Origin: a virus
Direction: 5' to 3' (one strand)
IMG/VR virus record: IMGVR_UViG_3300007542_000035
Span: 1-48,802 of that record
DNA length: 48,802 nt
The notes under the pieces: model-generated
The model's input: only the letters and a program-made list of their open reading frames with translations
Database searches by the model: none
What the model was told of the DNA's origin: nothing
Shown: positions 1 to 48,802 of the stretch, in pieces
Layout: every line of letters starts with the position of its first letter
Position numbering within the stretch: the stretch's first letter is position 1
Translations under genes and position numbers: made by a program

Positions 1-49
1 AATCCATATTCATAACCTTCATGAACTGCTCAAGTGTTTCAATTTGCAT
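1..49 (-). CDS. Partial small-protein gene, 5' end only
   Basis: An open frame starts with ATG at 49 and runs off the left edge of the window, beginning MQIETLEQFMKVMNMD. An excellent ribosome binding site (AAGGAG) lies 6 bases upstream, and a consensus sigma-70 promoter lies at 81-109, so the start is well supported. The 16 visible residues do not identify a family. It is separated from the next gene upstream by about 110 bases that hold the promoter, so it begins its own transcription unit, read by host polymerase. Confidence 0.7.
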   Translation of the reverse strand, partial: MQIETLEQFMKVMNMD

Positions 50-80
50 TCAAAGCTCCTTGTTTGTTGAATGAGTGTAT

Positions 81-109
81 ATTGTAGTGAACATTAATAG
101 CTATGTCAA
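81..109 (-). promoter_or_regulatory. Sigma-70 promoter for the partial gene at 1-49
   Basis: On the minus strand, TTGACA (104-109) is followed after 17 bases by TACAAT (81-86). The -35 box is perfect and the -10 box has five of six consensus bases, with ideal spacing. The start codon lies about 32 bases downstream of the -10 box. It implies transcription by host polymerase, so early or constitutive expression. Confidence 0.85.
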
Positions 110-159
110 TGTGCAAAGTTCATATATTTCCACTTTACACAATTTTAATAGTAACGTAA

Positions 160-333
160 CTATTTGATTTCTAATGCCTTGCCAATTGTAGAGTCAAGGT
201 CTTTCATTGTGGTCTGTAGATCTTGTTGCATTTCTAGCACACGACGTTTTGGATTTAAATTAAATTTAGTTGTGAACCAAATGTTAACTCGATCCGCAAT
301 ATCTACCAGCATTCTAAATGTTTTACGCTTCAA
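160..333 (-). CDS. Small basic/amphipathic protein of 57 aa, TTG start
   Basis: The frame starts with TTG at 333 and ends with TAG at 160-162, giving a 57-residue product beginning MKRKTFRMLVDIADRV and ending GKALEIK. The TTG overlaps the TGA stop of the gp4 gene as TTGA, and GGGAG lies a few bases upstream inside gp4, so translational coupling is likely. The N-terminus is basic and the C-terminal half looks helical (LEMQQDLQTTMKDLDSTIGK). I do not recognise a family. A shorter ATG start (MLVDIADRV) is possible. It sits at the end of the gp4 transcription unit. Function unknown. Confidence 0.6.
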   Translation of the reverse strand: MKRKTFRMLVDIADRVNIWFTTKFNLNPKRRVLEMQQDLQTTMKDLDSTIGKALEIK

Positions 334-719
334 AATAACTCCCGTTCAGTTAATACTTGAAATTCCATATTGTTATTAACACAATATTCTTTTGCCGCTG
401 CCCATTTTGCCTTATTAACATGCCACTTCATTTGATAGCGTGGTTTTATCTCAATTAATTTTTTACGTGGATTACCATATTTGTCAATATAATCTACATA
501 AAAGTCTGGATAATAATTACGCATACGCTTTTCTTTAGGATGCATATATGGAATATGAAAACTTTCAGAATCCCAGAATTTAATAGCGTTAGAACGATCA
601 CAATACATCATAAATCTACGTTCCCATAGACTACGATAAATCGGATCTTTCTTTCCTAAAAATTTATTTTTATTATTTGGAGTAAACTTACCTTTGACGG
701 CTGAGTTCTTGAAATTCAT
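330..719 (-). CDS. 4: Head completion nuclease, gp4-like
   Basis: A 129-aa protein matching the T4 gp4 head completion family, a TnsA-like nuclease fold that finishes the filled head before tail joining. Visible hallmarks are the N-terminal segment with YRSLWERRFMMYCD (about residues 28-41), then NYYPDFYVDYIDKYGNPRKKLIEIKPRYQ (about 68-96), where the Asp of PDF and the E-x-K of IEIK match the PD-(D/E)xK catalytic triad. Length is close to that of T4 gp4 (about 150 aa). The gene overlaps the upstream 102-aa gene by 32 bases and the downstream 57-aa gene by the TTGA overlap, so it is part of a small three-gene unit. Family assignment is from motif recognition. Confidence 0.85.
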   Translation of the reverse strand: MNFKNSAVKGKFTPNNKNKFLGKKDPIYRSLWERRFMMYCDRSNAIKFWDSESFHIPYMHPKEKRMRNYYPDFYVDYIDKYGNPRKKLIEIKPRYQMKWHVNKAKWAAAKEYCVNNNMEFQVLTERELF

Positions 720-996
720 TTAGCCACCCATTCATTTGTTCTTGCCAACGCTGTTGTGCTAATAGTTCTAAATCTCGTACATTTACCTTTACAGGATTAC
801 CATATTCGTCTAGTAATACACATTCCTCTTCAAAGCAAATATCTAATGTTTTTAGTAGTTCTGGCCCTGCTCGCCACATCCCACCAGCATGTGCAAAAAG
901 CATCTTTGCTTCATATTTTTCTTTAAGCACACGTTTAGCAGCGTCGTGGTCAAAACGTCGGCGAACTGTTTCTACAAGTTGATCAGTGTTCATCAT
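688..996 (-). CDS. Conserved-looking phage protein of 102 aa, function unknown
   Basis: The product begins MMNTDQLVETVRRRFDHDAA and is mostly helical with alternating charge (KRVLKEKYEAKMLFAHAGG, then acidic CFEEECVLLDEYGNP). I do not recognise a family. It is the first gene of the unit that continues into gp4, overlapping gp4 by 32 bases, so a role in head completion or packaging is possible by position only. Two adjacent ATG codons could serve as the start; neither has a strong ribosome binding site. A possible promoter (TATAAT at 1007-1012) lies just upstream. Confidence 0.75.
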   Translation of the reverse strand: MMNTDQLVETVRRRFDHDAAKRVLKEKYEAKMLFAHAGGMWRAGPELLKTLDICFEEECVLLDEYGNPVKVNVRDLELLAQQRWQEQMNGWLNEFQELSRQR

Positions 997-1006
997 AGTG
1001 TTACTT

Positions 1007-1035
1007 ATTATACAAGAATTTAGGCCAAAAGTAAA
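1007..1035 (-). promoter_or_regulatory. Possible sigma-70 promoter for the gp4 unit
   Basis: On the minus strand a perfect TATAAT (1007-1012) sits 17 bases below TTTACT (1030-1035), which matches four of six -35 bases. The start codon of the 102-aa gene is about 11 bases from the -10 box, leaving a very short leader. The -35 box lies inside the downstream arm of the terminator stem at 1030-1055, so the two elements would share bases. Confidence 0.45.
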
Positions 1036-1055
1036 GGGCCGTTAAGCCCTTTACT
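1030..1055. terminator. Strong hairpin terminator, usable in both directions
   Basis: AGTAAAGGGC (1030-1039) and GCCCTTTACT (1046-1055) form a perfect 10-base-pair stem with a 6-base loop. On the plus strand the stem is followed by CTTTTTAT; on the minus strand it is followed by TTTT. It lies just after the stop of the 322-aa virion gene, so its evident use is to end the late minus-strand tail-fibre transcript before the gp4 unit. Confidence 0.8.
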
Positions 1056-1077
1056 CTTTTTATAATAATACTTATTA

Positions 1078-2046
1078 TTAGCTACCGCTAAATGCTGTTG
1101 AACTCATTGTTGGAGTTCCCCATGTATTACTAATATATGTAGTTGAAGGTGGTTTAATTACCATAGTGGCTGCTAATGTGCCGTCAACTGGTTCGTCTTG
1201 CGTAGCGCCAGGATTACCTGAAGTGTTCGCATTATCTTGGAAAGTTACTCGGTAGTAAATACTTGCGCCTGATTTATATGTATCAACCTGAACATAGTTT
1301 GCAGTATACAAGTAGGTAGCGTCAAACTGTTTAAAAATTGTAGCATAGGTACCTGTGTAATCGTGCCAGCCGTAAGCAGATTCTAATGTTGTTGTTGATC
1401 CTGAACCGCCTGATTTAGTAGTACCAGAGTATGAGCCGCCAGCAATAGTAGCGGTGCCTGACCCACCAGTGAAGTAAAGTGTGCCGCATGCTGAACATAG
1501 GTTAGTCCAGCCAGTATTTTTAGAACTTGCAGTACCACCCGAACGCGAAAAACTTAGTGCAATTCGACCGCCGCCGTTAAAGAAATAACGTGCGTGATCA
1601 GCACTACTAAATGTTACTGTAAAAACTGTTTGTTGGCTAGTATACCAAGTATTAGTACCAGTGCGTGATCCACCAGTAGTAATATCAGTACCACTAGCTG
1701 CACAATTTAATCTGTTATTAAAAACTGTAGAAATATTTCCACTTAATGCTGTGTATGCTGCGATTGTATCACCAGTTGAAGGATTTGTAATTGCTGTAAT
1801 GCTTGATCCTTGATGGTTAGCAATTGTGCTGCATCTATTGAGTAAATTTACCCATTGTGTTGCGGTAATAGTTGAGCCAGCACTGACAGTACTTAACCCA
1901 CCTGATTGACCGTAGCCTTTGTCGCTTGTTCCTGAACCCCAAACTGTATTTACGTTTGCTGTACCGTGATCCACGGCCGATGCGCCACCCTGAACAAAAA
2001 TGTTGTAGTGGTCATCGAGGATTGTGTCCCCTGCTTGATATGCCAT
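1078..2046 (-). CDS. Virion structural / tail-fibre-like protein, 322 aa
   Basis: The product begins MAYQAGDTILDDHYNIFV and is rich in Gly, Ser and Thr with few charged residues, typical of extracellular beta-structured phage fibres. A central segment, HARYFFNGGGRIALSFSRSG (about residues 151-170), is a block I associate with structural proteins of marine T4-like phages. Ser/Gly/Thr runs (SGGSGSTTTLES) follow. The start has an AAGGGA ribosome binding site. It is the last gene of the tail-fibre block, ending just before a strong terminator. It shares the MAYQ start with the neighbouring fibre gene. Exact location in the virion is an inference. Confidence 0.7.
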   Translation of the reverse strand: MAYQAGDTILDDHYNIFVQGGASAVDHGTANVNTVWGSGTSDKGYGQSGGLSTVSAGSTITATQWVNLLNRCSTIANHQGSSITAITNPSTGDTIAAYTALSGNISTVFNNRLNCAASGTDITTGGSRTGTNTWYTSQQTVFTVTFSSADHARYFFNGGGRIALSFSRSGGTASSKNTGWTNLCSACGTLYFTGGSGTATIAGGSYSGTTKSGGSGSTTTLESAYGWHDYTGTYATIFKQFDATYLYTANYVQVDTYKSGASIYYRVTFQDNANTSGNPGATQDEPVDGTLAATMVIKPPSTTYISNTWGTPTMSSTAFSGS

Positions 2047-2127
2047 TTTTTATTTTCCCTTTGTATTAGTTGATTCACCTCAACGCCATGCTTCTTACAG
2101 CTATGGCTGGGATACATCTTCTTTTTT

Positions 2128-3612
2128 TTAAAAGTTAATTTTAACGACGGCCTCTACAGTGCCTTCGCCATCTGTTGCTTTAGTATTTAACGCACGACCA
2201 ATAATATTTCGTGCTGTTGCTTCACCGTCTTGTGCTGCTCTTGCAAAGCCATTACCTGCGCTAACTAGGCGGTCACCTTTGTTAACACGACCAATAACTT
2301 TAACCGGCACACGTCCGTTCATAGCGACCGGTGGGTGTGTAGCATTTGAACCTGCTGAAGCATTCATTAAGTATGCAGCGCGGTCCGAAATAACGCCAAA
2401 GACATTTTCCGAAAGGTCGTCAATGGCTTTAGTAATTTCTGCAACACCGCCAAGTTCAACTACAGTACCTGCTTCGTATTCGTCATCTGCTTCGAAGCGT
2501 TCTGCTAAGTCAGCATACTCAGCTGATGTAGCCGTACCGTTGAATTCTGTTGCATAAATTGTTGAAAATCTATAGGTATTAGTACCAAATGTATAAGTGT
2601 TGTTAGTAGCAGGTTTAATATTACCTGAAATATCATTAGTACCATCTTTGTATAATAAGTCACCAGTAATCGAAATTGCATTATCAACATACTGTTTTGT
2701 TGCTACGCCAAGTGCAGCAGATGGGTCCCCTGATACTAATAAACGACTAGTAGCACCGTCAATTGTTAATGGAGTTGTAGTTGATCCACCATCGTTAACA
2801 CGGAAAATAATGTCGCCATCCAACGTAGAATTAGTAAGGTATGTATTTGAACCACTTACTGATAACTGTAAATCGCTATCAGCACCAAGTGTAACACCAG
2901 AATCATTTAGGATAGTTAACGCACCTGTCATTGAATCCCCGGCAACAGCAACAAAATCTGTGCTATTCATACCATCTAATAGGTCAGCGTTAGTTGCTTT
3001 ACCGGTGAACACCGCACCAGATACGTTAGTACTTAGTGTAACACCCGGAGCAACTACTTGCGTTCCCCACCCTTTGGCAACTGACGAACCTGGAGTAAAT
3101 GATGAGTCTTTACTAACAATAGCTACAACAGAGTCTTCGACATATAATTTAACAACAACGTGACTGGTAGCACCAGTATCTGTGATTGTATCGACAATAG
3201 CACCTGATGTTCCTGTACCGGATGTGAATGCAGGACCTACTAGTACCCAACTCGATCCATCGTGAACTTTTAATTGTGTATTCGTTGAATCAAACCATAA
3301 ATCACCAGCAATCAATCCCGATGTTGGCGCCGTGCCGCTTGATGTAGCAGCACCTAAATTCTTCCAAGTAGATCCAGTGTATACTCTTAGTACATTATCA
3401 CTGGTATGATAATGTAACTGACCAGCAAGGGCGCCACCTGGATAACTTGCACTTGCGCCGCACTCAAGTAACTTAACGAAGTTTTCGTTAACATATTCAC
3501 CGTAACCTGCATAATTCTTACCTACTAGTGTAAGAGTAGTGCTGGTGTCCGTGGTGCCGTCAGCAAGCGAAACAAGCAATGTTCCGTTTGATTTATTAAT
3601 TTGATAAGCCAT
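2128..3612 (-). CDS. Tail fibre protein with repeated GxLxFDxxxxxLxVxxGSSW modules
   Basis: A 494-aa Ser/Thr/Gly-rich fibre-like protein. Near residues 65-125 there are two copies of the short module seen in many phage fibres: GQLHYHTSDNVLRVYTGSTW and GDLWFDSTNTQLKVHDGSSW. The middle carries 'SDLQLSVSGSNTYLTNSTLDGDI', 'TTPLTIDGATSRLLV' style trimer-forming repeats. The C-terminal 140 residues start with EYADLAERFEADDEYEAG and contain VFGVISDRAAYLMN and PVAMNGRVPVKV; this resembles the autoproteolytic or chaperone-like C-terminal domains of some phage fibres (peptidase G2 type), but I cannot confirm cleavage residues. GGAG 9 bases before ATG supports the start. A late promoter (GATAAATA, 3646-3653) lies upstream. 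Probably the host-recognition fibre. Confidence 0.75.
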   Translation of the reverse strand: MAYQINKSNGTLLVSLADGTTDTSTTLTLVGKNYAGYGEYVNENFVKLLECGASASYPGGALAGQLHYHTSDNVLRVYTGSTWKNLGAATSSGTAPTSGLIAGDLWFDSTNTQLKVHDGSSWVLVGPAFTSGTGTSGAIVDTITDTGATSHVVVKLYVEDSVVAIVSKDSSFTPGSSVAKGWGTQVVAPGVTLSTNVSGAVFTGKATNADLLDGMNSTDFVAVAGDSMTGALTILNDSGVTLGADSDLQLSVSGSNTYLTNSTLDGDIIFRVNDGGSTTTPLTIDGATSRLLVSGDPSAALGVATKQYVDNAISITGDLLYKDGTNDISGNIKPATNNTYTFGTNTYRFSTIYATEFNGTATSAEYADLAERFEADDEYEAGTVVELGGVAEITKAIDDLSENVFGVISDRAAYLMNASAGSNATHPPVAMNGRVPVKVIGRVNKGDRLVSAGNGFARAAQDGEATARNIIGRALNTKATDGEGTVEAVVKINF

Positions 3613-3645
3613 ATTTGACTAACTCCAAAATGTTCTGTTTAATCT

Positions 3646-3653
3646 TATTTATC
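3646..3653 (-). promoter_or_regulatory. T4-type late promoter box before the tail fibre gene
   Basis: Minus-strand GATAAATA, one base from the T4 late consensus TATAAATA, 33 bases upstream of the 494-aa fibre start. The same box and spacing recur before gp6, the gp48-like gene and gp26. It would be read by polymerase carrying gp55, which is encoded in this window. Confidence 0.65.
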
Positions 3654-3673
3654 CAATAAATTATCTAAGCAGT

Positions 3674-4327
3674 TTATGCTGCACTTAAATTTGTTAATGT
3701 TTGAATACGTATTGTATAATCAATTTGTATCTGCCTATTCAACGATTTTTGCACTGGGTGAAAAATTACATGAGTAATTAACTTTAACTCGTCTGCTGAA
3801 CCGTTCCAGCTCTTCAATCCAAGTTCATCAAACACGTACTCACCATCGAGATTAGTACTATTATCAAATGCTTGTTGCCCTAATGGTTCACCATAATCTA
3901 GCAAACAGCTCACAAGAATATCTGTATATACATTCCCTGAAGTGTGCAGTACTGTTAAATAATTTCTAGACGGGTCTGTGTTTGCAGCCGAATTGTCATC
4001 GACTATCTTGCTATATGTTTCATTATATAAATTGGCATTTTGTCCTGTGCTGTTAGCTGGCAAATATGTAATAACGCCAGTTGGATCAACACTTGTGCCT
4101 CCATTACCAAAACTCATCTGATAAATGTAACCAAGATTTCTATTGGCTAAACTTTGTGCTAAGGCTTCGCTGATGTTTTCGTAATGAATAGCATTACGCT
4201 TGTCAACAAAAACTTCTTTAGTTTTTGGATCAAAGATTTTAATATGACCTTGCACATTAACTAATCCAGACTCGTTTGGTTTTTTATCCATAGCTTTTTC
4301 TTTTTTACCCGTGTCTTTGTTTTGCAT
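3674..4327 (-). CDS. Virion structural protein, about 205-217 aa
   Basis: The product reads ...ESGLVNVQGHIKIFDPKTKEVFVDKRNAIHYENISEALAQSLAN, then a block about a positive-strand-like fold (YIYQMSFGNGG) and a C-terminal domain ending YTIRIQTLTNLSAA. I recognise the style as a structural protein of marine T4-like phages that accompanies the fibre genes, but not a T4 equivalent. The longest frame starts at 4327, yet a late promoter box ends 7 bases before it, so an mRNA from that promoter would begin at the ATG itself. The internal ATG at 4291 (MDKKPNESG), 43 bases below the box, fits the spacing of the other late genes better. Function: probably a fibre attachment or baseplate-proximal protein (inference). 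Confidence 0.7.
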   Translation of the reverse strand: MQNKDTGKKEKAMDKKPNESGLVNVQGHIKIFDPKTKEVFVDKRNAIHYENISEALAQSLANRNLGYIYQMSFGNGGTSVDPTGVITYLPANSTGQNANLYNETYSKIVDDNSAANTDPSRNYLTVLHTSGNVYTDILVSCLLDYGEPLGQQAFDNSTNLDGEYVFDELGLKSWNGSADELKLITHVIFHPVQKSLNRQIQIDYTIRIQTLTNLSAA

Positions 4328-4333
4328 TTGTAT

Positions 4334-4341
4334 TATTTATG
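4334..4341 (-). promoter_or_regulatory. T4-type late promoter box before the 217-aa virion gene
   Basis: Minus-strand CATAAATA followed by ATAC, in the short gap between the giant gene (stop at 4368) and the next gene. It argues for a transcript start inside the longest frame and for use of the internal ATG at 4291. Confidence 0.6.
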
Positions 4342-4367
4342 CATCCTAAAATATACTTTTTAAATCC

Positions 4368-7300
4368 CTACTCTCCACGTAAGAATCGTGCTGCTCTGGT
4401 TGTTTGTTGTTGCAGTGATATTCCGTTACTTGGAGTAATAGTAGTACTGTCATCGTCTAACCCTTGCTCGTACCAAACTTCGTCGTATGGTGTTTGCAGC
4501 AATTGTCCTCTGCTGAAGTCAATAACTTTTGTAGACACGTTGTATTCTCTAACAATTGCAGTACCAGCAGTACCTCTACGTAGTCCGCTCACTGAGTTAG
4601 TTTCTAGATTGCGTTCTCTATATGTAATTCGTTCTCCGTTGATACTTATAATACCAAATCTTGCCGAATCTAAGTCTGGCTCACCTAACTTACTAACATC
4701 ATTGACATAGATAACGTCGTCTGTCCATTTTAAAGGTTGTGTTAGATAAGTTGTGTTATCATCGGTGATTCTGTATACTGCGGTATTGTCACGCATATCC
4801 TTGAAGATTCTAAATCCTAATGCATCCGGAACAACGCTATCTGTAATCATAGTAACAGCAAGTTCGTCATTACTAGTTAGTGTACTTCTAGATACTGCTA
4901 ATGTTAACCCATCGTCGCTCAGACTATAATCAGTACCTGGCAATAATCTAGTACCATTTAATGTTACCCATAATCTTTCGGTGCTAAACAATGCTCGGTC
5001 TAATTCAAATAAGTTAACTCTAACATCGGCTCCTGTTGACTTATCCCAAAGATCCATATCAAACCCATATGCATCAAACAGTTCTCTTGACGGCTCAAAT
5101 ACTACTGTAGGTCCTTGGAAAACTTGCGTTGAAATATCAAGTTCTCTTGAATCATTCCAACTTGTAACTGTAATAATATCTCCATCATCTAAGTTCAACC
5201 CATACCCTTCGGTAATCGTAAGAACTCCGTTGCTATCTACAGTATATCCAGCACCCCAACTTCCGGCAGCACTAGTGATGTAAATATCAACAACGTCCGA
5301 CGCAGTTGGGCTTTCATCATTTAAGAATGTAATTGATCTCGTCGTCGAATCGTCGTTTGGATCAACTTGATAATCAACATTTAATGTCAAACGTTCATTA
5401 TTTAAGAATACAGAAATTTCATCCTCGGCGACTAGATCCACGTCAATACCAATTTCGTCTCCGTATGGTAAAAATACCTGAGCTGGCGTGTGTCCACCAC
5501 CAAATACCGGTCTTTTAGTAATGCTTGGACCAGTTTGATAATGACCAGTTGGTGGGCGCAATCGTTTACCATTAACTTCAACAATTAAGTTTTCTCTATT
5601 TTTGTTATTTAAATTAAGTTGATCAATGACATAAGTTGGATCCCCGGCATTTGCTACAAATACTTGAGTTTCTGGGAATGAATATCTTAGATCCTGTTCT
5701 ATTGAATCTTCAGCAACATTGTCACCAAACACAGTAATTACAATAAAATGTGTATCGTTTAATTCTGTTGAATCGTCGTAATCGCCCATTACCAACATAA
5801 CAGTGGTCTCAGTTGAATCGTCGTTTAACGGACTCATTGTATAATTTGTAAACGTTTGTCCGTTAACCATTACAAGAACATCAACAATTTCATCGTATTG
5901 GATTGGAATTAACACGCTGCCTGAGATTTCATCCCCATACATTGTGTCTCTATAAATCTGATTGCCACCGCCGACGCCGTACACAAATACCTTAATGTAA
6001 TCGTTAACACCGGCCCCTGCATGAACACTAACTGATTTATTTTTCCAGTTAATTGTGTAATGGAATCCTTCAACTAATCTAACCCCACCGGTCATATTAT
6101 ACACAAATACAGTTGACGGGTGTTTTTGTAGATGTCCAAAATACATTTCCTGATCAGCACTAACATAATCAAATACTTGCGTTTTAACGGCAAATCCGTG
6201 ACCGTTATTACTGTAATCATATCCCGGACGTTGTGTTACTCGAATATCCAATGTGTCAAATACTCTACCCGGAATAAGTTCTTCCGGAGCGTGTGAGTTA
6301 TACACATCAACAAATTGACCACCTACAATGTCAGCATCTGGATCAATGTCAGTTGGCGGACCAATCACTACTGTTGGTGTGGTTAAGTACCCAAATCCTG
6401 GATCATCGATTAAAATTTCAATTACCCCGCCGCCAACTACTGTTGCTGCGGCTGTTGCCCTTCTAGTATTGCGATCGGGTGCTGCAATTGTAACTGTTGG
6501 GATTAAATCGTATCCTGTGCCAGGATTAGTAACTGTAATAGTAGCTACTCCGTCGTTATCAATAGTTGCGACCGCAGTTGCGCCTGAACCGTGCGTCATT
6601 ATACCAGTAGGTGCGCCAATGGTAATCGTTGGCGCAGTTGTATAATTTGCACCTGCATTAGTAACGGTAATACCTGTGACCCTTCCGTCACTAACGGTTG
6701 CAGTACCGGTTGCAATATCTCCAGTGATGCTTGAATCTTCAGCAATAGTTAACGCAGGTGCTGTTAAGTAGCCTGCACCTGCTGTGTCAATTGTTAAACT
6801 GGTTACAGCGTCTCCTGTTAAATTTGCCGTAAATGCAGCGGTAACAGGAGTAACATCTGGAGCTGATACAGTAACGTCAGGTGTATAAGAATACCCCCAC
6901 CCTGCATCTGTTAACGTAATAATGTCTACTGATCCATTGCTAACTGTAGCAGAAGCGGTTGCCTGTCTAGCAGCAGTTGGTGCAGAAAGAGATATTGTTG
7001 GTGTGATATCATAGTATGATCCACCGTTATCGACAGTAATACTAATCACTGATGTATTGTCAAGAACTGCCGTTGCCGAAGCACCTGTTCCGTGATTGAT
7101 TGTTGAATCTGGTGCACCTAACGAAACTGTCGGTGCGCTAGTGTAACCGGTGCCTGCTTCTGTTACTGTAATACTAACTACATATCCTTGTCCGGTATAC
7201 AACGGAGCAGTATCCCCTGAAATTGTTGCTGTTGCTGTAGCTTGCACGCCACCCGACAGATCAGGTGCACTAATTGTTACAGTCGGCGCACTTGTGTAAC

Positions 7301-10300
7301 CAGACCCTTGTGTTACCACTGTAATTGTTCCAATACCCCCTTCAGCGTCAAACGCGGCGTCGCCATCAAAACCATCGCCATCAAAACCAACTGTTGTTGT
7401 GTCAATAGTTGCAGTAGCAGTTGCTTGGATACCCAAAGTTGGTGCTGCTGGCGTAATAGTAACAGTCGGAGGTGTGTCGTACAAATAACCAACCTGGTCT
7501 ACGCTAATACTAGTAATTACGCCGCCACCTGAAACATTAGCACTAGCAGTTGCTTGCACCGCTGACTCATCAGGTGCCCCAATGGATAATGTAGGCGAAG
7601 AACTGTAATAATTTCCTCCTAAGATTCTAACCACATCTGTTAATTCATGATCTACAACAACTGCTCTTGCTGTTGAGTTAACACTTGCAGGTGGTGCTGT
7701 AACTGTTACTGCCGGCGATGCTGTATAAGAACTACCACCATTGATAATAGTTGTTCCCGACACAGCTCCGTTAGTAATAGTTGCAGTTGCGGTAGCACGT
7801 GCTACTGCTACGCTTGGAGGGTCGGAAAAAACAACAGACGGTACACTATCGTATCCACCACCGTTGGCGTTCATAGTAACACCAGTGACCGATCCACTAG
7901 TTAATAACGCCGACGCCGTTGCTTGAATTCCGGGTGTCGGTTCTTGTGCTGTTAACGTTACAGTTGGTGCCGACAGATAACCAAACCCATTGGTTACTAC
8001 TTCAACACCGGTGATAATATCACCGTCACCTAAAGCTCGAGCGGTAGCTGTAATATTATCCAATGGTGCAGAAATAGCAACAGCCGGCGGAACATCTGAG
8101 CTGTAACCTTTACCAACCTCAGTCATTGTTATTGATGTTACTTCTGTTGTGCTTCTATTAATATTAACCTGTCCAGTGGCTTGCACGGCATCGATACCAG
8201 ATAAATCTAACCCAGGGTACGAACCTGTAAACGAAGTAAAGATTTCGTTGTCTAAGATTGCTTCTGAATAGGTAGGTAACCCCTCTGGGCCGTATTCTAA
8301 ATTATCAAATACTGTCCTGTCAAAGCCGCCGGTACCAAATCCACTGTCTAAGATAAATTCAGGTCCTTTGAGTAATACTCCAGGATAATCAATACCATCA
8401 AATAATAGTGCAATATCTAGTCCAGGACTATTAACGTCAGCAACATAGAAACCCATAGTACGATCAATGCCACTTAATGTACTTGCTGGCACAATTCTAT
8501 AACGTTCTGGATCAAATGTATCTTCAGTTACTGAGCTACCATCTGAATATAAATCAATATAAACTCGATCATTATAACGAACTAACTGATCTGGAGGATA
8601 TACTTCGCCTGGCGCCCAATCAACGATCTGAGACTCATATTCATATCTATCGTATTTGATTCGAGTACTAATTGAACGTACACGGTCATTCTTGGTAACC
8701 GCTACAGCAATTGCACTTTCGGTATTTCCGCCATTAAACACTACAGTTGGTGTTGATCTATATCCCGAACCATGCTTAGTAATTTCAATTGACGATACTT
8801 CACCGTTTCCATTGATGTATGCTTGAATTTCTGTTGGGATTGCGGCGTCGCCACTGAGCGAAACTTGCGGTGCTACTGTATATCCAGCGCCACCGTTGAC
8901 TATAACTATTTCGTCAATGTCTAATAGATAATTATCAATCCATGTTTGATACGGCTGAGCATTCCAAATACTTTCAGTTGGTTCTCTGTTACTAACATCC
9001 GTTTCTAGAATAGCAATATCATCGTCTAAGATCGGACTTACAAACTGATAGTACGATGCATCATAAGCACTTGGCACATCAAAGTCAAATAAGTTACCTG
9101 CTACCGTATCGATTCCTTCATAACGTAACAAATATTCCTTAATTTTAACATGATATGGTTTTGATTCGTTTATATAATCCAACACTGATTGCTGATTATC
9201 TTTAAGATAAACAGAATATTGATCAAGTTCTCTAATCTTGTGATCTACATCGACTAGAGAAGTTTTAATTAGCCATTCAACATTTCCTTGTTCGGCTAAA
9301 ATATATTTAAATGTGCTTATTAACAGATTATTTCTTTCGTTAACAAAGTCGTTAATAAACAGCTCTTCGTTAATAGCTGTTAAGATTTGTCTAGTTTCTT
9401 CGGTTGGCCATTGATCAAAATACTGCACGTCAAATACTTCGACATCAAACCCGTAACGGCCGTCGATGTAACTATATAGGCTTGTACTAATCTGGATGGT
9501 ACCATCTTCAAGCCCTACTCTGATCCAGATGCCGTTGTTGTATTCATACAATTCCCACTTACCGTTGGAGTTAATTTTAACTTTACCAATTTCCCCATCA
9601 GATGCTACCACGGTTGCCAATTCGCTGTATGTGTTTTTCACATACTTTGGCATTGTTAATGCCGAGTAACCGGTTGAATACCAATCAATATAATTCCAAT
9701 AACGTTTAGTATCATATCCTTGTACACGGTACAAGTTTAATCCGTAGCTTGAATTAACTTCGTAAATGGACCAAAGATTGTTATTCTCCGAGTCGGTGGT
9801 AACTAAGTACCGATACCCAACCCCGTTAAGTACATGATTCTGATAGCCTAATTCTACATTATCAGCTACTTGGAAATCCCATAAACCACTGGTTGTACCT
9901 GGTATCGGTTCTTCGCTGTTAAGAATACTAAATTTTCTAAGCTCTGTGAACGGATGTTGTTGAAGAACCGCATTAGTTTCTGTGATATAATTTTTTAGAG
10001 CTGCAACACGATCTACAAAGAGACTCTGTCTTGGTCTAAAATCAACCCCGTAGCTATCAACAACACTTAGATTCGGATCAGGTACCTTATTACCTAACGT
10101 ATCAAGCCCTGCAAAACTATCAATTAGTTTACGGTATAAACCAGCTGATAGGAAATCAGCGGCCTTGCCTTCGCCTAATAGATCGTACTCAATGAAAATA
10201 TTATTATCAACAAACGTTTTGTTATATTCAACATGCAACACGCTACCAGAGTCAACTTTAACATGGTCATTGAAATTATACAAAGCTATTAGATTACTTC

Positions 10301-13300
10301 TAATCAATGCAGCGTATGGAATTCCCGAGCTTTGTGGGTTCTCAATGTAACTAGCAATCGCACTAGCACTCAATGTCTTGTTAGCACTGGTTATTACCGT
10401 TGTTAGATTTTTAACCCAGAAGTAATAATATGTAACAAAAGAACCATTCTGTGATTTTACCATTGACGAATAACGTGTACTGTCGACAACAGTACCTGAC
10501 CCTGCATATTGTGCTGGCGGTACTGCACTTTCGACCCATTGATAAATGTCTACTGAACTGCCGGGGAATAGCTGGCCCCAGTTTTTAGCACTATATAAAA
10601 TATCTGCCTGATTATAATCCACATAACGTAAATTTTCTGTATTCCACCAGATTTTACCGACCTGTTCTTTACCCCATAAGATTCCTGTTTTAGTATCGCC
10701 TAATTCATATACCGCAGGATCTACAGCGCCAATTACGTCAAGGTTTTGTTTAACTGCGCCAAGTAGCTTACCTTGAATTGGATCAATAAAATCTAAGTAC
10801 GTAGATACGCTTAACGTTTCTTTGTCGTAGATATAAACATTATTAACAAGCCTTGCGTCAACCACCGTGGTTTCTGTACGCTTTTCTTGCCAAGCAGTTC
10901 TTCTATCTGGATTATTAAATGTAACTAAATTGCCAATACCTTCGTGGTTTAGACTTGTAACAATTAACAAATTGTCAGTGTAGTTTAATGCATGTCCATA
11001 ACGGTCTAAATCATTAACTGCTGGCCATACTAATTCTTGCCCGTATACAAATTGTCCAGCTGTTAGATAACTTGCACTACCAAGAAGATCATATGTATAA
11101 ACTGCACCAGACCGTGTTACTACATGTTCAAATTCAGTTGTATCCGAATCAAACATTGTTGTATCATTATTGAATGTAACCGGCAATACAGCACTTGCAT
11201 CTTCTGCACCAATAATAAGATTAGTAGCAGAATAATCAACATGGACGCTGCTGCCAAAGTGACTATATGGTTCGTGTCGTGGATTATGAATAGTCTGTAC
11301 TGACCCAAATGGTGCTAGCCCAATATCAGTATACGCAGTTCCAATCCCGGGCATTACAGTCATACGACTCAACGCCGGTGCTTGATCAGTATTAATGATT
11401 GAGATTGTTAACTTATTATCACTAGCATTTGCCCGAATGTTTGGAATATTTTTATTGTTAATATCATTAACCATTCCTGTTAATGTAGTTGATGTAAATT
11501 GAACGTCAACATTATTAATTCGAATTGAATGTCCGACAGTTACTGCTGGATTTTCGGTATTTCCTGTAATTACGCCAAATACACGGCTAGTGTTCAAAAA
11601 TCTTGTTACTGATCCAGATTCTGGACTGTGCCAGTTATCGTTTGGAGCACCAACATAAATTGAACAATCTGTTCTACAAATTGATAGACTTGACCCAAAT
11701 GACGCAGATTTATTGTTGTTGTCGAGTACAACTTCTTGAATTAAGTTAAATTCGTTAATGTCAACTTCAACATGATCTCCTATAGTGAGATTAACATCAT
11801 TATCAAAAATTACCACATTGTTAATTAAATCTACAGAATAGTTGGCACCAATGGAATCCGTTGGATTCACAAATCTTGTATCATTAACTCTGATTGTATT
11901 ATTCTCGTCAATTGTACGTATAATATTGTAATTGCGACTCGAGCTATTTCTAACTACGTGTCTTTCTACTAGTCGTTCATAAATGTATGCAGCTCCGCTG
12001 TCATCTAAGCCGCCTGTTGCACGTGTTGGTGCACCGATAACAACTTGCTGCCCATCTGTAGTGGTTTCAATTACATGCCCAAAACTTTCATCTGCTAGTC
12101 CGGTAATAGTATCAACATATCTATAATATGTTGATGCTCTAAAGGTAATTTCTGCATCGGCAGCCGGCGCCGTAGCAAAATTAATTCCAACTGTGCTATC
12201 TGTATTATAGCTGTAATCATAATAAGGACGCTGTAGTACATTATCTACATATACACTGAACGCTTCGATGGTTTTAGCAGTATATAATTCAGTTGGCTCA
12301 GAAAAGAAAGTAGTTGATCCGTCGCCTGTTGCCGACACCGTATTTTTTCTAGTAACCTCTGTTACAATACCAGCAGCTGGAACATCATAAATTGTCAATA
12401 CATTGTCAATCAAGCTGAACTGACTGCTTGTTTGTATTACGCCGTCAACTTGTACAATAATTTGATCGGCTGTGTCAACTTTAATGTGTGATGTTAAATT
12501 ATAACTTGCGGTGTTATTATCACTAACAAATCTTGCAGATTGCTCTTGATATTCAACTTTTTCGTAAGCATGTACTTTTGCTTCGCCAATTGCGCCGACG
12601 TAGATCCAGTTTTCATCTTCACTAACATCAACTGCATGTCCATAACGTGCGTTTGGAATAGTATCAGCATCAGGTGCTACTAAAATCTGTCTTTGATCAA
12701 ATGTACCAGTTGATACATTTCTATATAAGACTAGTGCTGCACCTCTACTGCTGTGTGTACCAGGAGCTCCAGCAACAATATAATTTGTTGCCATTGACAA
12801 TGATTGTCCAAGTTCTTCTAGCAAATTGTTTGATACAATGGTGCTAAAATTGTAATAATCATTTTCTTTATTATAGCAGAACAAGCTACCAATCCCACTC
12901 TGATATGCAGGTGCGCCAACTACTGCGCCAGTACCTAATTTGCCTTGTGCAATAGAATGTCCAAATTCGACATTGCTTGCGGTGCCTGTTGGGCGTTGAC
13001 TGCGACTGATGCTAAACGGCGATACCTTTTCGTATACTTTCCAGTCGCCGTTAATATCATTATCAACCCAAACTCTGTCATTATTACCTAATCTAGTTAC
13101 GTATGACTGATTAGCTAAATCGCTCGGTTGTGCTAATCTAACAGATTCTAACCGAAACGCCGAGCCGTTACCTGTGATCGTTGTTTCCTCAGAATCCGCA
13201 ATGGCGCCACTAACAGTTATATTCTTTAGATCTACAATGTTACTAATTCTATGTGCACCGTCGACACGATCATCAAAAAACTTAATTACAACAACTTCGC

Positions 13301-16300
13301 CAACAGCTAAATCAGTTGTTCCACTAAATTCAATATTCAGCGTGCCGTCGAGATTATCAGTAACTTCGATAACGCGAATAACTTCTAAGTGATTTACGCG
13401 ATAAACATTCCAGTCGTATTTGTTAATACGTGCAATCCACACATACGAACCATTCTGAATAGCGTCTAGGTTATTATCAATCTCCGATAAGTCGTTGATT
13501 GTAAATAATGCTACGTCTACATCATCTAAATTAACATAACCAGCAGTTGGTAATGTTGTGTCGGTTATATCTTCAGCAAGAACTGGTAAGATATTTGGAT
13601 TAGTGTGTTTAATACTTTGCTTATAGATACTATTGATATCTATATTTTGGTTTGCATCGGTTTGGTTTGTTGATGTAATTCTAATGGTGCTAGGATTATA
13701 AACAAGTTTATTTTTATCTAGCTCTAATTCAATGTAGCGTTTATTATCTTTTGCGCCAAAAGTTGCACGTTTAATCGCCCAATTTTCGTATACTTCGTAT
13801 TCTGAACGTTCTTTATTAAACTGTACTCCGTTAAACAGCTCAACGCTCGTAGGTCTACCTTTTTCTTTAATTAAATTACTATAAACACTGACTTGACTAA
13901 TGTCATCAATGTTTAAACTTTCTAAATAACTTCTAGATCTAAATCCGGTGATTCCTAATCCTAATAAGTCAGCATCGGTTTCTAAGTTAGCAACTGAATT
14001 GTTATAATAGTTTCTAATTTGATCTGCTTTATTAGCGATGTTTGGAAGCATGCCAGTAGAAATCTGTCTGTAATCGATTTTAGTCCAATCGTCAAAATCA
14101 AATTCTTCAGTTGGCTGGATTTTTAAACTTGCTGCCCAATAACTATTTTTGTATTCAACCATATCTCCTTTGTTGTAACTGCGATTGGCATTCCATTGCG
14201 GCACAGGGTCCTGGTTAAGTAGAAATCCTGATGCTTCGAATAATCCAGTCCAGTTTGCGGTTACATAGCCGTTAAGTTTTAATCTTAATTGTCTTAAGCC
14301 AGTTGGCGGGTGGTATACTAAGTCATTGAAGATACTAACATTATCTAATACTAATAGATTTTCGTAACTGGTCGATCTTAGACGTAGATAACTAATTGCA
14401 TTATTGCCTAACGCAGTAATTTTAAAGTTATTATCAATTCGCGATACAGCATATTCTTTGCTAGTTAACGGTTGACGATTTTGATCCAGTGGCTGTTCAT
14501 TGATTGCTAGGTTTCTTAAGTCGTCGACTATTGTTCCGGCTTTTTCAAACTGCAAACTCGTAGCAGCCGGGTTTAAGTTAATTAAACTACCTTCAATCCA
14601 TCCCTGATTTGACCAATATAAAAATTCTGTTGCCATCTGGGTCCAATCTAATACGTAGTTGTTTTCAATGTCGTCAAAAATCAACCCTTGATATTCTAGC
14701 ATTTTTCCATAACTTACTAGAAAGTCAACTACACTTGATTTATTTGTAAAAGTATGTCCATATGGGATTCTAACAACACGGTCCGTAAATTCAGTTGGAA
14801 TTCGATAAGTGTTACCAGCCATTGAAATTTTATTATATTTTCCTGACGTTGAACTCTCAAGAACACGGAAATATGATTTAGTTTGCGAGTTACCGTAAAC
14901 TGCCCAGCCCCCGCTGGTTTTTTGAATCATTACACTAGAGTATTGTAGATCATTAAATGGCTGATTTTTATATGTCAATAATTGGTAACTTTCGTCAGGA
15001 ATCATTAAGCTAGTATTGGCGCTGTCTGGACTTGACTTATCTGTAAAGATTTTTAAATATTTTTTATCTGTAAATCCACCAATTCTATAGCATAGCTGCA
15101 CATCAATACTAGAAAGACTTGTTGCTAACTCTGTTGCTGAAATTCCTGAATTTCTATTACGTTCAATGATCCAGTTAAGATAACTATTCTTTGGAGTAGT
15201 TGATGATAATAATTCTGTGTCGCGAACATCTATTCTATATCTTCCATCATAAACATACTGACCGACAGAGTCATTGAATTTAAATCTATCTCTATCAATC
15301 ATCAATGCAAAATATTCTGCAGGTTTTGTTAAGGCCAAAATCTTTTGTACAGCAAATGGCCAATTACTAGATCTGCGCCATGCATTTTCCGCAGGACCTG
15401 CATCACCAATTACCCAGCTCTTTTTAAAATCAGTCTGATTGTAGTTAGCTACCATGCATTGCATAGGACTTAACAAATTCCCTTCGGAATCAACCGGAAT
15501 GACTTTAGTTAAACCCGGACGAGCATAACGGCTGTCGTATCGTTCATTGTTTGGTTCAGCAATATATCCAGCTTCTAAGTGTTCCCACATTACCAAGTTG
15601 CCCGAGGTATATGGTGCAGGGCCATAAACATCTATCCACCACGTTGGATATTCATTAAGTCCTAGCATTTCCCATGGATGAAGATGCGGATGATCTGTAT
15701 CGTAATAATAACGATAGATTCCTCGCCAATTACCCTTTAAAAGACTTCCATCTAACTTGCTTGATGCTGTGCTGTAATTCCAAGTGAATTCATTATCAGC
15801 TAGATATGTTTGTGATTTATAATCAATTCTATGCCAGCCGGCCCAGTCTAAAAACTCAGCTGCTACAAGTTCGGTAATTTCACTATCTAGATAATCTGTA
15901 GTTCTAAACTGGCCAGGACTAACATCTTCGTAAAGAAGAGGAATTGTGCCATTTACTTTAATATTATTAAAAATTCTTTTTTCAAATTCTAGTAGAATTT
16001 CGTCACGAATGTCATTGAATGCAACAGTGAGTGAACCATCATGACCTTGAATTACATTTCGCGGTGAAACATAACTCTCATCTGTCCAGATCTCAGGTTT
16101 GAACTTTGGAAATAATCCAAGTTTTGTTGGGGTTTCAGGTACATAATTGCCGTACGCTCCAGATGCAAACTCACGAATACGTAGTTTTTGTCCGCTTGTA
16201 GGTGTAATTAAAAGTGTGATTCGCGGCCCGTCGGTTGCAACAGTATAATCATGATCTTTGATTAACAAATTATCATCTAAATAGACCAACAAGCCTTTCT

Positions 16301-19300
16301 TGTTTGCTTGCGTAAAATCATACACGTCAACTGTATTAAAGACATTAGTACTAATTGATGTAATTGTATATTCTGTTTCTTGGTAGTTATTACCAAACAA
16401 TAATGCGTCACTCCAATAAAACGCAGTATCTTCATTTTTTCCTTGGTTGATATCAACAATCGCTTCGTCTAAAATTTCTGGTATTGTTTTACCATAGGTA
16501 TCGTGATTGATTGCCCAATCAAGAAGTTGATATTTAAACTTTTCAAATTGTCTTGCTGCGAACCCAACGGCGTCGAAGAAGTTCGCATATTCGTTTCTGA
16601 GAATAAAACCAGTTGCCGACAATGGTGCTGAATTTTGTACAATAACATCGCCGTACTCCTCAATATTGCCAAGGTCTCTGGTATTATTGGAACCATTGAT
16701 ATCTCCAGAAAAATCAGTCAAGTTTTCTACTAACTGGTTATAGTGATTTCTAATGGTTCCTAGACTAAATGTGTCAATACTTGAGTTGAATGCATTTCTT
16801 TCAAGATTACTTGGAATTTCATAATGAGCAACACGACTGCGTTGATCGCTAATTATTTTAACTTGTATAATACTATCGATTGCAGGAGCTGTATTAAATG
16901 TTATAGTAGTGGCTGTATCTGTAGATGTAATTGTATAATTAGACGGCTGCAAGAAATTATTTTCTAAATAAACCTTTACCGCAGGCATATTTGTTTCCGT
17001 ACGAGGTGCAATATCAAGTTTCAAAGGTTTATTTGCGTACTTAAATGTAAACACCTGGCGTTGTCTTGTTACGTCAACTGAACTTGTCCAGCCAATGGTA
17101 TCTGTGTATTCTGTTCTAGAACTATATTTTCTAGTAAATCCAGATTTAATTTTTATTGTTGCACTACTTGTCCCAGACACATAAACAAATTCGTCTGCAA
17201 TTCGATTATTTTCAAATACAATATCGCCAATGTTGTCAATATTTAAATATGTTAGACTGAACCCTAAAACAGGATCAACTGGGCCTGTGCCTATTTTATA
17301 TGAAAACAACTTAGACCCTGTAAAGTTTGAACTTTTATATATACTTAGATCGCTAAAACTATTACCATTACTGTCATATACGTCAAACAACGGTGGCTGA
17401 TTTGCGGACTCGCGCGACTGCGTCAATGACCAGGTTGATCCGTTGTACACGTATTGATTACCTTCTTGTGTGTACCCATTTAAACAAAGTACAACCTGAT
17501 CTAATAGAACCGATGCGTCTTCGGCAGGAATTAAATTAATAATTGTTCCGTATTCAGTTGAATCGTCGTCTGGGTCAACAGTTTGAACTCTATAGATTTT
17601 ATTTCTCACAGATGCGTCAGTGTCGGCTGCAAAAACAACACGGGAGCCATTGGTAAGAACATGGCCATCAATCGAATACCCTACTTCAGCGCCGTGAACG
17701 TTCGACAGCGCATCGTTTTGCGAAAAATCAATGACATCAATTGGTGACGTCGCAACAGTACCAAAATTTGCCAAACGAAGGCCAGCATCAAATTCAATGA
17801 TCGGGCGTTTGCCTCTATAATCATTATTAAACGTTGCTACTGATTCGTTATATTCAGCAGTTTTTTCAATCACACTCTTGTGGAACCAACGATTAGATCT
17901 AGTCCATGGGTTTAAGTCTAAACTTGAGCGTTTAATTGTAAGATAATCAACATCAGTTGAATCAGTTGAAGTAACATGTAACTCGCTAACTTTGATCAAC
18001 TGTATTGAACTTCCGACTCCTTCGACATAGTATTCATTTTCGCTATACGCAGATGGTAATGTGCTTCCTCTGAATTTTATTTTTAATCCATTGGTAAACT
18101 CTACACCATTTGGACTAGTATAAAATGCTTTGCCAATGATATCATTTTCAACATCTAATGTCTGTTGAGATTCTGAATCAACAATCTTAATGATACCAAC
18201 TAAATTACTATTAGAACCATCCTGATAATATAATGTGTCATTAGCTGCGGTTAAAATTGGCATTTGAAGTACAATGCCAGACTGGTTAACATAAAAAGTT
18301 ACATTACCATTGGTATTGCCGTACTGTGCTGTAAATTGTGTTTCGTTATCAAGCTCATCTATACCAACTAAACTAATAGTTGCGTCTGTGTCTGTACTAC
18401 CGTCTGGGCGGTTAATATTAACACGATAAATTATTTTTTCTTGACCTGTTACAGGATTTAATAAAACAACTGTTTTATCTTCGATATCTTTGACGCCGTC
18501 GATGCCGCCAAAAGTTTCAAAATCTTGTCCGTCGATACTGCTAAAAATATCTGAGGTAACAAAATCAACACCAGTTTTTACTTCAAGTTCGTGAAAATAT
18601 GCCTGAGCGTCCGCCGACGGTACATTAAATCTAATAGACCCAGTTTCTTCGCCATTATTTGTTACACCAAGGACGCTTCTACTGGTAATATTTCCAGCAT
18701 ATGGTGTAGTGCCGCTAGTTCCGGGGTAAGATTGAATCCAGAAACCAGAGTCTTGATCAACGTTGAACGTGTAGTTTCCACCTCGGACCAACGTTAACGT
18801 TGGGTTATTGCCGCCGATACCGCTAAATGTGTAATACGACGATCCTTTAGTAACTGTATAGTCATCTGTAATAGCAATTGCACTAGCTTGCACATCAACT
18901 GCATCCGGACCATCAGGTAACCAATAATATTGCCCATAGTTAATAAACTTGTCAAAATCAATACTTGGATCCCAGCTATATTGTTGGCTAGCAAAAAGAC
19001 GATCATGTCTTGTTACATCAGCGCCTTCGACACGCAACGCATCAAGGATGCCTGGATATGTAATAGCGTCTGCAACTTTATTGTCACTGTCTTTAAAAAC
19101 CACGCCTGGTTCAAGTTGATAATTTGTGCGGATATTTGATTTTTCAAGTAGATAGCTATCCGCATAACTTACCCCAGCGCCAAAGCGTCTTCCGATATAT
19201 CCTTGAACACGCTTTAAGTCTGGGTTTTGTACTAATTGATCCAAAGTAGCAGATAAAAACTGCTTGTTTGCATTAGTTTTGAAAATTTCAGGTAATAGGT

Positions 19301-19322
19301 CAACTGTGCGGTTACGTGCCAT
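4368..19322 (-). CDS. Giant multi-domain virion protein, 4984 aa, probably baseplate/tail-fibre complex
   Basis: One uninterrupted frame of 14.9 kb starting MARNRTVDLLPEIFKTNANK, 5 bases after the gp6 stop. Visible parts in order: an N-terminal region (1-160) that is probably the virion anchor; a cupredoxin-like block LTLVRGGNYTFNVDQDSGFW near 175; several copies of a 'VDGVxxxPxxDYT...ITFxxAP' module like those in T7-type fibres (for example NNFLQPSNYTIT, DNVLQRPYYDYS, NNERLTLNVDYQV, NGTRLLPGTDYSL); a carbohydrate-binding-like block WNANRSYNKGDMVEYKNSYW near 1710; a seven-copy FG-GAP propeller near 2110-2810; 16 GxGYxxxPxV repeats near 3470-4330; and a C-terminal domain ending TTRAARFLRGE. 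No T4 gp7, gp8 or gp10 is recognisable in the window; this protein sits in the gp7 position next to gp6, so it may replace them (inference). Frame is intact with no frameshift. Confidence 0.85.
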   Translation of the reverse strand: MARNRTVDLLPEIFKTNANKQFLSATLDQLVQNPDLKRVQGYIGRRFGAGVSYADSYLLEKSNIRTNYQLEPGVVFKDSDNKVADAITYPGILDALRVEGADVTRHDRLFASQQYSWDPSIDFDKFINYGQYYWLPDGPDAVDVQASAIAITDDYTVTKGSSYYTFSGIGGNNPTLTLVRGGNYTFNVDQDSGFWIQSYPGTSGTTPYAGNITSRSVLGVTNNGEETGSIRFNVPSADAQAYFHELEVKTGVDFVTSDIFSSIDGQDFETFGGIDGVKDIEDKTVVLLNPVTGQEKIIYRVNINRPDGSTDTDATISLVGIDELDNETQFTAQYGNTNGNVTFYVNQSGIVLQMPILTAANDTLYYQDGSNSNLVGIIKIVDSESQQTLDVENDIIGKAFYTSPNGVEFTNGLKIKFRGSTLPSAYSENEYYVEGVGSSIQLIKVSELHVTSTDSTDVDYLTIKRSSLDLNPWTRSNRWFHKSVIEKTAEYNESVATFNNDYRGKRPIIEFDAGLRLANFGTVATSPIDVIDFSQNDALSNVHGAEVGYSIDGHVLTNGSRVVFAADTDASVRNKIYRVQTVDPDDDSTEYGTIINLIPAEDASVLLDQVVLCLNGYTQEGNQYVYNGSTWSLTQSRESANQPPLFDVYDSNGNSFSDLSIYKSSNFTGSKLFSYKIGTGPVDPVLGFSLTYLNIDNIGDIVFENNRIADEFVYVSGTSSATIKIKSGFTRKYSSRTEYTDTIGWTSSVDVTRQRQVFTFKYANKPLKLDIAPRTETNMPAVKVYLENNFLQPSNYTITSTDTATTITFNTAPAIDSIIQVKIISDQRSRVAHYEIPSNLERNAFNSSIDTFSLGTIRNHYNQLVENLTDFSGDINGSNNTRDLGNIEEYGDVIVQNSAPLSATGFILRNEYANFFDAVGFAARQFEKFKYQLLDWAINHDTYGKTIPEILDEAIVDINQGKNEDTAFYWSDALLFGNNYQETEYTITSISTNVFNTVDVYDFTQANKKGLLVYLDDNLLIKDHDYTVATDGPRITLLITPTSGQKLRIREFASGAYGNYVPETPTKLGLFPKFKPEIWTDESYVSPRNVIQGHDGSLTVAFNDIRDEILLEFEKRIFNNIKVNGTIPLLYEDVSPGQFRTTDYLDSEITELVAAEFLDWAGWHRIDYKSQTYLADNEFTWNYSTASSKLDGSLLKGNWRGIYRYYYDTDHPHLHPWEMLGLNEYPTWWIDVYGPAPYTSGNLVMWEHLEAGYIAEPNNERYDSRYARPGLTKVIPVDSEGNLLSPMQCMVANYNQTDFKKSWVIGDAGPAENAWRRSSNWPFAVQKILALTKPAEYFALMIDRDRFKFNDSVGQYVYDGRYRIDVRDTELLSSTTPKNSYLNWIIERNRNSGISATELATSLSSIDVQLCYRIGGFTDKKYLKIFTDKSSPDSANTSLMIPDESYQLLTYKNQPFNDLQYSSVMIQKTSGGWAVYGNSQTKSYFRVLESSTSGKYNKISMAGNTYRIPTEFTDRVVRIPYGHTFTNKSSVVDFLVSYGKMLEYQGLIFDDIENNYVLDWTQMATEFLYWSNQGWIEGSLINLNPAATSLQFEKAGTIVDDLRNLAINEQPLDQNRQPLTSKEYAVSRIDNNFKITALGNNAISYLRLRSTSYENLLVLDNVSIFNDLVYHPPTGLRQLRLKLNGYVTANWTGLFEASGFLLNQDPVPQWNANRSYNKGDMVEYKNSYWAASLKIQPTEEFDFDDWTKIDYRQISTGMLPNIANKADQIRNYYNNSVANLETDADLLGLGITGFRSRSYLESLNIDDISQVSVYSNLIKEKGRPTSVELFNGVQFNKERSEYEVYENWAIKRATFGAKDNKRYIELELDKNKLVYNPSTIRITSTNQTDANQNIDINSIYKQSIKHTNPNILPVLAEDITDTTLPTAGYVNLDDVDVALFTINDLSEIDNNLDAIQNGSYVWIARINKYDWNVYRVNHLEVIRVIEVTDNLDGTLNIEFSGTTDLAVGEVVVIKFFDDRVDGAHRISNIVDLKNITVSGAIADSEETTITGNGSAFRLESVRLAQPSDLANQSYVTRLGNNDRVWVDNDINGDWKVYEKVSPFSISRSQRPTGTASNVEFGHSIAQGKLGTGAVVGAPAYQSGIGSLFCYNKENDYYNFSTIVSNNLLEELGQSLSMATNYIVAGAPGTHSSRGAALVLYRNVSTGTFDQRQILVAPDADTIPNARYGHAVDVSEDENWIYVGAIGEAKVHAYEKVEYQEQSARFVSDNNTASYNLTSHIKVDTADQIIVQVDGVIQTSSQFSLIDNVLTIYDVPAAGIVTEVTRKNTVSATGDGSTTFFSEPTELYTAKTIEAFSVYVDNVLQRPYYDYSYNTDSTVGINFATAPAADAEITFRASTYYRYVDTITGLADESFGHVIETTTDGQQVVIGAPTRATGGLDDSGAAYIYERLVERHVVRNSSSRNYNIIRTIDENNTIRVNDTRFVNPTDSIGANYSVDLINNVVIFDNDVNLTIGDHVEVDINEFNLIQEVVLDNNNKSASFGSSLSICRTDCSIYVGAPNDNWHSPESGSVTRFLNTSRVFGVITGNTENPAVTVGHSIRINNVDVQFTSTTLTGMVNDINNKNIPNIRANASDNKLTISIINTDQAPALSRMTVMPGIGTAYTDIGLAPFGSVQTIHNPRHEPYSHFGSSVHVDYSATNLIIGAEDASAVLPVTFNNDTTMFDSDTTEFEHVVTRSGAVYTYDLLGSASYLTAGQFVYGQELVWPAVNDLDRYGHALNYTDNLLIVTSLNHEGIGNLVTFNNPDRRTAWQEKRTETTVVDARLVNNVYIYDKETLSVSTYLDFIDPIQGKLLGAVKQNLDVIGAVDPAVYELGDTKTGILWGKEQVGKIWWNTENLRYVDYNQADILYSAKNWGQLFPGSSVDIYQWVESAVPPAQYAGSGTVVDSTRYSSMVKSQNGSFVTYYYFWVKNLTTVITSANKTLSASAIASYIENPQSSGIPYAALIRSNLIALYNFNDHVKVDSGSVLHVEYNKTFVDNNIFIEYDLLGEGKAADFLSAGLYRKLIDSFAGLDTLGNKVPDPNLSVVDSYGVDFRPRQSLFVDRVAALKNYITETNAVLQQHPFTELRKFSILNSEEPIPGTTSGLWDFQVADNVELGYQNHVLNGVGYRYLVTTDSENNNLWSIYEVNSSYGLNLYRVQGYDTKRYWNYIDWYSTGYSALTMPKYVKNTYSELATVVASDGEIGKVKINSNGKWELYEYNNGIWIRVGLEDGTIQISTSLYSYIDGRYGFDVEVFDVQYFDQWPTEETRQILTAINEELFINDFVNERNNLLISTFKYILAEQGNVEWLIKTSLVDVDHKIRELDQYSVYLKDNQQSVLDYINESKPYHVKIKEYLLRYEGIDTVAGNLFDFDVPSAYDASYYQFVSPILDDDIAILETDVSNREPTESIWNAQPYQTWIDNYLLDIDEIVIVNGGAGYTVAPQVSLSGDAAIPTEIQAYINGNGEVSSIEITKHGSGYRSTPTVVFNGGNTESAIAVAVTKNDRVRSISTRIKYDRYEYESQIVDWAPGEVYPPDQLVRYNDRVYIDLYSDGSSVTEDTFDPERYRIVPASTLSGIDRTMGFYVADVNSPGLDIALLFDGIDYPGVLLKGPEFILDSGFGTGGFDRTVFDNLEYGPEGLPTYSEAILDNEIFTSFTGSYPGLDLSGIDAVQATGQVNINRSTTEVTSITMTEVGKGYSSDVPPAVAISAPLDNITATARALGDGDIITGVEVVTNGFGYLSAPTVTLTAQEPTPGIQATASALLTSGSVTGVTMNANGGGYDSVPSVVFSDPPSVAVARATATATITNGAVSGTTIINGGSSYTASPAVTVTAPPASVNSTARAVVVDHELTDVVRILGGNYYSSSPTLSIGAPDESAVQATASANVSGGGVITSISVDQVGYLYDTPPTVTITPAAPTLGIQATATATIDTTTVGFDGDGFDGDAAFDAEGGIGTITVVTQGSGYTSAPTVTISAPDLSGGVQATATATISGDTAPLYTGQGYVVSITVTEAGTGYTSAPTVSLGAPDSTINHGTGASATAVLDNTSVISITVDNGGSYYDITPTISLSAPTAARQATASATVSNGSVDIITLTDAGWGYSYTPDVTVSAPDVTPVTAAFTANLTGDAVTSLTIDTAGAGYLTAPALTIAEDSSITGDIATGTATVSDGRVTGITVTNAGANYTTAPTITIGAPTGIMTHGSGATAVATIDNDGVATITVTNPGTGYDLIPTVTIAAPDRNTRRATAAATVVGGGVIEILIDDPGFGYLTTPTVVIGPPTDIDPDADIVGGQFVDVYNSHAPEELIPGRVFDTLDIRVTQRPGYDYSNNGHGFAVKTQVFDYVSADQEMYFGHLQKHPSTVFVYNMTGGVRLVEGFHYTINWKNKSVSVHAGAGVNDYIKVFVYGVGGGNQIYRDTMYGDEISGSVLIPIQYDEIVDVLVMVNGQTFTNYTMSPLNDDSTETTVMLVMGDYDDSTELNDTHFIVITVFGDNVAEDSIEQDLRYSFPETQVFVANAGDPTYVIDQLNLNNKNRENLIVEVNGKRLRPPTGHYQTGPSITKRPVFGGGHTPAQVFLPYGDEIGIDVDLVAEDEISVFLNNERLTLNVDYQVDPNDDSTTRSITFLNDESPTASDVVDIYITSAAGSWGAGYTVDSNGVLTITEGYGLNLDDGDIITVTSWNDSRELDISTQVFQGPTVVFEPSRELFDAYGFDMDLWDKSTGADVRVNLFELDRALFSTERLWVTLNGTRLLPGTDYSLSDDGLTLAVSRSTLTSNDELAVTMITDSVVPDALGFRIFKDMRDNTAVYRITDDNTTYLTQPLKWTDDVIYVNDVSKLGEPDLDSARFGIISINGERITYRERNLETNSVSGLRRGTAGTAIVREYNVSTKVIDFSRGQLLQTPYDEVWYEQGLDDDSTTITPSNGISLQQQTTRAARFLRGE
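6340..8920 (-). repeat. Tandem GxGYxxxPxVxI protein repeats, 16 copies
   Basis: Inside the giant gene, about 50-60-residue units share the pattern: Gly-x-Gly-Tyr-x-x-x-Pro-x-Val-x-Ile, a short linker with AP, then ATATATVxxGxVxxITVxxxG. I count two copies upstream (GAGYTVAPQVSL and GSGYRSTPTVVF), a non-repeat spacer with a binding-module look (VDWAPGEVYPPDQLVRYNDR), then 14 nearly contiguous copies such as GFGYLSAPTVTLT, GSGYTSAPTVTIS, GTGYTSAPTVSLG and GFGYLTTPTVVIG. Copies differ enough at DNA level that this is an old protein repeat rather than recent duplication. Likely a long beta-rich stalk. Confidence 0.85.
10890..12990 (-). other. FG-GAP beta-propeller region inside the giant protein (seven blades)
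   Basis: Seven copies of the (Y/F)G-H/S-(A/S)-...-IVGAP-...-G-x-(A/V)-x-x-(Y/F) pattern of FG-GAP/integrin-alpha repeats follow each other: EFGHSIAQGKLGTGAVVGAP, LGQSLSMATNYIVAGAPGTH, RYGHAVDVSEDENWIYVGAI, SFGHVIETTTDGQQVVIGAP, SFGSSLSICRTDCSIYVGAP, HFGSSVHVDYSATNLIIGAE and RYGHALNYTDNLLIVTSLNH. Insertions between blades carry fibre-type modules. Seven is the blade number of the integrin-alpha propeller. Confidence 0.8.
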
Positions 19323-19327
19323 TTTTT

Positions 19328-22300
19328 TTATAATACCCCACTATTAATTCTTAATTCACTTGCTGTTAAGCTATCAACGACTTGAATATCGTTAACTGTT
19401 GCTGCGCTGACAAAAATTTCATTTGGTGCTGAATTAATTTGATACAGATTGCCAAATGCTACGTTATTATTTTTAGGTAACAAAATTACACTCCCTAGTA
19501 GGTCGCCTAACTCTTCGTGTATATATGCAGCTAATTCTGAGAAATAAAATGTATCGCCAAAATCCCAATTCTCAATGTCAAAATATGCATTAATTGTTTC
19601 GACAACACGACTTTTGATTTCTGAAACGCTAGTTACGTTGTTTTTTAATTTAACAACTTTAATATCTGCTTGCAGTGATTCTGCTGCTTTATCGCCAAAC
19701 AGAGGTTTGAAACTAACGCTATTGAGAATTAAATTATCGCTAAGCATTTTATAATCATTTAATGATTGATAAAGCGTAGTTAATTCATTAGTAGTAGGCA
19801 TTAACGGTTTAGTTATTGTGTTTGTTGTGTCTTGCACATAGCGTCTAAAATCATTATAATAACTATTAGTAACAATAAACAGATCAATAATGTTAGTTGT
19901 GCCAGGATTGATTCTACGTGTCTCTGGACTGTTATGTTTGTACTGGAATTGTAAATCACTGCGGCCAGTATAAGTTACGTAGTCTGTAGTTTCAACAAGT
20001 GTTCTAGTGTTATTAACAACATTTAACACGTAGAATGTTTCTCCTACATATGCATAGAATACTTGCCCGTTGGCGTATTCAGATTTATCAATTTCAATTT
20101 CATCTAATGTTCTATACGAAACATTAACAATTCCAGACTCTAAAGGAATATAACGCTCAAGATTATCAAAATCTACAGTTCTTTCAAAGAATACTAATTT
20201 ATTATTAACATTTACAGTTGGCGCGACAATATCAGTGAAGAAATCTGGGTTGTCCGGAACATTGTCAATATCAGTATCAGCAAAGCTAATTTCAACATTA
20301 AAGTCATTTACAAATCCGTCAAGCTCAACAGTCTGACCAATGATATCAAACGTTGTGTCACCGATCATTGCGGTGTTGCTATCTGGCTGAGAATTGGTTC
20401 TCAAAACTTTAATAAAATCATTTACAGTCTTACCAGTCTTTGGATCGTAAATTGCTTGGTTATTATCAAAGAAAAACCGTGTTTCGGCAACCGACGAGAA
20501 ATAATAATTTAATCCACGAGTTGTTACTGTGTAACTAGTGCCAGTTGAAATAAATTTAACAATCCAACTCGCGTCGCGGGCTGTTCCTGTAGTATCTTGG
20601 GCATAATCGAGACTAAAATCGCCGGTGTCGTCTAAATTTGACGATGAAATAATATACCAGGTGCTTGTTTCGTAATCATATCCAAGACCAAAGTCTCTGT
20701 ACAATTCAATTTGTGCGATCATACTTAATTCAAGTGCAGATGGTAAATCTGTAACAAAAACTGGAATTACCAATGTTACTTGTGCGCCAGTTGGTACGTA
20801 ATTATTAATTGTAATTGCACCAACACCGTCGCTATCTTCGCCTGTTCCGTCACCGACAACCTCTTTGATAGCTGCCCAGATCACAGTCTTCTCATTTGCA
20901 GCAACTGGAACTCCTTCGACTAATCTATTATTTTTATCAAAATAATAACCAGTTGGCGCTGTAAATTTAACCAGACTATTAACAACCATATATTGTCTAT
21001 TGTCTGTTATCCCGTCGCCAATTGCAACGTTATCGTCGTGATGATCTGTAATATAACCAGTTGTTTCGTTAATAAGGCTTGTGCTTCTATTCCAAACTAA
21101 TTCTTGCGATACTAAAGATTTTCTTGAATAGTTTTCGTAATAAAAATGAATTGTCGATCGACTAGCAATAGTTGGTTCGACTTGGTTTCTAATTACACTT
21201 TCAATGTCATTGGTATCATTGAAGCTAAACGTAAAAACGTTTTCTGATTCTTTTTTGTACAATAAGCCGTCGCTGCCGAATGCATTAATCGACGAATATT
21301 TCCCTGTTGGATCAACTAAGTCTAAATAACGACTTGCACCAATATTTGTTCTGTTTACCGCTTTACTTTTAATAATACTGTTAAAAGTTGCATACGGGAA
21401 ATTAGTGTAATCTTCGCCGTTGACCATACGATTTTGTGTATAAAAACGACTTGGCGCTCGACGTTTAATATCTGCTAGAGTTTCTCTTGCACGACTATTG
21501 CTTACATTTTCTTGTAGCCCTACTGTAAATGTTGCGGTTTCTAATCTTCCTTTGCGACTAACATATGTAACGTTAACTTCGATGCTTTGAATTTCATCCG
21601 GATTGATAACATATTCTAGTCCGTTAGACGAACGCACATAAGCACGATATGACCCTGTAGGAATTTCTGAGAACACACCATCACCAAAGTTCATTGTAAC
21701 TTGGTCATTTGTTCTTGATGTAACACTAAAATATTTTCTTTCAGATGTAAGTGTCTGGCTGTTATTGCTTGAAAAAATACTTTCAACTTCGTTCCATTCT
21801 TCAATTACAGCACCGGTATTGTTATTAACTTTGTATAACCAGACATCAGAATTATTAATACCTTCAATATTAATGTCAACCGTTCTATTAGCAATCTTCT
21901 CTGATAATACAAAATCTCTATTTTCTAACTTACCTTGTTTGAAATAGAAGAAGTAACCAGTGTTATTACTAGCAAAACCTAAACCATCATTACGATATAA
22001 TAAATTTAAATCGCCGCCGGGCTGTGGTGCTGGTTCGTATATGTAAGTTTTATTAACTGACGTTCCGTTGACAATTTCAAAATCCATCGAAATCCCGTCA
22101 ACAGTTGAGTTAAAAGGAATAACAGGCAAGAAACCATTGGCTAAATTTATTGTATATTCGCTGGTGTTAATTCCTAATATTTCTTGGGAATTACCTGGCT
22201 TGCCAACACTCTGCGAATTAACCAAAACAGCATTAATAATAGTTTTAAATTGTTCTTGCCAGTCCGGATTAGTTCTATCATTCCATTTAATGGTCACATT

Positions 22301-22714
22301 TGCTAGACTATTACGATTATAATCAGTGATAGTTTCAGTAGTTCTTACTGAATTAATTTTTAAAAAACCACGAGCAGATTGATTTCTTTTTGGTGTATAT
22401 CCAACTAACTTTGCCAGGTTAACTACCGAGTCTCTGCGCTCTGCTGTATCTAAGAAATTTTCTCGACTATTTAAATCAACACGGAACGACAAGGATTGTC
22501 CCATGAATGCAATTAAATCAAGCAGCGCAATAAATTCCGATGATTCTACATAATCATTGAAACTTTCTGGGTAATATCTACGTAGATAGTCTATGAAACT
22601 CTTACGTATAGTTTCAAAGTTATAACTTTGGAAATCTGCGTCTCGGTATGTCTGATAGATTTTTTTCCAATCTTCAATACCAAAAATAGTTGTCTGTCGT
22701 GATGTAGTAGCCAT
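19328..22714 (-). CDS. 6: Baseplate wedge protein gp6
   Basis: A 1128-aa protein whose N-terminus is diagnostic of gp6: RKSFIDYLRRYYPESFNDYV, then EFIALLDLIAFMGQSLSFRVDLNSRENFLDTAERRDSVVNLAKLVGYTPKR (about residues 35-115). This region belongs to the baseplate J/gp6 family that forms the wedge ring holding the baseplate together. The middle (about 395-440) holds the conserved ETLADIKRRAPSRFYTQNRM and VNGEDYTNFP blocks typical of J-like wedge proteins. T4 gp6 is about 660 aa, so this version carries some 450 extra residues, mostly C-terminal and in the middle. A late promoter with an extended upstream element (22742-22767) precedes it. The giant gene follows after 5 bases, so the two are co-transcribed. 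Confidence 0.95.
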   Translation of the reverse strand: MATTSRQTTIFGIEDWKKIYQTYRDADFQSYNFETIRKSFIDYLRRYYPESFNDYVESSEFIALLDLIAFMGQSLSFRVDLNSRENFLDTAERRDSVVNLAKLVGYTPKRNQSARGFLKINSVRTTETITDYNRNSLANVTIKWNDRTNPDWQEQFKTIINAVLVNSQSVGKPGNSQEILGINTSEYTINLANGFLPVIPFNSTVDGISMDFEIVNGTSVNKTYIYEPAPQPGGDLNLLYRNDGLGFASNNTGYFFYFKQGKLENRDFVLSEKIANRTVDINIEGINNSDVWLYKVNNNTGAVIEEWNEVESIFSSNNSQTLTSERKYFSVTSRTNDQVTMNFGDGVFSEIPTGSYRAYVRSSNGLEYVINPDEIQSIEVNVTYVSRKGRLETATFTVGLQENVSNSRARETLADIKRRAPSRFYTQNRMVNGEDYTNFPYATFNSIIKSKAVNRTNIGASRYLDLVDPTGKYSSINAFGSDGLLYKKESENVFTFSFNDTNDIESVIRNQVEPTIASRSTIHFYYENYSRKSLVSQELVWNRSTSLINETTGYITDHHDDNVAIGDGITDNRQYMVVNSLVKFTAPTGYYFDKNNRLVEGVPVAANEKTVIWAAIKEVVGDGTGEDSDGVGAITINNYVPTGAQVTLVIPVFVTDLPSALELSMIAQIELYRDFGLGYDYETSTWYIISSSNLDDTGDFSLDYAQDTTGTARDASWIVKFISTGTSYTVTTRGLNYYFSSVAETRFFFDNNQAIYDPKTGKTVNDFIKVLRTNSQPDSNTAMIGDTTFDIIGQTVELDGFVNDFNVEISFADTDIDNVPDNPDFFTDIVAPTVNVNNKLVFFERTVDFDNLERYIPLESGIVNVSYRTLDEIEIDKSEYANGQVFYAYVGETFYVLNVVNNTRTLVETTDYVTYTGRSDLQFQYKHNSPETRRINPGTTNIIDLFIVTNSYYNDFRRYVQDTTNTITKPLMPTTNELTTLYQSLNDYKMLSDNLILNSVSFKPLFGDKAAESLQADIKVVKLKNNVTSVSEIKSRVVETINAYFDIENWDFGDTFYFSELAAYIHEELGDLLGSVILLPKNNNVAFGNLYQINSAPNEIFVSAATVNDIQVVDSLTASELRINSGVL

Positions 22715-22741
22715 ATATAAACTCTTACTTTGTAATTGTAT

Positions 22742-22767
22742 TATTTATGGAACAAATAAACGGCGTA
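22742..22767 (-). promoter_or_regulatory. Late promoter with conserved upstream element, before gp6
   Basis: Minus strand: TACGCCGTT (22759-22767), 9 bases, then CATAAATA (22742-22749), 28 bases upstream of the gp6 ATG. The nine-base element and its distance from the box are identical to those upstream of the gp48-like gene (31882-31907), while the bases between differ. The element lies in the gap after the gp25 stop codon. Confidence 0.7.
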
Positions 22768-22769
22768 GT

Positions 22770-23147
22770 TTATACGTAAGCTACAGTTTGCGATTCTTCA
22801 TCAAATTTTAATTGTAATAATTCCGGATTTACATTTGGTACTACTGTTATAACTAGTTCAACAACTACCGTGTTATGATCATGTGTAAGTTGTACATCGT
22901 CAATTCTCAGTCTTGGATCATATCCTGCTACCCGTTCGACTTCGGCACGGATTTGTCGAAGTATATCGTCGGTTGCTGGCTCAAAAATGTAATTCCAAAT
23001 GCGTGTTCCGTATTCCGGGCGTCCTGGTAATTCGCCTTCGCGAATCGTTAAAGCATTTAACAGATCACGTTTAACTAAATCGTAATCAGTTAATGTAAAT
23101 TTCTTATATTTTCCAATGGTACTAAAACCTTTAAATCTTGCTGCCAT
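22770..23147 (-). CDS. 25: Baseplate wedge protein gp25
   Basis: A 125-aa protein of the GPW/gp25 family, which sits in the inner baseplate next to the sheath. Hallmarks are DLVKRDLLNALTIREGELPG (about residues 22-41), the invariant RPEYGTRIWNYIFEP block (43-57) and the helix ILRQIRAEVERVAGYDPR followed by VVVELVITV. Length matches T4 gp25 (132 aa). It follows gp5 after 4 bases in the same transcript, and is separated from gp6 by a gap that contains a late promoter. Confidence 0.95.
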   Translation of the reverse strand: MAARFKGFSTIGKYKKFTLTDYDLVKRDLLNALTIREGELPGRPEYGTRIWNYIFEPATDDILRQIRAEVERVAGYDPRLRIDDVQLTHDHNTVVVELVITVVPNVNPELLQLKFDEESQTVAYV

Positions 23148-23151
23148 ATTA

Positions 23152-25836
23152 TTATACCGATGTTAGTGGTGGGGTATTACTATTATTTACTGTTTTACAT
23201 TCCCAAGTACCGCCAGCTGCCTCACATTCTGCTTTTGATGGTGCAATAAGTGTTGGGTCCGAACACTGACAAATTTCTACTGTATCGCCAGTTGACGCAT
23301 TTTGAGCGTTGCCTACTAGTCCACTTAGTGATGGTAATTCAAATGCGGCTGCATCTACTACCCCAGTATAATTTGGCAATGATACTTTTGCATTACCAAC
23401 CAGTGAAGTCATTGCAGAATCAATCGACGATCTGTCAACTACCTGGGTTACTGCTGCAGGAACTGACGTTTTAGGTGCCGCACCACCACCAAATAATGAA
23501 CCTAGAGAAGTACTCGCTAGTGCACCACTAACAAGATCTAATGCTGCACTTGCTGAACCTGCAATTGAATCAATTCCGCCTACTGATTGTGCTAACTCGT
23601 TTAATGCTGAATTAGAACTTAAATTATTAATCAAACTAGAAGCATCAACATTCCCAATTGCACTTTGTAACGAATCTATATTCAGATTACTTGGTAAATT
23701 ACCTGTAAGTTCGGGCAGTTTTTTACTAGCAAAGTCTGACGCATATTGTGCGCCACGTGCTACGCTATCCATACTTACATTCATATCTGCACTAGATGTG
23801 CCTCCAATCCAGTCTTTAACACCGCCTACACCAAAATCATTAGCAACCGATGTCATCGACGCAATTACATTTGAACTTTCGCTACCTGTAATTAACCCAG
23901 ATTTTTTCAAATCAGCATAGCTATTTTCCATAATACTTGATTGTAACGCTGTTTGTACTTTTTCGTTGCCAAGCATGCTTTCTGCTGCGCTAATGCCTTC
24001 TTTACCAGTCCATACACTCGGGCTGTTTAGTACATCTTGTATTTGTCCTGGATTATCTTTTAAGAATCTGTCTACGGTTCCTGATTTTAGATACCCACTT
24101 TTTTCGAGCGCATCTGGGGTTATGTTAAATTTACCGATTCCGCCGGGCATCCCACTGGATGGTAAGTTAATGCTACTTGACATTTCTGTAACAGATTTCC
24201 CAGCAGCGGCAGCGGCAGCTTTAGCTTTTTGTGCCATTACACTACCAACTTCTTCTGAAGACATTGCCCCAATGCTTGCAGTAGATCTGTCTTGTTTTGC
24301 TAAATCCTTAATATCCACTGGCGTTGTTATTTTAGACATTGTCGAAAGTTTGTTACTAACCGCTGGACTTGGCGCTGCCGGAGCAGGTTTAGGCGCATAT
24401 GAAACTTTCTTCATTGTTTGTACAGCTTTATTATGTTTAGCGTATGGTTCATGCGTTGGCGCTCGAGATGCAATGCTATCCAACTTAGAGTCTTCGCTAA
24501 TCCAGCCGGTATCAGTATAACTAGTCTCTGGTAATTTAGTTCTAGTAATGTATTCAATGTTTTCAATTGGCAATGATGCACTTGTGTTTAGATTTACTAC
24601 AGACCCGTTCACTGCAACAGTTCCGCCAGAACTATAGCTTGCTCCTGTTTCGCCGTCAACTGCTAATGTCCCGTCGCTTTTTGCTGTTAAATTCTTTTTG
24701 CTAAACAATTTAAGTTTCTTCTCTGCAGAAATACTAACAGTATCTTGTGATTCTAGGAATGTCTTTTCTTTACCGTGCAAGTTTAACTTTTTACCAGCAT
24801 AGATGTTTATATTCTCATCAGCGTGTAAGTTTAAGTCACCTTGCGATCTAATATTCACAGAGTTTGCAGCATAAACGTCCACGGTACCTTCGCGACCTAA
24901 TTCAACCCATGATTGCCCATTGGCATGCATAATATGCAAACAATTCCCGTCGTCGCTCAGTGTAATTTGATGTCCTTTTGAAGTTCTTATGCGAATTAAA
25001 TTATCATTACCGGTAATATCTCCGTCGTCCATTATAATCGAATGTCCGCCTCGACGACCGGTAATTTTCAAATCATCCTGTGTGGCGCCGCCTGAATTCA
25101 AACTTTGCTTTACGTTATATTCGTTAATTCCTGATTTGTATATTGGCCGACCAGGAGTTGAAATCCCAAATACAGCACTTGGAGATTCTCTAACCGCAGA
25201 TGATCCAATTGGTCCTCGTACACGATCATCAATAACTCCTTGTTGAAACATTGTCGCTGCAACAACCGCATGAACCGGACGTTGTTGTTTGTATCCTTGA
25301 GAATCTTCACGTATTTCAGTATTTGATTTGTTCAATTCCGAAACAGGAAGTCGTGTAGCATTTGCAAACTTTTGTGCTTGTTGATCATTATCAAAAACAA
25401 AACTTTCCGATGCGCCAACTGCTGGCACCATATGCATTAAATCAGGATCGGGAATTGACCCCATGTAATAGCCTTGGTTGGGATCTCCGTTTACAAAAAA
25501 GCACATTACTTTAATGCCCACATCCGGTACAGTAAACCACATACCGTATGAGTTTGAATTGCCTTCGCCGTTGCCTGATCCTACTCCGTCAGAAGTACCC
25601 GAATGTGGAGTACTTCCAAAGAATGGGCTCATATATCGAACAGTACGCCAATTCGATTTGTCATTCTTATCGTTGCTACCAAATTCAGCGATGTATACTT
25701 GTATACGTCCAATGCGTGCAGGATCTCGGTTATTCATTACTTCACCAATGAACGGACCTGGATCTGCGGCCATGCCGCCGCGATCTGTTTTAAAACTTCC
25801 TGGACGTCCTCTATTTCGTGATATATTCTCTGCCAT
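23152..25836 (-). CDS. 5: Baseplate central spike protein gp5, without a lysozyme domain
   Basis: An 894-aa hub/spike protein. Residues about 25-145 form the N-terminal OB-fold (GPFIGEVMNNRDPARIGRIQ, then MWFTVPDVGIKVMCFFVNGD and GYYMGSIPD). Residues about 265-425 contain the VgrG/gp5 needle: GRRGGHSIIMDDGD, HQITLSDDGNCLHIMHANGQ, then repeated short beta-strands (VNIRSQGDLNLHADENINIY, TFLESQDTVSISAEKKLKLF). In T4 a lysozyme domain lies between these two parts; here there is only a linker, with no lysozyme motif. The C-terminal half is Ala/Ser-rich and probably partly disordered, ending in a small Cys-rich tail (CQCSDP, AECEAAGGTWEC). Role: membrane-puncturing spike. It lies between the 1208-aa gene and gp25. 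Confidence 0.92.
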   Translation of the reverse strand: MAENISRNRGRPGSFKTDRGGMAADPGPFIGEVMNNRDPARIGRIQVYIAEFGSNDKNDKSNWRTVRYMSPFFGSTPHSGTSDGVGSGNGEGNSNSYGMWFTVPDVGIKVMCFFVNGDPNQGYYMGSIPDPDLMHMVPAVGASESFVFDNDQQAQKFANATRLPVSELNKSNTEIREDSQGYKQQRPVHAVVAATMFQQGVIDDRVRGPIGSSAVRESPSAVFGISTPGRPIYKSGINEYNVKQSLNSGGATQDDLKITGRRGGHSIIMDDGDITGNDNLIRIRTSKGHQITLSDDGNCLHIMHANGQSWVELGREGTVDVYAANSVNIRSQGDLNLHADENINIYAGKKLNLHGKEKTFLESQDTVSISAEKKLKLFSKKNLTAKSDGTLAVDGETGASYSSGGTVAVNGSVVNLNTSASLPIENIEYITRTKLPETSYTDTGWISEDSKLDSIASRAPTHEPYAKHNKAVQTMKKVSYAPKPAPAAPSPAVSNKLSTMSKITTPVDIKDLAKQDRSTASIGAMSSEEVGSVMAQKAKAAAAAAGKSVTEMSSSINLPSSGMPGGIGKFNITPDALEKSGYLKSGTVDRFLKDNPGQIQDVLNSPSVWTGKEGISAAESMLGNEKVQTALQSSIMENSYADLKKSGLITGSESSNVIASMTSVANDFGVGGVKDWIGGTSSADMNVSMDSVARGAQYASDFASKKLPELTGNLPSNLNIDSLQSAIGNVDASSLINNLSSNSALNELAQSVGGIDSIAGSASAALDLVSGALASTSLGSLFGGGAAPKTSVPAAVTQVVDRSSIDSAMTSLVGNAKVSLPNYTGVVDAAAFELPSLSGLVGNAQNASTGDTVEICQCSDPTLIAPSKAECEAAGGTWECKTVNNSNTPPLTSV

Positions 25837-25847
25837 TGATTAATCTC

Positions 25848-28800
25848 TTATAATGGTGCAAACTTTTTCCATACGCCTGCATCTTCGTCATAATACTCAG
25901 TTTCTTCATACTCTCCCAAATCTGGTCTCCATTTGTACTTAACACGTGTTTCGTACAGTCCTGAATAATCTTCAAACGGCGGAGCCGGTCCGCCTGAATA
26001 TGCTGACGCCTGTGCTTCAAGCGCACCTTGTGAATTAGCCGGGAATTCAGATCCGTCAGCAGCAGTATACCAAGTCTGTCCATCGTCGTTATCAAAACCC
26101 TGAGGTTTTACAGTATCAGGAACACGCGGCGGTGTACCGGATACTTCTGGTTCAGACCATCCTGGACCAGACTTCTTAGGTTGTGGCACAGGGTTGTTGG
26201 TATTGTTTGACTGCGCTGGAGTAATATCTTTAGCTACAGGTTCTGTGGTTTGATCTTCAGCTTGCGTAGTCGGCGATATTCCCTTTTCAGTTTCGGTCTC
26301 TGTATTTGTTAATGGTGGTTCTGTCGAGAGCTCCGCTGTTGGCACTTCGTCTGGATTAGCCGGAGCCGGCTCCTGGTCTGGCACGTTAGTATCTTGTGTT
26401 GGTTCGCTATCGATAGCAACATCTGTGTCACTTGCTGATTCAGATGGTTGAGGATCAAAATCGGCATCTGTCTTAGGACTCGCTGCCATTTTATCTTGAC
26501 TTTTACTAACTTCTGCTGCTTCGTTATCTTTATTCTGTGCTTTGAGTTGCTCTTGTACGTCTGCTTCGCGTTTTTTACGCTTAGCTTCTTGACTAACCAC
26601 AAACCCACCATCGACTTTTGTTACATCTTCGTCATCGTGCCAAGTCATTAACGATCCTTCAATCTTTTGTGTAAAGCGACCGCCGGATAATGTAGTTGTT
26701 ACTTTATTAGCTCGATATGCTAGCGACACTTTAGCAGATGGTTGTCCAGGTTTTCCTGCTGAATTTGCCTTATAAGGATTATCTTTGCCAATTTCTATTA
26801 AACCGTTATTTCCATAATCTTCGGGCGTATTATATTCAACACTAAAATAAACTTCCGATGCGTTATAATTCATACTTCCGTCACGCAAGAAAGGTTTTTT
26901 ACCAGACTGTTCCTCGATTACTTTAGGACTATAAAATATTTCAGCCTGGCTCATCCAGTCTGGATCGCCTACAATTTCTAATGATGCTATCGCTTGGTCA
27001 CCTGGACTGTACAATAACGAAGCAACACTAGCCGATGCATCATTAATTCCGTTTGTCCCACCAAATGTGCTTTCGGTGCTGTTTGGCATATAAAAGTTGT
27101 TAGCCACATGTATAGTATTAATTTCTGGCATATTTTTTGGAATACTTCCGTCGCCGTATTGTTGGAAATACAGGTAATTGAATTCTTGCCTAAAATCCAA
27201 TACTTCAGTATTTTCGCCAGTGAACCAATATGGATAACGTTTATGTACTCCGCGATATATTTGGTTTGGGAAATAATAACTCTTTACGTTAGCCGAGAAC
27301 CTTGATACATGATATGTAATTCTGTATGCGTAGTCTTTTGTAATCGGGTCAATCTTATTTGAAATTGGAACAGCACTAGTAGAAATTTTAAACCATTGGA
27401 AAACTTTTTTTGCTGTGCTGTCTTTTACTCTAGGCTTACCTGTTTCTTCATCGATCTCAATGTTTTTTTGTGAATCAATGAATTCAGAATTTCTTACTAC
27501 TTGATCAATTACTTGTATAATACTTTGCCCAGAAGCAATGGTAATTATTCTATTATCCTTGTCAACTTTGTCAGACCCTGGTAACTTAGGTTTTTGATCA
27601 TCCATTGGTGTTCTATTTTTATTAGTGCTACCATTGAAGATAATTTTTGATTCGCCAATTTGGCTATTTTTTTCAAACTCAATTACATACTGATGTGCGT
27701 ATGTTTGTTTACCAGTAGCAACACGTCTAGCTTGTTCATCGTTTAATGCCTTGGCAAGTCCACTTGAAATAGCAGACGGTGTCGGCTGATTTTGTTGGCT
27801 TTGTGCGGTATCTCCAGGACGTTCAGAATTATTAACTGCTCCAGATGTATTTGTCGTTTGTCTAACCCCCGACAGAGCTTCCTCTACTGTGCCGCCTCGT
27901 AATTCAATTGAAAACGGAATTGCCGAATGTGTTGGCGCTGTTGAATAAAAACTATGTGGACTTGCTCCTTCGCACATATATTGAATCATTTCATTCTGCA
28001 TAGTAAACTGTACATTGGTTAATCTAAAAGGAATAAATTTTTCAACTATAGCACGTGGATCTGAAGTAGGCTCTTGTTTGGAAATCTTAGATCCATCAAC
28101 AATATATCCGTTAATGTCATACCCATAAAAACGAACCACCATTAAAAACATTTGACTATGGTACACAATTTGTTCATTTTCTCTACCAATTTTACGATTC
28201 CAATCAGTAACTGCTGCGTGCAATTTATCTAAGAATGTGATTCCATTTGGTTCTTGCACCGTAAACTTCAACTCAAATTGATTGTTAGCGCCGCCTGTTT
28301 GTTGTCCTGTAATATACCCAGTTAGTTCAAAGTTATCTAGATAAAAATCCAACCCAAACTGTTCGGATCGAATTGCGCCATGCGCATCTTCTTTGTTGAC
28401 CGTACCAGCGCCGCCGCTTTGAATTAGTAACGGAAGCCCTTTAACTGATTTTATTCCATTTTCGATATAATCGCCAAACTGCTTGTCACCTAATATATAA
28501 AGACTCACTGAATATGTCATCGTAGCGAACCCTTTAAAAGGATTTGGTTTTGGTATGATTTCTGCTAAAAATTCGTCTGGGAGTGGCGATACTCCACCTG
28601 ATATTTTTATGTTTGGATCGCCAACAGAAGTTGATCCTTTTGTGCCTCCGTCTCCCGAATCGGCACCGTCGTTTGTTTGGCCAATGGTATCAGCCATTCC
28701 GTCGACATTAACACTATCGTCGTTTGCTAAATTTGTTGCTTCAACTGCTTCTGCTCCTGCAACAGGTAGCGCATCTTCAGCTAACTCATTGTTCAGTGCA

Positions 28801-29474
28801 TCAGTTGGCTCGCCAGTGAGCCCTTCAACCGATTCAGCATCAACTTCACTTGCAGTATTATCGAGTCTTCCATCAGTTTGAATTTCATTTGCTAACGGTG
28901 GTTGTTGTGTTGCAGTTGCTTCTTGTGCAGAACTGTTAATAGGTGCTTCTAAAGGTGGTTCTATTGCTGTTGCTGCTTCTGCGGTTTCTTCTTCAGCTTC
29001 TTGTGCAAGCTGTGCATTTAATGCTTGCTGTTCTTGCGTAAATTGTTCGCCGTTAACAGGTGCACCACCAGGTGTTCTTTCTGCTAGTAGAGGCGATGGA
29101 TCAACATTTGAGACCGGAGGAGCTGGTATAGCTTCTTCAAGAGCAGGTGAGTAGTCCGGTGGCGGGTCGTTAACATTACTAGAAAGTGCAGGACTTGTGC
29201 CTGTTGGCGTGCCTCCTACAACATTCGATGATCCGGACGGGGCTGCATTAAACGGATTATAGTTTGATGGTTTAAAATTAAATCCATTTAAGTTTAATAC
29301 TGTTTCGCCAGTGGGCCAGCGTTTTGCTTCTAGCGGTTTTCCAGCAGTGGTCCAGTCACCAGGTACTTCAGGGATCTTTTCAAACAATACGTTATAATAC
29401 AGATCCCCTTTTTCGTCAACGTAAACATTTTCACTGTCTACATTACCAGCTCCTGAAATAGTAATTTCTGTCAC
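25848..29474 (-). CDS. Large virion structural protein, 1208 aa, probable baseplate hub part
   Basis: Two folded parts separated and flanked by disordered regions. Residues 1-60 look folded (VYVDEKGDLYYNVLFEKIPE). Residues 80-290 are low complexity, rich in Ala, Glu, Pro and Thr. Residues about 300-550 contain PFKGFATMTYSVSLYILGDK, GLPLLIQSGG, FGLDFYLDNFELTGYITG and FIPFRLTNVQFTMQNEMIQY; this block is familiar from marine T4-like structural proteins. A second folded part (about 580-950) includes IVDQVVRNSEFI and YRITYHVSRFS. Residues 960-1110 are again charged and disordered. Its place between gp53 and gp5 suggests the hub, possibly in the role of T4 gp27, but I do not see direct gp27 motifs. 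Confidence 0.7.
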   Translation of the reverse strand: MTEITISGAGNVDSENVYVDEKGDLYYNVLFEKIPEVPGDWTTAGKPLEAKRWPTGETVLNLNGFNFKPSNYNPFNAAPSGSSNVVGGTPTGTSPALSSNVNDPPPDYSPALEEAIPAPPVSNVDPSPLLAERTPGGAPVNGEQFTQEQQALNAQLAQEAEEETAEAATAIEPPLEAPINSSAQEATATQQPPLANEIQTDGRLDNTASEVDAESVEGLTGEPTDALNNELAEDALPVAGAEAVEATNLANDDSVNVDGMADTIGQTNDGADSGDGGTKGSTSVGDPNIKISGGVSPLPDEFLAEIIPKPNPFKGFATMTYSVSLYILGDKQFGDYIENGIKSVKGLPLLIQSGGAGTVNKEDAHGAIRSEQFGLDFYLDNFELTGYITGQQTGGANNQFELKFTVQEPNGITFLDKLHAAVTDWNRKIGRENEQIVYHSQMFLMVVRFYGYDINGYIVDGSKISKQEPTSDPRAIVEKFIPFRLTNVQFTMQNEMIQYMCEGASPHSFYSTAPTHSAIPFSIELRGGTVEEALSGVRQTTNTSGAVNNSERPGDTAQSQQNQPTPSAISSGLAKALNDEQARRVATGKQTYAHQYVIEFEKNSQIGESKIIFNGSTNKNRTPMDDQKPKLPGSDKVDKDNRIITIASGQSIIQVIDQVVRNSEFIDSQKNIEIDEETGKPRVKDSTAKKVFQWFKISTSAVPISNKIDPITKDYAYRITYHVSRFSANVKSYYFPNQIYRGVHKRYPYWFTGENTEVLDFRQEFNYLYFQQYGDGSIPKNMPEINTIHVANNFYMPNSTESTFGGTNGINDASASVASLLYSPGDQAIASLEIVGDPDWMSQAEIFYSPKVIEEQSGKKPFLRDGSMNYNASEVYFSVEYNTPEDYGNNGLIEIGKDNPYKANSAGKPGQPSAKVSLAYRANKVTTTLSGGRFTQKIEGSLMTWHDDEDVTKVDGGFVVSQEAKRKKREADVQEQLKAQNKDNEAAEVSKSQDKMAASPKTDADFDPQPSESASDTDVAIDSEPTQDTNVPDQEPAPANPDEVPTAELSTEPPLTNTETETEKGISPTTQAEDQTTEPVAKDITPAQSNNTNNPVPQPKKSGPGWSEPEVSGTPPRVPDTVKPQGFDNDDGQTWYTAADGSEFPANSQGALEAQASAYSGGPAPPFEDYSGLYETRVKYKWRPDLGEYEETEYYDEDAGVWKKFAPL

Positions 29475-29475
29475 G

Positions 29476-29775
29476 TTAGAATCCTAATACTTGTTTTAGC
29501 ACCGACAGTTGTGGTAGATAAATTTTAGTTCCTGCTTTGAAATCATAAATTGGATCAATGATTGTATTTGGATTTCTCATTGCAAACACCCACCAGAGAT
29601 TGCTATAATCATATAAATCGTAGGCTAAAAGATCCGGACGATGATGATAAATCTGATTAATGGTGAACAATTTATCATTTGAATTTTTTGGTATCGATCT
29701 GTTTACCATTAGATCAAGATAAAAATCATAATTTTTGGTATCGTAATATGCTGTTGTTGATGGATATGTTGCCAT
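29476..29775 (-). CDS. 53: Baseplate wedge protein gp53
   Basis: A 99-aa protein matching the short gp53 of marine T4-like phages. Visible: YDFYLDLMVNRSIPKNSNDK, then the conserved IYHHRPDLLAYDLYDYSNLWWVFAMRNPN and the closing IDPIYDFKAGTKIYLPQ, which resembles a LysM-like turn. T4 gp53 is longer (196 aa). gp53 joins wedges around the hub. The start ATG overlaps the stop of the gp48-like gene, and the stop is one base from the next ATG, so it is tightly embedded in the baseplate operon. Confidence 0.85.
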   Translation of the reverse strand: MATYPSTTAYYDTKNYDFYLDLMVNRSIPKNSNDKLFTINQIYHHRPDLLAYDLYDYSNLWWVFAMRNPNTIIDPIYDFKAGTKIYLPQLSVLKQVLGF

Positions 29776-31859
29776 TACCAGAAGCCTCTCTTGAGTAAAT
29801 CGCCTGATGCAAATTTATCTAGGCTAAATTCTTCGCTAACCTGTTTACGTGTGTTAACAGGCATAAATGTTAAATCTAATCTAATAGATGTTGGAACATA
29901 AGTGTGACCGCCTCTATACTTTGTCAGATCTTTAACGTCAGCAGCAATAGGGTTATCAATTACAGGTTTTGATCCAAATTTTAAGTTGCTTGATAACAAT
30001 CTTGTTAGCTTATTAGTCTGAGTTGAATGACCTTTAAGTGGTTCAGCCTGTGATCCAAACGTTTGATAATTCATCGGATCAGCATGACACTTAATGTAAT
30101 CTACATCATTGGGTAACATGTAGTTAAAATAACTTAAAACACACGGATGCTCATTGAACTGATATTCACCGAGACCTGTTAGATATAGTAATGGCGGCGG
30201 AACACCTCTGCGTTCGTCTTGCCCGTAGAACATCTTGGTGCATGATTTAAAAAATGTTATTACTGCTAAAAGATAGTTAGCTTCGGCTGTATCTTGTGCA
30301 GTGAAATCTGCGTTAATAATAATATTTTCAACAGCACTACCTTGATAAAAATACCCTCTGTAATTACTATGTGTTAATCTATAATCACTATAATTTGCAG
30401 TATTCTGGATTGTAACTGTCGGCATATATGGAAAAATAACGCCATCTGTTTGTTTCAGCGGTTGTAGAATGCTAGTCGAAGTGTCTAAATTATTATACAA
30501 ATAATCTGCAAACGGGCTTAACCTACAACGCAAACGCCAATCGTTTTTGTTAATTGCACGCCTTGCTTCGCGAAGGGTTGGCTGTGGTTCTGGTTGAGGA
30601 GCTTTCTTAGAATCTTTAAGAACACATTCAAAGTTTTCGTCGTCCCAAAACTCAGTTTCTACATCACATCCGTTATCCCAGGCTGCCTGTTCAGCTGGTC
30701 CAAAAGGAACACAACTATCATTATCCCAATCATAATATTCTTCACCAACGGTACATCCATTCTCGTCGTATACTTTTTCATCTTTGGAATCTGGCGCAAG
30801 ACTTGATGCGTAATTAGATGTTTCGCCGATCGGGACGCAAATTCCATCAGTGTCATCGTATTCTTCTTGACCAATGATACATCCAAATCCATCATATTCT
30901 ATCGGAGCTGGTTCGCCATCATAATTCCAATTATCAGGCATATCTTCACGAGGGACCCATTCTCCAGTATTATCATCATATACAAAAGCATTTTGATCGC
31001 GTGCTTCCCAGTCCTCTGGGCGATCGTTTCTAGGTACGTATTCGCCTAGGCTATCATCATACCATAAGTTAGGATCATCTGCTGGATTAGCGTAGTATCC
31101 GTAGTCTTCGTCATACATTGCAGACCCATCGTCTGCTGCTGTGCGCTCTGCTAATCGTGCTTCGACTGCTGCCTGTTGTTCAGCCGCATAATTCGAACTA
31201 TCAAGCTGAGCTGCTGTTGGAATTGTTTCTTCTTCGAACCCAATTGCAATTTCGTCATCTGGCGCTACGTTTGAGGTTGATTGTGGTCCGTAACTTGGTG
31301 TGGCCGGAATACTAGTTGAGCTTACAGTTTCTTGATCTGAAATTTGAGGATCATTATTTGGATAATTGACGTAGTTGTATGTTGGTGATCGTGGTTCAGG
31401 TGGAACAGCTTGAGATAAGGTTTCTCTGCTAAGTTCATTGCCAAACTCATCGGTAGTAACTTTATAACTTCCGCCAAGTTGGTCAACTTGTCGTGCTGCT
31501 AGATAATCTGCGTTGTATGTTTTTTCAAGCTCTCTATACTCCCGCATTGTAGGATCTCTAAGGATCTCTCCGCCGGAATATCCCATATCCTTAAGCGTTT
31601 CTCTGTATGCTGCTCTTTCTGCTCGTAATCGATCTTGAGAATCTTTAATAGCCAGACTTTCTGCTGTATCTTTATAAACTGTAGCTTTCCGTTCAACATA
31701 TGTTTCAGCGGCACCCGATAGTTCGCCACTGGAATTGGTTTGTACGTTGCTAACAGTTTCTTGACTCCACGAAAATGATTCGCTTCCGTCGTCATACTCA
31801 GTTACAACGCCCGATTGACCATTACGAGTTGTATTATAACGTCTAACTACAGTTGCCAT
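29775..31859 (-). CDS. Virion protein, gp48/gp54-like C-terminal domain with Cys-repeat insertion
   Basis: A 694-aa protein. Residues 1-260 are acidic, Gln/Glu/Thr-rich and likely disordered or coiled. Two DDxxGEYVPRxDxPxDW repeats lie near 262-310. Three Cys-paired repeats of type GCxxGxEYYDxDxxxCVP lie near 325-415. The folded C-terminal 260 residues begin WRLRCRLSPFADYLYNNL and contain FPYMPTVTIQNTANYSDYRL, EANYLLAVITFFKSCTKMFYG and end with TSIRLDLTFMPVNTRKQV. That arrangement resembles the tail-tube cap proteins gp48/gp54 of marine T4-like phages, and position before gp53 fits, but I cannot be sure which. AAGGA precedes the ATG and a late promoter lies 23 bases upstream. First gene of the baseplate operon. 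Confidence 0.6.
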   Translation of the reverse strand: MATVVRRYNTTRNGQSGVVTEYDDGSESFSWSQETVSNVQTNSSGELSGAAETYVERKATVYKDTAESLAIKDSQDRLRAERAAYRETLKDMGYSGGEILRDPTMREYRELEKTYNADYLAARQVDQLGGSYKVTTDEFGNELSRETLSQAVPPEPRSPTYNYVNYPNNDPQISDQETVSSTSIPATPSYGPQSTSNVAPDDEIAIGFEEETIPTAAQLDSSNYAAEQQAAVEARLAERTAADDGSAMYDEDYGYYANPADDPNLWYDDSLGEYVPRNDRPEDWEARDQNAFVYDDNTGEWVPREDMPDNWNYDGEPAPIEYDGFGCIIGQEEYDDTDGICVPIGETSNYASSLAPDSKDEKVYDENGCTVGEEYYDWDNDSCVPFGPAEQAAWDNGCDVETEFWDDENFECVLKDSKKAPQPEPQPTLREARRAINKNDWRLRCRLSPFADYLYNNLDTSTSILQPLKQTDGVIFPYMPTVTIQNTANYSDYRLTHSNYRGYFYQGSAVENIIINADFTAQDTAEANYLLAVITFFKSCTKMFYGQDERRGVPPPLLYLTGLGEYQFNEHPCVLSYFNYMLPNDVDYIKCHADPMNYQTFGSQAEPLKGHSTQTNKLTRLLSSNLKFGSKPVIDNPIAADVKDLTKYRGGHTYVPTSIRLDLTFMPVNTRKQVSEEFSLDKFASGDLLKRGFW

Positions 31860-31881
31860 ATTTGTTGTTTCCTTATGTCAT

Positions 31882-31907
31882 TATTTATGGAGTTCATTAA
31901 CGGCGTA
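31882..31907 (-). promoter_or_regulatory. Late promoter with conserved upstream element, before the baseplate operon
   Basis: Minus strand: TACGCCGTT (31899-31907), 9 bases, CATAAATA (31882-31889), 23 bases upstream of the ATG of the gp48-like gene. Same element and same spacing as before gp6. It is back to back with the sigma-70 promoter of gp55, whose -35 box begins 15 bases away. Confidence 0.7.
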
Positions 31908-31921
31908 TATTATGAAAAGTG

Positions 31922-31950
31922 TTGACACACCTGTAAAGATGTTATATAAT
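31922..31950 (+). promoter_or_regulatory. Perfect-consensus sigma-70 promoter for gp55
   Basis: TTGACA (31922-31927), a 17-base spacer and TATAAT (31945-31950): all twelve consensus bases with ideal spacing. AGGAG lies at 31965-31969, 6 bases before the gp55 ATG. It should be read by unmodified host polymerase and drives the operon that begins with the late sigma factor. Confidence 0.92.
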
Positions 31951-31975
31951 ACTTGTATTGATATAGGAGCCCTAA

Positions 31976-32881
31976 ATGGCTGGACAAAAAAGAGTAAATT
32001 ACTTAAACAACAAGGATATTTTAGCAGAAATTCACAAAAGTAAGAACACATTTTGCTCTTACAGAGACAAGATCACAGACAGCGATTTTGATTTAATTTT
32101 AGAACCAGATGAAAATGGCAAAAACGGACTTGAGAAGATTAATGTTCGCACGCTAAAAGAAGCACGCGATAATCGTGCCACACGCTTGTCTAAACTTACA
32201 GGCGAAACTGTAGATCCAAAGTCTATTACTAACGAAGATATTGTTATCCGTGTAATGACCGACGAACATATTCCGTTGGGTCCTAAGAAGCGCACAAAAG
32301 CAAGCACTAAACCTAAGAAGAAAAAAGCAGCAGATCTTCTTGACGATTTAGATTTAGATGAGTTTGATAACGATAGCGACGCCGAAATTACAGACAATGA
32401 CGCTGATGTTGACATGGTTCCTGTTCGTGTAAACTTTCCGCCGTTTAAACATTACAGAATTGACGCAGAAGGAAACCCATTTGAAGTAGCACGTAGCCAT
32501 TGGAAGGGCACTATCAAAGACGGGCATTTTAGCAAAACCCACGGACGTGTTACTGACAAACTTGCAATGATGTATATGAAACTGTGCGAACGCTATGCTA
32601 CAAGAAGCAACTGGCGTGGTTATACTTACAACGACGAAATGCGTTCGCAAGCATTGCTACAACTTTGTCAAATTGGTTTACAGTTTAACGAAGCAAAATC
32701 ACAGAATCCTTTTGCATACTACACAGCCGCAGTAACAAATTCGTTTACACGTGTATTGAATATTGAAAAGAAAATGCAAAACATTCGCGACGACATCCTA
32801 GAACAACACGGATTAAATCCTTCGTGGACACGCCAGTTTGAAAACGACAACCCAGATACAAAGTACATTGATAACGATTAA
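31976..32881 (+). CDS. 55: Late-transcription sigma factor gp55
   Basis: A 301-aa protein whose C-terminal part is gp55: KLAMMYMKLCERYATRSNWRGY (about residues 195-216), DEMRSQALLQLCQIGLQFNE (220-239) and NPFAYYTAAVTNSFTRVLNI (245-264), the last being the sigma region 2-like helix that contacts the late promoter, followed by EKKMQNIRDDILEQHG. T4 gp55 is about 185 aa; here some 130 extra N-terminal residues include a basic stretch then a very acidic one (KPKKKKAADLLDDLDLDEFD, near 110-130). gp55 replaces host sigma at TATAAATA boxes, several of which are present here. It leads an operon under a sigma-70 promoter; gp47 starts 2 bases after its stop. Confidence 0.93.
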   Translation: MAGQKRVNYLNNKDILAEIHKSKNTFCSYRDKITDSDFDLILEPDENGKNGLEKINVRTLKEARDNRATRLSKLTGETVDPKSITNEDIVIRVMTDEHIPLGPKKRTKASTKPKKKKAADLLDDLDLDEFDNDSDAEITDNDADVDMVPVRVNFPPFKHYRIDAEGNPFEVARSHWKGTIKDGHFSKTHGRVTDKLAMMYMKLCERYATRSNWRGYTYNDEMRSQALLQLCQIGLQFNEAKSQNPFAYYTAAVTNSFTRVLNIEKKMQNIRDDILEQHGLNPSWTRQFENDNPDTKYIDND

Positions 32882-32883
32882 TA

Positions 32884-33897
32884 ATGAATTTATTTAAAAA
32901 AGCAGCAATTTTTACCGACATTCATTTTGGGTTAAAGAACAATAGTATTACGCATTTACAAGACTGCGAAAGTTTTGTAGATTGGTTTATTGATTTAGCC
33001 AAAAGAGAAAATTGCGAAACTGGAATGTTTCTAGGCGACTGGCACCATCATCGTGCTAGTATTAACCTACAAACACTAAACTTTAGTTTACGCAGTTTGG
33101 AAAAGTTGTCTGCTGCGTTTGATCAATTTTACTTCCTGCCCGGAAATCATGACTTGTATTACCGAGACAAGCGCGATATTCACGGCGCAGAGTGGGCAAA
33201 ACATTTGCCTAACATTAATGTTGTTAATGATTGGTTCACTGACGGCGATGTAACTATTGTTCCGTGGCTAATTGGCGATGACCATAAACGTATTCAAAAG
33301 ATTGAATCTAAGTACGTATTTGGACACTTCGAATTGCCACACTTTAAAATGAATGCTATGGTAGAAATGCCAGACACCGGCGAAGTTAACGCAGATGATT
33401 TTAAAGGTGTTGAGCGTGTGTTTAGCGGGCATTTCCATATGCGTCAAAATAAAGGTAACATTTCGTATATCGGTAATGCGTTTCCGCATAACTTTTCCGA
33501 CGCTGGCGATGAACAGCGAGGAGCGACTATTTTAGAATGGGGGCAATCTCCAGAGTTTTATGCGTGGGATGCGCAACCTACATATCGTGTAATTGATTTA
33601 TCGGCTCTAATTGATCACGCTGATCAAATCCTAAAGCCCAACATGCATGTTCGTGTTAATTTAGATATTAATGTAAGTTACGAAGAAGCAAACTTTATCA
33701 AGGAAACATTTGTTAACGGCTACGGCATTAGAGAAATTAGTTTATTGCCAAAATCAAAAAATCATGAACACGAAACTATTAATAACGAAACTGTCGTTTT
33801 TCATTCTGTAGATCAAATTATCACTGAACAGTTAACCAATATTGACTCGGATTTTTACAACAAACAACTTCTGTTGCAAATTTATCAAAACCTTTGA
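32884..33897 (+). CDS. 47: Recombination nuclease subunit gp47 (SbcD/Mre11-like)
   Basis: A 337-aa calcineurin-like phosphoesterase of the gp47/SbcD/Mre11 type, the nuclease half of the complex that resects DNA ends for recombination-dependent replication. Metal-binding motifs are all visible: D12-x-H14 in FTDIHFG, GDWHHHR near 51-57, LPGNHD (85-90), VFGHFELPH near 145 and FSGHFHMRQ near 182. Length equals T4 gp47 (339 aa). Its partner gp46 is normally adjacent in T4-like phages but here lies 3 kb downstream, behind four accessory genes. The stop TGA overlaps a TTG start of the next gene. Confidence 0.97.
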   Translation: MNLFKKAAIFTDIHFGLKNNSITHLQDCESFVDWFIDLAKRENCETGMFLGDWHHHRASINLQTLNFSLRSLEKLSAAFDQFYFLPGNHDLYYRDKRDIHGAEWAKHLPNINVVNDWFTDGDVTIVPWLIGDDHKRIQKIESKYVFGHFELPHFKMNAMVEMPDTGEVNADDFKGVERVFSGHFHMRQNKGNISYIGNAFPHNFSDAGDEQRGATILEWGQSPEFYAWDAQPTYRVIDLSALIDHADQILKPNMHVRVNLDINVSYEEANFIKETFVNGYGIREISLLPKSKNHEHETINNETVVFHSVDQIITEQLTNIDSDFYNKQLLLQIYQNL

Positions 33898-35060
33898 CAA
33901 AAGAATACCTAGAACACACGCAAGATTTAGTTAAGGATCAATCCCGTATTTGTGGATTTTTCAGAATGACTGACTATGATTATGATATGTCTGTGCTGTT
34001 TGAGGAATTAAAGCAATACATAAACCGTAGATTTACCGGACCTGTAGAGTTTAACCATCAGGATCGTTTTGTTTTTTTGCTCGACGATCTTGACAGTTTT
34101 TTTGATGTTCCATTGACTCTGTATAATTTACAGTTAATTCTAAGAGAACTTGATATATCAAATTCTTTTTGTAGAATAATTACTAATTTTCCAAACTATC
34201 AACAATATGCAGATCGTGTTCAACAAAGATTAGTTGCCGATATCCCGCTTCCAGTAATTGATAGTTCATTATATTTTCAAAACGTATATAATCATCGTGT
34301 TGCTCCTATAGAAACCGGCACAGTTAGTCATCCTTTTGTTATTTTAAGTAGGCTAAGTCGATTTCATAGAACGTTCTTTATGAGCGAGTTATTCGCACAT
34401 GGGTTACAAGATGTTGGATTAGTATCTTATCATAATATACCAGCAACATACGATCAAGAACGTTTACAGCTACATAAAGAAACAGTAAATACACAAGCAC
34501 CATTAAAGTTTGTTTATCCAGTTCCATATACTCGGGGCAATCACGAATATGTTATTCGTACTCGAGACAAACAAATACAAGTTAATGAATTTCAATCTCG
34601 TATAAACAGTTTTATTAATTTTAACGAATCTGTAGTTGGTGTTAAGAAAAATGCTCAACGATATCAGCATGACGTTATCCAAAATGGGTTGATATATGTC
34701 GGACTAGAAACTGCTGTTAATACACCCGAGCCATTTATAACTCAGATTTCCTTTAAGGGTATTACAAATCGTCGACCATTTGTAATTTTTGGGTCTCCTA
34801 ATACTTTAAATTTTATTCGAGAATTAGGGTTTAAAACATTCTCTAATTATTGGGACGAAGGCTACGATTTAGAACCAGACTTTACAAAACGTGCTGAGTT
34901 AATTGTTCAAATTTTAAATGACATTAGTGCGCAAGACATAACTCATTTACTAGAGGATATGGAACCAATTTTAGAATACAACTACCAACATTTTATTAAC
35001 AATTTTTCTGTTGCGGAAAAACAAAAATTAATCAAAGGTATAATAAATGGACGCTTTTAA
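33894..35060 (+). CDS. Glycosyltransferase-like protein, 388 aa
   Basis: Two blocks recall a family seen in marine phages and bacteria that I believe is glycosyltransferase-related: HPFVILSRLSRFHRTFFMSE followed by LFAHGLQDVGLVSYHN (about residues 146-183), and ITQISFKGITNRRPFVIFGS, RELGFKTFSNYWDEGYD (about 285-330), which looks like the nucleotide-sugar-binding half of a GT-B fold. The usual 'TEKTF' of that block is ITQISF here, so activity is not certain. The start is TTG in a TTGA overlap with gp47 and has no clear ribosome binding site; translation by coupling is likely. It is the first of four genes inserted between gp47 and gp46. Substrate unknown; virion or host-surface sugars are guesses from the neighbours. 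Confidence 0.6.
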   Translation: MTKEYLEHTQDLVKDQSRICGFFRMTDYDYDMSVLFEELKQYINRRFTGPVEFNHQDRFVFLLDDLDSFFDVPLTLYNLQLILRELDISNSFCRIITNFPNYQQYADRVQQRLVADIPLPVIDSSLYFQNVYNHRVAPIETGTVSHPFVILSRLSRFHRTFFMSELFAHGLQDVGLVSYHNIPATYDQERLQLHKETVNTQAPLKFVYPVPYTRGNHEYVIRTRDKQIQVNEFQSRINSFINFNESVVGVKKNAQRYQHDVIQNGLIYVGLETAVNTPEPFITQISFKGITNRRPFVIFGSPNTLNFIRELGFKTFSNYWDEGYDLEPDFTKRAELIVQILNDISAQDITHLLEDMEPILEYNYQHFINNFSVAEKQKLIKGIINGRF

Positions 35061-35655
35061 ACACATTGATTTTTTTGAAGAGGAATTAGCAGAATACACC
35101 GGATCTCGATACGCAGTAGTCACCGATTGTTGTACACACGCTATTGAGTTAGCACTCAGGCACGACCGGGTCGCTGAACCTGTTAATTTTAGTGCATACA
35201 CTTATCTAAGTGTTCTAATGGTTTTTCATAATTTGCGTATTCCATACACCCTCAATGACGAAAAGTGGGTTAAGCATTATGATTTCCACGGTACGAGAAT
35301 TCGAGATAGTGCTAGACATTTGTCAGAAAACATGTACGAATCAGGCACTATTACTTGTGTTAGTTTTGGTAGAGGAAAACCATTGGATATTGGGATTGGC
35401 GGAGCGTTATTGTTAGACGATTACAACGCTTATCAGGAAATCAGAAAACAACGGTACGATGGCCGCGATTTATCCATTTTGCCATGGGAAAATCAGAGAG
35501 TTTTTAAGCCAAGTCCTCATTATAAACTAAGTCCAGACTTTTGTATGCTTGGTCGTAACAAATTAAAAAATCGAGATTTCAATGACAAACAACCTGGGTG
35601 GGAGTTTTATCCTAATTGTCAATTAATTACAATCGAGGATGATTTAAATGACTAA
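35047..35655 (+). CDS. Minimal DegT/DnrJ-type sugar aminotransferase-like protein, 202 aa
   Basis: The N-terminus FEEELAEYTGSRYAVVTDCC followed by THAIELAL matches the opening of DegT/DnrJ/EryC1/StrS aminotransferases. D87 in RIRDSAR matches the PLP pyridine-binding Asp, and K111 in SFGRGKPLDIGIGGALLLDD matches the PLP-binding Lys with its Gly-Gly follow-on. Family members have about 370 residues; this has 202 and lacks most of the C-terminal domain. The pattern of retained cofactor residues suggests a working or regulatory remnant rather than a random fragment. It overlaps its neighbours by 14 and 8 bases, so it is not a decaying pseudogene at DNA level. Expected reaction for the family: transfer of an amino group to a 4-keto or 3-keto nucleotide sugar. 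Confidence 0.65.
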   Translation: MDAFKHIDFFEEELAEYTGSRYAVVTDCCTHAIELALRHDRVAEPVNFSAYTYLSVLMVFHNLRIPYTLNDEKWVKHYDFHGTRIRDSARHLSENMYESGTITCVSFGRGKPLDIGIGGALLLDDYNAYQEIRKQRYDGRDLSILPWENQRVFKPSPHYKLSPDFCMLGRNKLKNRDFNDKQPGWEFYPNCQLITIEDDLND

Positions 35656-36340
35656 TCTTTATATTTGTGGTGCTTCGGACTGTTTTAAAGATCCAGAATT
35701 TTATGGAAAATCCTGGATGGAACGCATGGAACAACAATTGTCGGCAGAGTATAAAATTCACAATCACTCAGTCTATGCTGCTAGTAATTTTTTAATTCGA
35801 GAGCAAATCGAGCGTGCTATAACCAACAATGCTGATGCAATTATTGTACACTTTACTAGTAGTATTAGGCACGAAATTCGTATCAACGACCGCAATGATT
35901 CTCGTGACTTATTAGACCGATTTTATAGGTTTGAAGATAACCCTACAGCTACTTTATTAAGTTTAAGCGTGTTTAAAACATATTACAATGTTTTAGATCG
36001 TTATAAAAAGGATTTACTTAGAAATTTTGAAATAGAGTTCTTTGATTTAGACGTAGCAATAAAAAAGAATTATTATCTAATTCAAAACTCGCTTGACACT
36101 TTAGTAAAGTCTGGTATTCCGTTTATTTTCAGTCAAGGTGGGTTTGAGCATCCTTCATACATGGACAGTCCGTCAGACTATATTCATGCATTTGATGAGT
36201 GGAACCAATGGAGAAGTGAGTATAATTTATGGAATCATTTTGAAGTGTTTGACGATCAACGTCCATGGTTTCATATAGCAAGCGATCACATTAATACAGA
36301 AATTGGAACATATTTTGCTAATTGGGTTAAGAATTTATGA
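35648..36340 (+). CDS. SGNH-hydrolase-like protein 1, 230 aa
   Basis: The first strand NLYICGASDCF carries a Ser at the GDS position of SGNH/GDSL hydrolases (S10), then KSWMERMEQQL and YAASNFLIREQIERA, which follow the order seen in phage SGNH proteins. The strand DAIIVHFTSS is the usual third block. Near the C-terminus, HIASDHINTEIGTYFANWV provides the D-x-H pair expected of block V. The GDS motif is GAS here. Family roles include removal or transfer of acyl groups on sugars. It overlaps the aminotransferase-like gene by 8 bases and the second SGNH gene by ATGA. The two SGNH-like proteins look like diverged paralogues. Confidence 0.55.
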   Translation: MTNLYICGASDCFKDPEFYGKSWMERMEQQLSAEYKIHNHSVYAASNFLIREQIERAITNNADAIIVHFTSSIRHEIRINDRNDSRDLLDRFYRFEDNPTATLLSLSVFKTYYNVLDRYKKDLLRNFEIEFFDLDVAIKKNYYLIQNSLDTLVKSGIPFIFSQGGFEHPSYMDSPSDYIHAFDEWNQWRSEYNLWNHFEVFDDQRPWFHIASDHINTEIGTYFANWVKNL

Positions 36341-36909
36341 AACCTAAATTAGCAATTTTTGGAGATAGTTTTGGTGTTACCGACGGCAATGCCCAATCAT
36401 GGATCCGACGGTTAGAACAAAACTTTTTTATCCAAAACTATTGCATTTGTGGTATAGGTGAGTATAAAATATGGAAACAAATTGAACAAGTAGAAATTGA
36501 CCAATTTGATGTTGTGTTAGTTACACATACTAGTCCTACTAGAGTGCATGTTGAATATAATCCGTTGCATTCTACAAGTCAGTATCACCAGCAATGCGAT
36601 ATTATTTACGCCGATATTGCTGAACACAACAACGAGTTTGCACGTGCTTGCAAACAATTTTTCAAGCACATTTACAACGAAACTTATCAAATTGACATGT
36701 TTAATCTTGTAATTGAAAAAATTGAAAATATGCTTAAAGTGCATCCACACGTGCAACATATAACACATTTTGATTATACTGGATTACATCAACCCAATGG
36801 ACTTGTGAATTTTTACGATGTTTTTTGTGAGCATCGAGGGAATATTAACCACTACACACCAACCGGAAACGACATAGTTTACAATCGATTATTACAATGT
36901 TTAAAATAA
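36337..36909 (+). CDS. SGNH-hydrolase-like protein 2, 190 aa
   Basis: KLAIFGDSFGV provides a canonical GDS motif (residues 9-11), followed by QSWIRRLEQNF and the strand DVVLVTHTSPTRVH. Near the C-terminus HYTPTGNDIVYNRLL supplies the His of block V. It is shorter and closer to the canonical motif than the preceding paralogue. Possible reaction: esterase or acyltransferase on a sugar (family knowledge). It overlaps the start of gp46 by 13 bases, which ties it firmly into the recombination operon. Confidence 0.65.
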   Translation: MKPKLAIFGDSFGVTDGNAQSWIRRLEQNFFIQNYCICGIGEYKIWKQIEQVEIDQFDVVLVTHTSPTRVHVEYNPLHSTSQYHQQCDIIYADIAEHNNEFARACKQFFKHIYNETYQIDMFNLVIEKIENMLKVHPHVQHITHFDYTGLHQPNGLVNFYDVFCEHRGNINHYTPTGNDIVYNRLLQCLK

Positions 36910-38654
36910 AAACACTCACAGTTAAAAACTTTATGAGTGTAGGTAACGCTACACAGGCCGTACATTTTGACCGCAATGACTTAACACTTGTGTTAGGTAA
37001 CAACATGGATTTAGGTGGTGATGGTGCTCGTAATGGCACAGGCAAGACTACTATTATTAACGCACTTTCGTATGCGTTTTACGGCGTAGCACTGACCAAT
37101 ATTAAACGAGATAACTTAATTAATAAAACTAATCAGAAGAACATGCTATGCTCAGTTGAATTTGAGCATCAAGGAAAAGAATACAGGATTGAACGTGGGC
37201 GCAAGCCTAACGTATTAAAGTTCTACATTGAGAATGAAGAACAAGAATCAACTGATAATGCCCAAGGTGATTCGCGAGAAACACAAAAAGCTATTGAGGA
37301 ATTGCTAGGTATAAGCCATGACATGTTTAAACACATTGTGGCTTTGAACACGTATACCGAACCTTTCCTCAGTATGCGGGCAAACGACCAACGTGCTATC
37401 ATTGAGCAATTACTTGGAATAACGTTGCTTACCGAAAAGGCAGAACATTTAAAAGAACAAGCTAAAAATACAAAAGATCTCAAAAAAGAAGAAGAGTTGC
37501 GTATTCAGGCAGTAATAGATGCTAATCAACGTATTCAGGATCAAATTGATTCTGTAAAGCGTAGACAACGCATGTGGCTAGATAACCAACAAAAAGATAT
37601 TGCTGATTACGAAGCGTCAATTGAAGCTCTTGAACATATTGATATCGAGGTTGAAGTAAAAGCGTTTACTGAAATCGATGCATATAACGAAAAGAAAGCA
37701 CAAATTGATACACTACAAGGATATCAAACCTCTATCGATGCTGAAAACAAACGTCTTGGCACTAAAATTCAAAAATTAGAAAAAGAAATTGCTTCGCTAA
37801 AGGATCACAAGTGTCATGCGTGTGGTCAAGAGCTACATGATGCTAAACACGAAGAAATTTTAGCGGACAAAGAAGGCGACTTGCAACAAGCGGCGCTTCA
37901 AATTATTACCAATGAAGGGCAATGGGATGAAGCACATCAAGGGTTACAAGCACTAGGTGAGCTTGGTGCAAAGCCACAAACGTTTTACAAGACTCTACAA
38001 GAAGCATTAGAGCATAAAAATACACTAGAAACTGCTCGTGTGCAGCTGGAAACACGTCGTAACGAAACAGATCCATATGGTGAGCAAATTACAGAAATGG
38101 AAGAACAGGCGTTACAAGAAGTTTCATATGATCGTGTAAATGATTTGTCCCATTTACAAGAGCACCAGGAATTCTTGCTTAAATTGCTTACTAACAAGGA
38201 TTCGTTTATCCGTAAAAAGATTATTGATCAGAATCTAGCATACTTAAACTCAAGGTTAACACATTACCTTGACAAGATTGGCTTGCGACATACAGTACAG
38301 TTCTTAAATGACCTTTCTGTAGAAATTACAGACTTAGGTAGAGATTTAGATTTCGATAACTTGTCACGAGGCGAGCGTAACAGACTTATTTTAAGCCTAT
38401 CATGGGCATTTCGTGATGTCTGGGAATCATTATATCAACCAATTAATGTTGTATTTGTTGATGAGCTAATCGATAATGGGCTAGATTCGCAAGGTGTTGA
38501 AAACGCATTAGGTATTCTAAAGCACATGACTCGTGAGCGTTCTAAGAGTGTTTGGCTCGTTTCGCACAAAGACGAATTAATCGGGCGTGTTCATAATACG
38601 CTAACTGTTGTGAAAGAGAACGGTTTTACAACCTACGATACTAGTAATGTTTGA
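36897..38654 (+). CDS. 46: Recombination nuclease ATPase subunit gp46 (SbcC/Rad50-like)
   Basis: A 585-aa Rad50/SbcC-type ATPase. Walker A is GARNGTGKTTIINALSYAFY (about residues 42-61). A long coiled coil (about 175-470) is interrupted by a zinc hook CHAC near 305. The ABC signature LSRGERNRLILSLSWAFRD lies near 487, and Walker B VVFVDELIDNGLDSQG near 517. Length is close to T4 gp46 (560 aa). With gp47 it processes DNA ends for recombination-dependent replication. Its start lies inside the end of the second SGNH gene, and its end overlaps the first radical SAM gene by 8 bases. Confidence 0.97.
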   Translation: MFKIKTLTVKNFMSVGNATQAVHFDRNDLTLVLGNNMDLGGDGARNGTGKTTIINALSYAFYGVALTNIKRDNLINKTNQKNMLCSVEFEHQGKEYRIERGRKPNVLKFYIENEEQESTDNAQGDSRETQKAIEELLGISHDMFKHIVALNTYTEPFLSMRANDQRAIIEQLLGITLLTEKAEHLKEQAKNTKDLKKEEELRIQAVIDANQRIQDQIDSVKRRQRMWLDNQQKDIADYEASIEALEHIDIEVEVKAFTEIDAYNEKKAQIDTLQGYQTSIDAENKRLGTKIQKLEKEIASLKDHKCHACGQELHDAKHEEILADKEGDLQQAALQIITNEGQWDEAHQGLQALGELGAKPQTFYKTLQEALEHKNTLETARVQLETRRNETDPYGEQITEMEEQALQEVSYDRVNDLSHLQEHQEFLLKLLTNKDSFIRKKIIDQNLAYLNSRLTHYLDKIGLRHTVQFLNDLSVEITDLGRDLDFDNLSRGERNRLILSLSWAFRDVWESLYQPINVVFVDELIDNGLDSQGVENALGILKHMTRERSKSVWLVSHKDELIGRVHNTLTVVKENGFTTYDTSNV

Positions 38655-39555
38655 TTTAAATTCTATCAAAGTTTTACATTTAGAACCAACAACTGTGTGT
38701 AACGCTGCGTGTCCGCAATGTGCAAGGGAAGATGTCACGCTGTATAACGATTCTAGTGATCGTTCTAGCTTAGATATCAATAAAATAGAAAAAGCATTAC
38801 CAAACAATTTTATACAGAAATTAGATAAAATGTTTATGTGCGGAGATTTTGGTGATCCAGCAGCTACCCACGAAACTATTAACATTTACAGATATTTTAG
38901 AAAATTAAATCCTACTATCACGTTAGGTATGAATACCAACGGAGGGGTACAGAACACTACCTGGTGGAGGTCGCTTGGAGAGATTTTAAATCAAAATAAA
39001 GACTACTGCGTTTTTTCAATTGACGGTCTCAGTGATACAAATCACCTCTATCGAAGAAATGTTAAGTTTTCTAAGGTAATTGATAATGCCAAGGCATTTA
39101 TTGATGCCGGTGGGCATGCTCAATGGGATATGTTAATTTTTAAATATAACCAACATCAAATTGATCAGGCTCGAGATCTAGCAAAAGAACTAGGATTTAC
39201 ACATTTTAGAGCAAAAGTTAGTCGACGGTTTAAAATTAATCCAGTTGATAATTTAGATCCCCCGGATGGGTTTACTCTGCCAAATGTGCTAAACCCAGAC
39301 TCAATTGATTGTCATGCATTAAAAGAAAACAGCATATACCTAGCAGCTAATGGCATTGTTTATCCTTGCTGCTGGATAGGAACACGGGCGTTTAATATGT
39401 CGTCTGATCTTTTAAACTTGTTGGACAACAATTTTAAATTACTTGTTGATACATGGAAAGAAAACCCATACAAAATCTGTCAACGTACTTGTGGAGTATG
39501 TAAAGATAATAAAACAAGTTTTGAAGCTCAATGGAATATTAACGAAGTATTATGA
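38647..39555 (+). CDS. Radical SAM/SPASM-type enzyme 1, 302 aa
   Basis: The radical SAM cluster motif CNAACPQC (C18, C22, C25) lies at the expected place, preceded by the strand IKVLHLEPTTVC. FMCGDFGDP, TLGMNTNGG and YCVFSIDGLSDTNHLYRRN follow as the SAM-binding and barrel strands. The C-terminal extension has extra Cys residues (IDCHAL, GIVYPCCWIG, CQRTCGVC), typical of a SPASM domain that holds auxiliary FeS clusters. Such enzymes modify peptides, proteins or small molecules; the target is unknown. No small precursor-peptide gene is visible next to it. It overlaps gp46 by 8 bases and the next radical SAM gene by ATGA. Confidence 0.85.
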   Translation: MFDLNSIKVLHLEPTTVCNAACPQCAREDVTLYNDSSDRSSLDINKIEKALPNNFIQKLDKMFMCGDFGDPAATHETINIYRYFRKLNPTITLGMNTNGGVQNTTWWRSLGEILNQNKDYCVFSIDGLSDTNHLYRRNVKFSKVIDNAKAFIDAGGHAQWDMLIFKYNQHQIDQARDLAKELGFTHFRAKVSRRFKINPVDNLDPPDGFTLPNVLNPDSIDCHALKENSIYLAANGIVYPCCWIGTRAFNMSSDLLNLLDNNFKLLVDTWKENPYKICQRTCGVCKDNKTSFEAQWNINEVL

Positions 39556-40583
39556 TAAATTTAGCACTAGATCATTGGCATATTGAACCTAGTAGTCGCT
39601 GCACTTTAAAGTGTTCAAGATGTCCTCGGGCCGAAGTACCCGAGAGTTTACTAAATCGACAGCTTACGCTAAAGTTTTTTAAAGAACAACTCGGTGCAGA
39701 CACCATTAAAAATATTAAAAAAATTACATTTTGTGGAAATGACGGAGACCCAATATACTGCACTGAATTATTAGATATTATTAATTGGATTAAATCCGTT
39801 AACGACAATTTATCTATTGTTATTATTACCAACGGCAGCTATAAAAGTAAGGATTGGTGGAATGAGTTAGCACATATCCTTACCGATAAAGATGAAATTA
39901 ATTGGAGTTTAGATGGTTGGGATCAAGGAAGCAATGAGCAATATAGAGTAAATTGCGATTGGGAAAGCATACAGCTAGGCATTAATACATTTTTTACAAA
40001 TAACAAAAGTACATACCGCGTGTGGAGTACTATTGGTTTTCGGTTTAACCAGGATCATATTCCGAATATGATCGATCTAGCATCTAATCAAGGGTTTGAT
40101 TTATTTCAACTCACAAAAAGTACAAAATTTGGATGCAAGTATCCAGATAGTTATAATATCAATGATGAGTTAGAACCAACTAACCACAATTTAATTGCAG
40201 AAGGTCATAGGTTTGAACGCGAATTGTTTAAGTTAACAGCAAAATTACGACACAGCGAAGCATTAAAACCTTTATTCACAAAACGTGCCGAAGAACTAAA
40301 AAATAGTCCGTATTCGGGTATTTGTCTAATCGGCAATAAGGGTGTATTCTTAAATAGCAGAGGAGAGTTTTATCCGTGTTGTTGGACTGCAAACAGGTAC
40401 GATCACAATCGAGAATGGCTAGAAAAAGCCGAAGTACGTTTTAATTTAAACATTAGAGAATTTACCAAAATTCAAAATGACGAATTTTGGACAACTGATT
40501 TTTTATCATTTAGATGGCCCGAGTGTCAGGCTAAATGTACTCCAGAAAAACTTGACGATAAAAGTCATGTTTTAGACTGGTAA
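39552..40583 (+). CDS. Radical SAM/SPASM-type enzyme 2, 343 aa
   Basis: The cluster motif is CTLKCSRC (C17, C21, C24) after LDHWHIEPSSRC. KKITFCGNDGDP, IVIITNGSYKS and INWSLDGWDQGSNEQYRVN are the counterparts of the same blocks in the upstream gene, so the two are paralogues, with low identity outside the motifs. The C-terminal Cys set is GICLIGNKG, FYPCCWTANRY and CQAKC. The protein has about 40 extra residues in the region before the SPASM part. Overlap of four bases with enzyme 1 implies coupled expression, perhaps as a heteromer. Substrate unknown. Confidence 0.83.
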   Translation: MINLALDHWHIEPSSRCTLKCSRCPRAEVPESLLNRQLTLKFFKEQLGADTIKNIKKITFCGNDGDPIYCTELLDIINWIKSVNDNLSIVIITNGSYKSKDWWNELAHILTDKDEINWSLDGWDQGSNEQYRVNCDWESIQLGINTFFTNNKSTYRVWSTIGFRFNQDHIPNMIDLASNQGFDLFQLTKSTKFGCKYPDSYNINDELEPTNHNLIAEGHRFERELFKLTAKLRHSEALKPLFTKRAEELKNSPYSGICLIGNKGVFLNSRGEFYPCCWTANRYDHNREWLEKAEVRFNLNIREFTKIQNDEFWTTDFLSFRWPECQAKCTPEKLDDKSHVLDW

Positions 40584-40592
40584 TTTATTACA

Positions 40593-41147
40593 TTGTTATT
40601 ACAAGGTATAAGTAAGCACGTGCCAAATCCACAGAAAGCAAAAGGAAGTAATTGGGAACGAATTGTTGCTAACCAGCTTTCTAAAATTTATAACGAAACA
40701 TTTATTCGTGTCCCGGGTTCTGGTGCGTATGTGGGCGGTACAAATAACGCTCGCAAAGAATTCTTACATGAAGGTGTTATTAGAGTGTTAAAGGGAGATA
40801 TTGTTCCCCCTCCTAGTTTCTCTAAGTTTAACGCTGAATGCAAGAGCTACAAAGATTTTCCGTGGCATCAACTATACACAGGTGACTGCAAAGTTCTTGA
40901 CGGTTGGATAACTCAGTGCTTGGATGCAGCGGACGACGGCGATGTGAACTTATTGTTCATGAAGTTCAACCGTAAAGGCACTTATTTAGGTATACAACAC
41001 AGGCATAAGGCAAACTTTAAAATAGAAAATTACAGTCAATATAGTCCAGCTAATCTAGATTTAGAAGGACCTTGGATTGTAACAGATTTAGAAAATTTTT
41101 TAGGCATAAGGCATAATCAAGAAAAACTTAAAGAAATTTGTTTATAA
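40593..41147 (+). CDS. PD-(D/E)xK nuclease, Holliday-junction-resolvase-like
   Basis: The frame from TTG at 40593 gives 184 aa; a GTG at 40620 (HVPNP...) is an alternative and neither has a good ribosome binding site. Motifs of a small PD-(D/E)xK nuclease are visible: KGSNWERIVANQLSKIY with E22, PGSGAYVGGTNNARKEF, then LKGDIVPPPSFSKFNAECKS with D69, E82 and K84. This layout is that of archaeal-type resolvases and related phage nucleases that act on branched DNA. In T4 the resolvase is gp49, a different fold, so this may be its replacement (inference). It closes the gp55-gp47-gp46 operon and is followed directly by the structured noncoding region. Confidence 0.75.
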   Translation: MLLQGISKHVPNPQKAKGSNWERIVANQLSKIYNETFIRVPGSGAYVGGTNNARKEFLHEGVIRVLKGDIVPPPSFSKFNAECKSYKDFPWHQLYTGDCKVLDGWITQCLDAADDGDVNLLFMKFNRKGTYLGIQHRHKANFKIENYSQYSPANLDLEGPWIVTDLENFLGIRHNQEKLKEICL

Positions 41148-41955
41148 ACTTTGATCGCGATTGATAAACCCGCTTTCAAAGTACATCGCTGATAAGGTCT
41201 AGCTAGGGACAGTAGAATACTAGCGGTAACACTCTCTGATGTGTGGAGGACACCTAATTTGCGAGCAGCGACGCAGACTGTAATCACTATCCTTAACAGG
41301 ACGACGATACGATATGCCTGTGAACTTTACTAATGCACTTTTGTAGTTCACTAACGTATTTGATTACTTTATGGCAAGAAAAAAGGCTAAAAGATGCGGC
41401 TCTGTTAATCAAAATTGCACCCGCAGGTTTGCTTACATTGGTGATTAGGTGTAAGCGAGCTCCCGTTGGATATAAGGCTAGAGTAGGGGGTACAGGCCAA
41501 CCGCCTCCGTGTATAGTTTGCTTTACATTTTACTGTAAATCAACAAAATGTAAAGTATTTTCTACAATCTCTTTTAATCACTGACTGGTAACACTCGTCG
41601 AAAGTGTTTCTTTAATCTTTGCCCGCTCTGGGCAAAGTATGACCAGACGATCTGTCGAAAGCAATTCCCCAAACAAAGTTTCTTTCATAGCTAACAATAA
41701 ATTGTTTTTAAAATATTTAGATTTCAAAAAAATAATTTGAGCGTAAGCGAAAAATTAGATGTGCATCGCACATCTCTAAAGATAACCAATTACTTCTAAT
41801 CATTTAAGGATAATTCGCGGAAAAAATTAATGGTAGATTTTTAGATACAACAACGATCGCTTAGAATCATTACTGCTGACTCTGCTATTAGGAAATTTTT
41901 ACGGGATACATAAAAGGCTAGCCCCCAACAGTTAAGGCAGACTTGTTAGGGGCTA
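41148..41955 (+). ncRNA. Candidate large structured noncoding RNA, about 800 nt
   Basis: About 840 bases with no convincing gene but many perfect stems: 41148-41154 with 41176-41182 (plus an inner GCG/CGC), 41320-41326 with 41345-41351, 41431-41437 with 41450-41456, 41521-41531 with 41545-41555 (11 pairs), 41590-41595 with 41603-41608, 41617-41624 with 41630-41637, and 41757-41764 with 41768-41775. CTGGT (41585-41589) pairs with ACCAG (41642-41646) and encloses two of these as a three-way junction. At 41733-41757 an AT stem carries a GA/GA loop and a GTAA tetraloop, which favours the plus strand. A final stem joins 41919-41930 to 41944-41955, just before the terminator. GTCGAAAG occurs twice (41597, 41654). 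Size and context recall giant phage RNAs such as GOLLD or ROOL; identity not tested. Confidence 0.6.
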
Positions 41956-41956
41956 T

Positions 41957-41985
41957 ATAGTGTCCACATTGTGGACTATTTTTTT
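41957..41985 (+). terminator. Rho-independent terminator after the structured RNA
   Basis: GTCCAC (41962-41967), loop ATT and GTGGAC (41971-41976), extended by an outer ATA/TAT with a two-base bulge, followed by seven T (41979-41985). It ends plus-strand transcription before the converging gene at 42016. Confidence 0.85.
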
Positions 41986-42012
41986 AAGGCACGTTACATT
42001 GCGTAACGAACT

Positions 42013-42020
42013 TATTTATA
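42013..42020 (-). promoter_or_regulatory. TATAAATA late box pointing into the structured RNA from the opposite strand
   Basis: An exact minus-strand TATAAATA that includes the TAA stop of the 109-aa gene. Downstream on that strand there is no gene for more than 800 bases, only the complement of the structured region. It may be chance, or it may drive an antisense late RNA. Confidence 0.35.
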
Positions 42021-42345
42021 GTTCGTCTGGCCAGTCGCGATAATAAGCGTGCTTGATTACATCAACATATTGATTAAATGATTTATGTTTAGTTTCAAGT
42101 TCACCTTTGAGTGGTGCTACACGCTTAAATGCCGCTTCAAGCTGTGCCATGTCATTGAACTCCATCATAATATGCCATTCTGGCAAATCAGGAATAGAAG
42201 CGAAACCCATTTTACAACGTGTAATGCGATAACCTTCGCATTTGCCTTCTTGCTTTAAATGCTCAAGAAAGCCACGCATATTGTTTACCCAGTCAATATC
42301 TGAGATGTCTTCGGACTTGTCAGCCCAGATGTGATAAATGTCCAT
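42016..42345 (-). CDS. Bacterial-like small protein of 109 aa, probable ferredoxin-like fold
   Basis: The product begins MDIYHIWADKSEDISDIDWV and contains EGYRITRCKMGFASIPDLPE then WHIMMEFNDMAQLEAAFKRV. This pattern of strand, helix, strand and 'DMAQLxxAF' recalls a bacterial family of about 110 residues with a ferredoxin-like fold and no known function (I think DUF6614, unverified). The end, KHAYYRDWPDEL, is charged. It is the last gene of the gp26 unit; its ATG overlaps the stop of the preceding gene as TAATG. It is more likely an acquired accessory gene than a virion gene. Confidence 0.65.
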   Translation of the reverse strand: MDIYHIWADKSEDISDIDWVNNMRGFLEHLKQEGKCEGYRITRCKMGFASIPDLPEWHIMMEFNDMAQLEAAFKRVAPLKGELETKHKSFNQYVDVIKHAYYRDWPDEL

Positions 42346-42773
42346 TATGTCCTCGGTCCAAGTATTTCAAAGCCTTTTATTTGACGTTTGTATTCTGATG
42401 CTTCACCTAAGTACAGGTATTCAAAATCCAGACTCTTATAAAAAGCACATTCATTGCGTAAACTTTTAATCCCCAAATGCAATTTAGGATTAACATAGTC
42501 CCATGCAAACTGAACAGCTTCAACGTTTCTACTATTATACACACGCATTAAACTAAACGCAACAAGTTTATTATTATCATAATAGCCTAATACATTGTTT
42601 TTTGGGTCGGTATATTCTTCAGGAAAGATAGGCATCACAGATCGAAACCCTTTATGAACACAATATCTGTTGTAAATGTGTTCTAGCTCAAACGGATCCG
42701 GATCTACTAATAACTTAAAGTTACTTAATAGTGAATAATCAGTATCTGCTAGACGTATTCTAGCATAAATCAC
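42345..42773 (-). CDS. GNAT-like protein resembling the C-terminal half of arginyl-tRNA-protein transferase
   Basis: A 142-aa protein that starts with GTG in a GTGA overlap with the gene before it. The blocks NVLGYYDNNKLVAFSLMRVY, QFAWDYVNPKLHLGIKSLRNE and CAFYKSLDFEYLYLGEASEY follow the order of the GNAT-type acyltransferase core of Ate1/Aat-like enzymes, in which 'YLYLG' followed by a Tyr-Lys pair is typical (here YKRQIKGFEIL). The N-terminal Cys-rich half of Ate1 is absent. If active it would transfer an amino acid or acyl group to a protein N-terminus or to a small amine. It lies between two accessory genes in a late unit. Confidence 0.6.
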   Translation of the reverse strand: MIYARIRLADTDYSLLSNFKLLVDPDPFELEHIYNRYCVHKGFRSVMPIFPEEYTDPKNNVLGYYDNNKLVAFSLMRVYNSRNVEAVQFAWDYVNPKLHLGIKSLRNECAFYKSLDFEYLYLGEASEYKRQIKGFEILGPRT

Positions 42774-43273
42774 TTTCTAGGATCCTTTCTGTTTGTGAAC
42801 AAATCATCTAAATATTCTGAATCCCAGCCGTTATAGTAACCTTTTTTGTATAGTTGCACACTAGCAGCGTCAAGATTTTTAGTCAGAGCACAAATGCTTA
42901 ATGCATACGTTCCTTGATTAAAACAAACTCCGTTTTGTTCTTCTCGATAGTCTGGATGATCTGATAAGCTAATAAGCCCAGCATTTTTCATTGGTCCGTC
43001 GTTTGCAGCGTCAATGTGTTCGTTAAACTCGTCAGCACCCCATAGTTCTGGGTCGTAAATGTAAACAATAACTTCCCAATTTTCCATACCTTTTTTGCTC
43101 AACATTAGCAAGTCTAGATATGGATCTCCGCCTAAACGAAAATCAACCTGATTTTTTAAGCGTGCTTGTTTAGCATACGGGCACGGTGGAAACCCATTTA
43201 AAGCAGGGTGAGGAATTTCTATAAAATTTTGTAACCAATCAATAACTGATTGTTTTGCTTCGGGTAAATTCAT
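42770..43273 (-). CDS. Conserved hypothetical protein of 167 aa
   Basis: The product begins MNLPEAKQSVIDWLQNFIEI and has a marked block HPALNGFPPCPYAKQARLKN followed by VDFRLGG (about residues 22-50), then NWEVIVYIYDPELWGADEF. The PPCPYA block with a single central Cys suggests a conserved active or binding site; I have a vague memory of similar bacterial proteins but cannot name the family. The ATG overlaps the stop of the 72-aa gene by one base, and the stop overlaps the GTG of the Ate1-like gene, so the three genes downstream of gp26 are translationally coupled. Confidence 0.65.
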   Translation of the reverse strand: MNLPEAKQSVIDWLQNFIEIPHPALNGFPPCPYAKQARLKNQVDFRLGGDPYLDLLMLSKKGMENWEVIVYIYDPELWGADEFNEHIDAANDGPMKNAGLISLSDHPDYREEQNGVCFNQGTYALSICALTKNLDAASVQLYKKGYYNGWDSEYLDDLFTNRKDPRK

Positions 43274-43491
43274 TAGAAAAATGGCAATCCTGATTTTTTA
43301 GTTGTATCTAAATTATCTTTAATAATGCTGTTAATAATTTCTCTTTCCTGAAAACTTAATTGCAATGCTTGATCGTAATTGATACCGCCTCGCATATACC
43401 AACATAATTTTAATGCTTCTTCGCGAATTGACTTAGCCTCTTTATCCATATCGTTGACCAAACTATTAATCTGATCAGAATTTAAGGTCAA
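43273..43491 (-). CDS. Small tail-assembly protein, gp26-associated, 72 aa
   Basis: The product has the pattern DKEAKSIREEALKLCWYMRG, GINYDQALQLSFQEREIINS and IIKDNLDTTKKSGLPFF. I recognise this as the short partner that follows gp26 in marine T4-like phages; the WYMRG...S..ER motif resembles the second part of tape-measure chaperones (gpG/gpGT type) in other phages. The start is TTG, overlapping the gp26 stop as TTGA, with no ribosome binding site of its own, so expression should depend on gp26 translation. The tape-measure-like gene lies just across the divergent promoter, which fits a chaperone role (inference). Confidence 0.75.
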   Translation of the reverse strand: MTLNSDQINSLVNDMDKEAKSIREEALKLCWYMRGGINYDQALQLSFQEREIINSIIKDNLDTTKKSGLPFF

Positions 43492-44327
43492 GAGGCGGAT
43501 TCGAAAAAATTCGACATATCAAATGTAAATGGTTGTTGATATTCATGCCCGCAATCAGGACACTTAATTTTTAAAGGATCCATAACAGACATTTCTTTGA
43601 GTTTCTGAATATGCTTAACTAACCGATCAAAAACTTTGCTGTCGCAATTATGTAAAAATTCGTCGATATGTTTTGGATCTGTAACCACGGTATCTGGTGT
43701 TCGGATCTGTTTAATCCCTTGCCTAACAGCCTTGACTGTTAGTTCACTAACTTTGCGGAATGCATTATTTAAAATTTTAAGTTTTTCATCGTCTGCGAGT
43801 GCATCATTATCTTCAAGCATAGTTAGAAGTTTCTGCTCTTCGTATTGAATCATGCTATTTTCAGAAAGCTGCTTGTACGTCAATGGTTTAAAGAAAACTT
43901 CAAGATCGCCAATACGTTCAGTAGAGTCAAAATCTGGATTTTTAATATTGTCAAGAACTGTTCTTAGATCGATTTCAAATGTACTAGTTTCGCCGCATTT
44001 TGGACATTTAGTGTCAATATCCATGGTGTGTCCGTAACTAGCAATACGAATTGCAATCATAATTAAATCAAGATCTTGTGTAGGAATACCCCACGCATTC
44101 TTGATATTTGGTATGCAACTTTGTATAACATCAACTACTGCTTGCCCGTTAAACAATGCATCGGGTGTTCTGTACGTAATTTCGTCAATTGCAGTCATTG
44201 GATATACAGGTATATCTCCAGTATCTGGCAGATCGATTGTTCCTGGTGGATAGTAATTTCCACGACTTGGTAATTTAACGTAGATTGCAGGACGTCTAAA
44301 AAAAGATCCTAAAGGGTTATCCGACAT
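43488..44327 (-). CDS. 26: Baseplate hub assembly protein gp26
   Basis: A protein of about 279 aa starting MSDNPLGSFFRRPAIYVKLPSRG, where RGNYYP is the conserved opening of the T4 gp26 baseplate family. Further blocks are VYPMTAIDEITYRTPDALFNG and DLDLIMIAIRIASYGHTMDI. Two CxxC pairs, CPKC (about residue 123) and CPDC (about 263), probably bind one zinc ion. The longest frame extends to 44354, but the internal ATG at 44327 begins the family's usual N-terminus and lies 30 bases from a late box. It heads a five-gene minus-strand unit that faces the tape-measure-like gene across 48 bases. Confidence 0.9.
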   Translation of the reverse strand: MSDNPLGSFFRRPAIYVKLPSRGNYYPPGTIDLPDTGDIPVYPMTAIDEITYRTPDALFNGQAVVDVIQSCIPNIKNAWGIPTQDLDLIMIAIRIASYGHTMDIDTKCPKCGETSTFEIDLRTVLDNIKNPDFDSTERIGDLEVFFKPLTYKQLSENSMIQYEEQKLLTMLEDNDALADDEKLKILNNAFRKVSELTVKAVRQGIKQIRTPDTVVTDPKHIDEFLHNCDSKVFDRLVKHIQKLKEMSVMDPLKIKCPDCGHEYQQPFTFDMSNFFESAS

Positions 44328-44339
44328 AGAATTTTTCCA

Positions 44340-44347
44340 TATAAATA
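44340..44347 (+). promoter_or_regulatory. Exact T4 late promoter TATAAATA before the tape-measure-like gene
   Basis: TATAAATA at 44340-44347, 28 bases before the ATG at 44376. An upstream GTG at 44349 in the same frame would lie before the expected transcript start, so the ATG is the better start. The box sits between the divergent gp26 start and its own late box at 44357-44364. Confidence 0.75.
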
Positions 44348-44356
44348 TGTGCATAT

Positions 44357-44364
44357 TACTTATG
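44357..44364 (-). promoter_or_regulatory. Probable late promoter (CATAAGTA) before gp26
   Basis: Minus-strand CATAAGTA differs by one base from the CATAAATA boxes before gp6 and the gp48-like gene and has the same flanks (a C before it and AT after it). The gp26 ATG lies 29 bases away, the usual distance here. It overlaps the leader of the opposite promoter. Confidence 0.5.
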
Positions 44365-44375
44365 GTTTAAAAAAT

Positions 44376-46583
44376 ATGGCTATTAATAATGATGATTTTG
44401 CACAAGAAGTAGAAGATGCTGTTAAAGACAGTTTATCTGGTATTAAATTTGTAATTGAGCAGCATAGACAAGGCGCAGCGTTAACTAAACAACAATTTGA
44501 ACAAGTTGCAAAAGCTGCTGGGTTTGCAACCGAAAAATTAAAAGCTGCTGCTTCTGCTGCTGAAGATATTGCTAATTTAAAAGATGAGTTAGGCTCGTTT
44601 GTGTTACAAATGGGCCAAGGAACAACTAAATTTTCGGTTCTTAACGGACTATTAAAAACTTCCGCAGAATTATTTGGTAGTTTAGTAAGCTGGATTCCGC
44701 TAATTGGTGGTGCACTAAAAGGTGTGTCAGACGCATCTGCTAAAGCATTAACATTTATGACAGATCAGTTTACAAGTGCTTACGGTGCATTTGAAACGTT
44801 GTCGTCACAAGGTGCAGCAGCCGGTGACGGAATTGAAACTGTAAGAAGACAATTTACGCAGCTTGGTGTTCCAATTGAAACCATGGCGTCGATGGTAAAA
44901 GCTAACTCGCAGAGGTTAGCTGGCTTGAGTTCGACTACATATGATGCGGTAAATCAATTTACAATGTTAGCAGGATCTCTTAAAGGCATTCAAGTACAAG
45001 CTGACGGTACAATTAAAGCAGTTAAAGGTATGGACATGGAACTGCGTAAATTGGGGTATTCTTCGGAAGAAATTGCAGATGTAATGCTACAATATGCAGA
45101 TATTCAACGCTTGTCGGGTAATCTTGGCATGCTAGAGATATCAAATCAGGAAAAGTTAAAACAAAGTACTATTGCTTATGGAAAAGAGCTTGATGCTATT
45201 GCAAAGTTAACCGGGCAAAGCAGAAAAGAACAACAAAAAGCATTAGATGATGCAATGCGAAATGCAAGATTCCAAGCTAAAATAAGACAGCTCGAAGCCG
45301 CAGACAAAGGTAAAGAAGCTGAAGCAATGAAATCTATGTATCTAGCATTAGAAAAGTATCCGCAAATACAGAAAGGTTATGCAGACATGGCGTCGGGTTT
45401 TATTACTACTCAAGAAGCGCAACGCCTATTTCTAAGTTCTGGCGGTCAAATGGCAGGTATTGTACAAGGTCTTGAAAGAGGAACTCTTGGATATGCCGAT
45501 GCACTAGGCCAAACGCAGACTGCTCTTAAAGGAAATATCGGCACAGTTGAAAGTTTATCTGGTGCAATTGGCGATGCTCATCCGTTTGTATCTTTATACG
45601 AAACTACTGATTTTACATCTGCGGCTCTTGGCGACCTAACAACGGCTGCTAACAAAGCTCGGTTAGAAACAGAAAAACAAGCTGCAATGCAAGAAACTAA
45701 CACAGAAACGTTAAGTAAAGCTAAAGCAGATCTGGAAATTACCAGTAGTAACATCTCAAATATGGCAACGTCTGCTGACCTAGCAGCAACAGCAATTGGC
45801 ACTTTTGCATCAACTCTGAGAACAGTCACAGATAAGATGCGAGAACTTATTAACGATTTTGAAAGATCAGATCAACCTGATCCAATGGTACTTAGTGGTC
45901 AAAGACGTGCGCACCAGCGTCAAGCAGCGGAGCGTGCTGCTACACAAGTTAGAAATGAAAAAATTGCAGAACTAGAAGCACAACTAGCAAATGCTACTAA
46001 ACTAGGATTAACTCCAACACAAATACAATCATTACAGCAAGAAATTAAAGATTTACGAGAAGGAGTAGATACACTTGGTGCTAAGTTTGATCGAGCAATT
46101 AAACAAGCACTACCGACAGTTGAAGGCCCACTTAGTGGTCAAGTTCCATCGCGTATCGAGCAAAGAAACTCAGCTCGCGAGCAAGTTGAAGAAAGAAATA
46201 AAGACATTGCCCCAACTACCCCAAGAGGACGTGGTGCAGCTAAACAAAAAAGTATTAAAGAAGCAACTGACGCAGTTAAACGTTCGTTGCAGTCAGGAAT
46301 AAGTCCAGACACTACGTTAGGAAATCAAGTTAATAGCACACCGCTAACTACTGATCTTTCTGTAGTTGGACCAAATTCAGGATACAAATCTAGTGTAACC
46401 GCTGATGTTAGCGGATTAACTCCAACTGAGACACCTAGTAATGCACAACAAACTGCTTCTAATTCAAACACAGAACTTAAAGGTATTTTAGAAAGACAAC
46501 TTGCTGCACTTGGCGATATTTCGAGAAATACTGAAAAAACCGTATCAACACAGGAAAAAATACTAAGACATTCGTCTGCGTAA
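44376..46583 (+). CDS. Tape-measure-like tail protein (gp29-like)
   Basis: Starting at 44376 (MAINNDDFAQEVEDAV) the product has 735 aa; a GTG 27 bases upstream is less likely. The content fits a tape measure: long helices rich in Ala, Lys and Glu (FEQVAKAAGFATEKLKAAAS), a hydrophobic segment near residues 90-110 (ELFGSLVSWIPLIGGALKGV), then alternating helices with GMDMELRKLGYSSEEIADVM and AIAKLTGQSRKEQQKALDDA, and a charged coiled C-terminal third (about 500-735). T4 gp29, the hub protein that sets tail length, is 590 aa. Assignment rests on composition, on the gp26 and chaperone-like genes opposite, and on portal gp20 behind it. Confidence 0.75.
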   Translation: MAINNDDFAQEVEDAVKDSLSGIKFVIEQHRQGAALTKQQFEQVAKAAGFATEKLKAAASAAEDIANLKDELGSFVLQMGQGTTKFSVLNGLLKTSAELFGSLVSWIPLIGGALKGVSDASAKALTFMTDQFTSAYGAFETLSSQGAAAGDGIETVRRQFTQLGVPIETMASMVKANSQRLAGLSSTTYDAVNQFTMLAGSLKGIQVQADGTIKAVKGMDMELRKLGYSSEEIADVMLQYADIQRLSGNLGMLEISNQEKLKQSTIAYGKELDAIAKLTGQSRKEQQKALDDAMRNARFQAKIRQLEAADKGKEAEAMKSMYLALEKYPQIQKGYADMASGFITTQEAQRLFLSSGGQMAGIVQGLERGTLGYADALGQTQTALKGNIGTVESLSGAIGDAHPFVSLYETTDFTSAALGDLTTAANKARLETEKQAAMQETNTETLSKAKADLEITSSNISNMATSADLAATAIGTFASTLRTVTDKMRELINDFERSDQPDPMVLSGQRRAHQRQAAERAATQVRNEKIAELEAQLANATKLGLTPTQIQSLQQEIKDLREGVDTLGAKFDRAIKQALPTVEGPLSGQVPSRIEQRNSAREQVEERNKDIAPTTPRGRGAAKQKSIKEATDAVKRSLQSGISPDTTLGNQVNSTPLTTDLSVVGPNSGYKSSVTADVSGLTPTETPSNAQQTASNSNTELKGILERQLAALGDISRNTEKTVSTQEKILRHSSA

Positions 46584-46591
46584 AATAAATA
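46584..46591 (+). promoter_or_regulatory. Late promoter-like box AATAAATA before gp20
   Basis: AATAAATA begins just after the TAA stop of the tape-measure-like gene and ends 7 bases before the gp20 ATG. A transcript from it would begin almost at the start codon; there is no Shine-Dalgarno sequence between them. Confidence 0.45.
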
Positions 46592-46598
46592 GTACACT

Positions 46599-48323
46599 AT
46601 GTCTTATAAGAAACGATTTCGAGCAGTAGATACTTCGGGCAAGTTTAGCCCGCTTGGCAATGGCGGAGCTACAATAAACGATTCGCCTAATTTTTCATTT
46701 CGTAACTACGAAAGTGTGTTACCAGAAGTTTATACTGGGCATCCAAACCGTGTTGAACGTTACAATCAATACGAAGCAATGGATATGGACTCGGAAATTA
46801 ATGCGTGTTTAGACATTATTGCTGAGTTTTGTACACAGGAAAACGAACAAAATGGTACATCGTTTGAAATTAATTTCAACGAAAAACCAACAGAAAACGA
46901 AGTTAACATTCTAAAGCAACAGCTAAAGCAATGGGCTAAACTAAATCAGTTTGACAAAAGAATTTTTAAATTATTCCGCAATACATTAAAATATGGCGAT
47001 CAAGTATTTGTTAGAGACCCGGAAACATTCGAGTTATTTTGGGTAGAACCTAACAAAGTAGCACGAGTTATTGTAAACGAAAGTGAAGGTAAAAAGCCTG
47101 AACAGTACGTAATTCGTGACATTAACCCTAATTTTGAAAACTTAACTGTAGCACAGAAGTCAACTAACGACTTCCAGACAAACATTCCTACATCAGCAAA
47201 TGGTCAACAGTACAACTATAATGTCCCTAACAGTTCTGGTGCTGGTGTACAAGGACGTTTTGAAACAGCAATGAACGAGTCGGCTGTTGATGCTAAACAC
47301 ATTGTACATTTAAGTTTAACAGAAGGGTTAGATTACTTTTGGCCGTTTGGACAAAGTATTCTAGAAAACATTTTTAAAGTATTCAAGCAAAAAGAGTTAT
47401 TAGAAGACGCAATTCTAATTTACCGTGTACAACGTGCTCCGGAACGCCGTGTTTTTTATATCGACGTCGGTAACATGCCTTCGCACATGGCAATGAGCTT
47501 TGTAGAACGTGTTAAAAACGAGATTCACCAGCGCCGTATTCCTACAAAGAACGGCGGTGCTAGCGCACTAGACGCAACATATAACCCACTAAGCATCAAC
47601 GAAGATTACTTCTTCCCTCAAACAGCAGAAGGACGTGGATCTAAAGTTGAAACATTACCAGGCGGCGAGAACCTAGGTCAAATTGATGACTTAAAATACT
47701 TCAACAACAAAATGGCACGCGGATTACGTGTACCTAGTTCGTATTTGCCAACTGGCCCAGACGATTCAGCAACACCACTAAGTGATGGACGTGTAGGCAC
47801 AGCACTTATTCAAGAATATCGCTTTAATCAATATTGTATGCGTTTACAAAATGCTTTAGTAACTACGCTAGACGATGAGTTTAAGATGTTCTTGCGCTGG
47901 AGAGGATTTAACATTGACTCTGGGTTATTTGATATAAAATTTAATGCACCTCAAAATTTTGCGTCGTATCGTCAATCAGAACTCGATGCAGCACGTGTTA
48001 GTACGTTTGGTGCTCTAGAAGCATTACCGTACATGAGCAAACGATTTATGTTAGAACGTTTCTTAGGGTTAAGCGAAGAAGAAATTGTTAAGAACGAAGA
48101 AATGTGGCACGAAGAACAAGGTACTGCTGAAGACATGAGTCCTGAAGGTAGCGATTTGCGTTCGATTGGCGTTATGCCTGGAGGATTTGAAGCAGACCTA
48201 GGTAACTTAGAAGGTATGGAAGCACCGCCAGAAGGCGAAGAAGGCGCTGAAGTCGGAGCAGGCGAAGTTCCGCCGATGCCTAGCACAGGACCAACAGGTG
48301 GAACACCACCGCCAGGGGTATAA
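46599..48323 (+). CDS. 20: Portal vertex protein gp20
   Basis: A 574-aa portal protein that forms the dodecameric DNA channel at the head vertex. The N-terminal SGKFSPLGNGGATINDSPNF and the stretch RYNQYEAMDMDSEINACLDI, IIAEFCTQENEQ (about residues 52-83) are characteristic of gp20. Further blocks are DQVFVRDPETFELFWVEPNK, DYFWPFGQSILENIFKVFKQ and PERRVFYIDVGNMP, which are portal stem and crown regions conserved in T4-like phages. T4 gp20 is 524 aa. The last 60 residues are Gly/Pro/Glu-rich (EGEEGAEVGAGEVPPMPS) and probably disordered. The stop TAA lies inside the TATAAATA box of the next gene. Confidence 0.97.
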   Translation: MSYKKRFRAVDTSGKFSPLGNGGATINDSPNFSFRNYESVLPEVYTGHPNRVERYNQYEAMDMDSEINACLDIIAEFCTQENEQNGTSFEINFNEKPTENEVNILKQQLKQWAKLNQFDKRIFKLFRNTLKYGDQVFVRDPETFELFWVEPNKVARVIVNESEGKKPEQYVIRDINPNFENLTVAQKSTNDFQTNIPTSANGQQYNYNVPNSSGAGVQGRFETAMNESAVDAKHIVHLSLTEGLDYFWPFGQSILENIFKVFKQKELLEDAILIYRVQRAPERRVFYIDVGNMPSHMAMSFVERVKNEIHQRRIPTKNGGASALDATYNPLSINEDYFFPQTAEGRGSKVETLPGGENLGQIDDLKYFNNKMARGLRVPSSYLPTGPDDSATPLSDGRVGTALIQEYRFNQYCMRLQNALVTTLDDEFKMFLRWRGFNIDSGLFDIKFNAPQNFASYRQSELDAARVSTFGALEALPYMSKRFMLERFLGLSEEEIVKNEEMWHEEQGTAEDMSPEGSDLRSIGVMPGGFEADLGNLEGMEAPPEGEEGAEVGAGEVPPMPSTGPTGGTPPPGV

Positions 48324-48326
48324 ATA
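48319..48326 (+). promoter_or_regulatory. Exact TATAAATA late box overlapping the gp20 stop
   Basis: TATAAATA at 48319-48326 contains the gp20 TAA stop and ends 5 bases before the next ATG. No Shine-Dalgarno sequence is present in the gap. Confidence 0.5.
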
Positions 48327-48331
48327 AAACT

Positions 48332-48562
48332 ATGAACTTAAATGAAATGTTTGATCAAGCAGTACCTGGCTACCAAGATGTACAAGATGACAACACTCAA
48401 ATTGACGATGATGCTACACGTAAAACTCGTTTAACATTAAAGCAGATTAATAAACTGCGCCGTATGCTTGATTTAAGAAATATTGAATACAAAGAAAAAT
48501 TATCAAAAATTCAAAAACAATACGCCGCGCCTGCTGGCGAGGCTATGCCGCCGCCGATGTAA
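48332..48562 (+). CDS. Small conserved protein in the gp67 (prohead core) position
   Basis: A 76-aa protein with an acidic N-terminus (YQDVQDDNTQIDDDATRK), then TLKQINKLRRMLDLRNIEYK and an end rich in Pro and Ala. The same helical block ('L..INKLR.M...R..EY') is familiar from the small gene behind the portal in marine T4-like phages. In T4 this place is taken by gene 67, an 80-aa prohead core protein that is also acidic, so the role is inferred from position and size. It lies 8 bases from gp20. Confidence 0.7.
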   Translation: MNLNEMFDQAVPGYQDVQDDNTQIDDDATRKTRLTLKQINKLRRMLDLRNIEYKEKLSKIQKQYAAPAGEAMPPPM

Positions 48563-48707
48563 AAATTGACTACATCATGTAGTTAAAAATTGTCTTTTTT
48601 AACAAAAATGTCTTTTTTTCGCCTTTTTGGCGGTAATATACGCATATTTTTGTAAGTCATTGTAAATACAACTACACATAAAGCCATACTTTATTGGAGA
48701 ACAAAAC
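48563..48707. other. Short intergenic region between gp67- and gp68-position genes
   Basis: 145 bases with no gene. ACTACA (48569-48574) and TGTAGT (48578-48583) form a six-pair hairpin with a three-base loop soon after the stop, followed by A/T-rich sequence with T runs; it could be a weak terminator or processing site. CGCC/GGCG around TTTTT forms a second small hairpin. I see no convincing promoter. Confidence 0.4.
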
Positions 48708-48802
48708 ATGAACAAATTTGAGAAGCTAATTGAATACGTCATCAATGACGAAGATTCAAAAGCACAAGACCTATTCCACGAAATCGTGGTTGAGAAGTCT
48801 CG
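48708..48802 (+). CDS. Partial gene in the gp68 (prohead core) position
   Basis: ATG at 48708, with GGAGA 7 bases upstream, opens a frame that runs off the right edge: MNKFEKLIEYVINDEDSKAQ then DLFHEIVVEKSR. The block 'ELFHEIVVEKSR' is familiar from small prohead core proteins that follow the portal in marine T4-like phages, and T4 gene 68 occupies this place. Only 31 complete codons are visible. Confidence 0.75.
   Translation, partial: MNKFEKLIEYVINDEDSKAQDLFHEIVVEKS

Follow-up and report, generated by a model that had tools for sequence, protein, structure and literature searches.

Comparative evidence for a large structured RNA with a matched twin motif in jumbo phages and integrase-linked bacterial elements

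Introduction

Phages and prophages encode several large noncoding RNAs. The best described are ROOL and GOLLD, which are 600–800 nt long, contain many pseudoknots and have as their distinguishing trait the assembly into an RNA-only homo-oligomeric cage. Contact between like strands is also known from the OLE RNA, where symmetric A–A pairs form in the dimer (PMC12286853). Much less is on record for the Rfam motif RF01718. It appeared in a list of 2010 (PMC2864571), with Burkholderiales and fresh water as its sources and a probable cis-regulatory role; the main text of that article gives no phage or integrase context, and the list was the only literature on RF01718 found in a search which had most subscription journals and all preprints outside its range.

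Here we analyze a window of 48,802 nucleotides, that is, the entire 48.8-kb uncultured virus record IMGVR_UViG_3300007542_000035, which we regard as a piece of a jumbo phage genome. A sequence-only reading of this window had proposed that its one large gap encodes a structured noncoding RNA of phage, possibly of a new class, and had been reminded of GOLLD and ROOL.

Materials and Methods

Viral contigs were scanned for homologues with three queries: the nuclease, the DUF6614 protein encoded next to it, and the invariant core GRGGTACMGSNYRACCGCCTC. As neither the window nor two freshwater homologues had a blastn match among named phages, named relatives were reached through synteny. The covariance-model search was limited to about 190 positions, and for RF01718 the gathering cut-off is 37 bits. 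Covariation was evaluated with a G-test statistic against a null in which the columns were re-evolved on the tree, using our own script in the manner of R-scape (not R-scape itself); the alignment contained 138 sequences and the type A subset 84. The search for the longest complement in homologues was trusted for P10 only.

Results

The gap and its surroundings

No credible gene lies between the end of the nuclease gene at 41147 and the start of a convergent gene at 42016, and this interval (41148–42015) is the one interior gap longer than 150 bases that the main reading frames leave, as the earlier reading had remarked. Its other landmarks were found again: the stems (including 41617–41624/41630–41637), a GTAA loop (41743–41746), a repeated sequence (GTCGAAAG at 41597–41604 and 41654–41661) and a terminator at the end, formed by the second of two hairpins (Table 1). 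The stem thought to close a three-way junction (CTGGT/ACCAG, 41585–41589/41642–41646) holds within the clade of the window and did not emerge as a covarying helix of the family as a whole. Between the conserved core and the terminator region (41919–41985) lies a poorly conserved spacer (41781–41918). For the window RNA no clear promoter was located, which counts against the reading favoured below. ARAGORN detected neither tRNA nor tmRNA in the window, in keeping with the reported lack of a tRNA cluster nearby.

The gene neighbourhood is T4-like with a gp46-like SbcC, radical-SAM proteins, the PDDEXK resolvase and baseplate and portal genes. The best named relatives of gp46 are the jumbo phages PA5oct, Phosso, Atu_ph07, BF and GAP32. 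On the minus strand, a single frame stays open for 4984 codons (positions 4368–19322 of the window), an exceptional size for a phage protein.

Table 1. Features of the RNA locus in the window; E values are from the covariation analysis unless stated otherwise
Feature	Position	Strand	Evidence or remark
PDDEXK nuclease (probable Holliday junction resolvase)	40593–41147	+	upstream of the RNA, outside it
Whole element including terminators	about 41176–41985	+	
Structured RNA core	41176–41780	+	61–80% identity per block to closest relatives L004/L005; >100 distinct homologues
5′ domain, matches RF01718	41197–41328	+	Rfam 38.5 bits, cut-off 37
P1 TCGCTG/CAGCGA	41186–41191/41266–41271	+	family E at most 0.05; window pairing read from the sequence
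P2 hairpin	41202–41206/41220–41224 (in 41197–41224)	+	E=0.45
P2 pseudoknot	41197–41200/41207–41210	+	E=0
P3 hairpin TGCG/CGCA	41260–41275	+	E=0.05
P4 long-range helix TAATCA/TGATTA	41281–41286/41361–41366	+	E=0
P5 ATACG/CGTAT, closes stem–loop within P4	41307–41359	+	E=0
P7 TGCGG/CCGCA	41395–41425	+	E=0
P8 long hairpin	41427–41460; core GCTTACA 41431–41437/TGTAAGC 41450–41456	+	E=0
P9 pseudoknot, P8 loop GTGATTA/TAATCAC	41441–41447/41575–41581	+	E=0
P10 pseudoknot GTTGG/CCAAC	41465–41469/41497–41501	+	E=0
P14′ segment TAAGG	41473–41477	+	columns 269–360 and 269–375 both E=0; 0.55 in type A subset
P11 AGAG/CTCT	41480–41483/41569–41572	+	E=0
P12 GGGGG/CCTCC, enclosed by P11	41486–41490/41504–41508	+	
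Twin motif copy 1, ACTC-GTCGAAAG	41593–41604	+	identity-type covariation with copy 2, E=0
P14 hairpin CTTTGCCC/GGGCAAAG, between twin motifs	41617–41637	+	E=0
Twin motif copy 2, ATCT-GTCGAAAG	41650–41661	+	identity-type covariation with copy 1, E=0
P16 hairpin, TGAGCG..AGCGAA type	41733–41757	+	E=0
P17 final hairpin AGATGTGC/GCACATCT	41757–41775	+	E=0; strongest Watson–Crick covariation in the family
Two terminator hairpins	41919–41955 and 41962–41976 with T-run	+	L004/L005 have GC-rich terminators in the corresponding position

The interval encodes an RNA and no protein

Folded as a single sequence, the gap gains only modestly over shuffled sequences (z = −2.0, 20 shuffles). This counts against a structured RNA, and the case for structure therefore rests on comparison. 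In the alignment of 138 sequences, 29 column pairs exceed every value of the phylogeny-aware null alignments, and when the 84 type A sequences are taken alone, at least one supported pair is present in each of 15 helices, among them the pseudoknots P2, P1/P3, P9 and P10. RNAalifold recovered few pairs from the gappy alignments. An open reading frame of 83 amino acids (41333–41584) does not survive in the two closest relatives, L004 and L005, where stops and indels of 1, 2 and 34 nt interrupt it, so that the interval is not coding. Covariation is thus present and a conserved frame is not; on both points that the earlier reading had named as refuting, the outcome favours it, and the comparison confirms the proposal that positions 41176–41780 encode a structured noncoding RNA.

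The predicted fold contains several pseudoknots. P1 is pseudoknotted with P3, and the topology of P9, read by eye, is the same in the enterobacterial and bacterial homologues. P10, which adjoins the invariant GGTAC and ACCGCC, is found in phage and bacterial homologues alike. The P14′ segment is a copy of the 3′ strand of P14; it can pair with the 5′ strand (41617–41621) and then excludes P14. As this alternative pairing is supported by covariation in the family as a whole, it suggests a conformational switch or a base triple. Two architectures exist for the 5′ domain; one is that of RF01718, and the other goes unrecognized by Rfam.

Relation to RF01718 and to the known large RNAs

RF01718 (Polynucleobacter-1) is the single Rfam match in the whole window (41197–41328, 38.5 bits, E = 6e-5), and eight relatives reach 79–115 bits. 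By score the RNA belongs to this family. The model does not cover the whole RNA: the first 132 nt align across all 141 model positions, which end at 41328, whereas the conserved structure runs on to 41780, and also past the model in the bacterial loci. RF01718 is thus the 5′ part, without the 3′ core, the P2 pseudoknot and the twin motif. Neither GOLLD nor ROOL matched the window at gathering score or up to E = 5, so the RNA is not one of these; Rfam and ARAGORN gave no group I or II intron, tmRNA or RNase P either.

The idea of a new class stands in part. The first 132 nt match RF01718 just above the threshold and the RNA is therefore not wholly new. It nevertheless comes close to being so, because it is several times as long as RF01718, is spread over jumbo phages and mobile elements, and is nowhere described as a unit in the literature covered (again excluding most subscription journals and all preprints), where we also found none of these gaps described as RNA. 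We group it with the large phage RNAs and treat it as a known orphan motif in a much longer version.

Homologues in freshwater and cultured jumbo phages

All 120 pattern matches that were fetched also fitted the RNA profile, and 141 distinct copies were kept; more than 100 distinct homologues come from freshwater T4-like jumbo phages. The locus is fixed behind the gp46/nuclease (resolvase) genes and before a convergent baseplate operon, mostly with one copy per contig. One freshwater jumbo contig (G008:C1) matches at 165964–166077 and at 275898–276096, the first in two pieces and the second more weakly.

At the place that corresponds to the window locus, between the EndoVII and the baseplate hub gene, four cultured jumbo phages have an unannotated gap of 790–840 nt. 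These gaps are mutually homologous and dispersed with four to five per genome, and lie in gene-free gaps where the annotation was read. The covariance model R1, built from freshwater phages only, finds its best matches in the orthologous core of the enterobacterial copies (best E 0.007 in 46.6 kb). The full RNA is unannotated in 121Q, BF, GAP32, CBB, Munch and XaC1; XbC2, Kaldavass and Hallingskeid also have copies, and RaK2 has three weaker places. In 121Q the copies are found at 90, 193, 247 and 327 kb and in BF at 30, 93, 175, 259 and 335 kb. Five copies at similar positions, about 50–90 kb apart, were observed across several genera, in Munch, Kaldavass, BF, GAP32, XbC2, CBB and Hallingskeid.

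An extended −10 element (TGnTATAAT) precedes 14 of 19 copies at the expected place; the XaC1 copies mostly have no exact motif. The TGAAAC −35 of these copies is that of the second promoter class of CBB and GAP32, which occurs near DNA-synthesis genes (PMC5259590). No match came from PA5oct, Phosso, Atu_ph07 or SCTP-2, which means that the RNA is either missing from some related jumbo phages or too divergent there for the model. PA5oct has a gene-free gap of 660 nt near the corresponding locus (NC_071039.1, 76517–77179; 3470–4132 of our stretch L369) with no detectable similarity to the RNA.

Bacterial copies

RF01718 was detected in 13 of 121 sampled genomes of one Burkholderiales genus (1.6–2.8 Mb), once below the cut-off. 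We take the genus to be Polynucleobacter because RF01718 is named from it. In these chromosomal copies too the RNA extends in the 3′ direction, into the core, the twin motif and the final hairpins known from the window. Among GTDB genomes, an RF01718-type pattern found nothing; a core pattern had 83 matches, and only three of these, including a weak one, fitted the profile.

In all 18 bacterial loci the RNA is preceded by a DUF6641 gene of opposite orientation. Short stretches were fetched around these loci, and 13 of the 18 show a tyrosine integrase behind the RNA, all but L543, L549, L550, L560 and L563. The three together also occur in one gammaproteobacterial metagenome-assembled genome. 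Examples of the arrangement are L546 (8184–10196) and L547 (6733–9340), and it recurs in other bacterial loci (L541–L563, L544). Of the two islands examined, one carries Zorya ZorC/ZorD and the other PDC-M33A with a methyltransferase; judged from these two, the trio seems to be what a family of defence islands is built around.

A twin motif that matches within each RNA

On either side of P14 the family has the forms ACTC-N7/8 and ATCT-N7/8. The variable 7-mers are identical to each other in 122 of 136 freshwater RNAs, where shuffling expects 13.8 and never exceeds 27, and in 13 of 16 bacterial RNAs. For the corresponding 6-mers of the enterobacterial copies the count is 42 of 44 (22.3 expected, maximum 33). 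The motif itself is highly variable (AGATAAT, GGATGAT, GCATAAT, AACAAAA, GTCGAAA, CGTCAA). In the family alignment its columns have no covarying partner besides each other, and its complement does not occur within the RNA beyond chance. A third strand complementary to both copies was considered and rejected, there being neither such a strand in the RNA nor a third column. Gene conversion is an unlikely source of the identity because the adjoining ACTC and ATCT remain different.

The paralogues of one genome are informative. In Munch and Hallingskeid the twin motifs differ between copies and match within each RNA, except for one copy in each phage which is one base off (TGTCAG/TGTCAA). The two copies of one bacterial genome have AGAGAAA (L552) and AGCGAAA (L561), again matched within each RNA. 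All copies of BF and GAP32 carry CGTCAG and all copies of 121Q and XaC1 carry CGTCAA; a trans partner common to all copies is set back by the differing paralogues of Munch and Hallingskeid. That paralogues differ and yet match themselves argues for a coupling within one RNA species and not for one shared external partner. As far as comparison can tell, a motif matched this precisely shows that the RNA has a conserved job.

Discussion

The comparison shows a conserved predicted fold with several pseudoknots and no conserved frame. It also shows that the RNA is common to freshwater, enterobacterial and Xanthomonas jumbo phages and to integrase-linked elements in what is probably Polynucleobacter. 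We suggest that a single RNA, some 600 nt long, is encoded in the gap and would act as RNA and not as message, in the form of a stable particle with matching twin surfaces; we hold the chances for and against this to be about even. In the cultured phages the RNA would be made as its own transcript in the middle phase of infection. It could then fold compactly and, like ROOL and GOLLD, work as a stable RNA or ribonucleoprotein particle. The twin motifs would be two surfaces that are required to match inside one RNA species, and these might be in mutual contact, whether in a single molecule or across molecules of the same RNA, or might hold one ligand side by side.

The likeness to ROOL and GOLLD, including the formation of a multimer or particle, is drawn by analogy from size, phage and prophage context and the many pseudoknots. 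In sequence and covariance model the RNAs are unrelated, and the RNA described here differs in the lack of a tRNA cluster in the window, in the twin motif and in the four to five copies per genome of some phages.

The main rival explanation, which appears rather unlikely to us, is a transcript of a replication origin: an RNA from a middle promoter would fold, hybridize to its template as an R-loop and serve as the replication primer, and the dispersed copies would be several origins. T4 oriF and ColE1 RNA II are precedents for a structured origin transcript. As in T4, there would be a possible middle-phase transcript at several sites beside recombination genes, and as in ColE1 a structured pre-primer. 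Four to five conserved copies at fairly even positions in a 350-kb genome, with a middle-class promoter and one copy always adjoining recombination genes, would fit such a role. Yet the GC skew follows the coding strand without a further break at the copies, their shared orientation is largely that of most genes and so is no signal of its own, and the freshwater jumbo contigs mostly have one copy. Priming, moreover, needs neither elaborate pseudoknots nor a twin motif.

Two identical sites without a partner in the RNA could also mean that the RNA acts in trans and captures a host or phage protein, or another RNA, as CsrB captures CsrA, and the matching might then reflect two binding sites for one protein. 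Since a single shared partner does not lead one to expect different twin motifs on the paralogues of one genome, nor so variable a motif, we regard a capturing RNA as fairly improbable. Very unlikely, finally, is a role in cis, either for the replication operon, as its untranslated region or terminator, or for the next gene, as its leader: the window RNA does follow the nuclease gene directly and in the same orientation and ends in terminators, and the 2010 listing of RF01718 points the same way (PMC2864571), but in the cultured phages the RNA follows different genes at four to five places, mostly with its own promoter, in BF, 121Q and GAP32 it stands behind an EndoVII gene of opposite strand, and the gene downstream is often convergent.

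Returning to the particle with matching twin surfaces, a more far-reaching version is conceivable, which we consider a long shot. The RNAs would form a widespread class of large RNAs of giant phages and of bacterial integrative elements carrying defence genes, in which the unpaired motifs make homotypic, parallel like-with-like contacts, so that each species assembles only with itself. The OLE RNA dimer is a precedent for contact between like strands; it has no sequence relation to the present RNA, and there the same loop of two chains touches, not two motifs in one RNA. If this version were true, several self-sorting RNA particles would be present in one infected cell.

In summary, an orphan Rfam motif of 141 nt becomes a full RNA about four times longer, and this common RNA links giant phages with mobile defence elements. 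The letter-for-letter match of two unpaired motifs without a complement is an unusual covariation signal and suggests an arrangement, a contact or a shared ligand, which is directly testable. The RNA is now placed in jumbo phages of E. coli, Serratia and Salmonella that can be handled in the laboratory, which makes its deletion and probing feasible.
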